NCBI GenBank assembly: GCA_947647735.1
Contig: CANSLJ010000008.1
Span: forward strand, 62,001 to 126,000
Reading direction: 5' to 3'
DNA: 64,000 nucleotides
Origin: an uncultured bacterium
Lineage (GTDB): Bacteria > Bacillota > Clostridia > Lachnospirales > Lachnospiraceae
Shown here in pieces: positions 1 through 64,000 of this stretch; position 1 is the stretch's first letter; each line of letters begins with the position of its first letter. Under the pieces are notes generated by a model. The model was given only the letters and a program-made list of their open reading frames with translations, did no database searches and was not told the DNA's origin. Made by a program: the position numbers and the translations under genes.

Positions 1-21
1 GCAGGAATTTGTCTCAAACAT
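1..21 (-). CDS. 5' end of a divergent gene, probably a regulator (partial)
   Basis: Only seven codons (MFETNSC) lie inside the window, so the product cannot be identified. The start is supported by an AAAGG ribosome binding site at 36-32, ten bases upstream, and by a promoter on the same strand (TTGACA 74-69, 17 bases, TATTAT 51-46). Two near-identical direct repeats overlap that promoter. A small repressor controlling itself and the rightward cluster would fit this arrangement, but that is inference. Confidence 0.4.
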
Positions 22-45
22 CTTGCCACCGCCTTTCTGTTACAG

Positions 46-85
46 ATAATAGCATGCTGTCGTTTTATTGTCAATAGCACGCTGT
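46..85 (-). promoter_or_regulatory. Divergent promoter with duplicated 13 bp operator-like repeat
   Basis: On the minus strand TTGACA (74-69) and TATTAT (51-46) are separated by 17 bases. The repeat AATAGCATGCTGT (48-60) recurs as AATAGCACGCTGT (73-85), 12 of 13 identical and 25 bp apart. Each copy covers one promoter hexamer, and the core AGCATGCT is a palindrome. This is what an autoregulated operator looks like; the binding protein is not visible. Confidence 0.55.
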
Positions 86-186
86 TGAATTTAAAAACTT
101 TTCTTTCCTGACAAAATATTGTATACTGAACATATGGGTTTTTAAGAACTTCATGTAAAAAACTTCTTCACTGCTATCTTTATCCG

Positions 187-1113
187 GTGAATCGAAAGGA
201 ACAGCTGATCGTTATGTGCAGACGTCTGTCCATCTATTTTAAGGAAATGTATCCCATCCTGCCCAGATTTGCCCTCGGCATGATCATCTTCGGGGAGATC
301 CATTTTATCATTCTATTGAATGCCGGCGTCCGGAATTTCAGGCTCGGTATCCAGGAGCTGATCGGGGGATTTACTGTGTTCAGCTTCCTGCTGTGGCTCC
401 GGATTGCGGATGATTTTAAGGACTACGAGCTGGACTGCCGATTGTTTGCAGACAGGCCGCTTCCTTCCGGCAGGGTACATAAAAAGGATCTTGCAGTCTT
501 TGTATCTCTTTTGATCGCCGTCACCGTATTGCTGAACCTGTTTTTTATGAACAACTTCGGCTTTTTCCTGTTTCTGTACATATACGGGACACTGATGTCA
601 CTCTGGTTTTTCAGCAAGAAGAAGATACAGAAAAGCCTACCGCTGGCGCTCGTTACCCACAATCCGGTGCAGATGATCATGAACATCTATATCATCTCCT
701 ACACCTGCTTTAAATACGATCTTCCGCTTTTTACATGGGTGAATTTCCTCGCCGCCTGGACGCTCTATTTCCCGGCGCTGATCTGGGAGATCGCAAGGAA
801 GATCCGCGCCCCGAAGGATGAGACGGAATATGTCACCTACTCCAAGCTGTTCGGATACAAAAAAGCTGCGCGGTTTATTCTGATCATCACATGGGTGGAC
901 ATCATCACCAATTTTCTGCTGGTGTGGAATCTGAACAAACTCACGGTACTGGCACTTTTTCTGGATGTGTCGTGGATGACGGTGAAGTTTGTACAGTTTA
1001 TGAAAGATCCGACGAAATTTAAGATCGTGGATAAGGTGGAGCGGTATACTTATATTCAGGAATCGCTGATGCTGCTGACGATACCGGTTTATTTGATCTT
1101 TGGCGCGGTCTGA
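187..1113 (+). CDS. UbiA-family prenyltransferase-like membrane protein
   Basis: A 308-residue polytopic membrane protein. The segment around residues 72-95 (LRIADDFKDYELDCRLFADR followed by PLPSGR) matches the first Asp-rich motif of UbiA prenyltransferases, which binds the Mg-diphosphate of the prenyl donor, and the conserved RP-PSG stretch after it. UbiA enzymes move an isoprenoid chain onto an acceptor in the membrane; the acceptor here is unknown. GTG at 187 has no clear ribosome binding site. ATG at 214, with AAAGGA 13 bases before it, is an alternative. It is the first gene of a four-gene rightward cluster, and no quinone-pathway genes are nearby, so a menaquinone role is not suggested. 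Confidence 0.75.
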   Translation: MNRKEQLIVMCRRLSIYFKEMYPILPRFALGMIIFGEIHFIILLNAGVRNFRLGIQELIGGFTVFSFLLWLRIADDFKDYELDCRLFADRPLPSGRVHKKDLAVFVSLLIAVTVLLNLFFMNNFGFFLFLYIYGTLMSLWFFSKKKIQKSLPLALVTHNPVQMIMNIYIISYTCFKYDLPLFTWVNFLAAWTLYFPALIWEIARKIRAPKDETEYVTYSKLFGYKKAARFILIITWVDIITNFLLVWNLNKLTVLALFLDVSWMTVKFVQFMKDPTKFKIVDKVERYTYIQESLMLLTIPVYLIFGAV

Positions 1114-1224
1114 GCGTAATATATCTCTCTGTAAAGATATTATTATATAAAACAAAACAGCAAAGCTTAATGATAATACTTCGCATAGTATCGTAATGCG
1201 AAATATCACCACAGGAAATCCATC

Positions 1225-3747
1225 ATGCTTATCACTCAGGAAAATTACAGGACAATTGAATTGGGCGCAAAGGCACGAAATCTGTTTCTGCTTACAGAAG
1301 CAGGTTTCCCTGTGCCCCCCTTTTTCTGTGTCGATGAACAGTTTTCTGAGAAAGAAGTTTCGGCTCATCTCGACTGGCATTTTCCGGACACCTCCCTGTT
1401 TTCCGTTCGTTCCTGTGCCTCTCTGGAGGATTCCGTCGGGCATTCCTTCGCCGGACAGTTTCAGACCTTTCTCCGTGTGCCGAAAGAAGATATCTGCTCC
1501 CGCATCCGGGATGTGCTTTCTGACGCGGCACAGCCGGAAACTCTCTCCTACTGCCGGGCGCATCATCTTGATCCTTCCGCCTTAAAAATGCATGTGATCA
1601 TACAGGAAATGATCGAAGCGGATCTCTCCGGTATTCTGTTTACCGCCAATCCTCAGGGACCGCTGAATGAATCGGTGATCGTCTGCGGCGCCGGATGCGG
1701 AGATCTGGTGGTAGAGGATAGAACGGACACTACAGCCTACTACTATAATCTCTCCGACAAGGTTTATTACTATGAACAGACCGGCTCCTCGGCGCTTTTA
1801 TCCCATGAGCAGGTGGAAGAACTGATCGGGTTATCCCAGCGGGTGAAAGAACGGATCAGGTCATTCCGGCAGGCCGGCGATCCGGCAGATCTGCTTGCCG
1901 CATCTGCCTCAGCCGTCCCAAAAGTAAAAGCGGAGTCCTTTTCTGATACTGAATTAGATATGGAGTTTGCCATCAAAAATAACACGTGCTATTTACTCCA
2001 AACTCGTCCAATCACGACTCTAAATATAGAAACACCTGTTATTATTTTAGATAACAGCAATATTGTGGAAAGCTATCCCGGTATAACCCTGCCGATGACG
2101 CAGAGCTTTATCCGGGAGGCCTACTATCAGGTCTTCCGAAATCTGCTGATCCATCTCACCGGTGAACCGAAGACTGTTTCAAAAATCGACGATGCCCTGC
2201 ATCATATGGTGGATGCGGCAAACGGACGTATCTATTACCGCATCAGCAACTGGTATGATGTGCTGTTATTTCTGCCCTTTTCCCATCGGCTCATCCCGAT
2301 CTGGCAGGAAATGATGGGCGTCAAAGAAAAAACGGTGAGTTCCGGCATGCAAAACGGCATCCGCCGGACTACCCGTCTGAAAGTCGCATGCTCCTTTTTC
2401 CGGCTTTTGCTCACCTGCCCAAAGGAAATGGATAAGCTGGATCTGTATTTTCAGGAGATCATCGAGCAGTTTGACTCACTGGATATCCATGTCAACGATA
2501 ACCGCATTCTGCTTGAGCACTACCGCTCTCTGCAGGAGATGACCGTAAAACGCTGGGATATGACGCTGGTCAACGATATGTATGGTTTTCTGTTTACCGG
2601 CCTGTTAAAGAATCGCCTGAAAGCAAAGCATGTCCCCGATCCTGAACTGGCGGCAAACCGCGCTATCTCCGGCATCGGCGGGCTTGAGAGCATGCGCCCG
2701 ATACAGGAACTGCAAAAGCTGGCACTGCAGGCAGAGGAGGAAAACCTGATCCCGGAACTGAAAGGTATTGACAGCAACGAATCTTATACTGAATACATTA
2801 AAAATAACACCTGTTTTTCTTTAAAAATGCAGGAATACATTCAGAAATTCGGTGACCGGAATGTGGAGGAATTGAAACTGGAGAGCAAAACCTTCCGCAC
2901 TGATCCTGTGTTGCTTGTGCGATGTATCTTGCAGTATGCGGAATCCTCTACTTCTTCCCCGGAAGGCAGTCTGACCGGAAATTCTACCAATCATCCGGCT
3001 CAGTGCTCCATTGTTGACACAAAACCCACCCCGGAATCCGTCGATGCAGTCCGCCTCACCGGCCTTGCCGCCTTCTACGCCAAAAGAGCTGCCGCCGGCA
3101 TCCGCAACCGGGAAAAGTCCCGTTTAAACCGCGGACGCCTCTACGGTATGATGCGCTCTCTTGTGCTGCAAATGGGACAGAACCTCTATAAAGAGCACAG
3201 GATCGCAGAACCGGAGGATATTTTCTGGCTCTATTGTGAGGAAATCGATGCTGCCTCTGATCCTTCCGGTCGAGCTCCTGATCTGCGGAGAATCATTTCC
3301 GGACGAAAAAAAGAATATGAAGGCTTTTCCAGACTCCCCGCATTTTCCAGACTGGTCTTTTCCGGCAAAATAACCGATAAACATCCACAGAGCAGTCAGA
3401 AAATGCGCTATGTTAATGCGGACGGCACCTACGCGGGTATCCCCTGTTCCTCCGGCACCGCCGAAGGCGAGGTATTATGTATCGACACCCCCTCTCCCGG
3501 ACTCGATACCAGAGGCAGGATCCTCGTCACAAAAATGACCGATCCCGGCTGGGTGTTCCTGATTGCACCCGCAAAAGCCATCGTCTCCGAAAAGGGATCC
3601 TTGTTATCCCACACGGCGATCATCTCCCGGGAACTTGGAAAACCTGCCGTCGTAAGCGTGGAACATATTACGGAATATCTGAAGACCGGGGACCGTGTCA
3701 GGGTTGACGGGGACAGCGGGACTATCACGCTGCTGCCTCCAAAATAG
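1225..3747 (+). CDS. Rph-like PEP-synthase/dikinase family phosphotransferase
   Basis: An 840-residue protein with the architecture of rifampin phosphotransferase. An N-terminal ATP-grasp part spans residues 1-270 (FSVRSCASLEDS, VIIQEMIEADLSGILFTANP, LLQTRPITTL). A long helical middle part follows. A C-terminal swivelling domain carries the phospho-accepting histidine near residue 796 (GSLLSHTAIISRELGKPAVV). There is no PEP/pyruvate TIM barrel, so it is unlikely to make PEP. By family knowledge such proteins pass the beta-phosphate of ATP through the histidine to a hydroxyl on a small molecule. Neighbours suggest a lipid or prenylated substrate rather than an antibiotic, which is inference. 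It starts 111 bases after the UbiA-like gene. Confidence 0.75.
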   Translation: MLITQENYRTIELGAKARNLFLLTEAGFPVPPFFCVDEQFSEKEVSAHLDWHFPDTSLFSVRSCASLEDSVGHSFAGQFQTFLRVPKEDICSRIRDVLSDAAQPETLSYCRAHHLDPSALKMHVIIQEMIEADLSGILFTANPQGPLNESVIVCGAGCGDLVVEDRTDTTAYYYNLSDKVYYYEQTGSSALLSHEQVEELIGLSQRVKERIRSFRQAGDPADLLAASASAVPKVKAESFSDTELDMEFAIKNNTCYLLQTRPITTLNIETPVIILDNSNIVESYPGITLPMTQSFIREAYYQVFRNLLIHLTGEPKTVSKIDDALHHMVDAANGRIYYRISNWYDVLLFLPFSHRLIPIWQEMMGVKEKTVSSGMQNGIRRTTRLKVACSFFRLLLTCPKEMDKLDLYFQEIIEQFDSLDIHVNDNRILLEHYRSLQEMTVKRWDMTLVNDMYGFLFTGLLKNRLKAKHVPDPELAANRAISGIGGLESMRPIQELQKLALQAEEENLIPELKGIDSNESYTEYIKNNTCFSLKMQEYIQKFGDRNVEELKLESKTFRTDPVLLVRCILQYAESSTSSPEGSLTGNSTNHPAQCSIVDTKPTPESVDAVRLTGLAAFYAKRAAAGIRNREKSRLNRGRLYGMMRSLVLQMGQNLYKEHRIAEPEDIFWLYCEEIDAASDPSGRAPDLRRIISGRKKEYEGFSRLPAFSRLVFSGKITDKHPQSSQKMRYVNADGTYAGIPCSSGTAEGEVLCIDTPSPGLDTRGRILVTKMTDPGWVFLIAPAKAIVSEKGSLLSHTAIISRELGKPAVVSVEHITEYLKTGDRVRVDGDSGTITLLPPK

Positions 3748-3812
3748 TGCTTATATCCTACTCAACAATAAATAACATGAATCACGCATGCAATCAAAAA
3801 AAGAGGTACATT

Positions 3813-5240
3813 ATGAAAAGTATCAGCGAATACCTGTCCGAGGACTACGCTAAATGGGCAGACCGCCCCTACATCAGCACAAAGGAAAACGGCGTATACC
3901 GCGCCTGCACCTTCCGGGAAGCCATCGACGACATCCGTGCCATCTCCAGAGCCCTTTTGTCCCGCGGCCTGGCAGATAAAAACGTGATGCTCTGTTCCGA
4001 AAATTCCCGGGAATGGATTCTCCTTTATTTTGCCATTATGGGGTATGTGGGAACCTGCGTCCCTGTGGACAAGGAGTGGACAACCTATGATCTTCAAAAT
4101 ACTCTTTCCGCCATTCCCGTCTCCGCAGTCTTTTACTCCCGTTCCCGGAAAGAACGGTTTTTGCCCCTGCAGGCACAATATCCTGACACGATCTGGTTTT
4201 GTATCGAAGATATCCTTCCCGGCCTGATCAGAGAAGGAAAGACTTCCTCTCTTCCTCTGCCGGGCAGGACGCAGATGGGCCGGACAGCAATGATCCTGTT
4301 CACCTCGGGTACCACCAATATTCCAAAAGCGATTCCGCTGACACAGGAAAACCTCTTTGCCAACTGGGAAACCCTGTATAAGCGGACGCCCATGACGGAG
4401 CAGGACGTCTCCTATGTCTTTCTTCCGTTTCACCATGTTTACACGGGCGTTGCCAATATCCTGTACACGATCGTATCCGGCATGCAGCTTTTTCTATGCT
4501 CCGGCTTACAATACATGATCCCGGAACTGATGGAGGTCCGACCTACCGTTGTCTGCACCGTTCCGCTGTTTTTATACCAGATGCACCGCGCCATGAGTGC
4601 CGAACTTCTGGAAGTATTGCGGGGCATCCGCTTTCTGTACTGCGGCGGCAGCTTTACGGAACCTGGGGTCAAAGCGTATTTCATCAGACAGGGCATATGC
4701 CTTTTAGAAGCCTACGGCACTACGGAGACATCCTCTGTCATCGCTCTTGCCCTTCCCGGCGATCCGGATCTTGCTGCAAACGGCGTTGTCTTTGAAAATC
4801 TGAACGTGCAGATCCTTGATCCGGATGAAAACGGCGTCGGCGAAATCGTTGTCGCCGGAAAAAGCGTTTCCGCGGGATATTTAAACCGTAATGACCACTA
4901 TTCCGAATTTGACGGGGACGGATATCATACCGGCGATCTGGGGGTGCTCTCCCCGGACGGACATCTGTACCTGAAGGGCAGAAAAAAGCGCATGATCCTG
5001 ACTGCCAACGGCAAAAACGTCTATGTGGACGAGCTGGAAGAGATGCTGCTGCAAAACCCGCTGATCAAAACGGCGACAGTCTTTGAGGAGGATCATCATC
5101 CTGCCGCTTCTCTTGTCAGCGATCTGCCCGAAAAAGAGGTGCAGGACTACCTTGCTGCGGTAAACGCCCGTCTGCCAAAGTATAAACAGATCCGCAGGCT
5201 TTATCTGAAACCAGACACCCCGGGAGGACGTATCAAATGA
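3813..5240 (+). CDS. AMP-dependent acyl-CoA synthetase/ligase
   Basis: A 475-residue ANL-superfamily enzyme. It has the phosphate-binding loop (ILFTSGTTNIPKA), the adenine motif (EAYGTTETS), the YHTGDLG motif, and a small C-terminal domain ending in PGGRIK, whose lysine is the usual adenylation residue. Such enzymes activate a carboxylic acid as the acyl-AMP and then transfer it to CoA or a carrier; the acid is not predictable. The frame opens at GTG 3747, but ATG 3813 is preferred because AAAGAGG lies just upstream. The stop overlaps the next start as ATGA, showing translational coupling. Confidence 0.85.
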   Translation: MKSISEYLSEDYAKWADRPYISTKENGVYRACTFREAIDDIRAISRALLSRGLADKNVMLCSENSREWILLYFAIMGYVGTCVPVDKEWTTYDLQNTLSAIPVSAVFYSRSRKERFLPLQAQYPDTIWFCIEDILPGLIREGKTSSLPLPGRTQMGRTAMILFTSGTTNIPKAIPLTQENLFANWETLYKRTPMTEQDVSYVFLPFHHVYTGVANILYTIVSGMQLFLCSGLQYMIPELMEVRPTVVCTVPLFLYQMHRAMSAELLEVLRGIRFLYCGGSFTEPGVKAYFIRQGICLLEAYGTTETSSVIALALPGDPDLAANGVVFENLNVQILDPDENGVGEIVVAGKSVSAGYLNRNDHYSEFDGDGYHTGDLGVLSPDGHLYLKGRKKRMILTANGKNVYVDELEEMLLQNPLIKTATVFEEDHHPAASLVSDLPEKEVQDYLAAVNARLPKYKQIRRLYLKPDTPGGRIK

Positions 5241-6430
5241 ATTATAAAGTGATCACATTTTCTGAAAAGGACGAAACTGCTATCCGGAAATTTCTGGAGC
5301 TCCCCGGCAGGCTTTATACGAAAAAAGAGCTGATGCAGCAGCCGGAGGAGGAAAGAAAAATCCTGACCGGAACCCATGTGCTGAGCCATTATTTCACGGT
5401 GTACCCGATGCTTGTCTTTTCCGACAGCGGGCATTCTGTGAAGGCTGGCTCCAAGCCGGAAAATAACAGACATGCTTTACAGAACGGCTCCATACCGGGC
5501 ACCGACCTTCATATTCCGTCGGCTGATTTTATATCAGGCAAATATGACACACCCGTCAGCCGTGCCGTCCTGACCATCTACCCGGAAGATCAGGACGCTT
5601 ATCTTGGCTTTTTTGAAAGCGAAAATGATCAGGAAGCAGTCTCCCTGCTGTTTGCGGAAGCGGAAAAGATTGCAAAATCGCAGGGCTGCAGCAGGATCGT
5701 CGGTCCCATTGACGCTTCCTTCTGGATCCGCTACCGCTTTAAGACAAACTGTTTTGACCATTCTTATACAGGAGAGCCCTATAATAAAGATTACTACACC
5801 GCATTATGGCAGCATGCAGACTATGAGATTACCTACCGCTACTACTCCAACCATTACCGGAAAGTGGACCGCTCCCATCAGAATCCGTTGTTTTCGGCAC
5901 GGCTTTCTCAAAAGCTGCAGGAGGGCTATCGCATCGAAAGCCCTTCCAAAACCACTTTTGACCGCGCTCTGAACGAGGTTTACGACCTCCTGATCGAATT
6001 ATATCGGAGCTTCCCCGCCTATAAGCGTATCAGCAGGGAGGAATTTGTCTCTCTCTACAGCTATCTGAAACTCCTGATCCGCTATTCTATGGTAAAAATG
6101 GCATACTATCAGGAAAAACCTGTGGGCTTTTTCATCAGCATCCCCGACTACGGAAACGCTGTCTACGGAAAGCTTACCCTTCTGGATTATCTGCGCATCC
6201 TCAGGATACGCACAAAGCCGAAATCCTATGTGATGCTCTATATGGGTATTGACGCATCCCATCACGGACTCGGCAAGGCGATGGCGGAGGCGATCAAGGA
6301 AGAACTGCAGGCCGCAGGCACACCTTCCGTGGGGGCGCTGATCCGCCAGGGGAATATCAATAAAGATTATTTTCATGAGCTGATCGACTATGAATATGAG
6401 TATGTGCTGCTGAGTAAAGGTATTGGTTGA
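5237..6430 (+). CDS. GNAT-like acyltransferase
   Basis: A 397-residue protein. The N-terminal half (residues about 100-170) has an acetyltransferase-like stretch (RAVLTIYPEDQDAYLGFFES and then the SRIVGPIDASFWIRYRF region). The C-terminal half has a second one (MAYYQEKPVGFFISIPDY, then a short turn and LYMGIDASHHGLGKAMAEAI). I recognise the GNAT fold only by these patterns, so the family call is moderate. It overlaps the acyl-ligase stop by four bases, with GGGAGG upstream as its ribosome binding site. It plausibly transfers the acyl group activated by that ligase. It is the last gene of the cluster. Confidence 0.6.
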   Translation: MNYKVITFSEKDETAIRKFLELPGRLYTKKELMQQPEEERKILTGTHVLSHYFTVYPMLVFSDSGHSVKAGSKPENNRHALQNGSIPGTDLHIPSADFISGKYDTPVSRAVLTIYPEDQDAYLGFFESENDQEAVSLLFAEAEKIAKSQGCSRIVGPIDASFWIRYRFKTNCFDHSYTGEPYNKDYYTALWQHADYEITYRYYSNHYRKVDRSHQNPLFSARLSQKLQEGYRIESPSKTTFDRALNEVYDLLIELYRSFPAYKRISREEFVSLYSYLKLLIRYSMVKMAYYQEKPVGFFISIPDYGNAVYGKLTLLDYLRILRIRTKPKSYVMLYMGIDASHHGLGKAMAEAIKEELQAAGTPSVGALIRQGNINKDYFHELIDYEYEYVLLSKGIG

Positions 6431-6434
6431 AGCC

Positions 6435-6572
6435 TGCCGTCAGGGGGAAATATATCCGGCTCAGACACGCTTCCGCTTGGAGAAAAACGCAGCGGTACTA
6501 GGCTCGAAAATACCTCACCAAGTGCCGGCGTTTTTCTACAGTCTTCGCCGGATATATTTCCCCCTGACGGCA
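6435..6572. repeat. Nested inverted-repeat element, copy 1
   Basis: Perfect 26-base inverted arms (6435-6460 and 6547-6572) enclose a second hairpin (6481-6490 with 6528-6537). Read on the minus strand, the core runs GAAAAACGCCGGCACTTGG, then GAGGTA, CGAGCCTAGTACCG, GCGTTTTTC and AAGCG-AGCGTG. The same core occurs at 19450-19532. It lies between two convergent genes and codes for nothing visible. Confidence 0.85.
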
Positions 6573-6603
6573 TGATTGAGCCTAAGATTGACAAGGGAAA
6601 GAT

Positions 6604-6978
6604 TTAACTCAGCATCCCGCCCAACATGCCGCCTCCCACGCACAGCAGCGCGGTGGTCGTGAAATCTGAGGATAGCTGGGGGAAGGAGCGGTTTACGATG
6701 GCGGATATGACAAACAGCACCAGAAAATACAGCGCTCCCATCACCGCCCCCCAGAAAAATTTTCTCGTCCTCTTCTTCTTTCCGGTAATAAAACCTGCGA
6801 AAAAGGATGTGGCAATGTAGATCAGAATGACACAGACATTGACAACCTTCTCCGACAGATGCAGCCTGTAGAGCAGAAAAGCCAGCAGCAGCAGAAATCC
6901 CCCCGTCAGGATATAAGAAAACAGCAGGCACTTTAATGTAAATAATATCTGCGGCATATATTTTTTTGTAACAGACAT
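6604..6978 (-). CDS. TIGR04086-family membrane protein
   Basis: A 124-residue protein with about four hydrophobic segments, a conserved FFAGFITGKKKRTRKFFWG loop and a glycine-rich end (LLCVGGGMLGGMLS). This matches the small clostridial TIGR04086/YrzE-type membrane family, whose function is unknown. A GGGGGAG ribosome binding site precedes the ATG at 6978. It is a single gene, convergent with the GNAT gene and ending 32 bases from the repeat element. Confidence 0.7.
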   Translation of the reverse strand: MSVTKKYMPQILFTLKCLLFSYILTGGFLLLLAFLLYRLHLSEKVVNVCVILIYIATSFFAGFITGKKKRTRKFFWGAVMGALYFLVLFVISAIVNRSFPQLSSDFTTTALLCVGGGMLGGMLS

Positions 6979-7055
6979 ATTTTCTCCCCCTTTCTTTTGG
7001 GAATGAAGCCCCTATAAAAACTTTGTAATATTTTCCTTAAAGAAATATATGCTTC

Positions 7056-7084
7056 TTGACAACACAGTATTCTGTTTATAGAAT
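7056..7084 (+). promoter_or_regulatory. Sigma-A type promoter of the CNNM/CBS gene
   Basis: TTGACA (7056-7061), a 17-base spacer and TAGAAT (7079-7084). A TATTCT (7069-7074)/AGAATA (7080-7085) inverted repeat covers the -10 box and could be an operator. Confidence 0.7.
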
Positions 7085-7143
7085 ATATCGTATGAATTTA
7101 TTTGGCGGATACGCCATAGTTAATGAAAAAGAAAGGAACTCTC

Positions 7144-8433
7144 ATGGATACCACTGGTGTCATACAACTTCTTATCTTACTCGTTCTTCTGATTTTATCA
7201 GGCTTTTTTTCCTCTGCGGAGACCTCTCTGACCTGTGCCAACAAGGTCCGCATCCGTTCTCTCGCCGAGGATGGCAATAAAAAGGCTCTTCGTGTTCAAA
7301 CCATTTTAGAATCCTACAGCAAGATGCTCAGCACGATCCTGATCGGCAACAATATCGTCAATATCGGTGCCTCTTCGCTTGCCACTACTTTAACGATCCG
7401 TTTGTTCGGCAATCAGTTTGTGGGCATATGTACCGGCATTTTGACGTTTCTCGTGCTGATCTTCGGTGAGATCGTACCGAAAACCTGGGCCGGCTCCCAT
7501 GCCGATAAGATCGCTCTCGCCTACAGCGGCATTATCCGCGGACTGATGATCCTGCTGACCCCTGTGATCTGGGTGGTGGACAATATCGCCAGCGGCATTA
7601 TCCGTCTTTTTCATCTGGGTGCAGACCCCGGCGAGGGCAGCATCACAGAAGATGAACTGCGTACCTATGTGGATGTAAGCCATGAGGAGGGCGTGATCGA
7701 ATCCGAGGAAAGAGAATATATTCATAACGTGTTTGATTTTTCCGATTCCACAGCATCGGAGATCATGATCCCGCGTATCGACATGACTTCCATCTCCTCC
7801 TCGGCTTCCTATGATGAGATTTTTGCTCTGTTTAAAAAGACCATGTATACCAGAATTCCGGTTTATGAGGAAGAAAATCCCGATAATATCATCGGTTTTG
7901 TTCATATGAAGGATTTCCTTTTGACAAAGGATTCCCCCAGATTTAAGGTAAATAAGATCCTTCGTCCGGTCTACTACACCTACGAGCGAAAAAAAACCTC
8001 CGACCTTCTGGTGGAGCTTCGGGAAAAGACAACCAGCCTTGCCATCGTGCTGGATGAATACGGGTCTGCCGTGGGCATGATCACAATGGAGGATCTGCTG
8101 GAGGAGATTGTGGGCGAGATCCGTGATGAATATGACGCCGATGAGGCGGAGCTGATCAAGCAGATTGATGAGCGTACATACCTCATCGAGGCCGGCATGA
8201 AGCTGGATGATGTAAATGATGCCCTGCATCTTACTCTTGAATCAGAAGATTTTGATTCACTGGGCGGCATCATGATTGATAAGCTGGACCGCCTGCCCAA
8301 AAATAATGAGATCGTTGCACTGGAGGACGGCTCTACTTTACAGGCGCGGGGCATTTCCCAGAACCGGATACGCAAGGTGCTGATGAAGCTGCCGGTCACA
8401 GCGGAAGAAATGAACGAAGAAGAACACTCATAA
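7144..8433 (+). CDS. CNNM/HlyC-CorC family protein with CBS pair
   Basis: About 429 residues. The N-terminal DUF21/CNNM membrane domain (LSGFFSSAETSLT near residue 20, then GEIVPKTWA) is followed by two CBS motifs (about 200-320, including EIMIPRIDM and VLDEYGSAVGMITMEDLLEEIVGEI) and a C-terminal CorC/HlyC domain. Members are linked to divalent cation (Mg, Co) transport rather than to haemolysis. ATG 7123 is possible, but ATG 7144 has AAAGGA six bases upstream and is preferred. It is monocistronic, with a promoter upstream and a hairpin downstream. Confidence 0.85.
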   Translation: MDTTGVIQLLILLVLLILSGFFSSAETSLTCANKVRIRSLAEDGNKKALRVQTILESYSKMLSTILIGNNIVNIGASSLATTLTIRLFGNQFVGICTGILTFLVLIFGEIVPKTWAGSHADKIALAYSGIIRGLMILLTPVIWVVDNIASGIIRLFHLGADPGEGSITEDELRTYVDVSHEEGVIESEEREYIHNVFDFSDSTASEIMIPRIDMTSISSSASYDEIFALFKKTMYTRIPVYEEENPDNIIGFVHMKDFLLTKDSPRFKVNKILRPVYYTYERKKTSDLLVELREKTTSLAIVLDEYGSAVGMITMEDLLEEIVGEIRDEYDADEAELIKQIDERTYLIEAGMKLDDVNDALHLTLESEDFDSLGGIMIDKLDRLPKNNEIVALEDGSTLQARGISQNRIRKVLMKLPVTAEEMNEEEHS

Positions 8434-8442
8434 CAGACAGAT

Positions 8443-8473
8443 AATGCCGCCGGATAAATTGTCCTGCGGCATT
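8443..8473 (+). terminator. Hairpin after the CNNM/CBS gene
   Basis: AATGCCGC (8443-8450) pairs with GCGGCATT (8466-8473). A second small hairpin, GCTGA-TTTTA-TCAGC, follows directly. There is no strong T-run, so termination is probable but not certain. Confidence 0.5.
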
Positions 8474-8518
8474 GCTGATTTTATCAGCTTTATATGGGTA
8501 TTATTGCTTGAAAAACGC

Positions 8519-8547
8519 TTGCCATCTGATTTCTATTCTGCTATACT
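8519..8547 (+). promoter_or_regulatory. Promoter of the Rpn gene
   Basis: TTGCCA (8519-8524), 17 bases, TATACT (8542-8547). This leaves a leader of about 125 bases before ATG 8682, in which GTGAAAA (about 8554) and TTTTCAC (about 8625) could pair. Confidence 0.55.
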
Positions 8548-8681
8548 CAATCTGTGAAAACAATTCAGACAGGCTTTCTGCCATGTCTCTTTTATCAGGC
8601 GTTTCGCCACAGCTCTTCGCTGATTTTTCACAACCTGAAGCATATTACTAAACAATCACAATACATAAGAAAGGACTTTTT

Positions 8682-9623
8682 ATGCCAGAAAAAAACATTA
8701 TCGGCAGCAAGCTGTGGGATGAGATCCTGAAAGCCATAGTTTATGTTATGCCAAAACAATTATTCCCGCTCATTAAGGAAGTTTACGGAATAGAATATCC
8801 TCCTGATACACCTGTCAGGCTTCTTGGCACAGAACATTCTACTTACACAAATAACACAGAAGCTTCTCCCTCATCCAACCTGATGGACATCTCCCTTTTG
8901 ATTGCAGACAAAGACTACTTCCACATCGAATGCCAGATGGAAAATGATAAGATAATGGTGATCCGCATGATCTCCTACGATCTGCATTATGCTATTGAAC
9001 ACTGTATCTCAAAAGATCATTTAGCAGATGAGCTCATCATCCGTTTTCCACATTCTTTTGTGCTCTATCCCGGACAGAACAAAAACCTTCCGGACAGCCT
9101 GCAGTGCCGGATCATATTTCAGGATGACAGCGAACATATTTACCGGATTCCCGCCGTCAAAATTCAGTCCTATTCTCTGGAAGAAATCCATGAAAAGCAT
9201 CTGAATCTGTTCATCCCCTATCTGCTGCTCAGATTAAACCCCCGCATCACTTCAAAAAAGTATCCTCTTTCTAAAAAAGAATTGACAGCTTTTTTGAATG
9301 AGATTATAGTAATATTACAAGAGGACTTAACTAATGGATATTTAACAAAACAGGAATGTAATGATTTTATCAATCTGCTGGTCCAGGCATCCGGACATGT
9401 ATTCTTTCATTGCCCTGAATATCACAAGGAGGTACTCCGTATGACAAAACCGTTAATTTATCTTCCCAGTATGCAGATCATGGATCTGGAGGCCCGTATT
9501 GCAGAAATGAATTCCGCCTTGGCTGAAAAAGATTCTGCTCTAGCTGAAAAGGATTCCACTATAGCTGAAAAAGATTCGGAAATCGCAGCCCTTCGGGCAG
9601 CGCTTGAATCCTTGACGCACTAA
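8682..9623 (+). CDS. Rpn-family recombination-promoting nuclease
   Basis: A 313-residue PD-(D/E)XK-type protein (transposase_31/Rpn family). The nuclease core is visible at about residues 67-110: MDISLLIAD, then FHIECQMEND, supplying the acidic residue and the E-x-Q pair. The C-terminal 60 residues are a separate helical tail with near-identical heptads (SALAEKD, SALAEKD, STIAEKD) that should form a coiled coil. AAAGGAC precedes ATG 8682. In this family the tail mediates oligomerisation, and E. coli homologues are reported to act in phage defence. A strong internal start at 9441 is annotated separately. It stands alone between its own promoter and a terminator. Confidence 0.8.
   Translation: MPEKNIIGSKLWDEILKAIVYVMPKQLFPLIKEVYGIEYPPDTPVRLLGTEHSTYTNNTEASPSSNLMDISLLIADKDYFHIECQMENDKIMVIRMISYDLHYAIEHCISKDHLADELIIRFPHSFVLYPGQNKNLPDSLQCRIIFQDDSEHIYRIPAVKIQSYSLEEIHEKHLNLFIPYLLLRLNPRITSKKYPLSKKELTAFLNEIIVILQEDLTNGYLTKQECNDFINLLVQASGHVFFHCPEYHKEVLRMTKPLIYLPSMQIMDLEARIAEMNSALAEKDSALAEKDSTIAEKDSEIAALRAALESLTH
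9441..9623 (+). CDS. Intragenic C-terminal product of the Rpn gene (predicted)
   Basis: Inside the Rpn gene, AAGGAGGT (9426-9433) lies eight bases before an in-frame ATG at 9441 (residue 254). Starting there gives a 60-residue protein consisting only of the heptad-repeat coiled coil, without the nuclease core. As I recall from the literature, E. coli rpnA encodes such a short intragenic product that inhibits the full-length toxin. The ribosome binding site here is stronger than that of the full-length gene, which supports real use. No expression evidence is available. Confidence 0.55.
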   Translation: MTKPLIYLPSMQIMDLEARIAEMNSALAEKDSALAEKDSTIAEKDSEIAALRAALESLTH

Positions 9624-9625
9624 GC

Positions 9626-9669
9626 CTTGCCTGCGGTAATCTGGCATGAAAATCCTTACCACAGGCAGG
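9626..9669 (+). terminator. Terminator of the Rpn gene
   Basis: CTTGCCTGCGGTAA (9626-9639) pairs with TTACCACAGGCAGG (9656-9669) at 12 of 14 positions, followed by TTTATATT. It begins three bases after the stop codon. Confidence 0.7.
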
Positions 9670-9943
9670 TTTATATTCATCAATACATTTTCCAGACGAT
9701 TTTCCGCATTATATCTACACTTTTTCGGACGATCTTATCTCCTTCAATTACATTTTCAATCAAATCTGTACTCGTATCACTCTTTATCAAAAAATCACAA
9801 TTATCCGTGTTCACTGTGCTTTTGGTAAAACATAAACATCTGTCCCCAAATAAAAATGCTAAAATAGATAAAAACCTTCGCACATTTTACCCCTCACACC
9901 CGTTAATCATAATAGATGGAAAACCACAAGGAGCCAGCAGACC
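9670..9943. other. Gene-free AT-rich spacer
   Basis: AT-rich spacer between the Rpn terminator and the sigma-factor gene. The reading frames here are short, low in complexity and lack ribosome binding sites. A TAAAAT box at 9860-9865 may belong to the sigma operon promoter, but no matching -35 is seen. Confidence 0.5.
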
Positions 9944-10417
9944 ATGTCCATGGATATCGAGAAGCAGTATGACCGGATCTACCGCTACTGCTACTTCAAG
10001 CTGAAAAACCGGGAGCGCGCCGAGGATATCACGCAGGAAACCTTCCTCCGGTATCTGGAGCGCTACCACTTTGTCTCCCCGGAGACAGCACTCAAATATT
10101 TATATACGATCGCCCGGAATCTCTGCATCGATGAATACAGAAAGCCCGCCGTCGTCCCTCTGGAGGAAAACACCGGAGGGGACACTGCTGGAATGACTTT
10201 TGAGGAGGATGCTTTGCTGACAAATCTTACGCTCCATCTGGTATTGCAGGAGATGACGCAGGAGGAACAGGAACTCCTGCTGCTCCGGTATGTCAACGAA
10301 GTACCGACCTCTGTGATCGCAAAGCTTTACGGCATCTCCCGCTTCGCCCTGCGCCGAAGGCTTCTTGCGGCATCTGAAAAGTTAAAAAAGAAACTCGGAA
10401 AGGAGGATTTCTCATGA
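9944..10417 (+). CDS. ECF-type sigma-70 family RNA polymerase sigma factor
   Basis: A 157-residue two-domain sigma factor. Region 2 spans about residues 8-70 (YRYCYFKLKNRERAEDITQE, then TIARNLCIDEYRK) and region 4 about residues 95-150 (LLLLRYVNEVPTSVIAKLYG, followed by a recognition helix). AAGGAG lies ten bases before ATG 9944; ATG 9950 is a near-equivalent start. It overlaps the next gene as ATGA and leads an ABC exporter operon, so it probably drives that operon, as in bacitracin-type resistance modules. No classical anti-sigma domain is recognised; the membrane protein next to it is the only candidate. Confidence 0.85.
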   Translation: MSMDIEKQYDRIYRYCYFKLKNRERAEDITQETFLRYLERYHFVSPETALKYLYTIARNLCIDEYRKPAVVPLEENTGGDTAGMTFEEDALLTNLTLHLVLQEMTQEEQELLLLRYVNEVPTSVIAKLYGISRFALRRRLLAASEKLKKKLGKEDFS

Positions 10418-11121
10418 GACACACACTGAAAGAAGAATTAAAAAAAGCGTTTGAAGCACCCGCCCCCAGGCGGAAAGCGGTATTTCTGCAGACAGTAAAG
10501 CCTGCGGGATTACACTTTTTTGATTTCGTCCTGATACAGGCAGGCTATATCCGCATATGGATCTGGGGCATCTCTTTTCTTGTTTTTGCCATCTCTCTCT
10601 TTTGCAGCCTTGCCCTCTCTCTCGACATGCTCTGGGCGATCTCAGCCTCCATGCCGCTACTTGCACTTATGATGATCGCCGAGACCGGGCGCTCCGCACA
10701 TTACAAAATGGCGGAACTGGAGACAGCTTCCAGATTTTCCTTAAAGAGCGTCATTCTTGCCCGCCTCTGCGTTCTGGGCCTGGGCAATCTGGTGCTCCTC
10801 TGCCTACTGCTCCCCATCGCTCTCCGAAACAGTTACGTGTCCCCTTTGCAGGCGGGATTTTATATCATCACCCCCTTTTTGCTGACTGCCTTTCTCTGTC
10901 TGCACATCCTCCGCAGACGGCGTGAACCGGAAGCCCTCTATCTGTGCATCGGGACATCCGCCGGTATCAGCTCGTTTATCTTTCCGCTCCGCCAAATGCT
11001 TCCGGCACTGTATGAGGAGTGCTCGCTCATAAGCTGGATCCTTGCCGCAGCGTTTCTCGGTATCGGCGTTATAAAACAATATCAAAATCTCATCAACGAG
11101 GAGGCACCTGTATGGAACTGA
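10414..11121 (+). CDS. Six-helix membrane protein in sigma/ABC operon
   Basis: A 235-residue protein. A charged cytoplasmic N-terminus of about 40 residues precedes about six transmembrane segments (for example LVFAISLFCSLALSL and LVLLCLLLPIAL). Family not recognised. The coupled position after a sigma factor and before an ABC ATPase suggests an anti-sigma-like sensor or a transporter subunit. Its stop lies inside the following ATPase gene. Confidence 0.6.
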   Translation: MRHTLKEELKKAFEAPAPRRKAVFLQTVKPAGLHFFDFVLIQAGYIRIWIWGISFLVFAISLFCSLALSLDMLWAISASMPLLALMMIAETGRSAHYKMAELETASRFSLKSVILARLCVLGLGNLVLLCLLLPIALRNSYVSPLQAGFYIITPFLLTAFLCLHILRRRREPEALYLCIGTSAGISSFIFPLRQMLPALYEECSLISWILAAAFLGIGVIKQYQNLINEEAPVWN

Positions 11122-11807
11122 CCATCGACCGGATATCAAAACAATATCAAAACAAGATTGCCGTGGACCGGATTTCCCTGCATCTTGGCAAGGGCGTCCA
11201 CGGACTGCTGGGTGCCAACGGCGCCGGCAAAACCACTCTGATGCGCATGATCTGCGGTATTTTAAAACCCGACAGCGGCACGATCGCCTTCGACAAAATC
11301 CCTGCGGAGGCGGAAGCCTACCGCGCCGTTTTAGGCTATCTGCCTCAGGACTTCGGCTATTACCCGGAATTTACCGGAACAGACTTTCTGCTCTACCTCG
11401 CCGCCCTCAAGGGCATCCCGAAAGAAAAGGCAAAACAAAAAACGGAGGAACTGCTGGAACTTGTCTCCTTATCCGATATGTCCCGAAAAAAGATCAAAAC
11501 TTTTTCCGGCGGTATGAAACAAAGGCTCGGCATCGCCCAGGCTCTGCTGAATGATCCAAAGCTCCTGGTTCTGGATGAACCGACAGCCGGCCTTGATCCA
11601 GCGGAGCGCGTGCGTTTTCGCGATCTGATCGAAGGGCTCGGAAAAAACAGCATTGTATTATTATCCACACACATCGTATCTGATATCGAACATATCGCCG
11701 ACCAGGTCCTTATCATGAAGGAAGGACAGCTTATCTATCAGGGTAAGCGTGAGGAGAACAGCGGCGATCTGGAAAGCTTTTATCTGGAACAGCAAAGAGG
11801 GAGGTAA
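11112..11807 (+). CDS. ABC transporter ATP-binding protein
   Basis: A 231-residue single nucleotide-binding domain: Walker A GANGAGKTT (residues about 35-43), Q-loop LPQDFGYY, signature FSGGMKQRLG, Walker B LLVLDEPTAGLDP and switch histidine STHIV. It resembles BcrA/CcmA-type exporters. ATG 11112 is chosen because homology begins there and GAGG lies before it; the longer frame upstream is overlap with the preceding gene. It energises the permease encoded next. Confidence 0.9.
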   Translation: MELTIDRISKQYQNKIAVDRISLHLGKGVHGLLGANGAGKTTLMRMICGILKPDSGTIAFDKIPAEAEAYRAVLGYLPQDFGYYPEFTGTDFLLYLAALKGIPKEKAKQKTEELLELVSLSDMSRKKIKTFSGGMKQRLGIAQALLNDPKLLVLDEPTAGLDPAERVRFRDLIEGLGKNSIVLLSTHIVSDIEHIADQVLIMKEGQLIYQGKREENSGDLESFYLEQQRGR

Positions 11808-11811
11808 TTTT

Positions 11812-13023
11812 ATGGAAATTCTGAAAACACTTTACAAATACGAACTGAAAAAAATAATCGGAAGAAAAATATGCCGGATCACGCTGCTCCTTTGCCTGTC
11901 TGTCATTCTCTTTCTTTCCGTTATGCAGCTCGGCGGAAAATCCTACGTGGACGGGGAAGTGGCAGATACCCACTACCACATGTTCCGGGTGGATCAGGCG
12001 TATGAGAGAGCGCTCTCCGGCAGAGCCATCGATGACACGCTCCTGCGTGAGACGATGGATGCCTACCGACAGATCCCGGATCCGGAAGGCAGATATACCC
12101 TGACCGACGAATACCAGACTTACGCCCGCCCCTATTCCGCGATCTGTCAGCTCATCAGCCGATGGACCACCCTTGACCTTCTGACGGATATCCTGAGAGC
12201 CGATCCGGATGAAGAGGCCTTTTATCAGGCAAGACAGGATTTCCTGCGGGAGCATTGGCAAAACTATCTTCTGACCGACAGGGAAAAAGAATTCTGGTCC
12301 CGCAAGGAAACCGAAATCCATACCCCTTTTACCTACTATTATCACGAAGGATACACCATGCTGTCCAAAAGCTTTAACTCTCTCTGCATACTGATCCCTC
12401 TCTTTATCGCCGTATGCCTCTCCGGCGTATTTCCGGAGGAACATACCAGGCGCACCGACCAGCTCATCCTCTCCAGCGCGAAAGGGAAAAATACGGTCTA
12501 CCTCGCAAAGATCCTCGCCGGCATCACAGTCTCCTTTGCAGGCACCTTCCTTATGCTTCTCACATCCGTAGCGTTATGCCTCGGCATTTACGGAACAGAC
12601 GGCTTCGGAATGCAGATGCAGGTGACGCCCTACCCCTTTTCCTATCCGATGACGATCGGAGAGGCATGCCTGATCATGGGCGGTGTCGCTCTCATCCTCT
12701 CCGTCTTTATCAGTGTCTTTGTCATGATATTGTCAGAGACTTTGCACAGCAGCATTGCCGCGCTCGCTGTTTCCTCCGCGCTGATCCTTCTAAGCGTCTC
12801 TCTCAACCTGCCGCCGCAATATCGGATCATCGCACAGATATGGAACTGGCTTCCCTTTTCCTTTCTGAATATATGGAACATTTTCGATGTGAGAACGCTT
12901 CCCCTCTTCGGACACTGCCTGGTCTCATGGCAGATCGTTCCAATCCTCTACCTTCTTTCTGCTGTGCTGCTGGCGGCGGGCGGAAGAAAAATATATCAAA
13001 AATACCAGATCTCAGGACGGTAA
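11812..13023 (+). CDS. ABC-2 type transporter permease
   Basis: A 403-residue membrane protein. One N-terminal transmembrane helix (residues about 20-38) is followed by an extracytoplasmic domain of about 170 residues and then roughly six C-terminal helices beginning at LCILIPLFIAVCLSGVF. This is the ABC-2 exporter layout. GGGAGG lies before ATG 11812. It is the last gene of the sigma/membrane protein/ATPase/permease operon, closed by a terminator. The substrate is not predictable. Confidence 0.75.
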   Translation: MEILKTLYKYELKKIIGRKICRITLLLCLSVILFLSVMQLGGKSYVDGEVADTHYHMFRVDQAYERALSGRAIDDTLLRETMDAYRQIPDPEGRYTLTDEYQTYARPYSAICQLISRWTTLDLLTDILRADPDEEAFYQARQDFLREHWQNYLLTDREKEFWSRKETEIHTPFTYYYHEGYTMLSKSFNSLCILIPLFIAVCLSGVFPEEHTRRTDQLILSSAKGKNTVYLAKILAGITVSFAGTFLMLLTSVALCLGIYGTDGFGMQMQVTPYPFSYPMTIGEACLIMGGVALILSVFISVFVMILSETLHSSIAALAVSSALILLSVSLNLPPQYRIIAQIWNWLPFSFLNIWNIFDVRTLPLFGHCLVSWQIVPILYLLSAVLLAAGGRKIYQKYQISGR

Positions 13024-13046
13024 AATAATGAGCTCCGCGAACTCGA

Positions 13047-13086
13047 AAAGCCGGATATCTCTTCCACATAACAGACATCCGGCTTT
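13047..13086. terminator. Bidirectional terminator
   Basis: AAAGCCGGAT (13047-13056) pairs with ATCCGGCTTT (13077-13086), with A-rich sequence before and CCCCTTTT after. It serves the rightward ABC operon and can serve the leftward radical SAM operon. Confidence 0.75.
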
Positions 13087-13093
13087 CCCCTTT

Positions 13094-14149
13094 TCATTTC
13101 ACATCCATCAAAATCTCCTCGGTCGGAATCCAAGAGCCGCTGAGCACACCGTTCGTATGAAACACCATCTCATACACCACATCCCGGTGCCTGCTTTTTT
13201 CCCGATACTGCTGCTCTAAATCCGCCGATTCCCCGGCGATCCGGCATCCGTGATAATCGTACAGTTCCACATAATAATAGTATCCCAGCAGATTCATATA
13301 AGGCGTGATCTCCGGATCCCGCTCCATCTCCTCCCAAACCTCGTTCAGGTCAACCTTGTTTTTATCACAGTACGCGATCTTTTCCAGATTCACCGCCTTA
13401 TGGTCATAGTCCATCAACTGACGGAAAATAAAATTGTCAACACCGTACTGCCTGTAAAAATCCACATACTCCTTGATCCCCGCAGCATTATGTACCGCCG
13501 GTTTCAACAGGATACAGCTCATGCGGATGCGCATGTTTCCCTTCCCGGCTGCTTTTGCGATCTGCCGGATATCCTCATTGGAACAATAGCTGTCATCCGC
13601 CCCATAGCGCATAATCTCCCTGTTTTTCTCCTCGTCCACACATACCCTGCTGATATTCAGATGATCAAACCCCCGTTCCATCAGATGTGTCGCAATGGTC
13701 TTTCCCTCCGTCACACGGAGCAATCCGCTGCCGTTTGTCGTGATGGTCCGCTTCCGAAAACCGAGTTCATCCACCATACGGATGATCGGAAGAAGCCTTG
13801 GCGAGATGGTCGGCTCGCCTCCGGTTATGCTGACGCTGGGATTCAGGGGACGGATCGCCTCCAGCACCTCCCTGAGCCGTGCCAGATACCGCTGATCCTC
13901 CCTGATATGCTCCTTCTGATAAAGCTGTTTTCTGTGCTCATAGCGAAGCTGTGCCACACAGAACCGGCAGTCCGCATTGCATTCATCATCCACAAAAATA
14001 CTCAGATTCAGATTTTGGTAGGCTTTCCTTTCCCCCGCCTCAAAATGCCACGGGACAAGCTCATAATCGTATATATTGTAATCCGCCTGCCTCTGATACC
14101 GCAGGCTCCGGTCAAATCTGACCTCTCTCTCCGCTCCCACTTTTACCAT
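13094..14149 (-). CDS. Radical SAM protein (third of three)
   Basis: About 351 residues from ATG 14149. The 4Fe-4S cluster motif is Cys57-x3-Cys61-x2-Cys64 (CNADCRFC). The SAM-binding GGE is at SITGGEPT and a TTNGSGLL strand follows, as in MoaA-like radical SAM enzymes. It begins inside the end of the preceding radical SAM gene (ATATGGTAA overlap), so translation is coupled. It resembles that neighbour (NLN before the cysteines, GGEPT, TNGxGLL), suggesting duplication. No auxiliary-cluster SPASM domain is evident. Substrate unknown; see the operon finding. Confidence 0.85.
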   Translation of the reverse strand: MVKVGAEREVRFDRSLRYQRQADYNIYDYELVPWHFEAGERKAYQNLNLSIFVDDECNADCRFCVAQLRYEHRKQLYQKEHIREDQRYLARLREVLEAIRPLNPSVSITGGEPTISPRLLPIIRMVDELGFRKRTITTNGSGLLRVTEGKTIATHLMERGFDHLNISRVCVDEEKNREIMRYGADDSYCSNEDIRQIAKAAGKGNMRIRMSCILLKPAVHNAAGIKEYVDFYRQYGVDNFIFRQLMDYDHKAVNLEKIAYCDKNKVDLNEVWEEMERDPEITPYMNLLGYYYYVELYDYHGCRIAGESADLEQQYREKSRHRDVVYEMVFHTNGVLSGSWIPTEEILMDVK

Positions 14150-15150
14150 ATTGTCCGCAGCTCTCCTTCCTCGTAGATCAGGGACGTCACCAGCTCTTCC
14201 CCTTCCTCCGCACAACCCTTTTGTGCCTTCCCGGGTTTTCCCTGATAATGCTTGATCAGTTTATCTCCGAAACTATAGATATCCACATCATATACCATGC
14301 CATGCGCTGTCTTTAAAAGTTCCATGTCCTGTTCCTGTTTCATTTCTGTCACAATATCCGAAACCGATATATATTCTTTATTTTTATCATCTGCCATAAC
14401 ATCTGATACATGTTTTTTATCCCTGTCAGCCGTTTCCGAAACAACGGTGCTCTTCTTCGGAGGAATGATCTCCCTGAACAAAAAAGAGGTAATTCCATAC
14501 GTCCCATAAAAATCCATATATTCCCTGATCTTCTCCCAGCTGTCCACCGAACCCTCCAGCAGATTACAGCTCAGCCTGAGATCCATGTCATTTACCTCCG
14601 CAAAAACCGCCGCCTGACTGATCCCGCCGTTCCTTATCGTATCTCCGCGAAAGATCCGCCGGTTTTCCGCTTCGTCCACTGCCATTCTGCTCAGACTGAT
14701 ATTATAAATGCAGCCCGTTTCCTTCATATACTGCATCAACGGCTTTCCATCGACCCGCTTCAAAAGCCCCGTACCGTTTGTGGAAAAGGTCCGGTGAGAA
14801 AATCCATATTTCTTTACCATTTCCAGCACATGGATCAATCTTTCCGGGTACAGTGTCGGCTCCCCGCCTGTGATCGTGATCTCCACCGGAAGCCCTCTTA
14901 AACGCTTCATCACAGCTTCCAGCCCTGCCAGATATGCCTCGTCACCGATCTGCTTTTTCATCCTCTTTCCCTGAAAAAAACAGAATCCGCAATCGCAGTT
15001 ACACATCCGCCCGATCACAATATTCAGATTGCAGGGACTATACATCTTCCGCTTCTTTCCCTGTATCTCCAGTTCCCAGATCCCCGCAGTTTCCAGGTTA
15101 TGCCGCTCTGTCAGGAGCTTTTTCCTGTCCGTTATTTTCAGCGTGTTCAA
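14143..15150 (-). CDS. Radical SAM protein (second of three)
   Basis: 335 residues with Cys50-x3-Cys54-x2-Cys57 (CNCDCGFC; an extra cysteine at 52), TITGGEPT and STNGTGLL. It is a MoaA-like radical SAM protein with a charged, low-complexity insert around residues 240-270 (SETADRDKKHVSDVMADDK) before its last part. The start is TTG at 15150 with AGAGG seven bases upstream; no ATG occurs before residue 36. The sequence just upstream is a degenerate tandem repeat. Confidence 0.85.
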   Translation of the reverse strand: MNTLKITDRKKLLTERHNLETAGIWELEIQGKKRKMYSPCNLNIVIGRMCNCDCGFCFFQGKRMKKQIGDEAYLAGLEAVMKRLRGLPVEITITGGEPTLYPERLIHVLEMVKKYGFSHRTFSTNGTGLLKRVDGKPLMQYMKETGCIYNISLSRMAVDEAENRRIFRGDTIRNGGISQAAVFAEVNDMDLRLSCNLLEGSVDSWEKIREYMDFYGTYGITSFLFREIIPPKKSTVVSETADRDKKHVSDVMADDKNKEYISVSDIVTEMKQEQDMELLKTAHGMVYDVDIYSFGDKLIKHYQGKPGKAQKGCAEEGEELVTSLIYEEGELRTIW

Positions 15151-15286
15151 TTCCGTACCTCTATTTCATTCCCGCTTCTGGCAATCACTTCCATGCCTCT
15201 CTTTTCATCCCCGCCTTTGACGGTCACTTCCATACCTCTCTTTTCATCTCTGCTTCCATCAGTCAGCTCCACACCTCTTTTTCATA
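15145..15286 (-). repeat. Degenerate tandem repeat of a gene 3' end (38-39 bp units)
   Basis: On the minus strand four units begin at 15286, 15248, 15209 and 15170, each starting (T/G/A)ATGAAA, then AGAGG, TGGA and TGA. Unit one is the actual end of the first radical SAM gene (codons YEKEVWS and stop). The last unit contains the start of the second radical SAM gene. Units two and three are about 85% identical. Confidence 0.8.
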
Positions 15287-15961
15287 CTCACTTCTTGCGA
15301 TCAGATCCATCCCGAAAGACGTTCCATCCGATGCGAAAAGTTCAAACTCCTCGATATTCTGCACGATCACCGGTTTCCTGTAATCACTGCTTTCCGACAA
15401 TCTCCCATAAGATTGTAAATAGTAAATATTGGAATGACTGAGGAGAAGCTTATCCTGCTCCACTTCCTCCCGCAGTGCCTCATCCCCCTGCTTTCGAAGC
15501 CGCACATTGCATGTAATCTTAACGTCCGGAATAAACTCTGCGGCAAATATCAGATTTCTTATCTGATCCAAATGCCCGCTGTTTTCCTTGATCAGCCAGT
15601 AATTGATGGATATTTTAATTTCCAGCGGAATTCCGTATTCACCGGAAAACATCACAAGGCGTTTTTGATGTACAGGAAGCAACATCCCGTTTGTCAAGAT
15701 CAATATCTTTCTGCATCGCTTCGTGAATCTGGCATATTCCAGAAACAAGTACAGATCAGGGTGCACCAGCGGTTCCCCGCCCTCTAACTGCAACTCAAAT
15801 TCCTTTTCACAGCCGTCAATGATCCCTTTATATGTCTCAAAATCCATATCCCTGCTGTTTGATACGCCGGAATACATACAGCAGAACGGACACTCTGTAT
15901 TGCATCGGTTGGTAATGTCTATGTACAGCCGTTTTCCTTTTTTTAGTTCTGTCTTGTTCAT
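15263..15961 (-). CDS. Radical SAM protein (first of three)
   Basis: A short 232-residue radical SAM protein with Cys20-x3-Cys24-x2-Cys27 (CNTECPFC) after a LYIDITNR strand, LQLEGGEPL for SAM binding and LILTNGMLL. It is smaller than its two neighbours and less similar to them; it looks like a minimal core domain. GGGGAGG lies six bases before ATG 15961. It follows the NADAR gene by 125 bases in the same direction. Substrate unknown. Confidence 0.85.
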   Translation of the reverse strand: MNKTELKKGKRLYIDITNRCNTECPFCCMYSGVSNSRDMDFETYKGIIDGCEKEFELQLEGGEPLVHPDLYLFLEYARFTKRCRKILILTNGMLLPVHQKRLVMFSGEYGIPLEIKISINYWLIKENSGHLDQIRNLIFAAEFIPDVKITCNVRLRKQGDEALREEVEQDKLLLSHSNIYYLQSYGRLSESSDYRKPVIVQNIEEFELFASDGTSFGMDLIARSEYEKEVWS

Positions 15962-16024
15962 TTCTGCCTCCCCGCCGGCTTCCTGATCACCGTCTTTCTG
16001 CTGCTTACTTTTCTCCTCATCTCA

Positions 16025-16148
16025 GCATCCGATTCCGCCTCTTTTTCCTCCGACAACAGACTCCGCACTTCTGTCAGCGCAGATCATCAATTGCTTCCGC
16101 CGTCCTTCTCCGCCAGCAGCAGATCCCGCACCTCCGTCAGCGCAAATC
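16025..16148 (-). repeat. 63 bp tandem duplication of the NADAR gene 3' end
   Basis: The last codons of the NADAR gene (ALTEVRDLLLAEKDGG) are repeated 63 bases downstream in the same frame as ALTEVRSLLSEEKEAES, after two consecutive TGA stops. Over the best 32 bases the copies match at about 26 positions. The second copy continues open for about 40 codons to just before the first radical SAM gene. Confidence 0.75.
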
Positions 16149-16656
16149 CCAGCAGATTCTTTCCCCGCCATTTCAACGGATCCTGAGCATCCGGATTTGC
16201 CTTCCCCATACCGATTCCCCAGATCCGGTCTCTCGGGCTCGCCTCCACTATAATCCGGTTTTTTGTTGTCAGAAGAAACTCCAGAAGTTCCGGATTCTGG
16301 GAAAATTTCGCCATATTTCCTCTTTTTACGATATCATAACAGCTGTTATCCCATGTTTCTTTATCAAAACCGGACACTGCCCTTCCATACCCCTTCATCT
16401 CCTTCGGATGAGACGCCTTCATGATCTCCGCAAGCATAGCCTCATCCCCGAACATCCTGGCTTTCTCCGCCATCATAAACTGCTCCGCACAGCTGTACTC
16501 CACCCCGTCCACCTGAAAGCCGCACTTCCACCACTGACTGAGACAGGCTTCGTTGATATGCCCGTCCGCCGCCGGCGTATGTCCCCAGAAAAACAGGAAT
16601 TTGAATGTCTCTCCCTCATTACAGGCTTTTTTCAGATCGTTAATATTGTAGATCAT
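16087..16656 (-). CDS. NADAR family protein (YbiA-like)
   Basis: A 189-residue NADAR protein: FFWGHTP near residue 22, SQWWKCGF, YSCAEQFMMAEKARMFGD (catalytic glutamate region), a GYGRAVSGFD stretch, and IWGIGM near residue 148. Members hydrolyse N-glycosidic bonds: YbiA acts on riboflavin precursors, and others remove ADP-ribose from modified guanine. No riboflavin genes are nearby. It leads an apparent operon with three radical SAM genes. GGGAGGAG precedes ATG 16656, and a consensus promoter lies at 16790-16762. Confidence 0.85.
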   Translation of the reverse strand: MIYNINDLKKACNEGETFKFLFFWGHTPAADGHINEACLSQWWKCGFQVDGVEYSCAEQFMMAEKARMFGDEAMLAEIMKASHPKEMKGYGRAVSGFDKETWDNSCYDIVKRGNMAKFSQNPELLEFLLTTKNRIIVEASPRDRIWGIGMGKANPDAQDPLKWRGKNLLGFALTEVRDLLLAEKDGGSN

Positions 16657-16738
16657 AAATACTCCTCCCTTCGGTTCTCTTTACCTATTATTCTACATCA
16701 TGATACTGATTTTTTATATCAGATTTATTATTTATCAC

Positions 16739-16870
16739 TTTGATATTATCAAATTGATTATATTATAAATAAGAACATAAGTTATGTCAATACAAACTTT
16801 CATTTTAATCAAAAAAATAACCGCCCTCGTCACAGTACGGTTATTTTCTAATTATTGAATATAATCAAAT
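16739..16870 (-). promoter_or_regulatory. Consensus promoter and operator-like palindromes of the NADAR operon
   Basis: On the minus strand TTGACA (16790-16785), 17 bases, TATAAT (16767-16762), a perfect consensus. The palindrome TTTGATATTATCAAA (16739-16753) sits at the expected transcript start. A related sequence, TTGAATATAATCAAA, lies at 16855-16869. Both are followed by the same TTG. A repressor could bind both. Confidence 0.7.
16814..16847. terminator. Terminator-like hairpin
   Basis: AAAATAACCG (16814-16823) pairs with CGGTTATTTT (16838-16847), with an A-run on one side and T-rich sequence on the other. It can end the leftward hisS-aspS transcript. Confidence 0.6.
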
Positions 16871-17050
16871 TGGACTACCGCTTGCTATACGGGTAGTACC
16901 TTCAAAAAATCAGGATGTTTTTCTATAAACTATTCTAAATGAATCATCCCATATTGTCAATAAAATTCCACTCTCAAATTATAATATGAAACTTCTAAGT
17001 AAAACATGACAATATAAAAAACATAATATCTGATACTTCTTAACAAACTC

Positions 17051-17401
17051 CTACCGCTTCTTCTTATAATGCCCGATCTCAACCCCCGGAAAATGCTCCT
17101 TGAGATGATCCAGCACCTCCTGCGCATCCTCCGGATGCTCCATCCGTAGCTTATGCGTCTTTCCCTGCCGATCCACCAACATCAGATAATGCTCCGTCAG
17201 GGGAAACTCCCCGACCTCACCGCTCTCTATACGCAGATATGCCTTTTCTATCTCCTCATAGGCGATCGCGTTTATCCTGATAAAATAGCGGTAAAACAAA
17301 AAGTGCTCCCCCAGACGGGCCTCCGCAGTCTTTTTTCCTTTTTGAAATTCCTCCCGGAGCGCCTCCTCCGAAGCGCTCCCGGCAAGTATTTTAATCTTCA
17401 T
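17051..17401 (-). CDS. Uncharacterised 116-residue protein
   Basis: A soluble protein rich in charged residues. The pattern FLFYRYFIRINAIAYEEIEKAYLRIESGE followed by MLVDRQGKTHKLRM suggests alternating strands like the bacterial PH-like (YcxB-type) fold, but this is a weak impression. No family is recognised with confidence. ATG 17401 has only a weak GGGA upstream. It is 137 bases downstream of aspS in the same direction. That gap contains GAAATCTC/GAGATTTC and CGTGAATTCACG inverted repeats. Confidence 0.55.
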   Translation of the reverse strand: MKIKILAGSASEEALREEFQKGKKTAEARLGEHFLFYRYFIRINAIAYEEIEKAYLRIESGEVGEFPLTEHYLMLVDRQGKTHKLRMEHPEDAQEVLDHLKEHFPGVEIGHYKKKR

Positions 17402-17538
17402 ATTTTAGTCCCGCGAAATCTCTTCTGCCCACTTCCTCTGAGCTTACATTCACAGCTGTCTGAAATACGACATCTGTAAATGAAGCTGTGCGCCTTCGAG
17501 ATTTCACTGTTTTTCCAGTCCCGTGAATTCACGATTTT

Positions 17539-19335
17539 TTATTCAGCAGCCTCTTCCTTCACGATCGCGATCCCCAGCTCCTCAAGCTGTGCTTCATCCA
17601 CCACATTAGGTGTCTCGCACATCAGATCGGAAGCGTCCTTCACCTTCGGGAATGCGATCACTTCCCTGATACTGTCCGCATGTGCCAGCAGCATCACAAA
17701 ACGGTCAACACCGTAAGCTAAGCCCGCATGAGGCGGCACGCCGTACTGGAATGCGCTCAGCAGATAGCCGAACTTCTCCCATGCCTTTTCCTGACCGATG
17801 CCCAGCACCTCGAACATCTTCTCCTGAATATCGTTCTGGTGGATCCTGACGGAGCCGCCGCCCAGTTCCACGCCGTTTAACACGATATCATAAGCCTTCG
17901 CCCGCACTCTGCCGGGATCGGAATCGATATACTGCCAGTCCTCCTCCATCGGCATCGTAAACGGATGATGCATTGCCATAAAACGGTTCTCCTCCTCAGA
18001 CCACTCCAGCAGAGGGAACTCTGTCACCCACAGGAAATTGAACTGGTTCAGATCATATAAACCGAGCTGTTTTCCCAGCTCCAGACGAAGCTGTCCCAAA
18101 ACACCCCAGACGATCGTATTTTTATCCGCCGCAAACAACAGAAGATCCCCGTTCTCACCGCCCATCGCCTGAATCAGAGCTGCCGTCTGTTCCTCCGTCA
18201 AAAACTTTGTAAAGGAGGACTTCACTGCGCCGTCCTCACCGATACACAGGTAAGCCAGCCCCTTCGCACCGCTGCCCTTTGCCATGCCCACCAGCGCATC
18301 GATCTTCTTTCTGGGCATAGCTCCCTGTCCCTTGACATTGATGCCACGCACCGAACCACCGTTTTCCAGTGCGGACGTAAAGACGCCGAAACCGCAGTCC
18401 TTCACTACATCCGACACATCCACCAGTTCCATGCCGAAACGGGTATCCGGTTTATCAGAACCATAGCGGTCCATCGCCTCCTGCCATCTGATCCGGGGCA
18501 GAGGAAGCTGAATATCCATTCCCACAGTCTCCTTACACACATACTGGATCAGACGCTCATTCACATCCAATACGTCCTCCACATCAACGAAAGAAAGCTC
18601 CATATCAGCCTGGGTAAACTCCGGCTGCCTGTCCGCTCTCAAATCCTCATCTCTGAAGCACCTTGCGATCTGGAAATACCGGTCATAGCCGGAACACATA
18701 AGGAGCTGCTTATAAAGCTGAGGGGACTGGGGCAGCGCATAGAAATTGCCCGGATGCACCCTGCTCGGCACAAGATAGTCTCTTGCCCCCTCCGGCGTGG
18801 AACGGCACAGGATCGGCGTCTCGATCTCCAGAAAGCCTTCCTTCGCCATAAACTCCCGCATAGCCGTTACCATTTTGCTTCTCAGTATCAGCTTCTGCTG
18901 CAGATCAGGCCTGCGCAGATCCAGAAATCTGTATTTCAGACGGATCTCTTCCTTTGTCTTGCTCTCCGCCTCAATAGGGAACGGCGGTGTCTCCGCCTCC
19001 GCCAAAATACGCACCTGCTTCGCCCGCACCTCGATCTCTCCGGTAGCAAGGTTCTCATTCACCGCACCGCCTCTTTTTTCAACGGTACCAACCACCGCGA
19101 TCACAAACTCACTGCGCATCTTCTCCGCCTTCGCAAAAGCCTCCGCGCCGCAGTCGCACTCCTCAAAAATAACCTGCAAGATCCCCGAGCGGTCCCGCAG
19201 ATCCACGAAAATAATACCGCCCTTGTTCCTCTGTTTCTGCACCCATCCCATCACGGTAACCGTCTCTCCCACATTCGCTGTGGAAAGCTCCGCACACCGA
19301 TGGCTCCTCTTCAATCCCTGTAATGACTCTGCCAT
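17539..19335 (-). CDS. aspS: Aspartate--tRNA ligase
   Basis: 598 residues, normal length for the bacterial type. It has an N-terminal OB-fold anticodon domain (residues 1-110), class II motif 2 (FRDEDLRADRQPEFTQADME), a GAD insertion domain (about 290-420) and motif 3 (GLAYGVDRFVMLLAHADSIR near the end). It charges tRNA-Asp. AGAGGA precedes ATG 19335. It follows hisS in the same direction, the usual firmicute pair, but the second copy of the nested inverted-repeat element lies between them. Confidence 0.97.
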   Translation of the reverse strand: MAESLQGLKRSHRCAELSTANVGETVTVMGWVQKQRNKGGIIFVDLRDRSGILQVIFEECDCGAEAFAKAEKMRSEFVIAVVGTVEKRGGAVNENLATGEIEVRAKQVRILAEAETPPFPIEAESKTKEEIRLKYRFLDLRRPDLQQKLILRSKMVTAMREFMAKEGFLEIETPILCRSTPEGARDYLVPSRVHPGNFYALPQSPQLYKQLLMCSGYDRYFQIARCFRDEDLRADRQPEFTQADMELSFVDVEDVLDVNERLIQYVCKETVGMDIQLPLPRIRWQEAMDRYGSDKPDTRFGMELVDVSDVVKDCGFGVFTSALENGGSVRGINVKGQGAMPRKKIDALVGMAKGSGAKGLAYLCIGEDGAVKSSFTKFLTEEQTAALIQAMGGENGDLLLFAADKNTIVWGVLGQLRLELGKQLGLYDLNQFNFLWVTEFPLLEWSEEENRFMAMHHPFTMPMEEDWQYIDSDPGRVRAKAYDIVLNGVELGGGSVRIHQNDIQEKMFEVLGIGQEKAWEKFGYLLSAFQYGVPPHAGLAYGVDRFVMLLAHADSIREVIAFPKVKDASDLMCETPNVVDEAQLEELGIAIVKEEAAE

Positions 19336-19425
19336 TTCTTTATCCTCTTTTCTATACTACTCCAAGTATTAAATTTATTTAAATAAACATCTATCTATAT
19401 TCACTATGCTATTAACCAACACACA

Positions 19426-19561
19426 GACCAGATGAAAATTAATTTCTTAAGGAGCCTCTTGAAAAACGCCGGCACTTGGCGAGGTAGTTCACGAGCCTAG
19501 TACCGTTACGCTTTTCACGAAGCGAGAGCGTGGCGACGAAGAAATTAATTTCCTTCTGGTC
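19426..19561. repeat. Nested inverted-repeat element, copy 2
   Basis: Outer arms 19426-19448 and 19539-19561 pair at 21 of 23 positions. The inner hairpin carries GAAAAACGCCGGCACTTGG (from 19461), GAGGTA, CGAGCCTAGTACCG and AAGCG-AGCGTG, the same core as at 6435-6572 in opposite orientation. The arms differ in sequence from copy 1 while pairing is kept. It lies in the hisS-aspS gap. Confidence 0.85.
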
Positions 19562-19569
19562 GTCCGGCT

Positions 19570-20832
19570 CTAATACTTCAAAGCCTCTCTATAAAACTCC
19601 TGAAACTCCGTATACCCCTGCGCCTTCAGCTGTTCCTTCTGAAACTTCTTATTCTTATTCATCCGGGTGACAAGCACCTTTTTCCCTGCGCTCCGCTCTT
19701 CCTGCGCCTGCCTCATCACCTTCGTCATCACATCCGCCGAAACGCCCTTCTCGATCAGGTACGCCGTCTTCTCTGCCGCTCCCGGCACTTTAAATCCGCT
19801 CTCCATCAAAAGCAGGATGATCCGTTCAAAACCGATGGAAAAACCGCAGGCAGGCACATCCTTTCCGGTAAACTTCCCGACCATCTTGTCATAGCGCCCG
19901 CCGCCTCCGCAGCTCCCGCCGAACTCCGGCATGGCGATCTCAAAGATCGTACCTGTATAATAGGACATTCCCCGCACCAGCGTAGGATCAAACACCAGCT
20001 CAAAGAAATCACCCTTGGAAGCATTCACGCTCTCCAGGATCTCCTGAAAACCGCTCCGCACATCCTCCGGCAGATAGTCTTCCAATTTCTCCATCACATA
20101 GGCCGCCTTATCTTCCGCCTCTTCCATCTCCTCAAACAGTTTCAGATAACGATCCGCCACAGCCTCTTCATATCCTGCGGACAACAGTTCACTCCGCACG
20201 CCGGAAAGCCCGATTTTGTCCATCTTATCCAGAATGATAAAGACCTCGTCATAACTTTCCTCCGCAAAACCGCTGTACTTCGCCATCGCCTTCAAGATCT
20301 GCCTGTCGTTGATACGAATCTGGAAGTTCCGAAATCCCAGTTTCCCCAGCGTCGTAGTTGTCGCAAGGATCAGCTCTATCTCCGCCAGATTGGAAGCCTC
20401 ACCGAGGATATCAATATCACACTGCATAAACTGACGGTATCTCCCCCGCTGGGGCCTGTCTGCCCGCCAAACATTGCCCATCTGCAATGCCTTGAAAGGC
20501 GCCGGCAGTTCTCCGCTGTGAGCTGCATAATAGCGGACAAGGGGCACTGTCAGATCATAGCGCAGGCCGCCGTCCACCAGATCCTCCTCTTTCAGATCCC
20601 CTTCCAGCTTCAGCTTTTCTCCTCTCTTTAAGATCTTAAAGATCAGTTTTTCGTTTTCTCCGCCCGCCTTACAGTTCAGATTCTCCAGATGCTCCACAGC
20701 CGGTGTCTCCATCGAGGTAAACCCGAAACTGCCATAAGTATCCTTGATCACGCCCATCACATAATCCCGGATCTCCATCTCCTCAGGCAGAATATCTTTC
20801 ATGCCGGTTACCGGTTTTTTACTTAATGCCAT
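19570..20832 (-). CDS. hisS: Histidine--tRNA ligase
   Basis: A 420-residue class II synthetase: KPVTGMKDILPEE at the N-terminus, motif 2 WRADRPQRGRYRQFMQCDID, HisRS motif LVRGMSYYTGTIFE, and motif 3 (CGFSIGFERIILLL). A short anticodon-binding domain closes the protein. GGGAG precedes ATG 20832. It lies upstream of aspS. No clear T-box leader is visible in the 235 bases before it, which are shared with the divergent degV gene. Confidence 0.97.
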   Translation of the reverse strand: MALSKKPVTGMKDILPEEMEIRDYVMGVIKDTYGSFGFTSMETPAVEHLENLNCKAGGENEKLIFKILKRGEKLKLEGDLKEEDLVDGGLRYDLTVPLVRYYAAHSGELPAPFKALQMGNVWRADRPQRGRYRQFMQCDIDILGEASNLAEIELILATTTTLGKLGFRNFQIRINDRQILKAMAKYSGFAEESYDEVFIILDKMDKIGLSGVRSELLSAGYEEAVADRYLKLFEEMEEAEDKAAYVMEKLEDYLPEDVRSGFQEILESVNASKGDFFELVFDPTLVRGMSYYTGTIFEIAMPEFGGSCGGGGRYDKMVGKFTGKDVPACGFSIGFERIILLLMESGFKVPGAAEKTAYLIEKGVSADVMTKVMRQAQEERSAGKKVLVTRMNKNKKFQKEQLKAQGYTEFQEFYREALKY

Positions 20833-21006
20833 AACTTTTCTCCCTGTATTTTATTCCCGCAAGAACAGATCCGTAAATGATTCACTCGTACCATTGTTCC
20901 ACACTGCGGGGATATTTAACTTGACAACTTATCTTACAATGATTTTCCCCACATTTCAACTCCTCCAAAGAAAAAAGCAAAAATTATGTTACAATATTCC
21001 ATAATG

Positions 21007-21015
21007 TGGTATAAT
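21007..21015 (+). promoter_or_regulatory. Extended -10 promoter of degV
   Basis: TGGTATAAT (21007-21015) is an extended -10 element 53 bases before the start codon. The -35 (about TGTTAC, 20987-20992) is poor, as expected for this promoter type. Confidence 0.6.
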
Positions 21016-21067
21016 GAATTAATTTACGTAGTTTTAATTTCTACTTATTGAAAAGGAGCGATCTCAT

Positions 21068-21970
21068 ATGCGCGAAACATTCCATATTATCAGTGACGGT
21101 TCCTGTGATCTGCCCATGGAACTGACTCAGGAAAAAAATATTACGGTAGTCCCGTTTTATGTATCTTTTGATGATGAACATTATTTAAAGGAAAATATAG
21201 ATATCGATATCCGGGATTTTTATCAGCAGATGGTTGACAAAAAGGGAGTCTATCCCAAATCCTCCATGCCCTCTGTGCAGGATTATGAGGATGCCTTCCT
21301 GCCTTTTGTAAAAGCGGGCACTCCTGTGATCTGCATCTGCATCACCACAAAATTCAGCGGTTCCATGCAGTCCGCCCTGAACGCCAGATCCATGATACTG
21401 GAAAACTATCCTCAGGCGGAGATCACCGTGATAGACGCCACCATCAACACCGTCCTGCAGGGACAATATGTTCTGGAAGCGGCATCTCTCCGGGATGCCG
21501 GCTGGGGCTATCAGGAGACCATCGCCCGGCTCGAAGAGATCAAAAGCACCGGCAGGATCTTTTTTACCGTAGGAAACATGGAATATTTAAAACACGGCGG
21601 CAGGATCGGAAAAGTGGCGGCACTTGCCGGCAGCGTTCTGGATATCCGCCCTGTGATCACCTTAAAAGAGGGCGAGATCTTCCCCTCCGGACTTGACCGG
21701 GGCAGAAAACGCACCACACAGAAAGCACTGGAACTTCTGCTTTCCTATTTAAAGGAGAGCAGACTGGGAAGCGAATGCTACAGCATCGCTGTCGGATACG
21801 GCTATGATATCAAAGAAGGTATGACCTTCCGCGACCATGCCCTGTCTGTACTGAAAGAAAAAGGGTATCAGATAGAAGAGATACCGATGTACCAGATCGG
21901 CGCCACCATCGGCGTGCATACCGGTCCCTATCCGCTGGGCTTTGGTATCATCGAAAAAGGAATCCACTGA
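21068..21970 (+). CDS. DegV family fatty-acid-binding protein
   Basis: A 300-residue DegV/FakB-type protein: N-terminal ISDGSCDLP, a KSSMPSVQDY loop, the TTKFSGSMQSA lipid-binding motif, HGGRIGKVAALAGSVLDIRPV and a C-terminal GATIGVHTGPYPLGFG. Family members bind a fatty acid and present it to a FakA kinase for incorporation into phospholipid. No fakA is in the window. AAGGAG lies nine bases before ATG 21068. It stands alone, convergent with psd. Confidence 0.9.
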   Translation: MRETFHIISDGSCDLPMELTQEKNITVVPFYVSFDDEHYLKENIDIDIRDFYQQMVDKKGVYPKSSMPSVQDYEDAFLPFVKAGTPVICICITTKFSGSMQSALNARSMILENYPQAEITVIDATINTVLQGQYVLEAASLRDAGWGYQETIARLEEIKSTGRIFFTVGNMEYLKHGGRIGKVAALAGSVLDIRPVITLKEGEIFPSGLDRGRKRTTQKALELLLSYLKESRLGSECYSIAVGYGYDIKEGMTFRDHALSVLKEKGYQIEEIPMYQIGATIGVHTGPYPLGFGIIEKGIH

Positions 21971-22018
21971 TCTGTCCTGTGGCCCCAGGATATACGCACC
22001 TGCCGGAAAGAAACCCGC

Positions 22019-22855
22019 TCACCCTTCCTGTAATCGTGCGATGGATTCCCCTCTGCCTACCGGTATCTCCTCATCGCTGCCATCTCTTTGATACAATGCC
22101 TCATTGATACGGACAGCATCCTTTTGAAACAATAGGATGACCGTGGAACCGCCGAACTCAAACCATCCCTTCTCATCGCCCTTCAGCACGTCCCTCTCCT
22201 CCGGCGGCAACGGACGGTTTTTGATCTTCCCCACCAGCAGTGCGCCTATCTCCATCTGAATCACCATTCCCGGACCTGCTGTCCTAATCACCTGATATTC
22301 CCTGCAATTCTGCACAAATACCGGCACTGTCTCCAGCGCAACGGGCCTGACACAGTGGAGCTTCCCCTGTATTTTCCGGGAACGGACGACCTGACCGTCC
22401 GCCGCATAACAATATCTGTGATAATTGGCAGGCGTCAGACGAAAAATGAATGCCTTACCGCCCTGAAAGCGCTCCGCAAGCGCCCGATCCTTCAACAGAT
22501 CCCCCAGAGAATAACAGGTGTTTTTAACCGTAAACACCGTATCTTTTCCAATATCCACTAAAGTCAGCCACCCATCGCAGGGACTGATCACACACGCCGG
22601 CGTCAGATCAAAATACTCCATACTTCTCTTTCTTGTAAAGAATGCATTAAAAGAAGAAAATCCTCCCTCTGGGATCTCTATCCCTCTCATATCGATCTGA
22701 TGCTTTCTGATATAATACGGCACCAGACACTTAGAAGCTTTGGAAGAAAGAAAAATTCCCGCCGCTTTGGAAATTTTCGGCTGCACCAGTATCTTTAATA
22801 CCAGCCGCCCCGGAACTGTCCTGTATAAAAAGCGCAGAAGTAAAGAATCTTTCAT
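22019..22855 (-). CDS. psd: Phosphatidylserine decarboxylase
   Basis: 278 residues. The self-cleavage site is WFEFGGSTV near residue 245, a GST in place of the common LGST; cleavage before the serine yields the pyruvoyl cofactor. The conserved FNAFFTRK, SPCDG and LTPANYHRY motifs are present. It makes phosphatidylethanolamine. The frame opens at GTG 22867, but ATG 22855 overlaps the pssA stop as ATGA and has GGTGGGG upstream, so it is preferred. It is the last gene of a three-gene membrane-lipid operon. Confidence 0.93.
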   Translation of the reverse strand: MKDSLLLRFLYRTVPGRLVLKILVQPKISKAAGIFLSSKASKCLVPYYIRKHQIDMRGIEIPEGGFSSFNAFFTRKRSMEYFDLTPACVISPCDGWLTLVDIGKDTVFTVKNTCYSLGDLLKDRALAERFQGGKAFIFRLTPANYHRYCYAADGQVVRSRKIQGKLHCVRPVALETVPVFVQNCREYQVIRTAGPGMVIQMEIGALLVGKIKNRPLPPEERDVLKGDEKGWFEFGGSTVILLFQKDAVRINEALYQRDGSDEEIPVGRGESIARLQEG

Positions 22856-23508
22856 ATCAATCCCCACCCCATAAAATGTATCATCCCCAGTATTTCAAAA
22901 ATGCCGGCTATGATGATACATACCTTTCCTGCCAGCCCCGGCTTTTTGATCTCAACCGGTGAAAGAAATCCTGCACCCATCAAGATCAGCAGTGCCGGAA
23001 AACAGATGGTATTTCCATGCAGACGATTGTCATACAACATATAAACCACGGGCAGCAGGATCGCTATTGTCGTGACAGGAACCCCTAAATAACTCTTCCG
23101 CTTTTCCGAAGTTCCCCGCTGCCGCTCCTCCTCCAGCACATTAAAATAGGCCAGACGGATCAATGCACACAGAACAAACAGGGAAGATATCACACCCACC
23201 GCAGGATTTTTATCGGAGATCATATATACAAAAATACCGGGAAGAACGCCGAAACTGATCAGATCACTCAAGGAATCAATCTGGATCCCGAATTTTTTCT
23301 CACTTTCTGTTCTATCTTTGGTGGAAGCCACCGCCCCGTCGAACATATCGCATATGCCCGCCATCATCAGACAGAATACCGCTTCCCAGTAATTCCCGCT
23401 GATCACCCTGAGTATGCCGTAAAAGGCAAACAGCATGCCGCAATATGTAAGTACCACCGTATAATCATAATATCCAAGTGCTTTTCTCTTCATCTCTTTT
23501 GTCTCCAT
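22852..23508 (-). CDS. pssA: CDP-diacylglycerol--serine O-phosphatidyltransferase
   Basis: About 218 residues from ATG 23508. The CDP-alcohol phosphotransferase motif is clear: CDMFDGAVAS, then GIQIDSLSD. Several transmembrane helices follow. It makes phosphatidylserine, the substrate of psd next to it. The open frame begins at TTG 23574 inside the upstream gene, but that start lacks a ribosome binding site. ATG 23493, with GGAG nine bases upstream, is an alternative start. Confidence 0.92.
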   Translation of the reverse strand: METKEMKRKALGYYDYTVVLTYCGMLFAFYGILRVISGNYWEAVFCLMMAGICDMFDGAVASTKDRTESEKKFGIQIDSLSDLISFGVLPGIFVYMISDKNPAVGVISSLFVLCALIRLAYFNVLEEERQRGTSEKRKSYLGVPVTTIAILLPVVYMLYDNRLHGNTICFPALLILMGAGFLSPVEIKKPGLAGKVCIIIAGIFEILGMIHFMGWGLI

Positions 23509-23551
23509 TCCCGTTCTGTATCCGCCTGCACGCTCCACAGGAGAATACTGT

Positions 23552-24109
23552 TTATTTGATAAGCCCGAATACAAGGCTGTACGCTAATATGCACCAGGGC
23601 TTTCCCAATATGATGATCCAGATAAATTTCTTACTGTTCATTTTCATCAGCCCGGAAAAATAACACAGAAAATCATCCGGAAACAATGGCAGCAGCATTG
23701 CGATAAACAAAAATCTGTCATAGGACCTGCTCTTCTCTATCCGTCTGCTCCACTTTTCATACTGTCTCTCGGAAAACATCATAAGTACGATGCGCATCCC
23801 GTATTTTTTTGCCAGAAAGTAGGCGATAACAGAACCCAGACATATCCCGATATAATTACACAAAAAACCTGTCACACTGCCAAACGCAACCGCTCCCGCG
23901 GCACACCCCAGATATCCCGGCAGCACCGGAACCACCACCTGAAACGCCTGAAATGCGGTAAGTATGAGCGGTGCTGCTATCCCGAATCCCTTCATATAGT
24001 TCTGCAGATCCTCCACAGATGTGAACCTCTGCCCCAACAGCTGTTTTGTCAGGATGACGCTTATGACGATAACTCCCAGAATAAACCATGCTTTCATCCT
24101 CTTTCCCAC
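23552..24109 (-). CDS. TVP38/TMEM64 (SNARE-associated/DedA-like) membrane protein
   Basis: About 185 residues from GTG 24109, which has AAAGGAGG nine bases upstream; ATG 24097 is another candidate. The VTT domain is visible: PVLPGYLGCAAGAVAFG, then GSVIAYFLAKKYG, and FLFIAMLLPLFPDDFLCYFSGLMKM. Bacterial relatives (YdjZ, DedA) are proposed lipid flippases or proton-coupled transporters. Leading an operon with pssA and psd, it may help distribute phosphatidylethanolamine across the membrane, which is inference. Confidence 0.85.
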   Translation of the reverse strand: MGKRMKAWFILGVIVISVILTKQLLGQRFTSVEDLQNYMKGFGIAAPLILTAFQAFQVVVPVLPGYLGCAAGAVAFGSVTGFLCNYIGICLGSVIAYFLAKKYGMRIVLMMFSERQYEKWSRRIEKSRSYDRFLFIAMLLPLFPDDFLCYFSGLMKMNSKKFIWIIILGKPWCILAYSLVFGLIK

Positions 24110-24196
24110 ACAGTTTTTCCTCCTTTCTGCCACACAGGTACTTTTTCATAAAATACCCGTATGCTGTCCGAACATTTTCCGTTCCGCAACAGTTAT

Positions 24197-24261
24197 ATTA
24201 TAAACCATAATATAAAACAGCTTTCTTAAATACTCCTTAAGCCATCCTTAACTTTTCTTAT
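24197..24261 (-). promoter_or_regulatory. Activator-type promoter with 11 bp-spaced CTTAA repeats
   Basis: TATAAT (24202-24197, minus strand) lacks a good -35. Immediately upstream, CTTAA occurs at 24225, 24236 and 24247 and CTTAT at 24257 on the plus strand (TTAAG on the minus strand), one helical turn apart. This is the usual site layout for OmpR/PhoB-type regulators. Similar repeats precede the permease/regulator operon. Confidence 0.65.
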
Positions 24262-25565
24262 ACCGCCGAAAACCTGAGCCCTATCCGAAACTTCTCCTCC
24301 TCCTGTATCACATCACATTTTCCGCCCATCGCCTCCATCATCATCCTGATGTTTCTGATGCCTATATTGTATCCTCCTGTATTTCTACTTTCTCTCAGAC
24401 ATAAATTCTCACAATAGACGCATACTTCCCCTACCGGATACGCATCCCAGATCAGGACTGGCGCCTCTCTATCCGCATATTTTAATACATTGGAGGAAAT
24501 ATTGTCAAATATCCTCACCAGATACTCCTCACAGACGCGGATCTGTCCGCTCTTCCACTGCATCTCTGTCTTTACCTTCCAACCCTGCTCCTCCAGATAT
24601 TGACACATATCCGATAATTCATCATACAGCGCACCCGCCAGCGGCTTATACCGTGCCGGCACATACCTGTTCTCCGCCGCCTGAACCGAATAGGCGAGGA
24701 GCCCGTCCGAGAGATTTTTCATATACTGGACCTTTTTCATGATCTTATCCAGATAAATCTCTCTGCCTTTTTCCCCCTCGTATTTCCCGCTTTTTAAGAT
24801 TTCCGCATACAGTAATACCGATGTGAGCGGCGTCCTCAGATCATGGGATATTTCTGTCACCAGTTCCTGATTGCTCTTTGTCAGGTATTCCACCTCCTCG
24901 ATCTGGCTGCGGAAAGATACCTTCATCGCGTTCAGTCCCCTTGCCAGATCCGCAAGCTCATCATTCCCCTGCACCTGCACCTCATGCTCCAGATTACCGC
25001 CTTCCAGAATCTCAATATCCCTGCTCAGCCTGTTGATATACAGGATCTTCTTCCGGATTCCAAACATGGTGAGCATTAAAAACAAGGCGACAGAAATGAC
25101 GATATCCATGATCAGCACGATCGTATAAGTATTATAAAAATACATTCCCACGATATACACCCGCGCTGTCCCGTCCGTAAATTCGATGAAATAACTGCTC
25201 TCGGGGACATAAAAAGAAACATCTTGCTCCATCTGTCCCCACTCTGCATATCCCCCGGAAGAATATATCCATTTATTATCTTTTTCTATTTCTATATATA
25301 TCAGTCTGTTCTCATCCACCCACCCGTCCAGCTTTCCCGGCTCTTCGGATGAGATATTTTGCTCTGTTATATATTCCTGTAAGCTGGCTATATATTTTTT
25401 GTCAAAATTCCGTATTACTTCCCTGTCCTCATAGTACCTGTCTATCCATCCCTCTGCCACATAGGCGCTAAACATAAAAAACAGGAGGCTGACGATCCCT
25501 GCCACAAAAAGAAGCAGTATCCACTCGAGATAAAGCGACCTTCGTTTTTCATTTTTCCCCTTCAA
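24258..25565 (-). CDS. Two-component sensor histidine kinase
   Basis: About 435 residues. A transmembrane helix near the N-terminus, an extracytoplasmic domain of about 110 residues, a second helix (IVLIMDIVISVALFLML), a HAMP linker, the HisKA box EISHDLRTPLTSVLLYAEIL and an ATPase domain with DNISSNVLKYA as N-box. The G-boxes are short, with INIGIRNIRM-like sequence at the end. Preferred start TTG 25565 has AAAGGGG seven bases upstream; ATG 25616 lacks one. It overlaps the response regulator gene by 17 bases. Confidence 0.88.
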   Translation of the reverse strand: MKGKNEKRRSLYLEWILLLFVAGIVSLLFFMFSAYVAEGWIDRYYEDREVIRNFDKKYIASLQEYITEQNISSEEPGKLDGWVDENRLIYIEIEKDNKWIYSSGGYAEWGQMEQDVSFYVPESSYFIEFTDGTARVYIVGMYFYNTYTIVLIMDIVISVALFLMLTMFGIRKKILYINRLSRDIEILEGGNLEHEVQVQGNDELADLARGLNAMKVSFRSQIEEVEYLTKSNQELVTEISHDLRTPLTSVLLYAEILKSGKYEGEKGREIYLDKIMKKVQYMKNLSDGLLAYSVQAAENRYVPARYKPLAGALYDELSDMCQYLEEQGWKVKTEMQWKSGQIRVCEEYLVRIFDNISSNVLKYADREAPVLIWDAYPVGEVCVYCENLCLRESRNTGGYNIGIRNIRMMMEAMGGKCDVIQEEEKFRIGLRFSAV

Positions 25566-26265
25566 AACGATACCCCTTTCCCCAGACTGTTCTGATGTAA
25601 AAAGGTTCCTGGGCATCCGGCTCTATCTTTACCCGCAGCTTGCGGATATGCACCATCACCGTACCGTTGCAGTTATAAAAATAGGGCTCGTTCCAGATGG
25701 ATTCATACAGATTCTGGGCAGAAAATATCTTGCCTCTGTGCTGCATCATCAAAAGAAGGATCCTGTACTCAATATCTGTCAACTCCACCGCCTTTTCATT
25801 CACAAACACCTCATTAAAAACCGTATGGATCCGGATTCCTCGACTTTTAATATATTTCGCTGTCTCTGCCTTCTCCCGCTTCTCAAAAGAACCTCCATAA
25901 ACCGTATATCTCCTGATCTGTGCTTTTACTCTGCCCAGCAGCTCCGCATAGGAAAAGGGCTTTGTCAGATAATCATCGCCCCCCGCCATAAGCCCCAGAA
26001 GCTTATCGGATTCCTGCACCTTTGCTGTCAGAAACAGAACCGGTACACAGAACTTCTTCCTGATCTCCTCACACACCCTGACGCCGGACATGCCGGGCAT
26101 CATGATGTCCAGAATGACAAGGCTGATCTCCTCCGTCAGCTTTCCGAGCCCTGCCGCTCCATTTTCAGCCTCCTCCACAAGGTATCCCTCACTCTCAAGC
26201 AGTATGCGCACACCCTCCCGGATATCATCGTCATCCTCTATCACCAGTATTTTGATATCTTTCAT
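25549..26265 (-). CDS. OmpR/PhoB-family response regulator
   Basis: 238 residues. The receiver domain (residues 1-120) has the acidic pair EDDDD, phospho-acceptor aspartate in VILDIMMPG, TAK threonine, and lysine in YLTKPFS. The winged-helix output domain ends in VRKL-like IRKLRVKIE and VWGKGYRFE. GGGAGG lies before ATG 26265. Its operon is permease, regulator, kinase. Its likely DNA sites are the CTTAA direct repeats before this operon and before the phospholipid operon. Confidence 0.92.
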   Translation of the reverse strand: MKDIKILVIEDDDDIREGVRILLESEGYLVEEAENGAAGLGKLTEEISLVILDIMMPGMSGVRVCEEIRKKFCVPVLFLTAKVQESDKLLGLMAGGDDYLTKPFSYAELLGRVKAQIRRYTVYGGSFEKREKAETAKYIKSRGIRIHTVFNEVFVNEKAVELTDIEYRILLLMMQHRGKIFSAQNLYESIWNEPYFYNCNGTVMVHIRKLRVKIEPDAQEPFYIRTVWGKGYRFEGEK

Positions 26266-26284
26266 TCCGATGCCTCCCTTCCTG

Positions 26285-27613
26285 TCATTCGTTCCTGATC
26301 GCCGCCAGAGGACTCAGCCTCATAGCCCGATATGCCGGAAAAAATCCCGCCAGCATACCGATGAGTATAGAAAACATAACTGCTGCCAGCGTGAGCCAGA
26401 AGGGAATATAGGAAACACCCTGCTGTCCTGCGGCATTTTCCGCCGCTATATTGATCACTGCAGATATGGTGTAGCTTAAGCCAAGCCCCGCAACGCCTCC
26501 TGCCAATCCGATAAAACCTGCCTCCAGCAAAAACAACCTGCAGATATCTCCCAGATCACAGCCAAGAACCTTCAAGACACCGATCTCCTTCGTTCGCTCA
26601 TAAATAGACATCATCATGGTATTTGCAATGCCGATAGCCGCCACGAAAAGAGAAACAGCACCGATCCCGCCGAGCGCCATCTGAATCGTCTTCATCTGTT
26701 CCTGTGTCTGTTTCAGCCATTCCATATTGCTCTCCGCCCGAAAACCCATATCCTGAATTTCCTTCTGAAGCCGTTCTACAGATTCCAGCTCATCCGCCCT
26801 GATGTATACACTGTTATAATAAAGTTCCTTAAAAGGCTTCCCTTTCTTGTTGGTCGGCTGCCCTGGGATCGCCCGGTTTTTAAACGTCTTTTTCACCTGC
26901 TTCATCAGTACGTCCAGATCCGCATAGACCATATAACTGTTGTTGGAATAATCCTCCTCTTCTCCCTCCAGAATACCGCTGGCCTTCAGCAGATATTTTT
27001 TCGGCGGTGCAGTACGCTTACCGTTATTTCCTCCGTTTCGGTTCCGGGACTGCTCATAAGCCTCGGTGTCAAAAATATAAAAAATCGTATCATTCATAAA
27101 ATCAATGGAGGGCATCTCCCCGTTCCCGGATGGGCTGTAAAAAAAGTTCTGCACCTGATTTCCAAAAAACAGCTCCAGCGGTTCCCCGCCGGAGGGCAAT
27201 TTCCCTTTTCCGGCTTTTAAATTCATATTCTGCAGGGCTTCCTGGCTCATTCCGTTTATGGTAAGATTTGCCTCATATTTTCCGGTCTTCGCCAGAACCG
27301 TCACCGTGAGCACGGGAGAAATTGTTTTAATATGCGCAAGCCTGCCGAGGCTCTCCACCGCTTTATCATCCAGCCTTCTGATCTTCTTTTCATCCCCGGA
27401 TACCTGATCTTCATTAGAATATACTGTGATCGTTGTCACGCCCCCCGATCTCTCGATCTGTTCCAGCGCGCTTTTCTTCAAACCTAATCCCAGCGAAAGC
27501 ATCACCACAATGGATGCCGTCCCTATCACCACCCCCAGTACCGTCAGCACAGTCCTCAATTTACGTCTCCATAGGCTGGATAAACTCATTCGCAGTAAAT
27601 CTATGACTTTCAT
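26285..27613 (-). CDS. MacB/FtsX-type ABC permease without a linked ATPase
   Basis: 442 residues. N-terminal helix (RTVLTVLGVVIGTASIVVMLSLG) followed by a large periplasmic MacB_PCD-type domain (about 45-310) and three C-terminal helices of the FtsX domain (NTMMMSIYERTKEIGVLKVLG motif). Such permeases normally pair with an ATPase and, in MacB, an adaptor. Neither is adjacent, where instead a response regulator and kinase follow. GGGAG lies before ATG 27613. It may act as a sensor or use an ATPase encoded elsewhere. Confidence 0.85.
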   Translation of the reverse strand: MKVIDLLRMSLSSLWRRKLRTVLTVLGVVIGTASIVVMLSLGLGLKKSALEQIERSGGVTTITVYSNEDQVSGDEKKIRRLDDKAVESLGRLAHIKTISPVLTVTVLAKTGKYEANLTINGMSQEALQNMNLKAGKGKLPSGGEPLELFFGNQVQNFFYSPSGNGEMPSIDFMNDTIFYIFDTEAYEQSRNRNGGNNGKRTAPPKKYLLKASGILEGEEEDYSNNSYMVYADLDVLMKQVKKTFKNRAIPGQPTNKKGKPFKELYYNSVYIRADELESVERLQKEIQDMGFRAESNMEWLKQTQEQMKTIQMALGGIGAVSLFVAAIGIANTMMMSIYERTKEIGVLKVLGCDLGDICRLFLLEAGFIGLAGGVAGLGLSYTISAVINIAAENAAGQQGVSYIPFWLTLAAVMFSILIGMLAGFFPAYRAMRLSPLAAIRNE

Positions 27614-27691
27614 CCGTTTTCTCCCTCATTCTAACATTTCTTCATATGAATAACACCTGTTGTTTTCTAAAAAATACAATATGCTGCAAAT

Positions 27692-27729
27692 CTTAATCTT
27701 TTTCAGATTGATTTCTTAAAAGTTCTTAA
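27692..27729 (-). promoter_or_regulatory. CTTAA repeats before the permease/regulator/kinase operon
   Basis: CTTAA occurs at 27692, 27715 and 27725 (TTAAGAA on the minus strand, the last two exactly ten bases apart). They sit 80-115 bases before the start codon and match the repeats at 24225-24261. A weak TATTGT -10 candidate lies at 27681-27676. Autoregulation is inferred. Confidence 0.55.
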
Positions 27730-27771
27730 CTTATCATCACAGATATTCATTACTGTGTGTACATAAAAAGG

Positions 27772-27788
27772 GGCTGTCACCGACAGCC
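27772..27788 (-). terminator. Terminator of the MarR/ABC-F/MATE operon
   Basis: On the minus strand GGCTGT-CGGTG-ACAGCC is followed by CCTTTTTA, starting about 14 bases after the stop codon of the last gene. Confidence 0.8.
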
Positions 27789-27801
27789 TTTATTCCCCTC
27801 T

Positions 27802-28410
27802 TTACTCTTCAAACCAGCAATCTACATATGACACAAGAGCCGGTATCAATTGTTTGATCGTTTTATCAGAAGTATTGATACACAAATGGTACGTTTCCTT
27901 CTGCCCCCATTTACTGTCTGTCAGCAGCTCACGGCAGGCAGCGCGGTCACGATCGATCTTTCTCATCATATGCAGGATATCCCGTTCATTTTCCTTTTCT
28001 TTTATACGCTGCATGCAACGTAAAAGCCTGGATTCCTGACTGCCATAGACAAACAGATTCATTGGATTTAAATCCCGCAGGATCACATCAGCACAACGGC
28101 CGACGATCACGCAGTCCCCGTCAGCGGCAAGCGTTCTGATCACATTCTGCTGTGAAACCAATACCTGAATAGAGTCTTTTGTCTTTGTCGGATACATCAT
28201 AAACCGCTTCCCTATCGTCATAGGATAAACCGTACGGACATCCGCCTCCGAAATATGTTCCACATGCTCCGGTTCCAATCCATGCAGCTTTGCAACCCCC
28301 TCTATGATCTCCTGGTCATAACAGGGTATCTGCAGTGCATCTGCAAGCCTCTTCCCCAGCTCGCGTCCTCCGCTTCCAAATTCCCGGTCAATCGTTATAA
28401 TTCTCATCAT
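27802..28410 (-). CDS. Cytidylate kinase-like family protein
   Basis: 202 residues with the nucleotide-binding loop TIDREFGSGGRELGKRLA at the N-terminus, VIVGRCADVILRD near residue 100 and a charged lid (MRKIDRDRAACRELL). It belongs to the cytidylate-kinase-like family common in Clostridia, distinct from housekeeping cmk, with unknown substrate. It is the last gene of a multidrug-type operon after the MATE gene. A related protein begins the operon. AAAGGGG precedes two tandem ATG codons. Confidence 0.82.
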   Translation of the reverse strand: MMRIITIDREFGSGGRELGKRLADALQIPCYDQEIIEGVAKLHGLEPEHVEHISEADVRTVYPMTIGKRFMMYPTKTKDSIQVLVSQQNVIRTLAADGDCVIVGRCADVILRDLNPMNLFVYGSQESRLLRCMQRIKEKENERDILHMMRKIDRDRAACRELLTDSKWGQKETYHLCINTSDKTIKQLIPALVSYVDCWFEE

Positions 28411-28440
28411 CTTTTCCCCTTTCTGCCATATATTTTTATG

Positions 28441-29754
28441 TTATTGATACACAATGCCATTCTTCTCTGAATTTCTTAACAGGACAACCGACACAACCAA
28501 AACCAGCCCTTCATAAATCCCGAAAGTAAACCATATGATACTTCCGCCAAACATTGCGGGAAGTAAAAGGATCACAATGGAATTAACCACTAAACTGCGC
28601 AGTACATTGATAATGACCGCCTGCTTGGAACGCTTCGTGGAGTACAGATATGCTGATATCATCACATTCAGAGACATAACAACAAATCCCCATGCAAACA
28701 TCGGCATGGCTTTTACTGCAAATTCCAGCGTATCCTGATCCGCGCCGAACAGCGCACAGATCCATTTACCCGCAAATAAAAGTAACACGTTAATGAACAG
28801 GCTTCCTATAAAGTTGATGAGCAGTCCGGCATGAAAATATCCCTTTAATTCTTTTTCCTGTTTCGCACCATAACTCTGTCCGAACAACGGCTGCAATCCC
28901 TCACTTGATCCTAAAAATACAGCGATTGAAAATGATGCCACATAGGAAATAATGGAAAAAGCATTTACGCCGATATCTCCGATATGCTGCACGAGAACCA
29001 TGTTCATGCAAAGCGTCATCACAGGCGTAGCAAGCTGTGAAATACTTTCCGGCAGGCCGCGCACCGCAATCTTCTTAAACAGCGCACCATCAAATTTTGG
29101 CATATGGAAATACAGATCACCTTTACGCATGACAAAATGCGTCAGTACAATAAACAGCGAAACCACCTGCGAAACTCCTGTTGCAGCTGCCGCGCCCTTA
29201 AGCCCCATGGGGATCGGGAATATCAAAAGCCAGTCTCCGAAGATATTGCATGCCGTGCTGATGATCGTTGCCACACTGACCAGCACAGGAGAACCATCAT
29301 TACGACAAAATCCCATAAGCACAGTATTCAGTGCAGACGGAATGATAAAAAGAGAATACCAGAACAGATATTCTGCTGCCATCTCATGGAACGTCCCGCT
29401 TGCGCCGAGCAGAGTACAGATCGGATCAGCAAAAAACACACCCGCCACGCACAAGATTAATGCCGCTGCGACACTTCCCAGTACGGAATGCATAAATGCC
29501 TGGTTCGCACCATTTTTGTCCCCTCTCCCCAGACGGATCGCGGCTATGGTTACGCCGCCGATCGTTGTCAGCATAAAGACAGCATTGACAACCATGACAA
29601 AGGGCATAACAAGATTAATTGCACCAAGCCCGTTCGTCCCGACACCATGCCCGATAAAAACACCGTCTACGATCGTAAACAGAAAGAAGCATACACTGCT
29701 CAACATTGTCGGGACCACATATTTCACGATATTTTTGTTATACTGATCAGACAT
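28441..29754 (-). CDS. MATE family efflux transporter
   Basis: About 437 residues and 12 transmembrane helices in two similar halves. Characteristic stretches are VPTMLSSVCFFLFTIVDGVFIGHGVG at the first helix (read here in part) and GLPESISQLATPVMTLCMNMV at the seventh. MATE proteins export drugs or metabolites in exchange for Na+ or H+. ATG 29754 has GGAGG eight bases upstream, inside the end of the ABC-F gene, so translation is coupled; the upstream extension is rejected. Confidence 0.92.
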   Translation of the reverse strand: MSDQYNKNIVKYVVPTMLSSVCFFLFTIVDGVFIGHGVGTNGLGAINLVMPFVMVVNAVFMLTTIGGVTIAAIRLGRGDKNGANQAFMHSVLGSVAAALILCVAGVFFADPICTLLGASGTFHEMAAEYLFWYSLFIIPSALNTVLMGFCRNDGSPVLVSVATIISTACNIFGDWLLIFPIPMGLKGAAAATGVSQVVSLFIVLTHFVMRKGDLYFHMPKFDGALFKKIAVRGLPESISQLATPVMTLCMNMVLVQHIGDIGVNAFSIISYVASFSIAVFLGSSEGLQPLFGQSYGAKQEKELKGYFHAGLLINFIGSLFINVLLLFAGKWICALFGADQDTLEFAVKAMPMFAWGFVVMSLNVMISAYLYSTKRSKQAVIINVLRSLVVNSIVILLLPAMFGGSIIWFTFGIYEGLVLVVSVVLLRNSEKNGIVYQ

Positions 29755-29755
29755 T

Positions 29756-31360
29756 TCATTTTCCTCCATTTTCCATTTGTTCATAACCATCTGAAATGTA
29801 TTGTGTAACGCCATTTTTAAAAATCAAAAGGGCATCCGCCACCTGCTTTATAAAATAACGATCATGGGAAACAAAAAGCACCGTCCCTGAATAGTTTTTC
29901 AGCATATGCCCTAATACCTCTTTGCTTAAGATGTCCATATGGTTTGTCGGTTCATCCAAAATCAGGAAATTAGGTTTTCTTGACATGATTTTACAGAGTG
30001 CCAGCCTCACCTTCTCACCACCGGATAATATCCGGATATTTTTATAGACATCATCCTCACTGAATAAAAACGCTCCCAGTGCATTGCGGACTTCATGATT
30101 CGTAAAAGCCGGAAAAGCTCTGCAAAAATCGGTCAATACATCATCGGTACTGTTGTACTGTGCCATCTGCTGTTCAAAATATCCGATTTCTATATTTCCC
30201 CCGAATGAGAATGTTCCTCCAAGCGGAGCTGCCTGCCCTATAAGTGTTCGCAGAAGTGTGGATTTTCCGCACCCGTTATCACCAATAACGCCTATTTTTT
30301 CGCCCTTTTTCTGTTCCAGACTGACCTCTGCCAGCTTCCTGTTATAACCAATCTGAAGTTTTTTGACAGTAAGGACATCTGTATAACTTTCCTTTGCCGG
30401 TTCAAATTCCGGGTGAAATGTTTTCAGATCATAGCGTACAGGCGGCAAAATACGCTCCATCCGTTCAAGCTGGCTTCGTTTGGCACGTGCCATAGGTGCC
30501 TTTGTAGGGTGCCCCTTAAAGTGGTCGATCAATTTTTCCAATCTTGCGATCTCATTTTGCTGTGCTTCATACTCTTTTTGCCTCTTGTCATAATTCTGCC
30601 TTTTCTGTATCACAAACGAAGAATAATTTCCACTGTACATGGTGATATGTTTCCGCTCTATCTCATAAACCACACTTACCACATTGTCCAAAAACATACG
30701 GTCATGGGAAACGACTACAAGCGCCCTTTCATAAGTTTTAAGATACTGTTCCAGCCACCTGATCGTCCCGATATCCAAATGGTTGGTCGGCTCGTCCAGC
30801 AAAAGCACATCCGGCTTACTGAGCAGCATTTTGGCAAATGCGATCCGGGTACGCTGTCCGCCGGAAAATTCAGATAATTTTTTCTTCCTGTCATCTTCTG
30901 TGAAACCAAATTTTTGTATCAGCAATTCATATTCCTTTTCATACTCATACCCGCCCATATTTTGAAACTGTGCCTGCAGATCTACATATTCCTGTACAAT
31001 TTCCTCTGTTGCATCATTTTCCATCCTTTCAAGCAGCTCATCCAGTCGTCCCTGAGCATCAAGAATTTTCTGAAATGCCTTTTTTATTTCCTCCTCCAAT
31101 GTTACAGAATCATCTTCAAATGCATTTTGCTGTAAATAACCGATTGTCACTCCTCCCCGGCGTGCAATAAATACATCCTGATCACTGTCCTGCCTGTCCA
31201 GTCCGATCCTCCCAAAAATAAGGTTTAACAACGTCGTTTTCCCACATCCATTGCGCCCGATGATCGCAATCTTTTCCGTATTTTTGATGATAAAATTGAT
31301 ATCTGACAATATCGTATCCGCACCAAAAGATACCGTCCCATGACTGATTTCCACTAACAA
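29756..31360 (-). CDS. ABC-F family ATPase
   Basis: About 534 residues with two ATPase domains and no transmembrane part. Walker A motifs are GRNGCGKTT and GDNGCGKST; signatures are FSGGQRTR and LSGGEKVR; both Walker B motifs read LDEPTNH-DI. The linker between them is a charged helical hairpin (EYEAQQNEIARLEKLIDHF). ABC-F proteins act on the ribosome as translation factors or antibiotic-resistance factors; a resistance role is suggested by the MATE partner, MarR regulator and leader hairpin. Start is TTG 31360 with AGGAGG seven bases upstream. Confidence 0.92.
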   Translation of the reverse strand: MLVEISHGTVSFGADTILSDINFIIKNTEKIAIIGRNGCGKTTLLNLIFGRIGLDRQDSDQDVFIARRGGVTIGYLQQNAFEDDSVTLEEEIKKAFQKILDAQGRLDELLERMENDATEEIVQEYVDLQAQFQNMGGYEYEKEYELLIQKFGFTEDDRKKKLSEFSGGQRTRIAFAKMLLSKPDVLLLDEPTNHLDIGTIRWLEQYLKTYERALVVVSHDRMFLDNVVSVVYEIERKHITMYSGNYSSFVIQKRQNYDKRQKEYEAQQNEIARLEKLIDHFKGHPTKAPMARAKRSQLERMERILPPVRYDLKTFHPEFEPAKESYTDVLTVKKLQIGYNRKLAEVSLEQKKGEKIGVIGDNGCGKSTLLRTLIGQAAPLGGTFSFGGNIEIGYFEQQMAQYNSTDDVLTDFCRAFPAFTNHEVRNALGAFLFSEDDVYKNIRILSGGEKVRLALCKIMSRKPNFLILDEPTNHMDILSKEVLGHMLKNYSGTVLFVSHDRYFIKQVADALLIFKNGVTQYISDGYEQMENGGK

Positions 31361-31362
31361 AT

Positions 31363-32064
31363 TTATGCCTCCTGTAACCTGAAAAACTTTCCTGCCGCGG
31401 AGCATATGATCTTGGCACATTCCTCAATGCCAAGTGCCCCGCTGTCAAGATTCATATGATAATTGTGCTGTTCTCCCCATTGCTGACCGGTGCATCGTTT
31501 ATAATAAGCTGCCCGCCCCCTGTCTACGATCTTGATCTTTTCAGAGAGGCTTCCATTACGTATCAGGTACTCGTCATAAAGGCGTCTGATACGGCTGTCC
31601 TCCTCCGCGCCGATCCATACACGCAGGCAGCGCCCCCGGTCTTTCAACACAAAATCTGCACACCGCCCTACGAAAACACATGATCCCGCTTCCGCCAGTT
31701 CACTTATGATCTTACTTTGTGTCATAAACATTTCTTTCTCACTTGAATAATAAGGTGAACCGGATTTCCAATAGTTTAAGTTCCACATTTGTGCCGACGG
31801 ATCATCTGCACCCCAGATATCAAGGCTGGATACACTCTCCCGCCAATCTGAAATATAGGTTTTATCCAGATCCCTTTCATGCGCAATATTATCGATCCGG
31901 TTTCTGTCATAATAAGCAATACCCAGTTTTTCTGCGATGCGTTTCCCGATCATCGAGCCGCCGCTGCCATATGCACGGCTGATCGTAATAATAAAATGAC
32001 TCATATTGTCACTGTTCTCCTCCATGCTATTTACCGGACTGTATAAATCCCATAATAATCCCAT
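31363..32064 (-). CDS. Cytidylate kinase-like family protein
   Basis: 233 residues. The loop TISRAYGSGGSMIGKRIAEK lies near residue 28, VFVGRCADFVLKD near 130, and a lid with RGRAAYYKRCTGQQWG follows. ATG 32064 has AGAGG eight bases upstream; ATG 32004 with GGAGGAG twelve bases upstream is also possible and fits the homologous region better. It directly precedes the ABC-F gene, two bases apart. Why a nucleotide-kinase-like protein travels with ABC-F and MATE genes is unclear. Confidence 0.82.
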   Translation of the reverse strand: MGLLWDLYSPVNSMEENSDNMSHFIITISRAYGSGGSMIGKRIAEKLGIAYYDRNRIDNIAHERDLDKTYISDWRESVSSLDIWGADDPSAQMWNLNYWKSGSPYYSSEKEMFMTQSKIISELAEAGSCVFVGRCADFVLKDRGRCLRVWIGAEEDSRIRRLYDEYLIRNGSLSEKIKIVDRGRAAYYKRCTGQQWGEQHNYHMNLDSGALGIEECAKIICSAAGKFFRLQEA

Positions 32065-32122
32065 ATTCCATGCCTCTTAGAATTCTTATTATCAAAATAT
32101 CCCCAAAAGCTTCCAACAAAAA

Positions 32123-32185
32123 TGCGCCCGGTTATTTATACTTATTGAACCTCTGTTGCTCAATAAGATTTCATAACCGGGCGCA
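32123..32185 (-). terminator. Long hairpin with U-run, possible attenuator
   Basis: On the minus strand TGCGCCCGGTTAT (32185-32173) pairs with ATAACCGGGCGCA (32135-32123), and inside it CTTATTGA pairs with TCAATAAG; ATTTTTG follows. It lies between marR and the first gene of the ABC-F operon. It is either a plain terminator after marR or a regulated attenuator. Confidence 0.85.
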
Positions 32186-32237
32186 CCCGACATCTTCCCT
32201 TCGACTGTGGTACAGGCTCTGTGCCTGACCGTATCAT
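32160..32237 (-). CDS. Possible 25-codon leader peptide
   Basis: ATG 32237 opens a 25-codon frame that stops at 32160, inside the inner arm of the hairpin at 32123-32185. GGAGG lies 13 bases upstream, within the end of marR, which is longer spacing than usual. A ribosome stalled on this frame would cover the 5' arm of the terminator, as in known ABC-F leader control. Whether it is translated is uncertain. Confidence 0.3.
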   Translation of the reverse strand: MIRSGTEPVPQSKGRCRVRPVMKSY

Positions 32238-32245
32238 TGCGATGA

Positions 32246-32710
32246 TCAGTCCTCCGATGACAATACAGTTATTTCATTTATTTCTGCCCGAAGCAGCCTC
32301 AAATATTTCTGCGTGAAATGCAGCAGCATTTCCTGTTCTTTAGTGTTCAGGTTTCCAAAGGCATTTTTCTCTGCCTCTATGACAGGAACAGCTATTTTCT
32401 GTGCAAGTGTATATCCCGCCTCCGTCAGTACGATCTGCTTATTCTTTTTCTGTCCCGGCAGAGGAACAAGCTCAACCAATCTCTCAGATTCCAGTTTTTT
32501 CAGCGCTGAATTTACAGTCTGCCTGCTGAGAGACCATTTTTCGGACAGGTCTTTCTGCGTATAGGCATCGCTGTTCTCATACAGTGTATAGAATATCCAA
32601 AACGCACAATCCGGCAGCCCGGATCTCTTTGCATAATCACTGTACAGATCATCCAACTCCATCCATAACTGGTTATACACAGCCAAATTTTTTATTGTCA
32701 GTTCATCCAA
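32246..32710 (-). CDS. MarR family transcriptional regulator
   Basis: 154 residues with a winged helix-turn-helix: YTQKDLSEKWSLSRQTVNSALKKLESERLV (recognition helix near residues 62-80) and a beta wing (PLPGQKKNKQIVLTEAG). Dimerisation helices flank it. It precedes the kinase-like/ABC-F/MATE genes in the same direction and is separated from them by the hairpin. Two palindromes in its own promoter are its probable sites. Confidence 0.9.
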   Translation of the reverse strand: MDELTIKNLAVYNQLWMELDDLYSDYAKRSGLPDCAFWIFYTLYENSDAYTQKDLSEKWSLSRQTVNSALKKLESERLVELVPLPGQKKNKQIVLTEAGYTLAQKIAVPVIEAEKNAFGNLNTKEQEMLLHFTQKYLRLLRAEINEITVLSSED

Positions 32711-32725
32711 AACCGTTATCCTTTC

Positions 32726-32778
32726 ATAATCCGAAATCGGATAATTGTTATTATAATCCGTTGTCGGATTATTGTCAA
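32726..32778 (-). promoter_or_regulatory. Consensus marR promoter with two 20 bp operators
   Basis: TTGACA (32778-32773), 17 bases, TATAAT (32755-32750) on the minus strand. The palindrome ATAATCCGTTGTCGGATTAT (32753-32772) fills the spacer, and ATAATCCGAAATCGGATAAT (32726-32745) covers the transcript start; their centres are 27 bp apart. This is strong evidence for autorepression by MarR. Confidence 0.85.
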
Positions 32779-32783
32779 CATTC

Positions 32784-32812
32784 TTTTCATAATTTTATTA
32801 TTATGATACAAT
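32784..32812 (+). promoter_or_regulatory. Promoter of the Fic gene
   Basis: TTTTCA (32784-32789), 17 bases, TACAAT (32807-32812) with the extended TG at 32804-32805. The -10 box overlaps the ATG at 32811, which rules that ATG out as the start. Confidence 0.6.
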
Positions 32813-32876
32813 GAGTGTTAGCGAAAAGCATGATAGATTAAACCGAACTCTACCACTCAAGGGAGAACATGATACT

Positions 32877-33482
32877 ATGACACTCAAAAACAAACTGGGC
32901 ATCACCGATTCTGCCGAACTGGCAAAAGCCGAAGAACGGATCAGCAAAATAAAGGCTCTGGAACTGTTTGAAAAGGGCCTGCTCGACACTTTTGAAACCG
33001 GAACCTTTCAAGGCCTTTCGCAGATCCACAAATATCTGTTTGAGGATATCTATGATTTTGCAGGACAGATACGGACTGTAAACATCGCAAAAGCCTGCTT
33101 CCGCTTTGCCCCTGTCCTGTATCTTGAGGCTGCACTCCAAAACATCAGCAGAATGCCTCAATCTACTTTTGATGAGATCATTGAAAAATATGTTGAAATG
33201 AATGTTGCACATCCCTTCCGTGAAGGTAACGGAAGGAGCACCAGATTGTGGCTTGATGCCATCTTGAAAAAGGAGCTGAAACTTGTTGTAGACTGGAGCC
33301 GTGTAGATAAAGATGATTATCTGCCGGCAATGGGACACAGCCCTGTAAAAGATCTGGAGATCAAAGTTTTATTAAAAAATGCTTTGACGGATAAGATCGA
33401 TGACCGTGAAGTCTATATGAAAGGCATCGATGCAAGCTATCACTATGAAGGGTATGATGTTTACAAAACCGGCAGGATCTGA
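32877..33482 (+). CDS. Class III Fic protein (AMP-transferase)
   Basis: 201 residues from ATG 32877, which has GGGAG nine bases upstream. The catalytic Fic loop is [12 protein letters not shown] (His112). The C-terminus carries the inhibitory motif S-x3-E-G (Ser187, Glu191, Gly192 in SYHYEGY), as in the single-domain class III protein NmFic. Such enzymes transfer AMP from ATP to target proteins, DNA gyrase in the NmFic case, and are held off by the C-terminal helix until monomerisation. No separate antitoxin is needed or seen. It is divergent from marR. Confidence 0.88.
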
Positions 33483-33551
33483 CATCAGTTTTCCCTTAAA
33501 CCACCCTCAGCAAAAAAGCCATATACAGTAGAAGCGTAAGCACCTGCCATA

Positions 33552-34475
33552 TCAAATAGCCTGTTCCCGCAAAAACCCCAGAAACCGTTCCACTCCCCCG
33601 CCGATCCACTCTACTTTCTCCGGCCTTCCCCCCGGCAGTTTTGACACATCAAAGAAATCCCCGTCTTTCGTCAGTTCCGTTATCATAAAGCTGTCGCTCC
33701 CGAATATCCCTTCCTCGATCCCAGTGAATTCATCCCCCCAGAAAGCGCATTCCTCCGCTTTGATCCCCGTTTCTTTTTGAATCCTTTGAAAGATGGCATT
33801 CACATTATCGCTCTTGCTGCTGATCCCCGCTTCCAGATACTTCGCGTCGCAGGTGGGTTTGATCTCCAGATCAAATTTTTTTCCTGTCTCCCCCGCAATT
33901 TTTATCAGCTCTTTTAACCCGCCCGTGATCCCGTGCGCCGAAAGGCTTTCCTTCAGCATATCCAGTTCACTTTCCTGCATAAACAGATTGTCCCCCCGCA
34001 GCGCCTTCGGCATCAGGTCTATCTTACAGTAATTCGGTCTGCTGAATACGATATCCGTATCAAGATCATACCGGTTTTTCAGTTCCATATGAATCTCAAA
34101 ACAGATCCGATGAATTTTTTCAAGGCATTTTGCATCCGGCATCAGCTCGTGAAATATACAGGGCTTTCCCTTCCGAAAAGCATAATCGTACGCCCCCCTG
34201 CCAAGCCCCAGGTACAGGTTATCCAGTTCTTCCTCCGTAAAATAGCTCTCTATCCTGCCTCCCGCTATATTCTCTATCGTTGTTCCGCTGACGATCACCA
34301 GTTTGACACCCTTCTTCAAAAGCGGTTTCATCGCGGATACCGCTTCCTCCACAGGTGCTTTCCGGGACAGAACCGCCGTCCCGTCCCAGTCAAAGAATAT
34401 AGCCTTGTATTTCTGATATCTTTTCTCCAATTCCGTTTCCTCCCCCGACGTCTTATCCGTCACTGCCCGTTTCAT
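33552..34475 (-). CDS. HAD-superfamily hydrolase of the sugar operon
   Basis: About 307 residues from ATG 34475, which overlaps the GH65 stop as ATGA. Motif I is FFDWDGTAV, motif II LVIVSGTT, with a lysine-bearing region around IKPTCDAKYLEAGISSK and motif III/IV WGDEFTGIEEG. The long cap suggests a Cof/phosphatase-type HAD rather than the small beta-phosphoglucomutase usually paired with GH65 enzymes. It may dephosphorylate or isomerise the sugar phosphate released by the phosphorylase, which is inference. Confidence 0.8.
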   Translation of the reverse strand: MKRAVTDKTSGEETELEKRYQKYKAIFFDWDGTAVLSRKAPVEEAVSAMKPLLKKGVKLVIVSGTTIENIAGGRIESYFTEEELDNLYLGLGRGAYDYAFRKGKPCIFHELMPDAKCLEKIHRICFEIHMELKNRYDLDTDIVFSRPNYCKIDLMPKALRGDNLFMQESELDMLKESLSAHGITGGLKELIKIAGETGKKFDLEIKPTCDAKYLEAGISSKSDNVNAIFQRIQKETGIKAEECAFWGDEFTGIEEGIFGSDSFMITELTKDGDFFDVSKLPGGRPEKVEWIGGGVERFLGFLREQAI

Positions 34476-36919
34476 TCCTTTCTTCCGTGAATCTCCCGCA
34501 TTTTTTCGATCCACTCCTCACCGCATTCTTTCAGTTCCACCGTCTCCCCGTCCATCAAAAAGCGGATGCCGTCCCCGCTGACCAAAGAAAACTTCACTTC
34601 CCCCTCTGTCACCGACACTTCCAGCACGCTCCCCTGATACCGCACTTTAAAAGAATAGCTTTCCCACGCTTTAGGCAGACAGGGATGGAACTTCAGGCTC
34701 CTCCTCTGACACCGCATCCCTCCGAATCCGTTCACGATCATCTGCCATGTCCCCGCCATATTTGCCGCATGGATACCAGCATAAAAATTATTGTGATGGT
34801 CATCCAGATCCATCCGCGCCGACTGCATAAAGTATGCATAGGCATCCTCCACATATCCGATGCCGCATGCCACGATCCCGAAAATACAGGTGGAAAGGGA
34901 GGAGTGATGCAATGTCACTTCCTGATAAAAATCATAATTTCTTCTTATCTCTTCCTCCGTAAAAAGATCACTGTGCAGATACATTCCCAGAATCGCATCC
35001 GCCTGCTTGGACATCCGGTGCCTCATGATGAACAGCGGATGATAATTTTCATAGAGCCATGCCCGCTTCTCCTTCGGTATCCTTTCCTCATCCCAGAACT
35101 TTCTCATCATAAAACCGTCATCCATAGGATAGATCCTTCTCTCCTCATCATAAGGAAAATACATTTTTTCTATGATCTTATCCCAAAGCGCAAGCTCCGC
35201 CTCCTGAAAGCCCAGCTTTTTCTTCAATGCCTCATACGCAGCCGGTTCCTCCTCCATCAGCCACCGCACAGCCCCCGCCGCATCCTTCAGGTGTTCCCTT
35301 GCCATCAGATTGGTATAAAAATTATTGTCCACCAGAACATTATACTCATCCGGTCCTGTCACGCAGCAGATACAGTACCTGCCGCCCTTACATTCCGCAA
35401 AGCTTCCCACATCCGCCCAGATACGCGCCGTCTCGATCAGCAGTTCCGCCCCCTTTTCTCTCAGGTACTCCTTATCTCCCGTCACCTGTAAATACAAAGA
35501 CAGGGCATATGCGATATCTGCATTGATATGATACTGCGCCGTACCCAGCGGATAATAAGTGGAGGCTTCCTCCCCGTTGATGGTCCGCCAGGGAAACAGC
35601 GCACCCTTATCATGCCCCAATACTCTTGCCCGATCTCTCGCCTGGTCCAGTGTCTCATACCGAAAATCCAAGAGCCTTCTTGCTGTTTCCGGCGCCGTAT
35701 AGATAAATACCGGCAGCACATACATCTCCGTATCCCAGAAATAATGTCCCTCATAACCTTCCCCGGACAATCCTTTTGCGCCCATCCCGTGTCTGCCGCC
35801 CCCTGCCGCCGACTGGAAAATATGGAACAGATTAAAATGCAGCCCCTGCACCAGTGCCTCGCATCCTTCTCCCTCTATCCGGATATCCGCCGTCTCCCAG
35901 AACTTCTCCATGTGAACTTTCTGGTATCTTTTCAGTTCCTCATAACCTGTCTCTGTCTCTCTTTCTCCCTGTCTTTCACCCCTTATTGTCCCCACTTCTT
36001 TCGCTTCATCCACATCGGTGCTCTCTGCTCTCCTGAGCTCTTTCCTCACAAAGCCTTCAAGCCCCTCCTTCTCCATATCCAGCGAAGTCGCATAGCAGAT
36101 CATCTTTTCCAGCACAACAGGCACGCCTTCTTCCGCCGCCACTTCAAGAGAGCACAACGCCTCCAGCTCCCGCACCTCCCCCTGTACGATCACCTTTGCC
36201 GCCTCCCCGGCAATGATCCTGTGGCTGCTCCCGCACCCCACGGTCAGTCCGCTGTTCTGCGTCGTCCCCTCATAATAAAGCAGACTCCCCTCCTGCCGGA
36301 TCTTATCCGCCTCCAGCTTCCGTCCAAAGGGCCCATAGTCCACGATCGGATTGGTCTTCCTCGTATGATTCTCCACATCCCCCTGCAGCTTCGACACAAA
36401 ACAGATCTTTCCGGAAAAATTCAGCGGCACCGCCTCATACCGGATTGCCATAATATGCTCCATCTCAAAGGACACGAGCCTTTCGATCCGTATCCGCACG
36501 GACTTCCCGCCGGGAGAAGTCCACACAAGGCGCCTCTCCAGAACCCCCTCCTTCATATGCAGCACCCTCGCATACTCTGTCACCGTCCCCCGCTCCATAT
36601 GGAACTCCTCCCCGTCCACATACAGCTTCGTCTCCTTCAGGTTCGGCAGATTCAAAAGCGACTGGCTCTGCAGAGGCGAACCAAAATTCGCCTCCCCGTA
36701 ACGGATCTTCTCCCTCTCATAAAACCCGTTCACAAAATTCCCTTCCAGCCCCGTATCAATATCAAAATCATACGCCTCCTCAAATGTTCCCCGCGTACCG
36801 ATATACCCGTTCGACAAAGAAAACGTAGTCTCATTCCTGTAATTCGTACTTCTATCAAACCGCTCTTCCGTCACCTTCCACTCTTCTATCGGATAAACAG
36901 GTGCTTTTCTCACCGCCAT
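34472..36919 (-). CDS. Glycoside hydrolase family 65 disaccharide phosphorylase
   Basis: 815 residues, the usual length for maltose/kojibiose/nigerose/trehalose phosphorylases. The N-terminal beta-sandwich begins with NYRNETTFSLSNGYIGTRGT. The catalytic barrel holds GHYFWDTEMY, STYYPLGTAQYHINADI and the general-acid glutamate in VTGPDEYNV. The phosphate-binding stretch LHHSSLS follows. It splits an alpha-glucoside with phosphate to beta-glucose 1-phosphate; which linkage is not clear. There is no signal peptide, so it acts on imported sugar. It lies 10 bases after the permease gene. Confidence 0.92.
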   Translation of the reverse strand: MAVRKAPVYPIEEWKVTEERFDRSTNYRNETTFSLSNGYIGTRGTFEEAYDFDIDTGLEGNFVNGFYEREKIRYGEANFGSPLQSQSLLNLPNLKETKLYVDGEEFHMERGTVTEYARVLHMKEGVLERRLVWTSPGGKSVRIRIERLVSFEMEHIMAIRYEAVPLNFSGKICFVSKLQGDVENHTRKTNPIVDYGPFGRKLEADKIRQEGSLLYYEGTTQNSGLTVGCGSSHRIIAGEAAKVIVQGEVRELEALCSLEVAAEEGVPVVLEKMICYATSLDMEKEGLEGFVRKELRRAESTDVDEAKEVGTIRGERQGERETETGYEELKRYQKVHMEKFWETADIRIEGEGCEALVQGLHFNLFHIFQSAAGGGRHGMGAKGLSGEGYEGHYFWDTEMYVLPVFIYTAPETARRLLDFRYETLDQARDRARVLGHDKGALFPWRTINGEEASTYYPLGTAQYHINADIAYALSLYLQVTGDKEYLREKGAELLIETARIWADVGSFAECKGGRYCICCVTGPDEYNVLVDNNFYTNLMAREHLKDAAGAVRWLMEEEPAAYEALKKKLGFQEAELALWDKIIEKMYFPYDEERRIYPMDDGFMMRKFWDEERIPKEKRAWLYENYHPLFIMRHRMSKQADAILGMYLHSDLFTEEEIRRNYDFYQEVTLHHSSLSTCIFGIVACGIGYVEDAYAYFMQSARMDLDDHHNNFYAGIHAANMAGTWQMIVNGFGGMRCQRRSLKFHPCLPKAWESYSFKVRYQGSVLEVSVTEGEVKFSLVSGDGIRFLMDGETVELKECGEEWIEKMREIHGRKE

Positions 36920-36929
36920 TTTTCTCCTC

Positions 36930-37772
36930 CTACCCTTTCACAGCCCCCGCCGTCAAACTCTCCACCACCTGCTTCTGCAGAACAATAAACAAAATGATCG
37001 TCGGCAGTACCGTCATGACAACCGCCGCAAACAGAGCGGAATAATTATTGGCAAAGGTTCCCATATAGTAATTCAGCGCGATCGGCACTGTCCTCGCCGA
37101 ATCCCCGCTGGTCAGCATCAGCGCAAAATAAAACTCATTCCATGTATTGATAAACTGCAGAAGCGCTATGGTCACAAGCCCCGGCTTTGCCAGCGGAAGT
37201 ATGATATAGCCGAACGTCTGTAAAAAAGAAGCCCCGTCTATATAGGCGGATTCCTCCAGCGCTGTGGATATCGTCTTGTAATAGCTGACCATCACAAAAA
37301 AGGACATCGGGATCCCCATCGCCGAATAAACGATGATCAGCCCCAGCTTCGTATCAAAAATATGAAGTTTTTGAAAGATCGCAAAAAGTGGCTGGGATAT
37401 CGCCTGTGCCGGCAGCATCAACGATGCCGATATCAAAAGCACGATGAGCGTTTTCAGCTTAAAACGAAACCTTGAGATGATATAGGCACACATCGCCACA
37501 AGCGCCACCGTAACCAGAACGCTGAGTCCTACGATGATCACACTGTTACAAAAATATCTGGCGATCGGTGCATACTGGAACGCCGCCCTGTAATTGTCCA
37601 GCCTGAAAGAAGACGGAAAGGAAAGCGCGGAAGAATTGATCTCCGCATAGGTTTTAAAGGAACTGATCCCCGCCCACAAAATGGGCGCCACTGCGATCAG
37701 TGTAAAAAACAACATAAAAATATACTTTGCTGTTTTTGCGGCATAAATGATTCCCTGTGGTGTCTTTTTCAT
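36930..37772 (-). CDS. Carbohydrate ABC transporter permease (MalG-type)
   Basis: 280 residues, six transmembrane helices, and the EAA loop ALEESAYIDGASFLQTFGYIILPLAKPGL that docks the ATPase. GGAGG lies 11 bases before ATG 37772, and the gene abuts the stop of the MalF-type gene. No ATPase is in this operon, so a shared MsmX-like ATPase elsewhere is expected, as is usual for Lachnospiraceae sugar importers. Confidence 0.93.
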   Translation of the reverse strand: MKKTPQGIIYAAKTAKYIFMLFFTLIAVAPILWAGISSFKTYAEINSSALSFPSSFRLDNYRAAFQYAPIARYFCNSVIIVGLSVLVTVALVAMCAYIISRFRFKLKTLIVLLISASLMLPAQAISQPLFAIFQKLHIFDTKLGLIIVYSAMGIPMSFFVMVSYYKTISTALEESAYIDGASFLQTFGYIILPLAKPGLVTIALLQFINTWNEFYFALMLTSGDSARTVPIALNYYMGTFANNYSALFAAVVMTVLPTIILFIVLQKQVVESLTAGAVKG

Positions 37773-38660
37773 CTATCTTCCATCCTCCTCTCCTGCTCTT
37801 GTCATAAACAGACGCTGTATCAACAGTACCAGTGTTATCCCGATCACGATCTGCACCACGCCCACCGCATTGGCTTTTCCGTAATTGTTTTCCAGTGTTG
37901 CCGCCTTATACAGATAGATCGGCAGATTTAACGTACTGCTCCCGGGACCGCCCTTCGTCGTCATATAGATAATGTCAAACTGGGAGACCATCGCCACGGA
38001 AGCCAGCGTGACACAGGTGCCGAAGATATTTTTCATCAGCGGCAATGTGATATACCTGTCAACCTGCCACGGCTTTGCGCCGTCCACCCGGGCGGCTTCA
38101 TAGATCTCCTTGTCGATCGCCCCCATCTCCGCCAGAAAGATGATCGTATTAAAACCGGAATATAAGATCCATGTCAATGTCACGGTCCAGAACGCATATC
38201 TGGAATTTCCGAACAGATTCGGCACCCGGCTCATATCGAGCCCCAGCTTTTCCCACAGCGGTTTTATCACACCAAAGCTGGGATTTAAAAGCAGCGTAAA
38301 CATCACGCCTGTCGCCGCCGTAGGGATGATGTTCGGTATCATATAAGCCGTACGCACGACCTGCCAGCCCTTCGGCTTTCTTCTCAGCACCAGCGCCATC
38401 GCAAGCCCCAGCGTCACATGAAAAGTGGACTGCAGCAGTACCCACACCAGCGTATTTTTAATGGATATCCGAAAACTCTCATCCGCGAAGATCGTCATAA
38501 AGTTTTTCAATCCTGTAAACTCCGGCGATGAAAACGTTGTGTAATTGCACAGGGACGTATAAAACACGGTCACAATGGGCGCCGCATAGACCAGCGCAAA
38601 CAGCAGCATACAGGGCATGGTAAACAACGTGATCCACAACCCCTTGTTTTTTATCTTCAT
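37773..38660 (-). CDS. Carbohydrate ABC transporter permease (MalF-type)
   Basis: 295 residues, six helices, EAA loop IDKEIYEAARVDGAKPWQVDRYITLPLM. AGGAGG lies six bases before ATG 38660. It forms the membrane channel with the MalG-type protein encoded next and receives sugar from the lipoprotein encoded upstream. Confidence 0.93.
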   Translation of the reverse strand: MKIKNKGLWITLFTMPCMLLFALVYAAPIVTVFYTSLCNYTTFSSPEFTGLKNFMTIFADESFRISIKNTLVWVLLQSTFHVTLGLAMALVLRRKPKGWQVVRTAYMIPNIIPTAATGVMFTLLLNPSFGVIKPLWEKLGLDMSRVPNLFGNSRYAFWTVTLTWILYSGFNTIIFLAEMGAIDKEIYEAARVDGAKPWQVDRYITLPLMKNIFGTCVTLASVAMVSQFDIIYMTTKGGPGSSTLNLPIYLYKAATLENNYGKANAVGVVQIVIGITLVLLIQRLFMTRAGEEDGR

Positions 38661-38714
38661 GGCATGCCTCCTTTTAAAAAAGGGACCGCATAAGCAGTCC
38701 CTGCCGTTTCCTTA

Positions 38715-40097
38715 TCACTCCTGATTCTTCTTCGCCGATTCAGACAGTTTTTCACAGAACTCCCCGGGCGTGATATTGCCGTAAGCGAGCTCAGGCAGTT
38801 CTGTCGAAAAGGTATCTATCGTATTCTGATACCAGTAAGCCTGATTCTGCCCGTATGTAACCTCCGCCTGATTCTGGATCTCCAGAACCTGTGCCATCAG
38901 CGGATCGCTCTGCGTCAGCTCAGAGGGAATCTCCAGATCGTTGGATACCGGCTGCAGGCCTGTCATCTCCAGTGCCTTGATCTGATTTTCCGGTTTCGTC
39001 TCAAACTTCAGGAAGGCAACTGCGGCCCTGATCTTCTCCTCCTCGGAAGCTCCCACCATATCGCCCGGTGTGGGAACCATCTCCATACCCTTACCCGGCA
39101 TCAGCATAATACCTACTTTGTCATAAAATCCCTCCGGTGCTTTCTCCGTCTCCGAAAAATCCGGGATCATCCAGGGACCATTGGGGAACATCGCCACTTC
39201 CCCGTTGAAGAAATGGGTTGCCATGGGATCGTATTTTCCGCCCACTGCATCCGCTGTTGTGTATTCCTGGAACATTCTCTGGATCGTCTCTGCAGCCGCT
39301 TCCACTTCCGGCGTGTTAAAATCCGTCGGATACATGCTGTTCATCCATGTGTTTCCGGCTTCCCCGTCTGTTCCGATCAGTGCGCTCATCCACAGATTGG
39401 TGAGCCATCCCGAATCCGCCGTATCCATTCCCACCGGGATAATGCCCGCCGCTTTCAGCTTATCACAGGCTTCAAAAAACTCTTCCCATGTGGCATAGGA
39501 AACCTCCGGGGCTTCAATGCCTGCCTGCGCAAACAATTCCTTATTGTAATAGATGTAGGAAATCTCTTTGGAAACGGGAACACCATATATCTTGCCGTCC
39601 ACCGTATTAAACTCCAGAGATGTCTCATCAAACAGGGCTTTCCATTCAGGATCTTCCTCAAAATACGGTGTCAGATCCGCAACCTTTCCTGATCTCGCCG
39701 CCAGCTCCGTGATATTGTTACCGCCGTTAAACACGATATCGGGAAGGTCCCCGCTGGAGATCAGAAGCTTGATCTTCTGGTTGAAAGCGTCTGTCGTCGG
39801 TATCTCCTCAAAATGAAACTCTACATTTTTGCCTTCCTCGGTCTGCTGAAAAGCCTCAAACAGGTAGGTATAATATTCCGCCGCATAGTCAGTTCCCACA
39901 TGATAGTTGATCACATCCAGCACGATCTTATCCCCGGAAGAGTCCTCCGCCTCCTGCCCTGTGCTCTCACCGGCTGCCACACTCTCACTTCCTGTCTCTG
40001 TCCCGCTCCCCGCGCTGTTTCCACAGGCAGTCAGCGACAGCACCATCACGCCGGTCAATACCGCACTGAAAAACCTGCTTACTGTTTTCTTCTTCAT
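38715..40097 (-). CDS. Extracellular sugar-binding lipoprotein
   Basis: 460 residues. A lipoprotein signal peptide (KKKTVSRFF..., lipobox LTAC with Cys25) leads into a Ser/Gly/Glu-rich linker and then a family 1 solute-binding domain. The latter includes PDIVFNGGNNITELA, ISYIYYNKELFAQAGIEAPE and NGPWMIPDF stretches. It captures the oligosaccharide for the importer. GGAGGAG precedes ATG 40097, and the promoter lies at 40172-40144. Divergently placed YesM/YesN proteins probably control it. Confidence 0.92.
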   Translation of the reverse strand: MKKKTVSRFFSAVLTGVMVLSLTACGNSAGSGTETGSESVAAGESTGQEAEDSSGDKIVLDVINYHVGTDYAAEYYTYLFEAFQQTEEGKNVEFHFEEIPTTDAFNQKIKLLISSGDLPDIVFNGGNNITELAARSGKVADLTPYFEEDPEWKALFDETSLEFNTVDGKIYGVPVSKEISYIYYNKELFAQAGIEAPEVSYATWEEFFEACDKLKAAGIIPVGMDTADSGWLTNLWMSALIGTDGEAGNTWMNSMYPTDFNTPEVEAAAETIQRMFQEYTTADAVGGKYDPMATHFFNGEVAMFPNGPWMIPDFSETEKAPEGFYDKVGIMLMPGKGMEMVPTPGDMVGASEEEKIRAAVAFLKFETKPENQIKALEMTGLQPVSNDLEIPSELTQSDPLMAQVLEIQNQAEVTYGQNQAYWYQNTIDTFSTELPELAYGNITPGEFCEKLSESAKKNQE

Positions 40098-40143
40098 TCT
40101 TCTCCTCCTTATTGTGAAACGAAAACTTTTTGGTTGTAAGAAA

Positions 40144-40172
40144 ATTGTATCTCAGACCGCCTCTGCTTTGAA
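40144..40172 (-). promoter_or_regulatory. Candidate promoter of the sugar importer operon
   Basis: On the minus strand TTCAAA (40172-40167), 17 bases, TACAAT (40149-40144). The poor -35 fits an activator-dependent promoter. Confidence 0.45.
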
Positions 40173-40307
40173 TAAAATGTGTTGCGCTCATATTGTGCTA
40201 TTTCGCTCTGATCATTGCCTTTTCTACGCTGCCTTCGCCTTCCCGGACCATAATCTTTCACTCTCATGCTCTCTTCTTTAAAAATTTTGCGGATTCTCCA
40301 AACCACA

Positions 40308-40336
40308 TTGAACCCCCAAAATAAATGTGAGATAAT
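40308..40336 (+). promoter_or_regulatory. Candidate promoter of the YesM/YesN genes
   Basis: TTGAAC (40308-40313), 17 bases, GATAAT (40331-40336), about 80 bases before the start codon. Confidence 0.5.
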
Positions 40337-40416
40337 GTCCGCAAAGGGCGGGATTTTTCAGGTCTCTGCCCGGACTCACCACCGTACACCCATCCCCCCA
40401 CCAAGGAGACCACCCC

Positions 40417-42198
40417 ATGCCACAAAAAAATACACACAAGATCATATCACTCCGTACCTTCATGACCATCGCCATCTGTCTGATCGTCACTGTCATCCTG
40501 CTGTTTTCCGGTCTCTTCTATTATAACAAAACCGCCGGCATCCTGATGGAAAACTATGAACGTTCCTTTACTTCCCAGCTCACCCAGGTGAACCAGAAGA
40601 TCTCCGACCAGATCGCCGCCGTCGATTCCGTTGCGCCGCTGTTCTTATCCGATACGCGCCTCCTCGATATACTGGAATCCCCTGATTCCTCCCATGTTAC
40701 CGCAGAGCAGAAACTCGCCATCGAACGCCAGATGTCCTCCATGTACTACAGGACATCCATCGCCAGCCACAATTTCACAGATTCCATTTTTATCATCAGC
40801 AAGGACAGCTCCCTGTTCCACATCTATACCTCCGGCTCTTTTGCGCCCTATGAGGAACAGAATGCCGCCCTTATGGACAGCCTTGATCGATCCCGGACAC
40901 ATCTTATGTGCCGCGTACTGCCTTCGGATGAACACAGCATCTACTTTATCCGAAACCTTTTTAACAGCAATACCGGAAACTATATGGGAACTTTTTTTAT
41001 CAAACTCAACCGGGAAAAATGGATGCAGTATTGCGTGGAGGGCCTTGATCCCTCCTGGTTTATCTGCCTGTACAATCAGGAAATGACATTGGTTTCCAAT
41101 GATGCCATGAATGCACAGGGAGCCGAACTGGCAGAGCATTTCACCGCCGAACCTTCTTCCTCCGTCCTGTTTCGTGAAGTGATGCTGGGAGGAGAAAGTT
41201 ATTTTGCAGCTTCCGAACAGCTCCCCGGCCCGGGGCTTACCTCAGCGGTAGTTGCCCCGAAAAACCTGCTGTTAAGGGACTTGAACAATACCCTGAAAAC
41301 CTACCTGCTCTTTCTTGTCCTTACTGTTTTTATCGCCCTTGCCGCGGCGATCATCATCAGTCAGATGATCACCTCCCCCGTAAAGCGGATGATCTATCAC
41401 ATCAACCGGATCTCAGATGGCACAAGCCTTGCGCTGCCTCCCATGAAGATGTATCATGAATTTGAAGTCTGGGCAGATTCCTTTAACCGGATGCTGCGGC
41501 AGCTCGATACTTATTACACGGATAATTTCCAGAAACAGCTCCTTTTAAAAAATGCGGAGATCCGGGCTCTTCAGTCCCAGATAAACCCCCATTTTCTTTT
41601 CAATGTGCTCAACACGATTGCATGGAAAGCTCAGATCATCAACAACGAGGAGATCTATCAGATGGTCATCTCGCTCGGAGAATTGTTGAAAGCGAATACC
41701 CTGTCAAAGGAAACCGACTTTATCGAATTGGAAAAAGAAATGGAATATGTGAAATTCTATATCTATCTGCAGCAGCGCCGCTTTGAGGACCGGATCGACT
41801 GCGTGATTCGTATTCCGGAAGAGTTGATGGACTGTAAAGTGCCCTGTTTCTGCATCCAGCCGCTGGTGGAAAACGCCATTGTCCATGGACTGGAGCCCAA
41901 AAAGGGAAAAGGAAAACTGATCATACAGATCGTTCCCACTGATTCCCAAACGCCGGAAATGGAGATCGCCATCATTGATAACGGTGTCGGATTTGCCGAA
42001 ATCCCGGACATCCGCAGTATCTCCTCCTCCGCAGACGATTCGCATACCCATATCGGACTGAAAAATCTGGACAAGCGGCTTGAATTATTGTTCGGGGAAG
42101 GCGCACGGCTCAAAATAGAGAGTATACCCGATCTGTGCACCACAATCTCTTTCCGGCTCCCTATCTCCCCCGCACCCGGCATTATTTCTCAAAAGTAA
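40417..42198 (+). CDS. YesM-type sensor histidine kinase
   Basis: 593 residues. Transmembrane helices at about 13-35 and 290-312 flank a large extracellular sensor of the dCache kind. HAMP follows, then the LytS/YesM-type kinase motif LQSQINPHFLFNVLNTIAW and an ATPase domain with PLVENAIVHGLEP and DNGVGF. Such kinases sense extracellular sugar or a loaded binding protein. AAGGAG precedes ATG 40417. It is 54 bases upstream of its response regulator. Confidence 0.93.
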   Translation: MPQKNTHKIISLRTFMTIAICLIVTVILLFSGLFYYNKTAGILMENYERSFTSQLTQVNQKISDQIAAVDSVAPLFLSDTRLLDILESPDSSHVTAEQKLAIERQMSSMYYRTSIASHNFTDSIFIISKDSSLFHIYTSGSFAPYEEQNAALMDSLDRSRTHLMCRVLPSDEHSIYFIRNLFNSNTGNYMGTFFIKLNREKWMQYCVEGLDPSWFICLYNQEMTLVSNDAMNAQGAELAEHFTAEPSSSVLFREVMLGGESYFAASEQLPGPGLTSAVVAPKNLLLRDLNNTLKTYLLFLVLTVFIALAAAIIISQMITSPVKRMIYHINRISDGTSLALPPMKMYHEFEVWADSFNRMLRQLDTYYTDNFQKQLLLKNAEIRALQSQINPHFLFNVLNTIAWKAQIINNEEIYQMVISLGELLKANTLSKETDFIELEKEMEYVKFYIYLQQRRFEDRIDCVIRIPEELMDCKVPCFCIQPLVENAIVHGLEPKKGKGKLIIQIVPTDSQTPEMEIAIIDNGVGFAEIPDIRSISSSADDSHTHIGLKNLDKRLELLFGEGARLKIESIPDLCTTISFRLPISPAPGIISQK

Positions 42199-42252
42199 AA
42201 CAGCAGACCACTGTTAACCTTTTTATATTATATAAACTGACAGGAGAAAATC

Positions 42253-43776
42253 ATGGCCTTCAAACTTCTTATTGTAGACGACGAATCCACCATGCGCAAA
42301 GGCATCGCTGAATTCATGAACTGGAATTCCATTGACTGCGAGGTTGCCGGCACTGCCGCCGACGGCCTCGAAGCCATTGCCTTTTTAAAAAAACACGCGG
42401 CAGACATCATCATAACCGATATTAAAATGCCTGGAGCAGACGGACTGGATGTGGCAAAATACGTCTATGAAAACTGCCCTGACAAAAAGGTCATCCTTCT
42501 GACCGGCTACGCGGATTTCGAGTACGCCCAAACTGCCATTCAGTATAACGTCTCCGCTTTTATCCTGAAACCCACCAACAAAAAAGAACTGTTTGAAGCG
42601 GTGGAGACAGCCCGGGACCAGCTTGTGACATCCATGCATTATTTTCACATCGCCAGAGAGGAAAATGCCTTTTTAAAAGAACAGTTTCTTCAAAAACTGA
42701 CCGATCAGCCCTACAGCCCTGCCTTCCAGGAAAAGCTGGAGAAATTTGACCTCTGCCTTGACAGGTATTATGTGGCGGCATTCCGCCTGATCCCCTATCA
42801 GGATGACATCACTTCCCTGAAAAAGATCATCATCGATGAAAAGGAACACGCCTATTGCTACCGCTATAATAATCTGATCATCACCATCTATTTTCTGGAT
42901 GATCCGGATCAGATTCTGCAAAACTGCAGAGAAATAGAATCGATCATGCGGACGCTGGATTCCAGGGAGATTTCCGCCGGCATCAGCCGCCTCCATCATA
43001 CCCCCGCCGCCTTCCGGCAGGCGGTATCCGAAGCCATCCAGGCACTGACGCTGCATTTCTACAGTCAGGACCATATTGCCCTGTTTTCGGAAGAAAAGAC
43101 CGAAAATGACGGCCTGAGCGCCGAAAATTCTCTGGATCTGTTTCAATTTGAGAACCTGCTGCTGGACTGGCAGTTTCAGGAGGCGGAAACCCTGCTCCGC
43201 AATATATTTGTCAAATTTAAACGAGACTTTGTAAACGCCCAGGATGTCAAAAATATCTGTGCACAGCTCTATTATATCTGCTCACGGATCGCCATAAAAA
43301 AGGAGCTGACACCCTTATCTACTGACCATTTAAATACGATCCGCCGCGCCAATGATATCTTTGCCCTGGAGCAGGCGGTGTTTGAGATATTCCATGCCAT
43401 CCGGCTTTCCTTCAGCGATGCCGCCACCACCCAGAGACAGCTCACGGAAAAAGCAAGGAAATATATTGAAGAAAATATTGCCGACGACCTGTCCCTGGAA
43501 CAGATTGCGGAGCATCTCCATATCTCCGCCTCCCATTTAAGCCGTACCTTCAAAAAAAATGCTGATATTTCCCTGACTGACTATATCAATCAGGTACGTA
43601 TCAGCAAAGCCAGGGAGCTGCTGCGCAGCACCGATATTTATATTTATGCCATCTCGGAGATGGTAGGCTACCATGACGCAACCTACTTTTCCTCCATCTT
43701 CAAAAAACTCACCGGCGTCAGCCCTTCTGAGTACAGGAATCCCCTGCCTCAGCCGGATCCTTCTTCCGGTTCCTGA
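42253..43776 (+). CDS. YesN-type response regulator with AraC DNA-binding domain
   Basis: 507 residues. Receiver domain at 1-120 (VDDESTMRKG, phospho-acceptor in IIITDIKMPGADG, lysine in ILKPTNK), a helical middle part and a C-terminal AraC pair of helix-turn-helices (LSLEQIAEHLHISASHLSRTFK, then EMVGYHDATYFSSIFKKLTGVSPSEYR). It probably activates the divergent importer/GH65 operon. Its 3' end overlaps the oppositely oriented BASS transporter gene by 59 bases. Confidence 0.93.
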   Translation: MAFKLLIVDDESTMRKGIAEFMNWNSIDCEVAGTAADGLEAIAFLKKHAADIIITDIKMPGADGLDVAKYVYENCPDKKVILLTGYADFEYAQTAIQYNVSAFILKPTNKKELFEAVETARDQLVTSMHYFHIAREENAFLKEQFLQKLTDQPYSPAFQEKLEKFDLCLDRYYVAAFRLIPYQDDITSLKKIIIDEKEHAYCYRYNNLIITIYFLDDPDQILQNCREIESIMRTLDSREISAGISRLHHTPAAFRQAVSEAIQALTLHFYSQDHIALFSEEKTENDGLSAENSLDLFQFENLLLDWQFQEAETLLRNIFVKFKRDFVNAQDVKNICAQLYYICSRIAIKKELTPLSTDHLNTIRRANDIFALEQAVFEIFHAIRLSFSDAATTQRQLTEKARKYIEENIADDLSLEQIAEHLHISASHLSRTFKKNADISLTDYINQVRISKARELLRSTDIYIYAISEMVGYHDATYFSSIFKKLTGVSPSEYRNPLPQPDPSSGS

Positions 43777-44686
43777 TCCCGGCATAGATCGTTCCGGAAA
43801 TATTATGCCATACCGAGAAGATCGCTCCGGGCAGCGTGGCAAGAGGATTTGCCGCAAAGTTCGCTGTTGCAAGGGAGATCGCAAGACCGCTGTTCTGCAT
43901 GCCCACCTCGATTCCGATCGCCGTCACTTTTCTCTTCTCCAGTTTCAAAAGCTTTGCCGCGCCGGTTCCCAGCGCAAGGCCGATCACATTGTGGATCGCC
44001 ACCACAACCATCACCAGCGCGCCGCAGGTCATGATCTTCTCCGCATTGCTGCCGACGATCCCGGAAATGATCATCACGATAGCGATAACCGATACGAGCG
44101 GCAGCATCTCCCTGACCGCATCCACCTGCTTCGGAAAGATCCGATAGATCAGGATACCCGCCAGCACAGGAACCAGCACAACTTTCACCACCGATATCAT
44201 CATCGTGATCAGGGAAACCTCCACCCAGGAACCCGCCAGAAAATATACCAGAACCGGTGTACACAGGGGGGCCAGCAGCGTGGATACGATGGTCATGCCC
44301 ACAGACAGAGGCACGTCCCCGTCAGCCACATAAGTGATCACATTGCTCGCCGTCCCGCCGGGGCAGCATCCCACCAGGATCACCCCCAGCGCCAGATCCG
44401 CCGAAAGCCCGAACAGCTTCGCAAGAGCGAACGCCGCAAGAGGCATCACCGTATATTGCAGCACAAAACCGATGCAGAGATCCTTCGGTCTTGTAAAAAC
44501 AACCTTGAAATCCTCCGCCTTGATGGTCAGCCCCATCCCGAACATCGCCGTCCCCAGAAACAGGGAAGTATAGTTCGTTGCCCAGGAGAATCCACCCGGA
44601 TAAAAGAAGGCGATCACTGAAAAGATAATGATCAGTACTGCAATGTTTCTCGATAGAAAGTCACATGTTTTCTTCATCCGGCTCAT
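43718..44686 (-). CDS. BASS family transporter, possible pantoate-type (PanS-like)
   Basis: 322 residues, about ten transmembrane helices. It has the bile acid:sodium symporter core signatures GCCPGGTASNVITYVADGD and EVGMQNSGLA. Start ATG 44686 overlaps the coaBC stop as ATGA. The family exchanges Na+ for bile acids, pyruvate or keto acids; Salmonella PanS, in the same family, imports pantoate precursors. Coupling to panC, panD and coaBC, with no panB or panE nearby, makes a (keto)pantoate importer the best guess. Confidence 0.85.
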   Translation of the reverse strand: MSRMKKTCDFLSRNIAVLIIIFSVIAFFYPGGFSWATNYTSLFLGTAMFGMGLTIKAEDFKVVFTRPKDLCIGFVLQYTVMPLAAFALAKLFGLSADLALGVILVGCCPGGTASNVITYVADGDVPLSVGMTIVSTLLAPLCTPVLVYFLAGSWVEVSLITMMISVVKVVLVPVLAGILIYRIFPKQVDAVREMLPLVSVIAIVMIISGIVGSNAEKIMTCGALVMVVVAIHNVIGLALGTGAAKLLKLEKRKVTAIGIEVGMQNSGLAISLATANFAANPLATLPGAIFSVWHNISGTIYAGIRNRKKDPAEAGDSCTQKG

Positions 44687-45930
44687 AGCTTCCCCTCCTT
44701 TTTCTGCTTCCCTCTCCATATCTCAAACAGCCGATCCAGCAGCATGTCGGCGCACTCTGCCTTGCTCCGCATGCCAAGATCCTCCTCCCCGTCCTTCGTG
44801 ATCAGAACAAGGTGGTTTGTGGCAGTGCCGAACCCTGCCCCGGTTTCCCGCAGACTGTTTGCGGCGATCATATCCACTTTTTTCTTCTCCAGTTTTTTTG
44901 CGGAATTCTCCAGCACATGCTCCGTCTCCATGGAAAAGCCGCAGATGCACTGATCCGCCCTCCTGATGCGCCCGAGTTCTGCCAGAATATCCTTTGTACG
45001 CTCCAGCTCGATCACAAGAGAGCCTTCCTGCTTCTTGGTCTTCTCCTGATTCACCTGCTTCGGACGGTAATCGGCTACCGCCGCCGCCTTGATGATCATA
45101 TCCTGCTCTTTGGCCCTGCTTACCACGGCCTGATACATTTCCTCCGCTGTTGTCACCGGAACACTCTCCACGCCGTCAGGCATCTCCAAATTGACCGGTC
45201 CGGTCACAAGGGTGACTTCCGCTCCCCGCTTCTTCGCCTGTTCCGCTATGGCATAGCCCATCTTACCGGTGGAATGGTTTGTGAGAAACCGGACCGGATC
45301 GATGCTCTCTCTGGTAGGTCCCGCCGTGACGAGGATGCGCCTGCCGGCTAAATCTTTTTCTGCTTCGGTTTCCGAAAAATCATCCGTACCAAGGATCCGC
45401 TTCATCACCGCCTCAACCAATACTTTTTCCCCCGGCAGCTTGCCGACTCCCACCGCATCGCATGCAAGATGCCCCGATGCCGGTTCGATAAATTCATAGC
45501 CAAAGCTTTTCAGCTTCCTGATATTATCCTGCACGATAGCATTCTGATACATATGCGTATTCATGGCCGGTGCAAACAGGACCGGGCAGGTTGCCGCCAC
45601 GATAGCCGAGGACAGAAGATCATCCGCGATCCCGCAGGCCGCCTTCCCCAGAATATCCGCCGATGCCGGTGCAACAAGCATCAGATCCGCCGTCTGCCCT
45701 AAGGAAAGATGATGGATATCGGAAGGATCTCTCCTGTCAAAGGTATCCATCATGCAGGGATTCTTCGTCAGCGTCTCAAAGGTCACCGGCGTGATAAATT
45801 CTGCCCCGCTCTTTGTCAGTACCACATGCACATCACAATGCTGTTTGACCAGCATGCTCGCCACATTTGCCATCTTGTAAGCCGCAATACTGCCGCTCAC
45901 GCCCAGCACTACTTTTTTCCCTCTCAGCAT
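44683..45930 (-). CDS. coaBC: Phosphopantothenoylcysteine decarboxylase/synthetase
   Basis: 415 residues, bifunctional. The N-terminal flavin decarboxylase CoaC (GSIAAYKMANVASML; PAMNTHMYQN and SGHLACDAVGVGKL) is followed from about residue 190 by the CTP-dependent synthetase CoaB (ILVTAGPTRESIDPVRFLTN; KAAAVADYRP). It converts 4'-phosphopantothenate to 4'-phosphopantetheine in CoA synthesis. AGGAG precedes ATG 45930, which overlaps the panD stop as TAATG. Confidence 0.96.
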   Translation of the reverse strand: MLRGKKVVLGVSGSIAAYKMANVASMLVKQHCDVHVVLTKSGAEFITPVTFETLTKNPCMMDTFDRRDPSDIHHLSLGQTADLMLVAPASADILGKAACGIADDLLSSAIVAATCPVLFAPAMNTHMYQNAIVQDNIRKLKSFGYEFIEPASGHLACDAVGVGKLPGEKVLVEAVMKRILGTDDFSETEAEKDLAGRRILVTAGPTRESIDPVRFLTNHSTGKMGYAIAEQAKKRGAEVTLVTGPVNLEMPDGVESVPVTTAEEMYQAVVSRAKEQDMIIKAAAVADYRPKQVNQEKTKKQEGSLVIELERTKDILAELGRIRRADQCICGFSMETEHVLENSAKKLEKKKVDMIAANSLRETGAGFGTATNHLVLITKDGEEDLGMRSKAECADMLLDRLFEIWRGKQKKEGKL

Positions 45931-46331
45931 TACTTATCTCCTGTGATATCTGTCAGCGCCCCGTGTTTCTCATACCGGGACACCGACGTGATCTGATTGT
46001 TCTCATCCACAAACACGACCTTCGGCGGATTCTCCTTTGCCTCCTCCGGTGTCATCTGTGCATAACACATGATGATCACCTTGTCCCCGGTGGAGACCAT
46101 CCGCGCCGCCGCACCGTTTAAGCAGATGATTCCGCTTCCCTTTTCGCCTGCGATCACATAAGTCTCAAATCTGGCGCCGTTGTCCACATCTGCGATCTGC
46201 ACCTTCTCATATTCGTAGATGCCTGCCGCCTCCATCAATGTCTCATCGATGGTGATGCTTCCCACATAATTCAGCTCCGCCTGTGTCACCACCGCCCGGT
46301 GTATCTTGCTCTTTAACATTTCCAAAGTCAT
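45930..46331 (-). CDS. panD: Aspartate 1-decarboxylase
   Basis: 133 residues. The self-cleavage site is GSIT near residues 24-27, giving the pyruvoyl serine. [13 protein letters not shown] and the [16 protein letters not shown] stretch are conserved. It makes beta-alanine for pantothenate. AGAGG precedes ATG 46331. An AT-rich gap of 84 bases separates it from panC. Confidence 0.95.
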
Positions 46332-46415
46332 ATTTTTTACCTCTATTATGCAGATTTCTTTCTTATTTGAAACCGCCTTTTTATATACTTTTTACTATAT
46401 ATACTATATCCCTAT

Positions 46416-47261
46416 TTATACTTCCATGATAAAATTATCGATCAGCCTCGTCTTCCCGATATAAACCGCCATCGCCGTCAGCACTCTGCCTTCCGCCTTC
46501 GTAACCGGCGTGATGCTGTCCGCATCCACCATCTCCACATAATCGATCCGTGCCAGAGGTTCCGCTTCTATGATCTTTCGCATTGCCGAAAGAATCGTCT
46601 CCGCATCCCGCTCACCCTTCTCCATCATCTCTTTCCCGCAGAAAACAGCCTTGGAAAGCACCAGCGCCGCCTCTCTCTCCGCCTCATTTAAATAGGTATT
46701 TCTGGAGCTCTTCGCCAGTCCGTCCGCTTCTCTGATGATCGGGCAGCCCACGATCTCAATATCCATATTCAGATCCCGCACCATCCGGCGCACCACCGCA
46801 AGCTGCTGGGCATCCTTCTCCCCGAAATATGCCCTGTCAGGCGAAACAATATGGAACAGTTTATTGACAACCGTGCAGACACCCCTGAAATGCGTCGGAC
46901 GGCTCTTGCCGCACAGCCCCTCGCTGACCTTCTGCATCTCCACATAAGTAGAAAAATCAGGCGCATACATTTCCTCCGGCGTCGGATGGAAGATCAGGTC
47001 CGCCCCCGCCGCCTCGCAGAGCTTCTTATCCGCCTCGATATCCCTGGGATAAGTGGAAAGGTCTTCATTCACCCCGAACTGGATCGGATTGACAAAATCG
47101 CTGACCACCACCCTGTCATTTTCCTTCACCGCCCTGTCGATCAGGCTCTTATGCCCCTCATGAAGATACCCCATGGTCGGCACCAGTCCCACGCTGAGTC
47201 CCTGCTTTCTCCATTCCTTTACCTGTGCCCTTACTTCCATTATCGATCCTGTGATATTCAT
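46416..47261 (-). CDS. panC: Pantoate--beta-alanine ligase
   Basis: 281 residues from ATG 47261, which has GAGGAG upstream; the longer open frame to 47399 lacks homology. PTMGYLHEGHKSLI (ATP-binding HIGH-like motif), FVNPIQFGVNEDLSTYPRD and FGEKDAQQLAVVRRMV are all present. It joins pantoate and beta-alanine to pantothenate. It is first in the panC-panD-coaBC-transporter order. panB and panE, which make pantoate, are not in this window. Confidence 0.96.
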   Translation of the reverse strand: MNITGSIMEVRAQVKEWRKQGLSVGLVPTMGYLHEGHKSLIDRAVKENDRVVVSDFVNPIQFGVNEDLSTYPRDIEADKKLCEAAGADLIFHPTPEEMYAPDFSTYVEMQKVSEGLCGKSRPTHFRGVCTVVNKLFHIVSPDRAYFGEKDAQQLAVVRRMVRDLNMDIEIVGCPIIREADGLAKSSRNTYLNEAEREAALVLSKAVFCGKEMMEKGERDAETILSAMRKIIEAEPLARIDYVEMVDADSITPVTKAEGRVLTAMAVYIGKTRLIDNFIMEV

Positions 47262-47559
47262 AAACTCCTCTTTTCTGCGGGTGTTCTCTTCTCCTGCTTT
47301 ACCAGATCCTCCTGACCCGGTCTGTGCCCCACGCGCCAAAACACAGCTCTCCTCCACGCAAAAAATGCCTGAACATCCAACTGTCCAGACACACAACAAA
47401 GAATTCCTCTCCGAAACGTACCGCCCTTTTCCGGTGCAGTCATCTGCTGTAAGAATCCTGATCTACGATCTATTTACTTCTGTCTTGTATGCCGTGGTAC
47501 AGTTCCTTTTGGATACCGTCCGCTTAGATACTAGCACACTGAAACAAAAAATGCAACCG
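47262..47559. other. 298-base region between panC and the chrA pair
   Basis: The panC promoter must lie here or further upstream, but no hexamer pair stands out. Open frames on either strand lack ribosome binding sites. No clear hairpin closes the chrA operon. Confidence 0.4.
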
Positions 47560-48120
47560 CTAACCATAAAAAATAAGCCCCGCGATCCCGCTTATCACCA
47601 TAATGATGATCGGATTGATCTTCCATCTGCGCAGCACAAACAGCATCACGCCAAAAATAAGCAGCGCTGTCATATTCACCGCCGTCAGATCCGCCCCGGG
47701 ATCACGACTGCCGTACAGCGCCAGCAGTATGATCGTAAATGCTGCCGATATGATCAGCCCCAGCGAAGCGGATTTCAGCCCGTTCAGCACTTCCAGCACA
47801 TAGGCGGACTGCCGGTGTGTCTGAAAAAAACGATACAGCCCCAGCGAAATGATGACTCCGCACAGCACACAGCCGATCGTCGCCGCCAGAGCCCCCGCGA
47901 TCCCGCCGATCTGAAGCCCCACAAAGGTTGACGTATTGACCGCCAGCGGTCCCGGTGTCATCTGCGAGATCGTGATGATGTCCGTAAACATTTTTTCGCT
48001 GATCCAGCCGGTCTTCTCCACGACCTGCTCCTGAATCGACGGTATGATCGCATAACCGCCGCCGATGCTGAACAGCCCTATCCTGAGAAACGCGATAAAT
48101 AATTTCCACACAACACTCAT
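47560..48120 (-). CDS. Chromate transporter family protein, second half (ChrA-like)
   Basis: 186 residues from ATG 48120, overlapping the upstream stop as ATGA. The GLFSIGGGYAIIPSI motif and TISQMTPGPLAVNTSTFVG mark a single CHR domain. Many firmicutes encode the transporter as two half-length CHR proteins that work together, as here. Known members export chromate; the physiological anion in gut anaerobes is uncertain. Confidence 0.88.
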   Translation of the reverse strand: MSVVWKLFIAFLRIGLFSIGGGYAIIPSIQEQVVEKTGWISEKMFTDIITISQMTPGPLAVNTSTFVGLQIGGIAGALAATIGCVLCGVIISLGLYRFFQTHRQSAYVLEVLNGLKSASLGLIISAAFTIILLALYGSRDPGADLTAVNMTALLIFGVMLFVLRRWKINPIIIMVISGIAGLIFYG

Positions 48121-48680
48121 TTTTCTTTCCTCTTCCTGTAAACCACCTGTAAAATACATAAGAAACAGCATACCAGAAGGATCACCGCCACATTGATGCC
48201 CAAAACAAAATTTGCGATAAACGCCAGCGGGATCATCGCCGTATAAAAGACCGACCTGCGCTTAACGATCAAAACACACATATCCATGATCAGATCCACC
48301 ATCAGGGCCGCCACCCCCGCTTCCATTCCCTTTAAGACCGCCGCCACAACCGCATTGGAGACAAACATCTTATAAAATGCCGAGACAAAAGCAAGGATGA
48401 CGAGCGGCGGAATGATCGCCGCAACACAGCTGATCACGGCTCCCGCCGTGCCTGCCGTTCTGTATCCCGCCAGCGCCGAAAGATTGATGGCGATCGCGCC
48501 GGGCGTCGATTGTGCTATCGCCGCCATATCAACCAGCTCCTCCTCCGAAAAACACCGCTTTTTTACAACAAAAAAACGCCGTACCATCGGAACAACCACA
48601 TAACCGCCGCCAAACGTGAACGCGCTTATAAACAGATTGACTGCCAGAAGCCATGCATATGTTTTGATACTCCGTTTCAT
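48117..48680 (-). CDS. Chromate transporter family protein, first half (ChrA-like)
   Basis: 187 residues from ATG 48680 (AGGTGA upstream; GTG 48734 is possible but poor). The CHR signature is FTFGGGYVVVPMVRRFFV and AIAQSTPGAIAINLSALAGY. About six helices. It is coupled to the second half-transporter. Confidence 0.88.
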   Translation of the reverse strand: MKRSIKTYAWLLAVNLFISAFTFGGGYVVVPMVRRFFVVKKRCFSEEELVDMAAIAQSTPGAIAINLSALAGYRTAGTAGAVISCVAAIIPPLVILAFVSAFYKMFVSNAVVAAVLKGMEAGVAALMVDLIMDMCVLIVKRRSVFYTAMIPLAFIANFVLGINVAVILLVCCFLCILQVVYRKRKEK

Positions 48681-48749
48681 CTTATCACCTGCATCACTTG
48701 TCTTTTTATGCTCATAAACAAATCTATTTCCCACACCTCTAAGTATATA

Positions 48750-48763
48750 TCATAACGCTTTCA
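48750..48763 (-). promoter_or_regulatory. cre-like site in the chrA promoter
   Basis: TGAAAGCGTTATGA on the minus strand matches the CcpA consensus TGWAARCGYTWNCW at 13 of 14 positions. It sits in the spacer of a weak promoter (TTTATT, 17 bases, TATACT), a repressing position. Confidence 0.45.
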
Positions 48764-48853
48764 AAATAAATACACAATGACTCAACTACATGAAAGAAAA
48801 ATACTGACACGTCCCGAATCTCCGCCTGCCATGCATTGACACGCAGTAAAAAA

Positions 48854-48875
48854 CAGAGGCGCCAAAGCACCCCTG
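48854..48875 (-). terminator. Terminator of the nucleoside importer operon
   Basis: On the minus strand CAGGGGTGC pairs with GCGCCTCTG across a four-base loop (two G-U pairs), followed by TTTTTTA. It lies about 55 bases after the last permease gene. Confidence 0.8.
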
Positions 48876-48930
48876 TCCCTCTTGATCCATTTATGATCGT
48901 GCCAAAAACCGATGGACGTCCTTTCTCCCG

Positions 48931-49884
48931 TTACTTTCCTCCCTTTTTATAAGGCTGGCCGGAAGCCCTCGGCTCCTTTGAACTTTTAGAAGTAAACGCA
49001 AGTACGATCAATGTTACGATATATGGAACGATCTTATAAAAATACGTGGGAATCTGCCACGCCGCAAGAAACGGAATCGCCCCGTAAGCCGAAGATAATG
49101 TTTTCATAACCCCGAAGAAAAGAGAGGCAAACAAGATCTTTTTGGGAATCCACTGCCCGAAGATCATAACCGCGATCGCAAGAAAGCCATATCCGGACAC
49201 TGTGGCATTAAATTCTGTGGAAGTAGGTACAACGAACACGATTCCGCCGATGCCGCCCAGGGCTCCCGAGATCAGTACCCCGGAGTAGCGCATCGCATAT
49301 ACATTGATCCCGACAGAATCCGCCGCTTTAGGATGTTCCCCGCAGGACCGCAGCCTGAGCCCGTATCTGGTTCGGAACAGCACAATTGATGAAAGGATCA
49401 GAATCCCCAGTCCGATATAGGTTGTAAGATATGCATTCTGGAAAAACATATTTCCGATCACCGGAATATCACCCAGCAGCGGAACCTTTTCCATCCGAAA
49501 CGTATTATCAAAGGGAATCTGTTTTACGCCGCGGATCATACGCGCTGTAAAAATCGCAAAAGCCGGCGCAAACATATTCAGGGCGGTTCCGCTGACTGTC
49601 TGGTCTGCCTGCAGGTTAATAGAGGCAAAAGCATGAAGCAGCATAAAAACCACACCCGCCAGCGCTGCTATCAGAACACCAAACAGCAGCAACAGCTGTC
49701 CATGCATCTTATCCTGCATCAGACTGATAAACAGGATACCGGAAAAGCCGCCTATGATCATGGTTCCTTCCAGCGCAACATTCCATACGCCGCTTCTCTC
49801 AGAAAACATTCCTCCCAACGCCACGATCAGCAGCGGAACAGAGAAAAGCATTGTCTGCTGGATCAAAAAATAGAGCGTATTCAT
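48931..49884 (-). CDS. Nucleoside ABC transporter permease (NupQ-type)
   Basis: 317 residues, about eight to ten helices, with the BPD_transp_2 stretch GSGIWN-like SGVWNVALEGTMIIGGFSG at the N-terminus and LRSCGEHPKAADSVGIN in the cytoplasmic loop. It pairs with the NupP-type permease. ATG 49884 overlaps the upstream stop as ATGA. Confidence 0.92.
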   Translation of the reverse strand: MNTLYFLIQQTMLFSVPLLIVALGGMFSERSGVWNVALEGTMIIGGFSGILFISLMQDKMHGQLLLLFGVLIAALAGVVFMLLHAFASINLQADQTVSGTALNMFAPAFAIFTARMIRGVKQIPFDNTFRMEKVPLLGDIPVIGNMFFQNAYLTTYIGLGILILSSIVLFRTRYGLRLRSCGEHPKAADSVGINVYAMRYSGVLISGALGGIGGIVFVVPTSTEFNATVSGYGFLAIAVMIFGQWIPKKILFASLFFGVMKTLSSAYGAIPFLAAWQIPTYFYKIVPYIVTLIVLAFTSKSSKEPRASGQPYKKGGK

Positions 49885-50966
49885 TCTTTTCCCCCCTTTC
49901 GCTGAAGCAGTTTACGGATCATTCCTTTCACCAGTACGGCAAATGCGCCGAAATAAACGATCACCGCAATGGTGATATCAATGATCTCAACCGGATACTT
50001 ATAGACCTGAGTATAAAATCCCCCCACCTCCAGATAGGAGATCAAAAGTCCTGCAAGCAGGGCGCCCACCGGCGAATTCAATCCCAGAAGCGCTACCGCG
50101 ATTCCTGTAAAACCGTCTCCTGCCAGAACATCTACCACAGAAATACACTTTCCGTCTCCCGCCAGATACGCAAGAGCTCCGCCAAGCCCTGCCAGGCCCC
50201 CTGAAAACATAAAGGACTGGACCAGTCTCTTTTTTGCGCTGATGCCCGCATAAAGGCTCGCCTGCCGATTCATACCGCAGGCTTTTATCTCATATCCGAA
50301 CACCGTCTTACTGATCAGCACCTGAAGTATGATGACCACCAGTATCACTACGATGATGCCGGCATTCAGCGAACTGCCCGGAAACAGTACATTCATCCCG
50401 GCTTTCGGCGCGACCGCGGTGGCTGCGACCGCCTTTGACTGATTCTTTGCCGCATTATAAACAGTGTTGGTGATCAGGTAATTCGCCGTGTACATTCCCA
50501 CATAATTCATCATAATAGCAGATACCACCGCATTTACCTGAAAATGCGCATGTAATACTGCCGGAACAAAGGCCCAGACGGCACCTGCGATAAACCCGCC
50601 CAGAAGCGCGGCGATCCAATGTATACCTGCAGGCAGAAACGTCCATTTTACCCCGATAAATACAGCAGTAAATGCTCCCATGATGAACTGGCCCGCCGTG
50701 CCGATATTAAATACGCCTGTCCGAAAAGCCAATGCCACAGCCAGACCGGTCATAATAATGGGAATCGCCTGAAAGATCACATTCCCGATCCCTTTCAGCC
50801 CGCCGTTAAATCCCCCCAGCAGAATACTTCCAAATCCTGCCAGTGCATTGGAAGAATCACTGAACAACAGAATAATAAAGCTGATCAGCAGACCGGAGAT
50901 AACAGCACAAACACTTCCCAGCACAGATAAAGTGCTTTCTTTTTCAAAAAATCCTCGTATCTTCAT
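49881..50966 (-). CDS. Nucleoside ABC transporter permease (NupP-type)
   Basis: 361 residues with about ten helices: FRTGVFNIGTAGQFIMGAF in the core and ACGMNRQASLYAGISAKK in the coupling loop. ATG 50966 overlaps the ATPase stop as ATGA. With the ATPase, NupQ-type permease and BMP lipoprotein it forms a complete nucleoside importer. Confidence 0.92.
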   Translation of the reverse strand: MKIRGFFEKESTLSVLGSVCAVISGLLISFIILLFSDSSNALAGFGSILLGGFNGGLKGIGNVIFQAIPIIMTGLAVALAFRTGVFNIGTAGQFIMGAFTAVFIGVKWTFLPAGIHWIAALLGGFIAGAVWAFVPAVLHAHFQVNAVVSAIMMNYVGMYTANYLITNTVYNAAKNQSKAVAATAVAPKAGMNVLFPGSSLNAGIIVVILVVIILQVLISKTVFGYEIKACGMNRQASLYAGISAKKRLVQSFMFSGGLAGLGGALAYLAGDGKCISVVDVLAGDGFTGIAVALLGLNSPVGALLAGLLISYLEVGGFYTQVYKYPVEIIDITIAVIVYFGAFAVLVKGMIRKLLQRKGGKE

Positions 50967-52489
50967 CGTGTATTCCCCCTCTTCGATCCCGCCATATAAA
51001 GTCCGAGTTCCTGAACAGTGATCTTTTCAGGCTGAAGGTCTCCCACAATTTCCCCTTCATACATTACCAGAATACGGTCGCTGATATCCATGACTTCATC
51101 CAGTTCCAAAGAGATCAGAAGCACTGCCTTTCCCGCATCCCTCTGTGCAAGCAGCTGTTTATGGATATACTCTGCTGCTCCCACGTCAATCCCCCGGGTA
51201 GGCTGCACCGCGATCAGCACTTTCCGGTCAAGCCCGATCTCCCGGGCAATAATGGCCTTCTGCTGATTTCCGCCTGACATACTGCCCGCAGTTGTCTGTG
51301 TTCCTCTGCCCGCCCTGATATCGAATTCTTCTATCTTCTGTTCTGTATACTTCTGGATCTCCGAATGTCTTAAAAAGCCGTGTTTCTGAAAATCCGGCAT
51401 AAAATACTGTTTTAAGACCATATTTTCTCCCAGATTGAAAGGAAGCACCAGCCCGTACCGCTGGCGGTCCTCGGGAATATGGGCTAAACCTTTCAGATTC
51501 CGGTAGCGGACTGATTTATCCGTTACATCCTCTCCGTCCAGAATGATCTGCCCTCCGCTGACCGGAAGCAGGCCAGCGATGGCATATGCCAGTTCCGACT
51601 GGCCGTTCCCCTCAATACCCGCTATACAGGTAATCTCTCCTTCACGCGCCTGAAAGCTCACATGATCCAGCAGATTTTTATTGCTAAATCTGGATTTCAC
51701 CACCAGATCTTTCACTTCCAGAGCACAACCGGCAGGATGTGCTTCGTTCTTTTCCAGATGAAGCTCTATTTTATGTCCGACCATCATCTCCGAAAGTTCT
51801 TCTCTGCTCGCCTCTGCAACATCCACCGTGCCGATATACCTTCCTCTCCGCAGCACGCTGCACCGGTCCGCCGCCTCTTTTATCTCATTCAGCTTGTGCG
51901 TGATCAGAATGATAGACTTCCCTTCAGCGGCAAGCTTCTTTAATATTTTCATCAGATCCTGAATTTCCTGCGGCGTCAGCACTGCCGTAGGTTCATCAAA
52001 GATCAATATATCATTATCCTTGTACAGCATCTTCAGGATTTCCACTCTCTGCTGCATGCCGACACTGATATCCTCCACATAAGCCTCTATATCCACATTC
52101 AGCCCATATTGTTTTGAAAGCGCCTGCACTCTTTCTCTGGCGGCATCCATTTTCAGGAATCCCTTTGACACGGTTTCCACGCCCAGGATGATATTCTCCA
52201 GCACTGTAAAGTTATGGATCAGCATAAAATGCTGATGCACCATGCCAATACCAAGCCTGTTTGCATCTCCGGGATTTTTTATCTGTACTTTCTTTTCGTT
52301 AATCCAGATCTCACCTGCATCTGCCTGATACAGACCAAACAGGATGCTCATCAATGTGGATTTTCCGGCTCCATTCTCCCCAAGAAGAGCGTGAATCTCT
52401 CCCTTTTTTACGGAAAGATCCACGCAGTCATTTGCAATGACGCCAGGAAATCGTTTGGTGATCTGCTTTAACTGAACCGCATATTCCAT
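50963..52489 (-). CDS. Nucleoside ABC transporter ATPase (NupO-type)
   Basis: 508 residues, two fused nucleotide-binding domains. The first has a full Walker A (GENGAGKST) and signature (VGMQQRVE). The second has the degenerate GIEGNGQSE loop and SGGNQQKAI, the usual asymmetry in this family (RbsA/YufO-like). AGGAGG precedes ATG 52489. Confidence 0.93.
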   Translation of the reverse strand: MEYAVQLKQITKRFPGVIANDCVDLSVKKGEIHALLGENGAGKSTLMSILFGLYQADAGEIWINEKKVQIKNPGDANRLGIGMVHQHFMLIHNFTVLENIILGVETVSKGFLKMDAARERVQALSKQYGLNVDIEAYVEDISVGMQQRVEILKMLYKDNDILIFDEPTAVLTPQEIQDLMKILKKLAAEGKSIILITHKLNEIKEAADRCSVLRRGRYIGTVDVAEASREELSEMMVGHKIELHLEKNEAHPAGCALEVKDLVVKSRFSNKNLLDHVSFQAREGEITCIAGIEGNGQSELAYAIAGLLPVSGGQIILDGEDVTDKSVRYRNLKGLAHIPEDRQRYGLVLPFNLGENMVLKQYFMPDFQKHGFLRHSEIQKYTEQKIEEFDIRAGRGTQTTAGSMSGGNQQKAIIAREIGLDRKVLIAVQPTRGIDVGAAEYIHKQLLAQRDAGKAVLLISLELDEVMDISDRILVMYEGEIVGDLQPEKITVQELGLYMAGSKRGNTR

Positions 52490-52522
52490 TCCAATCCTCC
52501 TGCTTATTGCACCATTTTGATT

Positions 52523-53698
52523 TTATTCCATTACCTTTACAGAAACATAGGTAACTGGAAGCTGATCGGCAGATTCCGCATCTGCATCTTTTAAGATCCC
52601 ATCCAGAATACCATCTGTATTCTCTTTCATCGCTGCATAAATTGCATCATAATCATCCTGTGTGAAATTCTCAAAACGTGCGTTATCCATCACAAGTCCT
52701 ACACCATCGGACTCTACGCCAAGTGTTGCATCCACACCGCCTGGGAAGTTTCCTGCATAGTAATCTTCCAGCGCTGCTTTTACTGTGACCTCCAGCTGTT
52801 TAACAGAAGAAGTGATAACTGTATCAGAGTCTCCCGACTGATCCACATCCACACCGATCGCTTTTCCGTTATTTGCTTCTGCTGCCGCAAATACGGACTG
52901 TCCTACTGCGCCGCCGCAGGCAAAGATCACTTCTGTTCCCGCCTGATACCAGGAAGCTGCTTTGTTCTGATTATCCGGAGTTGCATCAAAATTTCCTGTA
53001 TAAGCATAGGAAATCTCAACTTCCCCCGCCGAAAGGCCGAGCTCTGCCGCCGCGTAATCTGCCCCCTGTACAAATCCATAACCGAAACGCACCACTGCAG
53101 GCACTGCCATTCCTCCAAGGAAACCAAGCTTTCTGTATCCATCTTTTACAGCCGCATAACCTGCCAGAAAACCTGCCTGTTCTTCCGCGTAAATAACTGA
53201 ATAGGTATTATCTGCCGTTGTGTATGTGGCATCGTCACCTGCCTGGGGCCGGCCGTCGATGATCATGAAATATACATCCGGATACATATCCTGTGCCTTA
53301 TAGATAGCCGTTTCGAACATATAGCTGGGACCGATGATGATCTTTGCTCCCGCATTGATAGCCAGTTCAAAACTGTTCAAATATTCTTCATCTGAATCCT
53401 CCATACTCTGGTAATACTGATAGGCTTTCCCGTTGGCATCCGCATAAGCTTTAATGCCTTCCCAGGTTCCCTGGTTAAAGGACTTATCATCAATGCTTCC
53501 CCCATGATCGATCACCATGGCGATCTCCTGAGTTCCCTCTCCTGTTTCCGTCTCCTGATCTGCTTTCGCCTCCTGATCTGTTTCAGCCTCCACAGCCACA
53601 TTTTCCGCCGCCGGTGCTTCCTCTTTCTGCCCGCATCCGGCACAGAAAACACTTACGATGCACACGCTTAAAAGCACTGCCATAAATTTCTTTCTCAT
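52523..53698 (-). CDS. BMP family nucleoside-binding lipoprotein
   Basis: 391 residues. Signal peptide with lipobox CAGC (Cys22), then a repeated E-T-D-Q-E-A/K linker (TDQEAKADQETETGEGTQ), then the Bmp/PnrA domain: VIDHGGSIDDKSFNQGTWEGI, IIGPSYMFETAIY, GFLGGMAVPAVVRFGYGFVQG and ACGGAVGQSVF. It binds nucleosides outside the membrane. AGGAGG precedes ATG 53698. Confidence 0.93.
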   Translation of the reverse strand: MRKKFMAVLLSVCIVSVFCAGCGQKEEAPAAENVAVEAETDQEAKADQETETGEGTQEIAMVIDHGGSIDDKSFNQGTWEGIKAYADANGKAYQYYQSMEDSDEEYLNSFELAINAGAKIIIGPSYMFETAIYKAQDMYPDVYFMIIDGRPQAGDDATYTTADNTYSVIYAEEQAGFLAGYAAVKDGYRKLGFLGGMAVPAVVRFGYGFVQGADYAAAELGLSAGEVEISYAYTGNFDATPDNQNKAASWYQAGTEVIFACGGAVGQSVFAAAEANNGKAIGVDVDQSGDSDTVITSSVKQLEVTVKAALEDYYAGNFPGGVDATLGVESDGVGLVMDNARFENFTQDDYDAIYAAMKENTDGILDGILKDADAESADQLPVTYVSVKVME

Positions 53699-53725
53699 AA
53701 AATACCTCCTGATCCTTCTTTGTTT

Positions 53726-54436
53726 TTAATTTTCCAAAAGTGTCTCCAATGCAATATTGATCATTCTGTCTAATCCTTTTTCCTTGATATCTGCCGCCAT
53801 ATGCTCCTGGGGACGGTAAAGATTTACAACGATCGTCAAGAGCATAAGAGCCTGCACTTTTTCTTTGGCTCCCACCGTATACAGGCCTGCACCCTCCTGT
53901 TCTGATGCCAGAATTCCATATTTCTCCCATATGCGGCTGTAGTTTTCTTTATCATCCACATAAAAATGATCGTTGCACAGTGTGTTTCCCACATAGAACC
54001 TGCAGTCAGCTTCTTTTGCCGCATGATATGCTTTATGAAGCAGTTCAAAATCCGCAGACGGTGCAAATACACCCGGAAGCTGATACTGATTGATCCCGGA
54101 AGTTGTACTTGTAGATGTGGAAAGTACGATATCCCCTATCTGCAGCTCTTCCCTGACAGCTCCCGCGGTTCCGATCCGCACCAGTTTTTTGCAGCCATAA
54201 TCCCTGCAAAGCTCCGTGGCATATATCATAATAGACGGTGTCCCCATACCGGTAGCCATCACAGATACCTTCTGCCCTTTGTAATATCCTGTATATCCGT
54301 ACATTCCCCGGATATCATTAAAGCATACTGCGTCCGTCAGATAGGTCTCAGCAATATGCTTTGCCCTCATCGGATCGCCGGGAAGCAGGACATTGGGGGC
54401 TATCTCTCCGACTGCCGCCCGAATATGCATACTCAT
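53726..54436 (-). CDS. deoD: Purine-nucleoside phosphorylase
   Basis: 236 residues, the hexameric DeoD type: NVLLPGDPMRAKHIAE at the N-terminus, GMGTPSIMIYATEL and IGTAGAV near residues 65-95, and the EQEGAGLYTV segment. It cleaves imported purine nucleosides with phosphate. AGGAGG lies eight bases before ATG 54436. It is first in the operon, followed by the BMP lipoprotein and the importer, so uptake and breakdown are co-expressed. Confidence 0.95.
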   Translation of the reverse strand: MSMHIRAAVGEIAPNVLLPGDPMRAKHIAETYLTDAVCFNDIRGMYGYTGYYKGQKVSVMATGMGTPSIMIYATELCRDYGCKKLVRIGTAGAVREELQIGDIVLSTSTSTTSGINQYQLPGVFAPSADFELLHKAYHAAKEADCRFYVGNTLCNDHFYVDDKENYSRIWEKYGILASEQEGAGLYTVGAKEKVQALMLLTIVVNLYRPQEHMAADIKEKGLDRMINIALETLLEN

Positions 54437-54496
54437 TCTGCCTTCCTCCTGTTATTCAGTTTCTGATAAAAAACAGCGCCGCTTTTTATTTACTGT

Positions 54497-54541
54497 ATTC
54501 TATCACTCTTTCGATCCTCCCTGACACGACAAATGTCGTGT
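54497..54541 (-). promoter_or_regulatory. Promoter and Crp-type operator of the nucleoside operon
   Basis: ACACGACAAATGTCGTGT (54524-54541) is a perfect 18 bp palindrome. On the minus strand a TAGAAT -10 box lies at 54502-54497 with no good -35. The palindrome centre is about 42 bases before the likely transcript start, the position used by Crp-type class II activators. Confidence 0.7.
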
Positions 54542-54565
54542 GTATTTTCATTTAATCGCCCTCAG

Positions 54566-54617
54566 CACGACAAATGTCGTGTATACTTTTGCTTTTTTCT
54601 GCGATTATTAGTATACT
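54566..54617 (+). promoter_or_regulatory. Promoter and Crp-type operator of the regulator gene
   Basis: CACGACAAATGTCGTG (54566-54581) repeats the operator at 54524-54541, with centres 41 bp apart. It is followed by TTGCTT (54589-54594), 17 bases, TATACT (54612-54617) reading rightward. The site centre is about 50 bases before the predicted transcript start. Confidence 0.7.
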
Positions 54618-54664
54618 GAATTTACAATTATCTACAAATTCAGTGTAAATGGAGTTTTGTATAA

Positions 54665-55336
54665 ATGATCATCAATAACCCATTGGTAAGAAAAGAATAT
54701 TTTGACCGTTATCAGATACAGGAATGGTTTTCTTTCAATATCACTCCGTGGCTGGAATTATGCCATTTCAAAAGAGGAGAACATCTGTGCAATGAAAATG
54801 AAATCACCTCCTGCCTCTATTTTCTTGTAGAAGGCAGAACAAAGATTTATACAACACATAGAAACGGGCGTATTTCTCTGATAGAATACAACGCTCCTGT
54901 TTCCATTATCGGTGAAATGGAATTGATCGGCACCCGGCAGAAAACCATTGCTGTTCAGGCACTGGAGGACTGTTACTGTATCATGATCCGCCTGCACGAA
55001 TGCCGCAGACAGATCCTGAACGATCCTGTATTTTTACTTCGATTAAGCCAGTATTTAAGTGAACGCACCGTAAGAAATACGCGTAACTTTGTGGCAAATC
55101 AGGCGCACCCTCTGGAAGAGAGGCTCTGTGCTTTTATCCTGACAGCACAGATCAATGGCTGTTTTACCGAGCCGCTTACGGAATCCTCCGAGTATCTCGG
55201 CGTCAGCTACCGGCACATGCAGCGTGTGATTGCAAAACTGTGCAATGCAAATATCCTGACGCGGTGCAGAGAGGGCTATCAGATCACAGATATGAATTAT
55301 CTTGTAGAACACAGCAGTCCATTTTCGACTGTTTAA
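54665..55336 (+). CDS. Crp/Fnr family regulator (YeiL-like)
   Basis: 223 residues. The cyclic-nucleotide-binding-like barrel spans residues 15-125 (FKRGEHLCNENEITSCLYFLVEGRTKIY; GEMELIG). A C-terminal winged helix-turn-helix follows (TESSEYLGVSYRHMQRVIAKL). It resembles E. coli YeiL, which is linked to nucleoside genes. GGAG lies before ATG 54665. Divergent to deoD with two identical palindromes between them, it most likely activates the nucleoside operon and controls itself. Cysteines at 37, 46, 103, 105 and 113 might serve sensing, but no Fnr-type cluster is evident. Confidence 0.88.
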   Translation: MIINNPLVRKEYFDRYQIQEWFSFNITPWLELCHFKRGEHLCNENEITSCLYFLVEGRTKIYTTHRNGRISLIEYNAPVSIIGEMELIGTRQKTIAVQALEDCYCIMIRLHECRRQILNDPVFLLRLSQYLSERTVRNTRNFVANQAHPLEERLCAFILTAQINGCFTEPLTESSEYLGVSYRHMQRVIAKLCNANILTRCREGYQITDMNYLVEHSSPFSTV

Positions 55337-55368
55337 AGGCAATAACAATATAAGAAAGGGATACCACT

Positions 55369-55911
55369 ATGCAGAACAGATCACCCATCTCTACTTTTCA
55401 GGCTCTGACCATCGCTATTGTACGCGGTCTGGCATTTTCCCTGATCACCCTCATCTATCTGGGAATACAGACGCCTCTCACTCCCTATCTGTGGGTCGTA
55501 TACACTGGTTTCTTTTTGAGTACCGCTCTGGGATGTGACCGGCACAGATTCTTCTCTTATCTCTGCAGTTTGGGATGCGGTTTTCTCTGGGGGATCCTTT
55601 ACCTGCATATGAGCGGATGGATCACTTCACTGCTTCCTGTAAGCATGCTGGCGGCAACTGTGTTTTCCGAATTCTTTTTAACCTCATCACTTTTATTTAT
55701 CCATCTTAAATTTTTGAAAGGAACCCTGCTGGGAACCATTCCAGCAGTTTTTGCTGCGATCGCCGTGTTGTTTTCTTCCGGCTCCTTATCCGCTATTCCC
55801 TGGTGCGCCATTTCCGCAGGAACCGGTATCTGTATGGCCTTTTTGACTGAACTTGTCATTCAATGGATTCTTCGTATGCACGATCATCTCACAACGCCCC
55901 GGCTCCCTTAA
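55369..55911 (+). CDS. DUF1097-type membrane protein
   Basis: 180 residues with about six transmembrane helices and a short cytoplasmic end. The pattern (polytopic, PLTPYLWVVYTGFFLSTALG, GFLWGILYLH) fits the DUF1097 family, function unknown. AAAGGG precedes ATG 55369. It follows the Crp-type regulator by 32 bases and is probably co-transcribed, so it may belong to the nucleoside response. Confidence 0.65.
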   Translation: MQNRSPISTFQALTIAIVRGLAFSLITLIYLGIQTPLTPYLWVVYTGFFLSTALGCDRHRFFSYLCSLGCGFLWGILYLHMSGWITSLLPVSMLAATVFSEFFLTSSLLFIHLKFLKGTLLGTIPAVFAAIAVLFSSGSLSAIPWCAISAGTGICMAFLTELVIQWILRMHDHLTTPRLP

Positions 55912-55921
55912 CATAAAAACA

Positions 55922-55965
55922 CCTCCAAAGCAGACATTGATTGTTTCACATATCTGCTCCGGAGG
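55922..55965. terminator. Bidirectional terminator
   Basis: CCTCC-AA-AGCAGA (55922-55934) pairs with TCTGCT-CC-GGAGG (55953-55965). On the minus strand it is followed by TGTTTTTA, so it ends the aldolase operon well; it also lies 11 bases after the DUF1097 gene. Confidence 0.75.
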
Positions 55966-56058
55966 CATCATATTAGTTCTTTGCCAGCCTCAGTATAAAT
56001 TTTTGCCGTATTTTAGTTTACCCCCGCAGTATCGGACATTTGGGGACTTTTCCCTTTT

Positions 56059-56931
56059 TTATTCCGCATCCATCATCGCAAACGTCCGCATCGCCTCTTT
56101 CACATTCTCCCGCATGGCATCTCTTGCTTTCGCCAGCACCGTCGAGAAAAAGACCGGTTCTTTATCCGCTGCTTCCTTCACATACTCCGCCGCCGCATTA
56201 CCGCCCGCCTTGTCCATATAGGTAAAATAATTGATCTTCCGCACGCCTGCCCGGACGGCCTCCTGAAAATCCTCCCTGCTGACGCCGGAACCGCCGTGCA
56301 TCACTACAGGAATGTTATTGCACTGCCTCCGCACCTCTTTTACCACATCAAAATCCAGCTTCGGCTTCTTTAAGTAAATTCCGTGGGTCGTGCCGAAAGA
56401 ACATGCCAGCGCATCGATGCCAGTCTGCGTCACAAAATCCTTCGCCTGCACCGGATCCGTGTAGATCTTTGTATCGTCATCCTCGCCGGAACCGTCCCCC
56501 GCGCCGGACTCCCTTCTGCCCATACTCCCCAGCTCCGCTTCCACGCTGGCGCCGTATTTTGCCGCCAGCTCCACAGCCTTCTTCGTATTCGCAAGGTTCT
56601 CCTCATAGGGCAGGGTGGAACCGTCGTACATGATCCCGGTAAGCCCGATCTTCAGCGCACGCTCCAAATACTCCAGATCCTCACCGTGATCCAAATGCAC
56701 ACATACAGGAACCCCCGCCTTCTTTGCAAAATCCACCATCAAAGGCCCTATCAGATCGATCGGGATCCATGACTCATGACACTGTGCAAACTGGATGATC
56801 AGCGGAACGCCAAGTTCCTCCGCCGCCTCAAAATTTGCCTGAAGGCTTTCCAGATTCGCCGCATTAAACGCGCCCACAGCGATCTGCTTTTCCTCCGCGA
56901 TCTGTAAGATCTCTTTCAATGTAACTAACAT
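56059..56931 (-). CDS. Class II fructose-bisphosphate aldolase family protein
   Basis: 290 residues. Zinc-site motifs are CVHLDHGEDLEYLERAL, the histidine in SFGTTHGIYL and VMHGGSGV; catalytic NYFTYMDKA region near the end (NINTD-like KINYFTYMD). Class II aldolases cut ketose bisphosphates such as fructose-, tagatose- or deoxygluconate-type substrates. Start ATG 56931 has GGAGAGGAG upstream and lies inside the kinase gene end. The coupled kinase probably makes its substrate. Confidence 0.9.
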   Translation of the reverse strand: MLVTLKEILQIAEEKQIAVGAFNAANLESLQANFEAAEELGVPLIIQFAQCHESWIPIDLIGPLMVDFAKKAGVPVCVHLDHGEDLEYLERALKIGLTGIMYDGSTLPYEENLANTKKAVELAAKYGASVEAELGSMGRRESGAGDGSGEDDDTKIYTDPVQAKDFVTQTGIDALACSFGTTHGIYLKKPKLDFDVVKEVRRQCNNIPVVMHGGSGVSREDFQEAVRAGVRKINYFTYMDKAGGNAAAEYVKEAADKEPVFFSTVLAKARDAMRENVKEAMRTFAMMDAE

Positions 56932-58049
56932 AATTTTCTCCTCTCCCATCCCTGCGCGATCTTCTCCCGCAGTTCCTCCAGTGGCTTCAGCCCGCCGAGG
57001 GCATCGTATGCCCCAAGGCAGCAGGCGCCCGTCGCCAGCGCCATCTCCACCGCCTCCTCTATCCCGCATCCATCCAGCACGGAAACGAGAAAAGCCGCAA
57101 TACTGGTATCCCCGGCTCCGGTTCCCGATAAGATCTTCTCCGGCACAAAGCTCGCCTCAAAGCCCTCTTTATCCGCCCACTCATCCACCGCAAGCCCCAG
57201 CTTTTCACAGACCGGTGCAGTCCGCTCCACAGACGCCGTTTTATAATACATCCCCAGCGCGCCGCATTTGATCAGCACCGCCCTTGCCCCCATGGAAACC
57301 GCCTTTTCGGCGAGAGGCTTCACATCCTCCGGCGTGATCACCTCCGTCATATCCCTTCCTTCCGCCCGCAGGCTCCACGCCTCATACCTGTCCTGATCCA
57401 GCATAAAGCACAGCTCCTCCACGCTGGGCACAAAAAAATCCACATAGGGAAGCGTTCTTCCCAGAATCTCCTCCCAGTCGGCGGCTCCCGCCTCCGAATC
57501 CGCATCCACCGCCGCCAGATCGAGGGATGTCGCCGTATCCAGCGCCTTGATATGCCGGAACATTTCCGCCAGTTCCCGCCCGCCGTCCTGATACATCCGC
57601 CTCATGATGGGCGGATAACCGAAATGAAACAGATCCGCCTCCGCCGCTTTCCCGTAATCGATATCTTCAGCGCCAAAGGTATCATTCGCTCCCGGATTGT
57701 GCAGAAAAATGCGGTCTATCCCGGGAACCGCCACCACCACGGAATAGGAGGTGGACTCCTCCTCAGAAACCAGCATCCCCTGATCCGCCTCATATTTTCG
57801 CAGAATATGCAATACCATCTCGCCGAAAGCATCCGCCCCGATCTTGCCCATCAGGGTGACATCCGCCCCCAGAAGCTTCATGGCAAGCCCCGTATTGGCG
57901 ACTGCCCCGCCGGTATGTACATCCGCCTCCTTCATATGGATCAGCTTTCCGGGGATCAGAATATCGCTGACCTGCCCCGCCTTCTGCTCCGGAAAGACAG
58001 GCGTGATATCCAGACAGATATGTCCCGCCGCTATTATTTTCTTACGCAT
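56925..58049 (-). CDS. PfkB family carbohydrate kinase
   Basis: 374 residues. N-terminal AAGHICLDITP and HTGGAVANTGLAMKLLG; C-terminal ATP/catalytic motif LSGTGAGDTSIAAF with the catalytic aspartate. It phosphorylates a sugar or sugar phosphate; the exact substrate is not clear. AGGAGG precedes ATG 58049. Its stop overlaps the aldolase start by seven bases, forming a kinase-aldolase pair. Confidence 0.9.
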   Translation of the reverse strand: MRKKIIAAGHICLDITPVFPEQKAGQVSDILIPGKLIHMKEADVHTGGAVANTGLAMKLLGADVTLMGKIGADAFGEMVLHILRKYEADQGMLVSEEESTSYSVVVAVPGIDRIFLHNPGANDTFGAEDIDYGKAAEADLFHFGYPPIMRRMYQDGGRELAEMFRHIKALDTATSLDLAAVDADSEAGAADWEEILGRTLPYVDFFVPSVEELCFMLDQDRYEAWSLRAEGRDMTEVITPEDVKPLAEKAVSMGARAVLIKCGALGMYYKTASVERTAPVCEKLGLAVDEWADKEGFEASFVPEKILSGTGAGDTSIAAFLVSVLDGCGIEEAVEMALATGACCLGAYDALGGLKPLEELREKIAQGWERRKLC

Positions 58050-58151
58050 AGTCCCTCCTGTCCCGGTTCATCCTCCCTCTGCTCCAGCGTTTTACTCCAC
58101 GCCCATCAGCAGATTCACCACGTACATTTCCAACCCTTCAAAATCCAAATA

Positions 58152-58751
58152 TCACCCCTTCACCGCCTCCATCAGCAGCTTCACGCACAGATCCATCCCC
58201 AGCCTGCCGCTGTCCATATACAGTTCATAATATTTCGGATTTCCCCATTCCCAGTCTGTCACAGAACGGTAAAATCCGCTCCTGCGCTTATCGTTTTTTT
58301 TCAGAGCATTTTTCGCTTCCGCCCCGCTGAATCCCTCTTTTTCCACAGCTCTCTTCAGCCTTTTTTCATCATCAGCATGGATAAACACCCTCAGGCTGTT
58401 CTCCCTGTTTCTGAGGATATAGCCTGCCGCCCGCCCGACGATAATGCAGTTTCCTTTTTCCGCCGCCTCCTCTATAATGCGCTCCTCCTCCAGAAACAGC
58501 TTATCCGACATGGAAAGATTTTTACTGTCGGAATTTCCGCCTAAAGAAGTCTTGGAAAGATTAAAGAGCAGGCCGCCCGGACTGCACTCATCCAGCCCCT
58601 CGATCTGATAGGGAGGTATCTCAAGGTTCTTTGCGGCCTCCAAAAGAATATTCCTGTCATACAATTTATAGCCCAGTTCTTTCGCCAGCCTTTTTCCGAT
58701 TTCGTTTCCTCCGCTGGCATATTTTCGTTCAATTGTAACAATATTATACAT
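58152..58751 (-). CDS. Cytidylate kinase-like family protein
   Basis: 199 residues with TIERKYASGGNEIGKRLAKE at the N-terminus, CIIVGRAAGYILRN near residue 98 and a charged lid (NALKKNDKRRSGFYRS). It is the third member of this family in the window. AGGAGG precedes ATG 58751. It lies 102 bases upstream of the PfkB gene, probably in the same transcript. Substrate unknown. Confidence 0.82.
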   Translation of the reverse strand: MYNIVTIERKYASGGNEIGKRLAKELGYKLYDRNILLEAAKNLEIPPYQIEGLDECSPGGLLFNLSKTSLGGNSDSKNLSMSDKLFLEEERIIEEAAEKGNCIIVGRAAGYILRNRENSLRVFIHADDEKRLKRAVEKEGFSGAEAKNALKKNDKRRSGFYRSVTDWEWGNPKYYELYMDSGRLGMDLCVKLLMEAVKG

Positions 58752-58913
58752 TTTTTCTCCTCCTTTCTGGTAATTATTGCCTATATTTTTATTATATCAC
58801 TCTTTTCCAATTTCTCAATCTGTTTTTCTGAATATTCGGCACAAAAAAATGAGATGCCGAAGCACCTCATTTTCAACCTTTGACGGTCTCACTTTCTATG
58901 TATTTTACAACGG

Positions 58914-60605
58914 CTATTCCTTTAAACAGAATCTGCTGACCAGATCCTCCATAAGCTGTGACTGGCTTGACAGCTCTTCGCTGGCTGCCGCGCTCTGCTG
59001 GGCTGTCGCCGTATTCGTCTGCACAACATCGGAGATCTGTTCAATTCCAATGGTGATCTGAGAGATCGCCTCCGCCTGGTTATCGCTGGCTTCTGAGATC
59101 TGGGTGATAATACCGGTGACCTCCCTGACTCCGCCGGCTGTCTGATCCAGCATCTTCGCCGTCTCATCGGCTATCCGTGTTCCGTGCTCCACCGCCTTTA
59201 TGATATTATCTATCAGTGACGCCGTATTGCCGGAAGCTTCGGCACTTTTATCGACCAGGGTACGGACCTCCTCAGCGACAACGGCAAACCCTTTTCCGGC
59301 ATCTCCCGCCCGTGCCGCCTCTATGGAAGCGTTGAGCGCAAGAATATTAGTCTGGAAGGCAATATCTTCGATCGTCTTAATGATCTTGTAGATCTCATCC
59401 GTACAGCCGTTGATATCATTCATGGCATGAATCATTTCCTGCATCTTTTGATTGCTTTCATCCATCCTGCCTCCAACAGTATCAGCCATACGGCTCGCCT
59501 GCCGTGCATGCTCGGCATTCTGTTTTACCCTCTCGGAGACCTCATTGATGCTTGCGGCAAGCTCTTCAACCGAGCCGGCCTGTTCCACCGCTCCCTGAGA
59601 AAGCGCCTGCGCCCCGTTGGATACCTGGTCAGAGCTGCTCGCCACCTGGATGGAGCTTTGGCTGATCTGAAGTATCGTATTGTTCAGTTTATCGGCGATC
59701 TCCCGGAAAGAAACCAGAAGCGGGTAGAAGCCGCCGGTATATTCCTCCTCACAGGCAGTGTCCACCGTAAAATCGCCGGAAGCCATCTGCGCCAGAAAAC
59801 GGTTTTCGTCCTCGATGATCGTCTGCAATTTCCGGATCAGCACCCTCACCTGATCGGAGAGCACTCCCAGCTCATCCTCGGAGGTGTAGGATATCTCTAT
59901 GTCCAGATCACCCTGCGCCATTCTGGAAGCGGCATCCTTTATTTCCAGAACCGGAAGCCTAATCCCGCGAATGATCACAAAGGAGAAGTAAACGCCTGTC
60001 AGGATCGTTATCAGCATAATGCCTGACTGCACGATCGTTGAGTTTCGATAGATCCTTTTGCTGGAAAGAGTCTCCGCCTCGCTCCCGCTCACATTATAGG
60101 TAACGATATCATTGAGAGCGCCGCTCAACCCATTATAAAGTTCCACACACTCTCCCTCAAGAATGGAGCGCGCCTCATCCTTCTGCCCCGCTTTTCCCAG
60201 TTCTATCAAACGGTTATCCGCCTCACTGTACTCACTCCAGTACCTTGCGGCCTTCTCGTACAGGCTCCTCTCATCTTCATCGATCATTCCCGCATACCGG
60301 GCCAAAAGCGAATCCATCTCGCCCTTTTCCTTTTCGACATACTGCAGGCTCATATCCTCCATTTCCTCTGTAAGCGCGGTGAGGTATCCCAATTCGTTGA
60401 GCCGGATATTGGACAATGTGGCAGTCATGTCCCTTGCGACATCTACACTGGGCAGCCAGCTGGTCGAGATATCGTTGTTCTTATCGTTCATGATGCCCAT
60501 CAAGAAAAAGGACATTCCTCCGATAAGGAGCATACCAACCAGCGCGACCCCTACCAGTACATAGAGCTTTAAACCGATCTTTAAATTTTGAATTTTCCTT
60601 ACCAT
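58914..60605 (-). CDS. Methyl-accepting chemotaxis protein
   Basis: 563 residues from ATG 60605 (AAAGGA ten bases upstream). Transmembrane helix at about 15-38, four-helix-bundle extracellular domain (4HB type, about 40-185), second helix at about 190-212, HAMP, and a long coiled signalling domain. The hairpin tip reads [37 protein letters not shown]. It signals to CheA/CheW, which are elsewhere. The ligand is unknown. Confidence 0.95.
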
Positions 60606-60707
60606 GTCAAATTGATCCTTTCCAGTTTTATCGTACAGATACTTCCTGTTCCGGTTTTGATCCGGTACCAAAAGTATAGGTTCAGCTTTTACGCCAAACC
60701 CATTTAA

Positions 60708-60736
60708 ATTGTACCATACCGGCCATACTATTTCAA
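60708..60736 (-). promoter_or_regulatory. Promoter of the chemoreceptor gene
   Basis: TTGAAA (60736-60731), 17 bases, TACAAT (60713-60708) on the minus strand, with an extended TG before the -10. Confidence 0.65.
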
Positions 60737-60797
60737 TCCGTTTTCGCTAAACGGATCCCCTGTACGGAAATAAAGCCCCCCTGACATTTCGTCTGTA

Positions 60798-60899
60798 TTA
60801 TGCTCTTTTCGCCTTATCAATCTCCTCCTCAACAACCCTGAAAAATGCCACATGTTTCAGCTCATATCCTTCATCCATAAAGTCCGGATCTATATAATA
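60798..60899 (-). pseudogene. Possible gene remnant after the hybrid kinase
   Basis: A minus-strand frame, open but without a usable start, reads SITEYYIDPDFMDEGYEL and continues KHVAFFRVVEEEIDKAKRA to a stop at 60798. The composition looks protein-like. It overlaps the end of the hybrid kinase by a few bases. It could be the truncated C-terminus of a lost gene, or a 26-codon gene from the internal ATG. Family not recognised. Confidence 0.3.
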
Positions 60900-60904
60900 T
60901 TCTG

Positions 60905-63556
60905 TTATGCTTCCATCACCGTTTTAATGGTCCGCTCCAGCACGCCGATATCCACGGGCTTCGCCACGTGGGCGTTCATGCCGGATTCCAGTGCGTCGCG
61001 GATGTCCTCGGAAAAGGCGTTGGCGGTCATAGCGATAATGGGAATGGTTTCTGCCAGCGGATGCTCCAGCGCCCTGATCGCTCCGGCCGCCTCATAGCCG
61101 TTCATCACCGGCATCTGCACATCCATCAGGATTAGCTGATACTGGCCCGGAACAGATTTTGCAAAGGCCTCCACCGCAAGCTGCCCGTTTTCACAGATTT
61201 CACAGGAAGCCCCCATCATATCCAACAGTTCGGAAAGTATCTCAGCATTGATCTCATTATCTTCCGCCGCCAGAATATGCATTCCCTGCAGAATGCTCTT
61301 CTCCTCCTCTTCCTTCTCCTCTGTCGAATCAGCCGGCGCGGCGTTCAGCAGATGATCCATCTTCCGGCGGAAGTTTGTCAGGAAGAAGGGCTTGGGCATA
61401 ATGGCGTCGATGCCTGCCTCCCGGGCCTCCTCCTCGATATCCACCCAATCGTAACTGGTGAGCACCAGGATCGGAATATCCTTCGGTACCGCCTGACGGA
61501 TACGGCGGGCAGTTTCCACCCCGTCCATGCCCGGCATCTTCCAGTCCAGTAAAACCACATGATACAGCCTGCCTTCCTCCTCCGAACGCCTGACCATATC
61601 CACTGCCTCCCGGCCCTCCAGCGTATAGTCCACCTGAACGCCGGTTCCTTCCATAGTCATCCGGACGCTCTGACAGCTTATCTCTTCATCGTCCACCACC
61701 AGCAGCCGGGAGATGCCGTTCTTCTGCCAGAAATCGTGATCGACCGCGTCTTCGCTGATATGCAGCTCCAGATCCACCGTAAACCTGGAACCCTGCCCTT
61801 TCCGGCTTTCCACGGAAATGATGCCGCCCATCAGATCCAGCAGGTTTTTGGTGATAGCCATACCCAGGCCGGTTCCCTGAATCTTGTTGGTAATACTGTC
61901 CTCCTCCCGGGTGAACGCCTGAAAAATACGCTTTACATAATCCTCGCTCATACCGTAGCCATTATCTTCCACAACAAAGCGGAAACGTGCCAGCTGCTGC
62001 GTGAGCTGAGGCAGTTCCTCCATTGTCAGTGCGATATGTCCGCCCTCCGGCGTATATTTCACCGCATTGGATAAAAGATTCAACAGGATCTGGTTCAGCC
62101 GCAGCCTATCCATCACTACCCGTTCATGGCGAAGTCCCTTGTTATATACCTCAAAGGTATGTCCCTTTGCCTTCATCTGAGGGCGGATGATGGAGTCAAT
62201 GCCCTCGATCAGCTCTTCCATATTTTCATCGGACAGGTTCAACGCGGTCTTCCCCGCCTCGATCTTACTGATATCCAGAATATCGTTGATCAGGCCCAGC
62301 AGATGCTGTCCTGACGAGGTGATCTTTTTCGTATACTCCCGCACCTTATCCGGGTTCTCCGCATCCCTCGCCAGAAGAGCCGCAAAGCCCACGATAGCAT
62401 TCATCGGCGTGCGGATGTCATGGCTCATATTGGACAGGAAGGAACTCTTGGCGCGGTTGGCATCCTCGGCGATCCGGAATGCCTGCTCCGCCGTCTCCTT
62501 GGACTGCACCAGCATGGTATTATATTCCTCCAGCTGCTGGTTCAGCTCCTCCTGCCGGCGCAGGCTCGCCTGTTCCTGCAGGTACAGCCTGTTGCTGCTG
62601 CGCTGCCGCAGCACGGCAACAGCCGCCAGCACCACCAGCACCACCAAAATTACCGCAAAGATCAGCAGGGCGCGGATCACCATGTTCATCATCTCCACCG
62701 TGCCCGCCGCAACAAAATCCGCCGGGATAAGGAAGAGCAACAGCGTGTCGTACTCCTCCAGAGAGGTGATACAGTAATAATATTCCTGCCCCTCCATCCG
62801 GAAATTACTGCTGATGGTATCCTCCTTCGCCAAAGCAGAGCGGATATCGGTATACTTCTGTCCCTCCATCTCCTCCAGCACTTTGAGCACATTGTACGCC
62901 TGAATCGAATTTTTCTGAGAGATGTTGTCATGCATCCGGGTACCGTTACTCTTCAGTATATAAGTCTCATTCTGGCTGCCATAGGCGGCGCTGTCATAAT
63001 ACTCGGTAAGTGTCTGAACATCCTTAAACAGCACGACATGTGTAAAACTCAGGCCGTCACCGGTCCGGATCGGCTCCTTCAGCTTCTGCACAAAAACCCA
63101 GAAACTGCCGTCATACAGGCTGCTGTCGGATATGAAAGTATATCGTTCCTCTCCGCCCGCCACCAGATCGATGTCAGACCATACGCCATGCCTGCCCTGC
63201 ACATCATAGCAGCTGCCCTGACTGTCCAGCAGCATAAGGGCAGCGCTGTAATTTTCCGTCTCCAGCAGCTTCTCCAGCTTCTCCACATAATCCGTCACGT
63301 CATCCTCACCATCGAACTGTCCTGCCTCCAGGGCATTGACAGCGGCGGTGAGATAATTCCAATGGGTATCCAGCGCATTATCCAGATTGGCCCGCACCTG
63401 GGTAGTGATCTCCTCCAGCTGCGTCGTACGCTCCACATAAATCTGTGACTCTAAATATCTTTCAAAATAAAAGCCGCCTGCCAGCAGAAACAAAAGCAGC
63501 CCCAGAACAAGTGCCGCCGGGAGGACGGCGTTTTGTTTTGCTTTATCGAAGCCCAT
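60905..63556 (-). CDS. Hybrid sensor histidine kinase with two receiver domains
   Basis: About 883 residues. Two transmembrane helices (about 10-30 and 290-315) flank an extracellular Cache-like sensor. A coiled coil leads to HisKA (SFLSNMSHDIRTPMNAIVGF), the ATPase (NQILLNLLSNAVKYTPEGG; GTGLGMAITKNLLDLMGG), a first receiver (LLVVDDEEIS, LLDWKMPGMDG) and a second receiver (AAEDNEINAEI, LMDVQMPVMNG). No Hpt domain is present, so phosphate must leave through another protein. Starts at TTG 63577, ATG 63568 and ATG 63556 are possible; ATG 63556 is taken. It follows the 5'-nucleotidase-like gene directly. Confidence 0.9.
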   Translation of the reverse strand: MGFDKAKQNAVLPAALVLGLLLFLLAGGFYFERYLESQIYVERTTQLEEITTQVRANLDNALDTHWNYLTAAVNALEAGQFDGEDDVTDYVEKLEKLLETENYSAALMLLDSQGSCYDVQGRHGVWSDIDLVAGGEERYTFISDSSLYDGSFWVFVQKLKEPIRTGDGLSFTHVVLFKDVQTLTEYYDSAAYGSQNETYILKSNGTRMHDNISQKNSIQAYNVLKVLEEMEGQKYTDIRSALAKEDTISSNFRMEGQEYYYCITSLEEYDTLLLFLIPADFVAAGTVEMMNMVIRALLIFAVILVVLVVLAAVAVLRQRSSNRLYLQEQASLRRQEELNQQLEEYNTMLVQSKETAEQAFRIAEDANRAKSSFLSNMSHDIRTPMNAIVGFAALLARDAENPDKVREYTKKITSSGQHLLGLINDILDISKIEAGKTALNLSDENMEELIEGIDSIIRPQMKAKGHTFEVYNKGLRHERVVMDRLRLNQILLNLLSNAVKYTPEGGHIALTMEELPQLTQQLARFRFVVEDNGYGMSEDYVKRIFQAFTREEDSITNKIQGTGLGMAITKNLLDLMGGIISVESRKGQGSRFTVDLELHISEDAVDHDFWQKNGISRLLVVDDEEISCQSVRMTMEGTGVQVDYTLEGREAVDMVRRSEEEGRLYHVVLLDWKMPGMDGVETARRIRQAVPKDIPILVLTSYDWVDIEEEAREAGIDAIMPKPFFLTNFRRKMDHLLNAAPADSTEEKEEEEKSILQGMHILAAEDNEINAEILSELLDMMGASCEICENGQLAVEAFAKSVPGQYQLILMDVQMPVMNGYEAAGAIRALEHPLAETIPIIAMTANAFSEDIRDALESGMNAHVAKPVDIGVLERTIKTVMEA

Positions 63557-63573
63557 AGCGTTCACCATCCCTC

Positions 63574-64000
63574 TCAATGCAGCGTGATATAGTCCGTAGG
63601 TGCCGCCAGCTGCCGTCCATCCTTCAGACGATTCACAATGATCTGTTTATACGGAGTCTCTGTGACAGTATATTCGGTGACGCCGGCAGCCTCCAGTGCG
63701 TCCTGAAGCATCATCGTCATATCGCCGACCACGGCAGCGGTATAGGCTGCTTCCCGATCCAGCTCCCGGCCTCCAACAGTCAGCTGTTCCAGAGCATAGC
63801 CGGAGTCCGTCCTCCGGATAGCCATCTCAAAGCCGCTGGACACATACAGCGTTGAGTCGTTGCTCACCGATCCCCGTTTGCCCCGGGCAGTCAAAATATA
63901 TTCCACATACCGGTACAGCTGATCCCCGGTCATCTCACACAGAGCCACTGTCGGAGACTCTCCCATGGTCAGAAAGCCCAGCTCTGCCTGCGTGTAGTCC
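63574..64000 (-). CDS. 5'-nucleotidase family protein, C-terminal part (partial)
   Basis: The gene runs off the right edge; 142 codons are visible. The sequence matches the C-terminal domain of UshA-type 5'-nucleotidases (SGFEMAIRRTDSGYALEQLTVGGRELD; YTAAVVGDM; GRQLAAPTDYI), which recognises the nucleobase. Its stop overlaps the possible TTG start of the hybrid kinase. The co-transcribed kinase may therefore monitor an exported nucleotide or phosphate signal, which is inference. Confidence 0.7.
   Translation of the reverse strand, partial: DYTQAELGFLTMGESPTVALCEMTGDQLYRYVEYILTARGKRGSVSNDSTLYVSSGFEMAIRRTDSGYALEQLTVGGRELDREAAYTAAVVGDMTMMLQDALEAAGVTEYTVTETPYKQIIVNRLKDGRQLAAPTDYITLH

Follow-up and report, generated by a model that had tools for sequence, protein, structure and literature searches.

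Introduction

The NADAR/YbiA family includes the DarT-NADAR and YarT-YbiA systems, and the locus described here shares with them a NADAR domain and a glutamate in its last strand. The partner differs: here the NADAR gene shares its operon with three radical SAM genes (rSAM1, rSAM2 and rSAM3, the trio), and NrtR accompanies it in three sister genomes. NrtR-controlled NAD salvage operons contain PncA, PncB, NadD, NadE and NADK, and phage NAD+ pathways of the NARP type combine NAMPT with PRPP synthetase. We know of no radical SAM member of the former and, to our knowledge, radical SAM genes are not a part of the latter. The radical SAM enzymes MoaA and viperin act on nucleotides, and MoaA and prokaryotic viperins are among the best general matches of the trio; rSAM3 and MoaA can be aligned across the barrel, but the trio scores far under the equivalog cut-offs of both.

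A shallow literature search returned no recognised report tying radical SAM enzymes to NAD salvage, and the term "radical" is absent from the accessible part of the phage NAD+ pathway paper (PMC13232231). According to the accessible parts of two further papers, several radical SAM genes lie close together in jumbo phages phiRP12 and phiRP31, which also have NAPRTase and PRPP synthetase (PMC5468394), and in pPa_SNUABM_DT01, which has NADAR, Nudix and macro proteins (PMC8541153). We liken these groups to the trio by gene content, and those parts of the two papers give no NAD link for them.

Results

The window, a 64,000-nucleotide stretch of DNA from an uncultured Lachnospiraceae bacterium, contains an operon on its minus strand, in which a NADAR gene (positions 16087 to 16656; 189 aa) is followed by rSAM1 (15263 to 15961; a minimal radical SAM protein of 232 aa with an intact CxxxCxxC), rSAM2 (14143 to 15150; 335 aa) and rSAM3 (13094 to 14149; 351 aa). 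As originally predicted, these genes stand behind a single perfect sigma-70-type promoter: TTGACA and TATAAT, 17 bases apart at 16790 to 16762 (minus strand), match the consensus at 12 of 12 positions, and both hexamers are kept in the five sister genomes that have NADAR. The predicted palindromes are also present at the promoter, chiefly TTTGATAATATCAAA at 16739 to 16753, and so is a terminator bounding the operon, a hairpin in 13035 to 13100 (minus strand; -29.4 kcal/mol, z -6.1, 0/200 shuffles as good) that is probably bidirectional. Start/stop overlaps had been predicted too, but only one of the three junctions has one: the rSAM2 stop and rSAM3 start overlap by 7 bases, whereas 125 bases separate NADAR from rSAM1 and 112 separate rSAM1 from rSAM2. 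After the NADAR stop, a duplicated NADAR 3' end (16033 to 16081, minus strand; local score 27, where 2000 shuffles reached 17 at most) forms what we label an insertion or recombination scar. An imperfect 39-base tandem repeat of 3.6 copies (15147 to 15285) covers the rSAM1 stop and the gap between rSAM1 and rSAM2.

The identification of the first gene as a NADAR-family member, a probable N-glycosidase, holds. It scores 183 bits against PF08719 (cut-off 35.1) and 162.9 against TIGR02464, the riboflavin-intermediate N-glycosidase model (cut-off 73.7), which is a family-level call and not one of substrate; its match to the anti-phage protein DS32_2 (NF053876) is below the cut-off, at 39.9 bits against 240. 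Glu175, in the TEVRD motif of the last strand, suggests the YbiA type, a visual assignment that applies the subfamily rule given in PMC11125620. We dropped a natural-product lead for this gene (PMC12159101): in the part of that paper available, "NADAR" is merely an author's name.

The three downstream genes had been called MoaA-like. They do belong to the radical SAM superfamily, all exceeding the PF04055 cut-off of 29.5 bits (rSAM1 32.5, rSAM2 39.2, rSAM3 38.8), but not to MoaA itself: the best score against TIGR02666, that of rSAM3, is 57.2 bits against an equivalog cut-off of 284. Against prokaryotic viperin (NF038283, equivalog cut-off 180) rSAM3 is again best, at 57.7 bits. A match to a known pathway would have refuted the original prediction; among the 25 NCBIfam families listed best for each enzyme, no cut-off was reached. 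The CxxxCxxC motif is invariant in the alignments of rSAM1 (24 rows) and rSAM3 (30 rows) and kept in 12 of 13 rSAM2 rows, being lost in L015. Besides this motif, rSAM3 has one invariant cysteine (Cys212, near an invariant Arg209) and rSAM1 has one (Cys28); the auxiliary-cluster cysteines of SPASM/twitch maturases are absent from both alignments, which show too few conserved cysteines for a second cluster. The paralogues rSAM2 and rSAM3 are 35% identical over 266 residues, and rSAM2 begins at a TTG, with an MNT(I/L)K start kept in its relatives. In PADLOC, rSAM2 (52 bits) and rSAM3 (60 bits) match prokaryotic viperins best, and in a PDB search rSAM1 resembles the peptide epimerase YydG and other maturases. 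A Dulem virus 40 protein is 51% identical to rSAM3.

Relatives of the trio were collected at 33 loci (L004-L036), 19 bacterial and 14 from virus records (L004, L024-L036). Near-identical virus records were counted separately (L024/L026; L030/L031/L036; L025/L035), L018 spans 3 kb only, and at L023 and L027 an antisense ORF is called over rSAM3, which tblastn finds there. Three viral loci of 22-24% identity (L037-L039) were too distant and were excluded from all counts except those of NADAR. Viral scans with single sequences found nothing, and the viral relatives were recovered with a two-row alignment; plasmids gave no rSAM2 match at 1e-10. One genome, G1242, shares a 60-base stretch with L007 and so is probably the same or a near genome. 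The trio's distribution is rare and patchy, among gut and rumen bacteria and phages. rSAM1 and rSAM3 share one run in 27 of the 33 loci, and we refer to rSAM3 as the core enzyme of the module.

NADAR itself is no conserved part of this module. The original prediction linked it to the radical SAM genes, and a neighbourhood search largely refutes that link: by profile and tblastn, NADAR is absent from 38 of 38 related loci (L004-L039, L113 and L128), implying that its pairing with the trio is local. PF08719 occurs in 3 of the 33 genomes or records behind L004-L036, all three places lying outside the trio loci; the surroundings of two were inspected (L055, L056). Sister genomes agree. NADAR orthologues, 78-86% identical, are present in five of eight sisters and an intact trio in none. 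One sister, G332, has an empty site, with 59 bases where the window has 13017 to 16107, between flanks that align (L050 3755-6875 with window 9924-13016, and 6935-7493 with 16108-16666). NADAR is thus a resident gene of the genus and the trio a rare insert behind it, and the idea of a conserved partnership between them was rejected. That NADAR and the trio nevertheless form one dedicated pathway, the original version, would be consistent with their common promoter, with the duplicated NADAR 3' end preceding rSAM1, and with a possible 34-base rSAM remnant directly behind NADAR in the sister G330, which would mean that the arrangement predates one genome. Set against the 38 loci that lack NADAR and the five sisters that keep it without an intact trio, a dedicated pathway is distinctly improbable.

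What does recur around the trio is NAD metabolism. NAD genes were found at 8 of 19 bacterial loci (39 genes of 11 families, including PncA, PncB/NAMPT, NadD, NadE, NADK, PncC and NrtR) and in 2 of 38 control stretches (Fisher p 0.0013), a comparison in which the families were picked after viewing the loci and the models built from those same loci. At least three NAD genes were present at 7 of 19 bacterial loci and in none of the 38 controls (p 0.0002), which comprise 572 kb of contig starts from 18 of the same 19 genomes. Pfam placed 11 of 20 tested neighbours over the cut-offs of NAD_synthase, CTP_transf_like, NAPRTase/NAMPT, Isochorismatase, CinA, NAD kinase, NrtR_WHD, NUDIX or ADP_ribosyl_GH. 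The genes and regulator of NrtR-controlled salvage operons stand by the trio, to varying extent, in L010, L012, L017, L020, L022 and L128. The last of these, in genome G808, lay outside model building and reads rSAM1-rSAM2-rSAM3-PncA-PncB-Nudix-NadE-NadD-NADK-NrtR in one run. In the window, NADAR is the sole NAD/ADP-ribose gene found.

These neighbours might be there by chance, the trio being a mobile set that modifies peptides or nucleic acids and has come to stand near NAD genes by accident. The likeness of rSAM1 to YydG and other maturases would fit, as would the absence of nearby NAD genes at 11 of the 19 bacterial loci. Coincidence is improbable, however, given the excess over controls, the out-of-sample G808 run, and an rSAM3 tree with NAD-linked loci on four branches or more, one of them (G808, L017) within the window's clade.

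A different reading of the same operons is that the trio makes the nicotinate ring or its precursor anaerobically, as an alternative de novo supply. Its place within NrtR-type salvage operons is compatible with this, and of 20 trio genomes 11 gave no match to NadA, among them that of the window. But NadA is present in the other 9, and some absences may reflect incomplete genomes (the window's is 86.55% complete); moreover, PncA and PncB in the same operon imply uptake of the ready-made vitamin, and phages would gain little. We therefore consider such a route very improbable, and the trio as a general replacement of de novo synthesis was rejected on the NadA count.

The promoter sequences may give a further connection. 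An inner TGATA(A/T)TATC(A/T)AA precedes NADAR in all six genomes, and the full palindrome TTTGATAATATCAAA, a putative NrtR operator, in two of them (the window and G330). The same 15-mer lies 82 bases before rSAM1 in the G808 NAD operon (L128:7464). The pattern TTTGATAWTATCWAA matches exactly once in the genome to which the window belongs, before NADAR; an NrtR homologue, about 50% identical, is encoded elsewhere in that genome, with no other modelled NAD family in the surrounding 19 kb. Scanned trio loci hold seven core sites, only three within 100 bases of a gene start; controls hold three, none near a gene start and one a full 15-mer inside a gene. In three of the five sisters with NADAR, NrtR follows it (checked by Pfam in one of the three).

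Phages carry the same association. NAD genes occur at phage loci L034, L035 and L036, although the available stretches of the other 11 of 14 virus loci show none; six of the 14 virus records match the NAPRTase family. NAMPT accompanies PRPP-synthetase-like genes in L016, L020, L035 and L036, as in phage NAD+ pathways, the PRPP name resting on reading and a sub-threshold Pfam match; the pair is not in the window. Serine-recombinase-like neighbours, recognised by cluster and by reading of sequences, occur in L009, L013, L014 and L020. Could the trio, by chemistry like that of viperin, produce an altered NAD or ADP-ribose nucleotide, one resistant to, or able to block, the phage defences that consume NAD, and be carried by phages and hosts with salvage genes for that conflict? 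The NAMPT/PncB and other NAD genes beside the trio in phages, the viperins among its PADLOC matches, the recombinase-like neighbours and the patchy distribution argue for it. The missed viperin cut-off (57.7 against 180) argues against it, as does the company of the trio in bacteria, where ordinary housekeeping enzymes of salvage and a Nudix hydrolase stand in the same run, and we judge this explanation unlikely.

Two further neighbours kept no name. A domain of about 340 aa is fused to an rSAM3-like enzyme at eight loci. A motif reading as a DHH-type phosphoesterase was rejected: neither Pfam (one protein, L005) nor NCBIfam (two of eight) supported it, no PDB match had an E under 0.19, and a single DHH protein compared by profile gave a probability of 0.6%. 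A P-loop protein behind rSAM3 at six loci gave sub-threshold AAA matches in Pfam (one protein) and a best PDB profile E of 0.05; NCBIfam, run on two, gave it no name.

Discussion

A trio inserted behind an N-glycosidase gene here, and found recurrently in NAD clusters elsewhere, suggests that NAD metabolism has a step not yet described. Support for the NAD link is good; the substrate and chemistry are what we infer from sequence. A role for the trio in NAD or ADP-ribose metabolism is probable, and we lean towards its being a mobile accessory module of NAD metabolism; that the role is one of salvage or repair is possible, though short of a favoured view. The proposal of a new nucleotide-directed or repair system fits the trio's neighbourhoods and the NADAR-NrtR pairs of three of five sisters, but not as a dedicated pairing with NADAR.

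We envisage that rSAM3, aided by rSAM1 and usually by an rSAM2-type partner, would direct a 5'-deoxyadenosyl radical at a nucleotide of the NAD/NMN/ADP-ribose group. Its barrel is MoaA-like and, read against the residue roles of MoaA, Arg209 would take the place of a MoaA lysine, with Cys212 a possible hydrogen donor. Because salvage enzymes stand in the module's operons, under what is probably a common operator, the module most likely serves to recover pyridine nucleotides: one that is damaged, modified or unusable for another reason would re-enter the pool that PncA, PncB, NadD and NadE rebuild into NAD. NADAR, in this genome, may cleave a related ADP-ribosyl compound at its N-glycosidic bond.

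More tentatively still, there could be a radical-SAM branch of NAD metabolism, in which three cooperating radical enzymes, carried between hosts by phages and mobile elements and turned on together with salvage by NrtR, rework the ribose or nicotinamide of pyridine nucleotides, rescuing a dead-end NAD derivative or making an NAD variant that escapes NAD-destroying defences, with NADAR removing an ADP-ribosyl by-product. The routes by which NAD is made and salvaged are considered well charted, yet the trio sits inside the same operons in bacteria and phages. If its substrates are pyridine nucleotides, the trio would reveal a new reaction of a central cofactor, with few candidate substrates to try, and it may belong to the contest between phages and bacteria over NAD.

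The window operon and its insert

All four proteins of the operon belong clearly to their families by Pfam match: NADAR, of the N-glycosidase family (16656..16087), rSAM1 (15961..15263), rSAM2 (15150..14143) and rSAM3 (14149..13094), all on the minus strand. The perfect promoter of the original prediction was found at the operon start, and a strong terminator-type hairpin at its end. The start/stop overlaps held at the rSAM2/rSAM3 junction (7 bases), but at the other two junctions the genes are 125 and 112 bases apart. The first of these gaps, downstream of NADAR, repeats roughly the final 50 bases of that gene (local score 27, against at most 17 for shuffles); the second, between rSAM1 and rSAM2, is a 39-base tandem repeat, which at 15147-15285 duplicates the coding end of rSAM1 including its stop codon. 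The term MoaA-like is right at superfamily level only: viperin and MoaA provide the best NCBIfam models for rSAM3, at 55-58 bits, far under the cut-offs of 180 to 325, and none of the 25 best-listed families for each radical SAM protein reached its NCBIfam cut-off.

The trio of radical SAM genes is an insert in the window's genome. Its rSAM3 profile matched this genome alone among nine of the genus, and NADAR was present in six. Sister G332 has both flanks as in the window, with 59 bases replacing 13017-16107. In sister G330 the site holds two different ORFs, one of them DUF3788. Immediately behind NADAR there, 34 bases (30/34 identical to rSAM3; in-frame reading GIREYVDFYRK) are likely, but not certain, to be a decayed trio; the match is short (blastn E 5e-6, 3.1 kb vs 1.4 kb; tblastn E just 0.037). 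Because the G330 site (locus L051, 5682-6697) carries the DUF3788 gene and a 185-aa ORF with cysteines, it may be a minor hotspot of insertion. In the three remaining sisters with NADAR, this gene has different flanks and is immediately followed by NrtR, a Nudix-winged-helix protein. NrtR_WHD scored 64 bits in L052, the one of these three proteins scanned with Pfam; all three score 408-418 bits with the NrtR model, of which L052 is itself part.

The trio is also rare. Counting the window's genome, rSAM3 occurs in 1/398 genomes of a phylum sample (limit 1e-25) and 2/397 of a family sample (limit 1e-40), where the second is probably the genome of locus L007; it occurs in 2/291 genomes of the family of G302, itself counted (limit 1e-25), and rSAM2 in 1/295 of an order sample.

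Relatives in bacteria and phages

No linkage of NADAR to the trio appeared elsewhere: NADAR was in none of 38 related loci, and PF08719 in 3 of the 33 genomes or records behind L004-L036. At L056 (7041-9987, genome G312), a 434-aa NADAR-DHH fusion (Pfam) lies directly behind a 545-aa protein with CxxxCxxC and no Pfam match, possibly a second, separate NADAR neighbour of radical SAM type.

Relatives of the trio itself were found in both bacteria and viruses. Dulem virus 40, a phage, carries adjacent rSAM1-like and rSAM3-like genes, 36% and 51% identical. With two rSAM3 sequences as queries, 79 candidate stretches yielded 19 bacterial loci (L005-L023) and 138 yielded 16 virus loci (L024-L039); a later scan added a virus contig of 375 kb (L113). 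Across L004-L036, rSAM1 and rSAM3 share one run in 27 of 33 loci, the remaining six being similar virus contigs with rSAM3 alone. The third gene may be rSAM2, an rSAM3-like enzyme fused to a domain of about 340 aa, both (L019) or neither. Because rSAM1 is mostly in rSAM3's run while the third gene varies or is absent, these two look like the core of the module. The fused domain (L005:9049, L006:9049, L008:5324, L009:5341, L017:5332, L019:3554, L020:6262, L023:5332) is of no named family and has five invariant cysteines (GGCPCTL, C.HRQHFT, CFG).

Serine-recombinase-like proteins, identified by reading, lie near the trio at L009:835-2607, L013:14900-16462 and L014:4493-6076, the last immediately upstream of rSAM1, and are a possible vehicle. 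In the virus group L028-L032 and L036, the lone rSAM3 stands between ASCH-domain-like and ParB-type-like genes, also by reading. A distant rSAM3 relative in Dickeya phage AD1 (L040, 6675-9167) lies one gene from that of an NAD-dependent enzyme, RNA 2'-phosphotransferase.

NAD genes beside the trio

By reading, clusters of unnamed ORFs beside the trio were identified as NAD enzymes. With Pfam, 11 of 20 neighbours tested were assigned above cut-off to families of NAD, Nudix or ADP-ribose proteins, and one resembling PRPP synthetase scored under its cut-off. We ran models of 11 such families on all loci and, as controls, on 38 stretches totalling 572 kb from the contig starts of 18 of the 19 bacterial genomes. 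NAD-type genes were present in 8/19 bacterial loci vs 2/38 controls (p 0.0013, with families picked after inspection and models trained on these loci): L010 has 7, L011 3, L012 9, L016 4, L017 4, L018 1, L020 6 and L022 5. Because of that training and choice, G808, a genome found later with rSAM3 alone as query, is the fairer test. It has, in a single run, rSAM1, rSAM2, rSAM3, PncA, PncB, Nudix, NadE, NadD, NADK and NrtR. The order at L012 differs: PncA, PncB, Nudix, NadE, NadD, rSAM1-3, a P-loop gene, ADP-ribosylglycohydrolase, PncC, a DUF5662 gene, NADK and NrtR. Counting against the link, NAD genes are absent from 11 of the 19 bacterial loci within up to 8 kb each side.

Among the virus loci L004 and L024-L036, NAD genes lie within L034, L035 and L036, and the other 11 have none. 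In L036, NAMPT and a PRPP-synthetase-like gene are about 5 kb from rSAM3. The NAPRTase family is in 6/14 virus records, with 5/7 among IMG/VR records of at least 89 kb, counts that have no virus control set. NAD-linked loci occupy four or more branches of the rSAM3 tree, and the window's clade (support just 0.69) includes two of them, L017 and G808.

A literature search pairing radical SAM with NADAR, NAMPT, NrtR and other NAD terms, a limited test, gave no joining title or abstract opening among the matches listed. Some of these papers do contain both kinds of term in their text, PMC9486876 among them, and five contain radical SAM with NAPRTase. PMC9503650 has NADAR adjoining phage NAD salvage genes and lacks the words radical SAM; PMC5468394 and PMC8541153 describe jumbo phages in which radical SAM genes stand in groups, and the passages on these draw no NAD link.

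A putative shared operator

The promoter in front of NADAR is conserved across six genomes from the genus. Behind its -10 box, TGATA(A/T)TATC(A/T)AA occurs in all six, as a full palindrome in two. In G808 the same 15-mer, TTTGATATTATCAAA, lies 82 bases upstream of rSAM1; in L017 the core TGATAATATCA precedes NrtR by 30 bases. Scanning 25 stretches (428 kb: the window, L005-L023, L034, L035, L036, L113 and L128, the G808 operon) gave seven cores, three of them at most 100 bases from a gene start; the control 572 kb gave three, none within that distance of a gene start and one a full 15-mer within a gene. These sites suggest, and do not prove, that NrtR controls NADAR and the trio-NAD operons through a putative operator. 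Against this, the window's own genome has a single exact palindrome site, upstream of NADAR, and its NrtR homologue has no other modelled NAD genes beside it.

Possible function of the enzymes

In all 30 aligned sequences of rSAM3, CxxxCxxC is intact, and C212 is the one other cysteine retained throughout. Three residues before it, R209 aligns with a lysine of MoaA (2fb2) that binds the substrate triphosphate. In L015, rSAM2 is without the cluster cysteines; because of this loss at one locus, rSAM2 may be a helper. NadA is present in 9 of 20 trio genomes, which argues against the trio simply replacing de novo synthesis. A barrel of nucleotide-using type, C212 as a possible hydrogen donor and the place in salvage operons together fit an rSAM3 that applies radical chemistry to a pyridine nucleotide. 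The trio would then be a mobile module, tied to NAD metabolism, that acts on a pyridine nucleotide or ADP-ribose compound.
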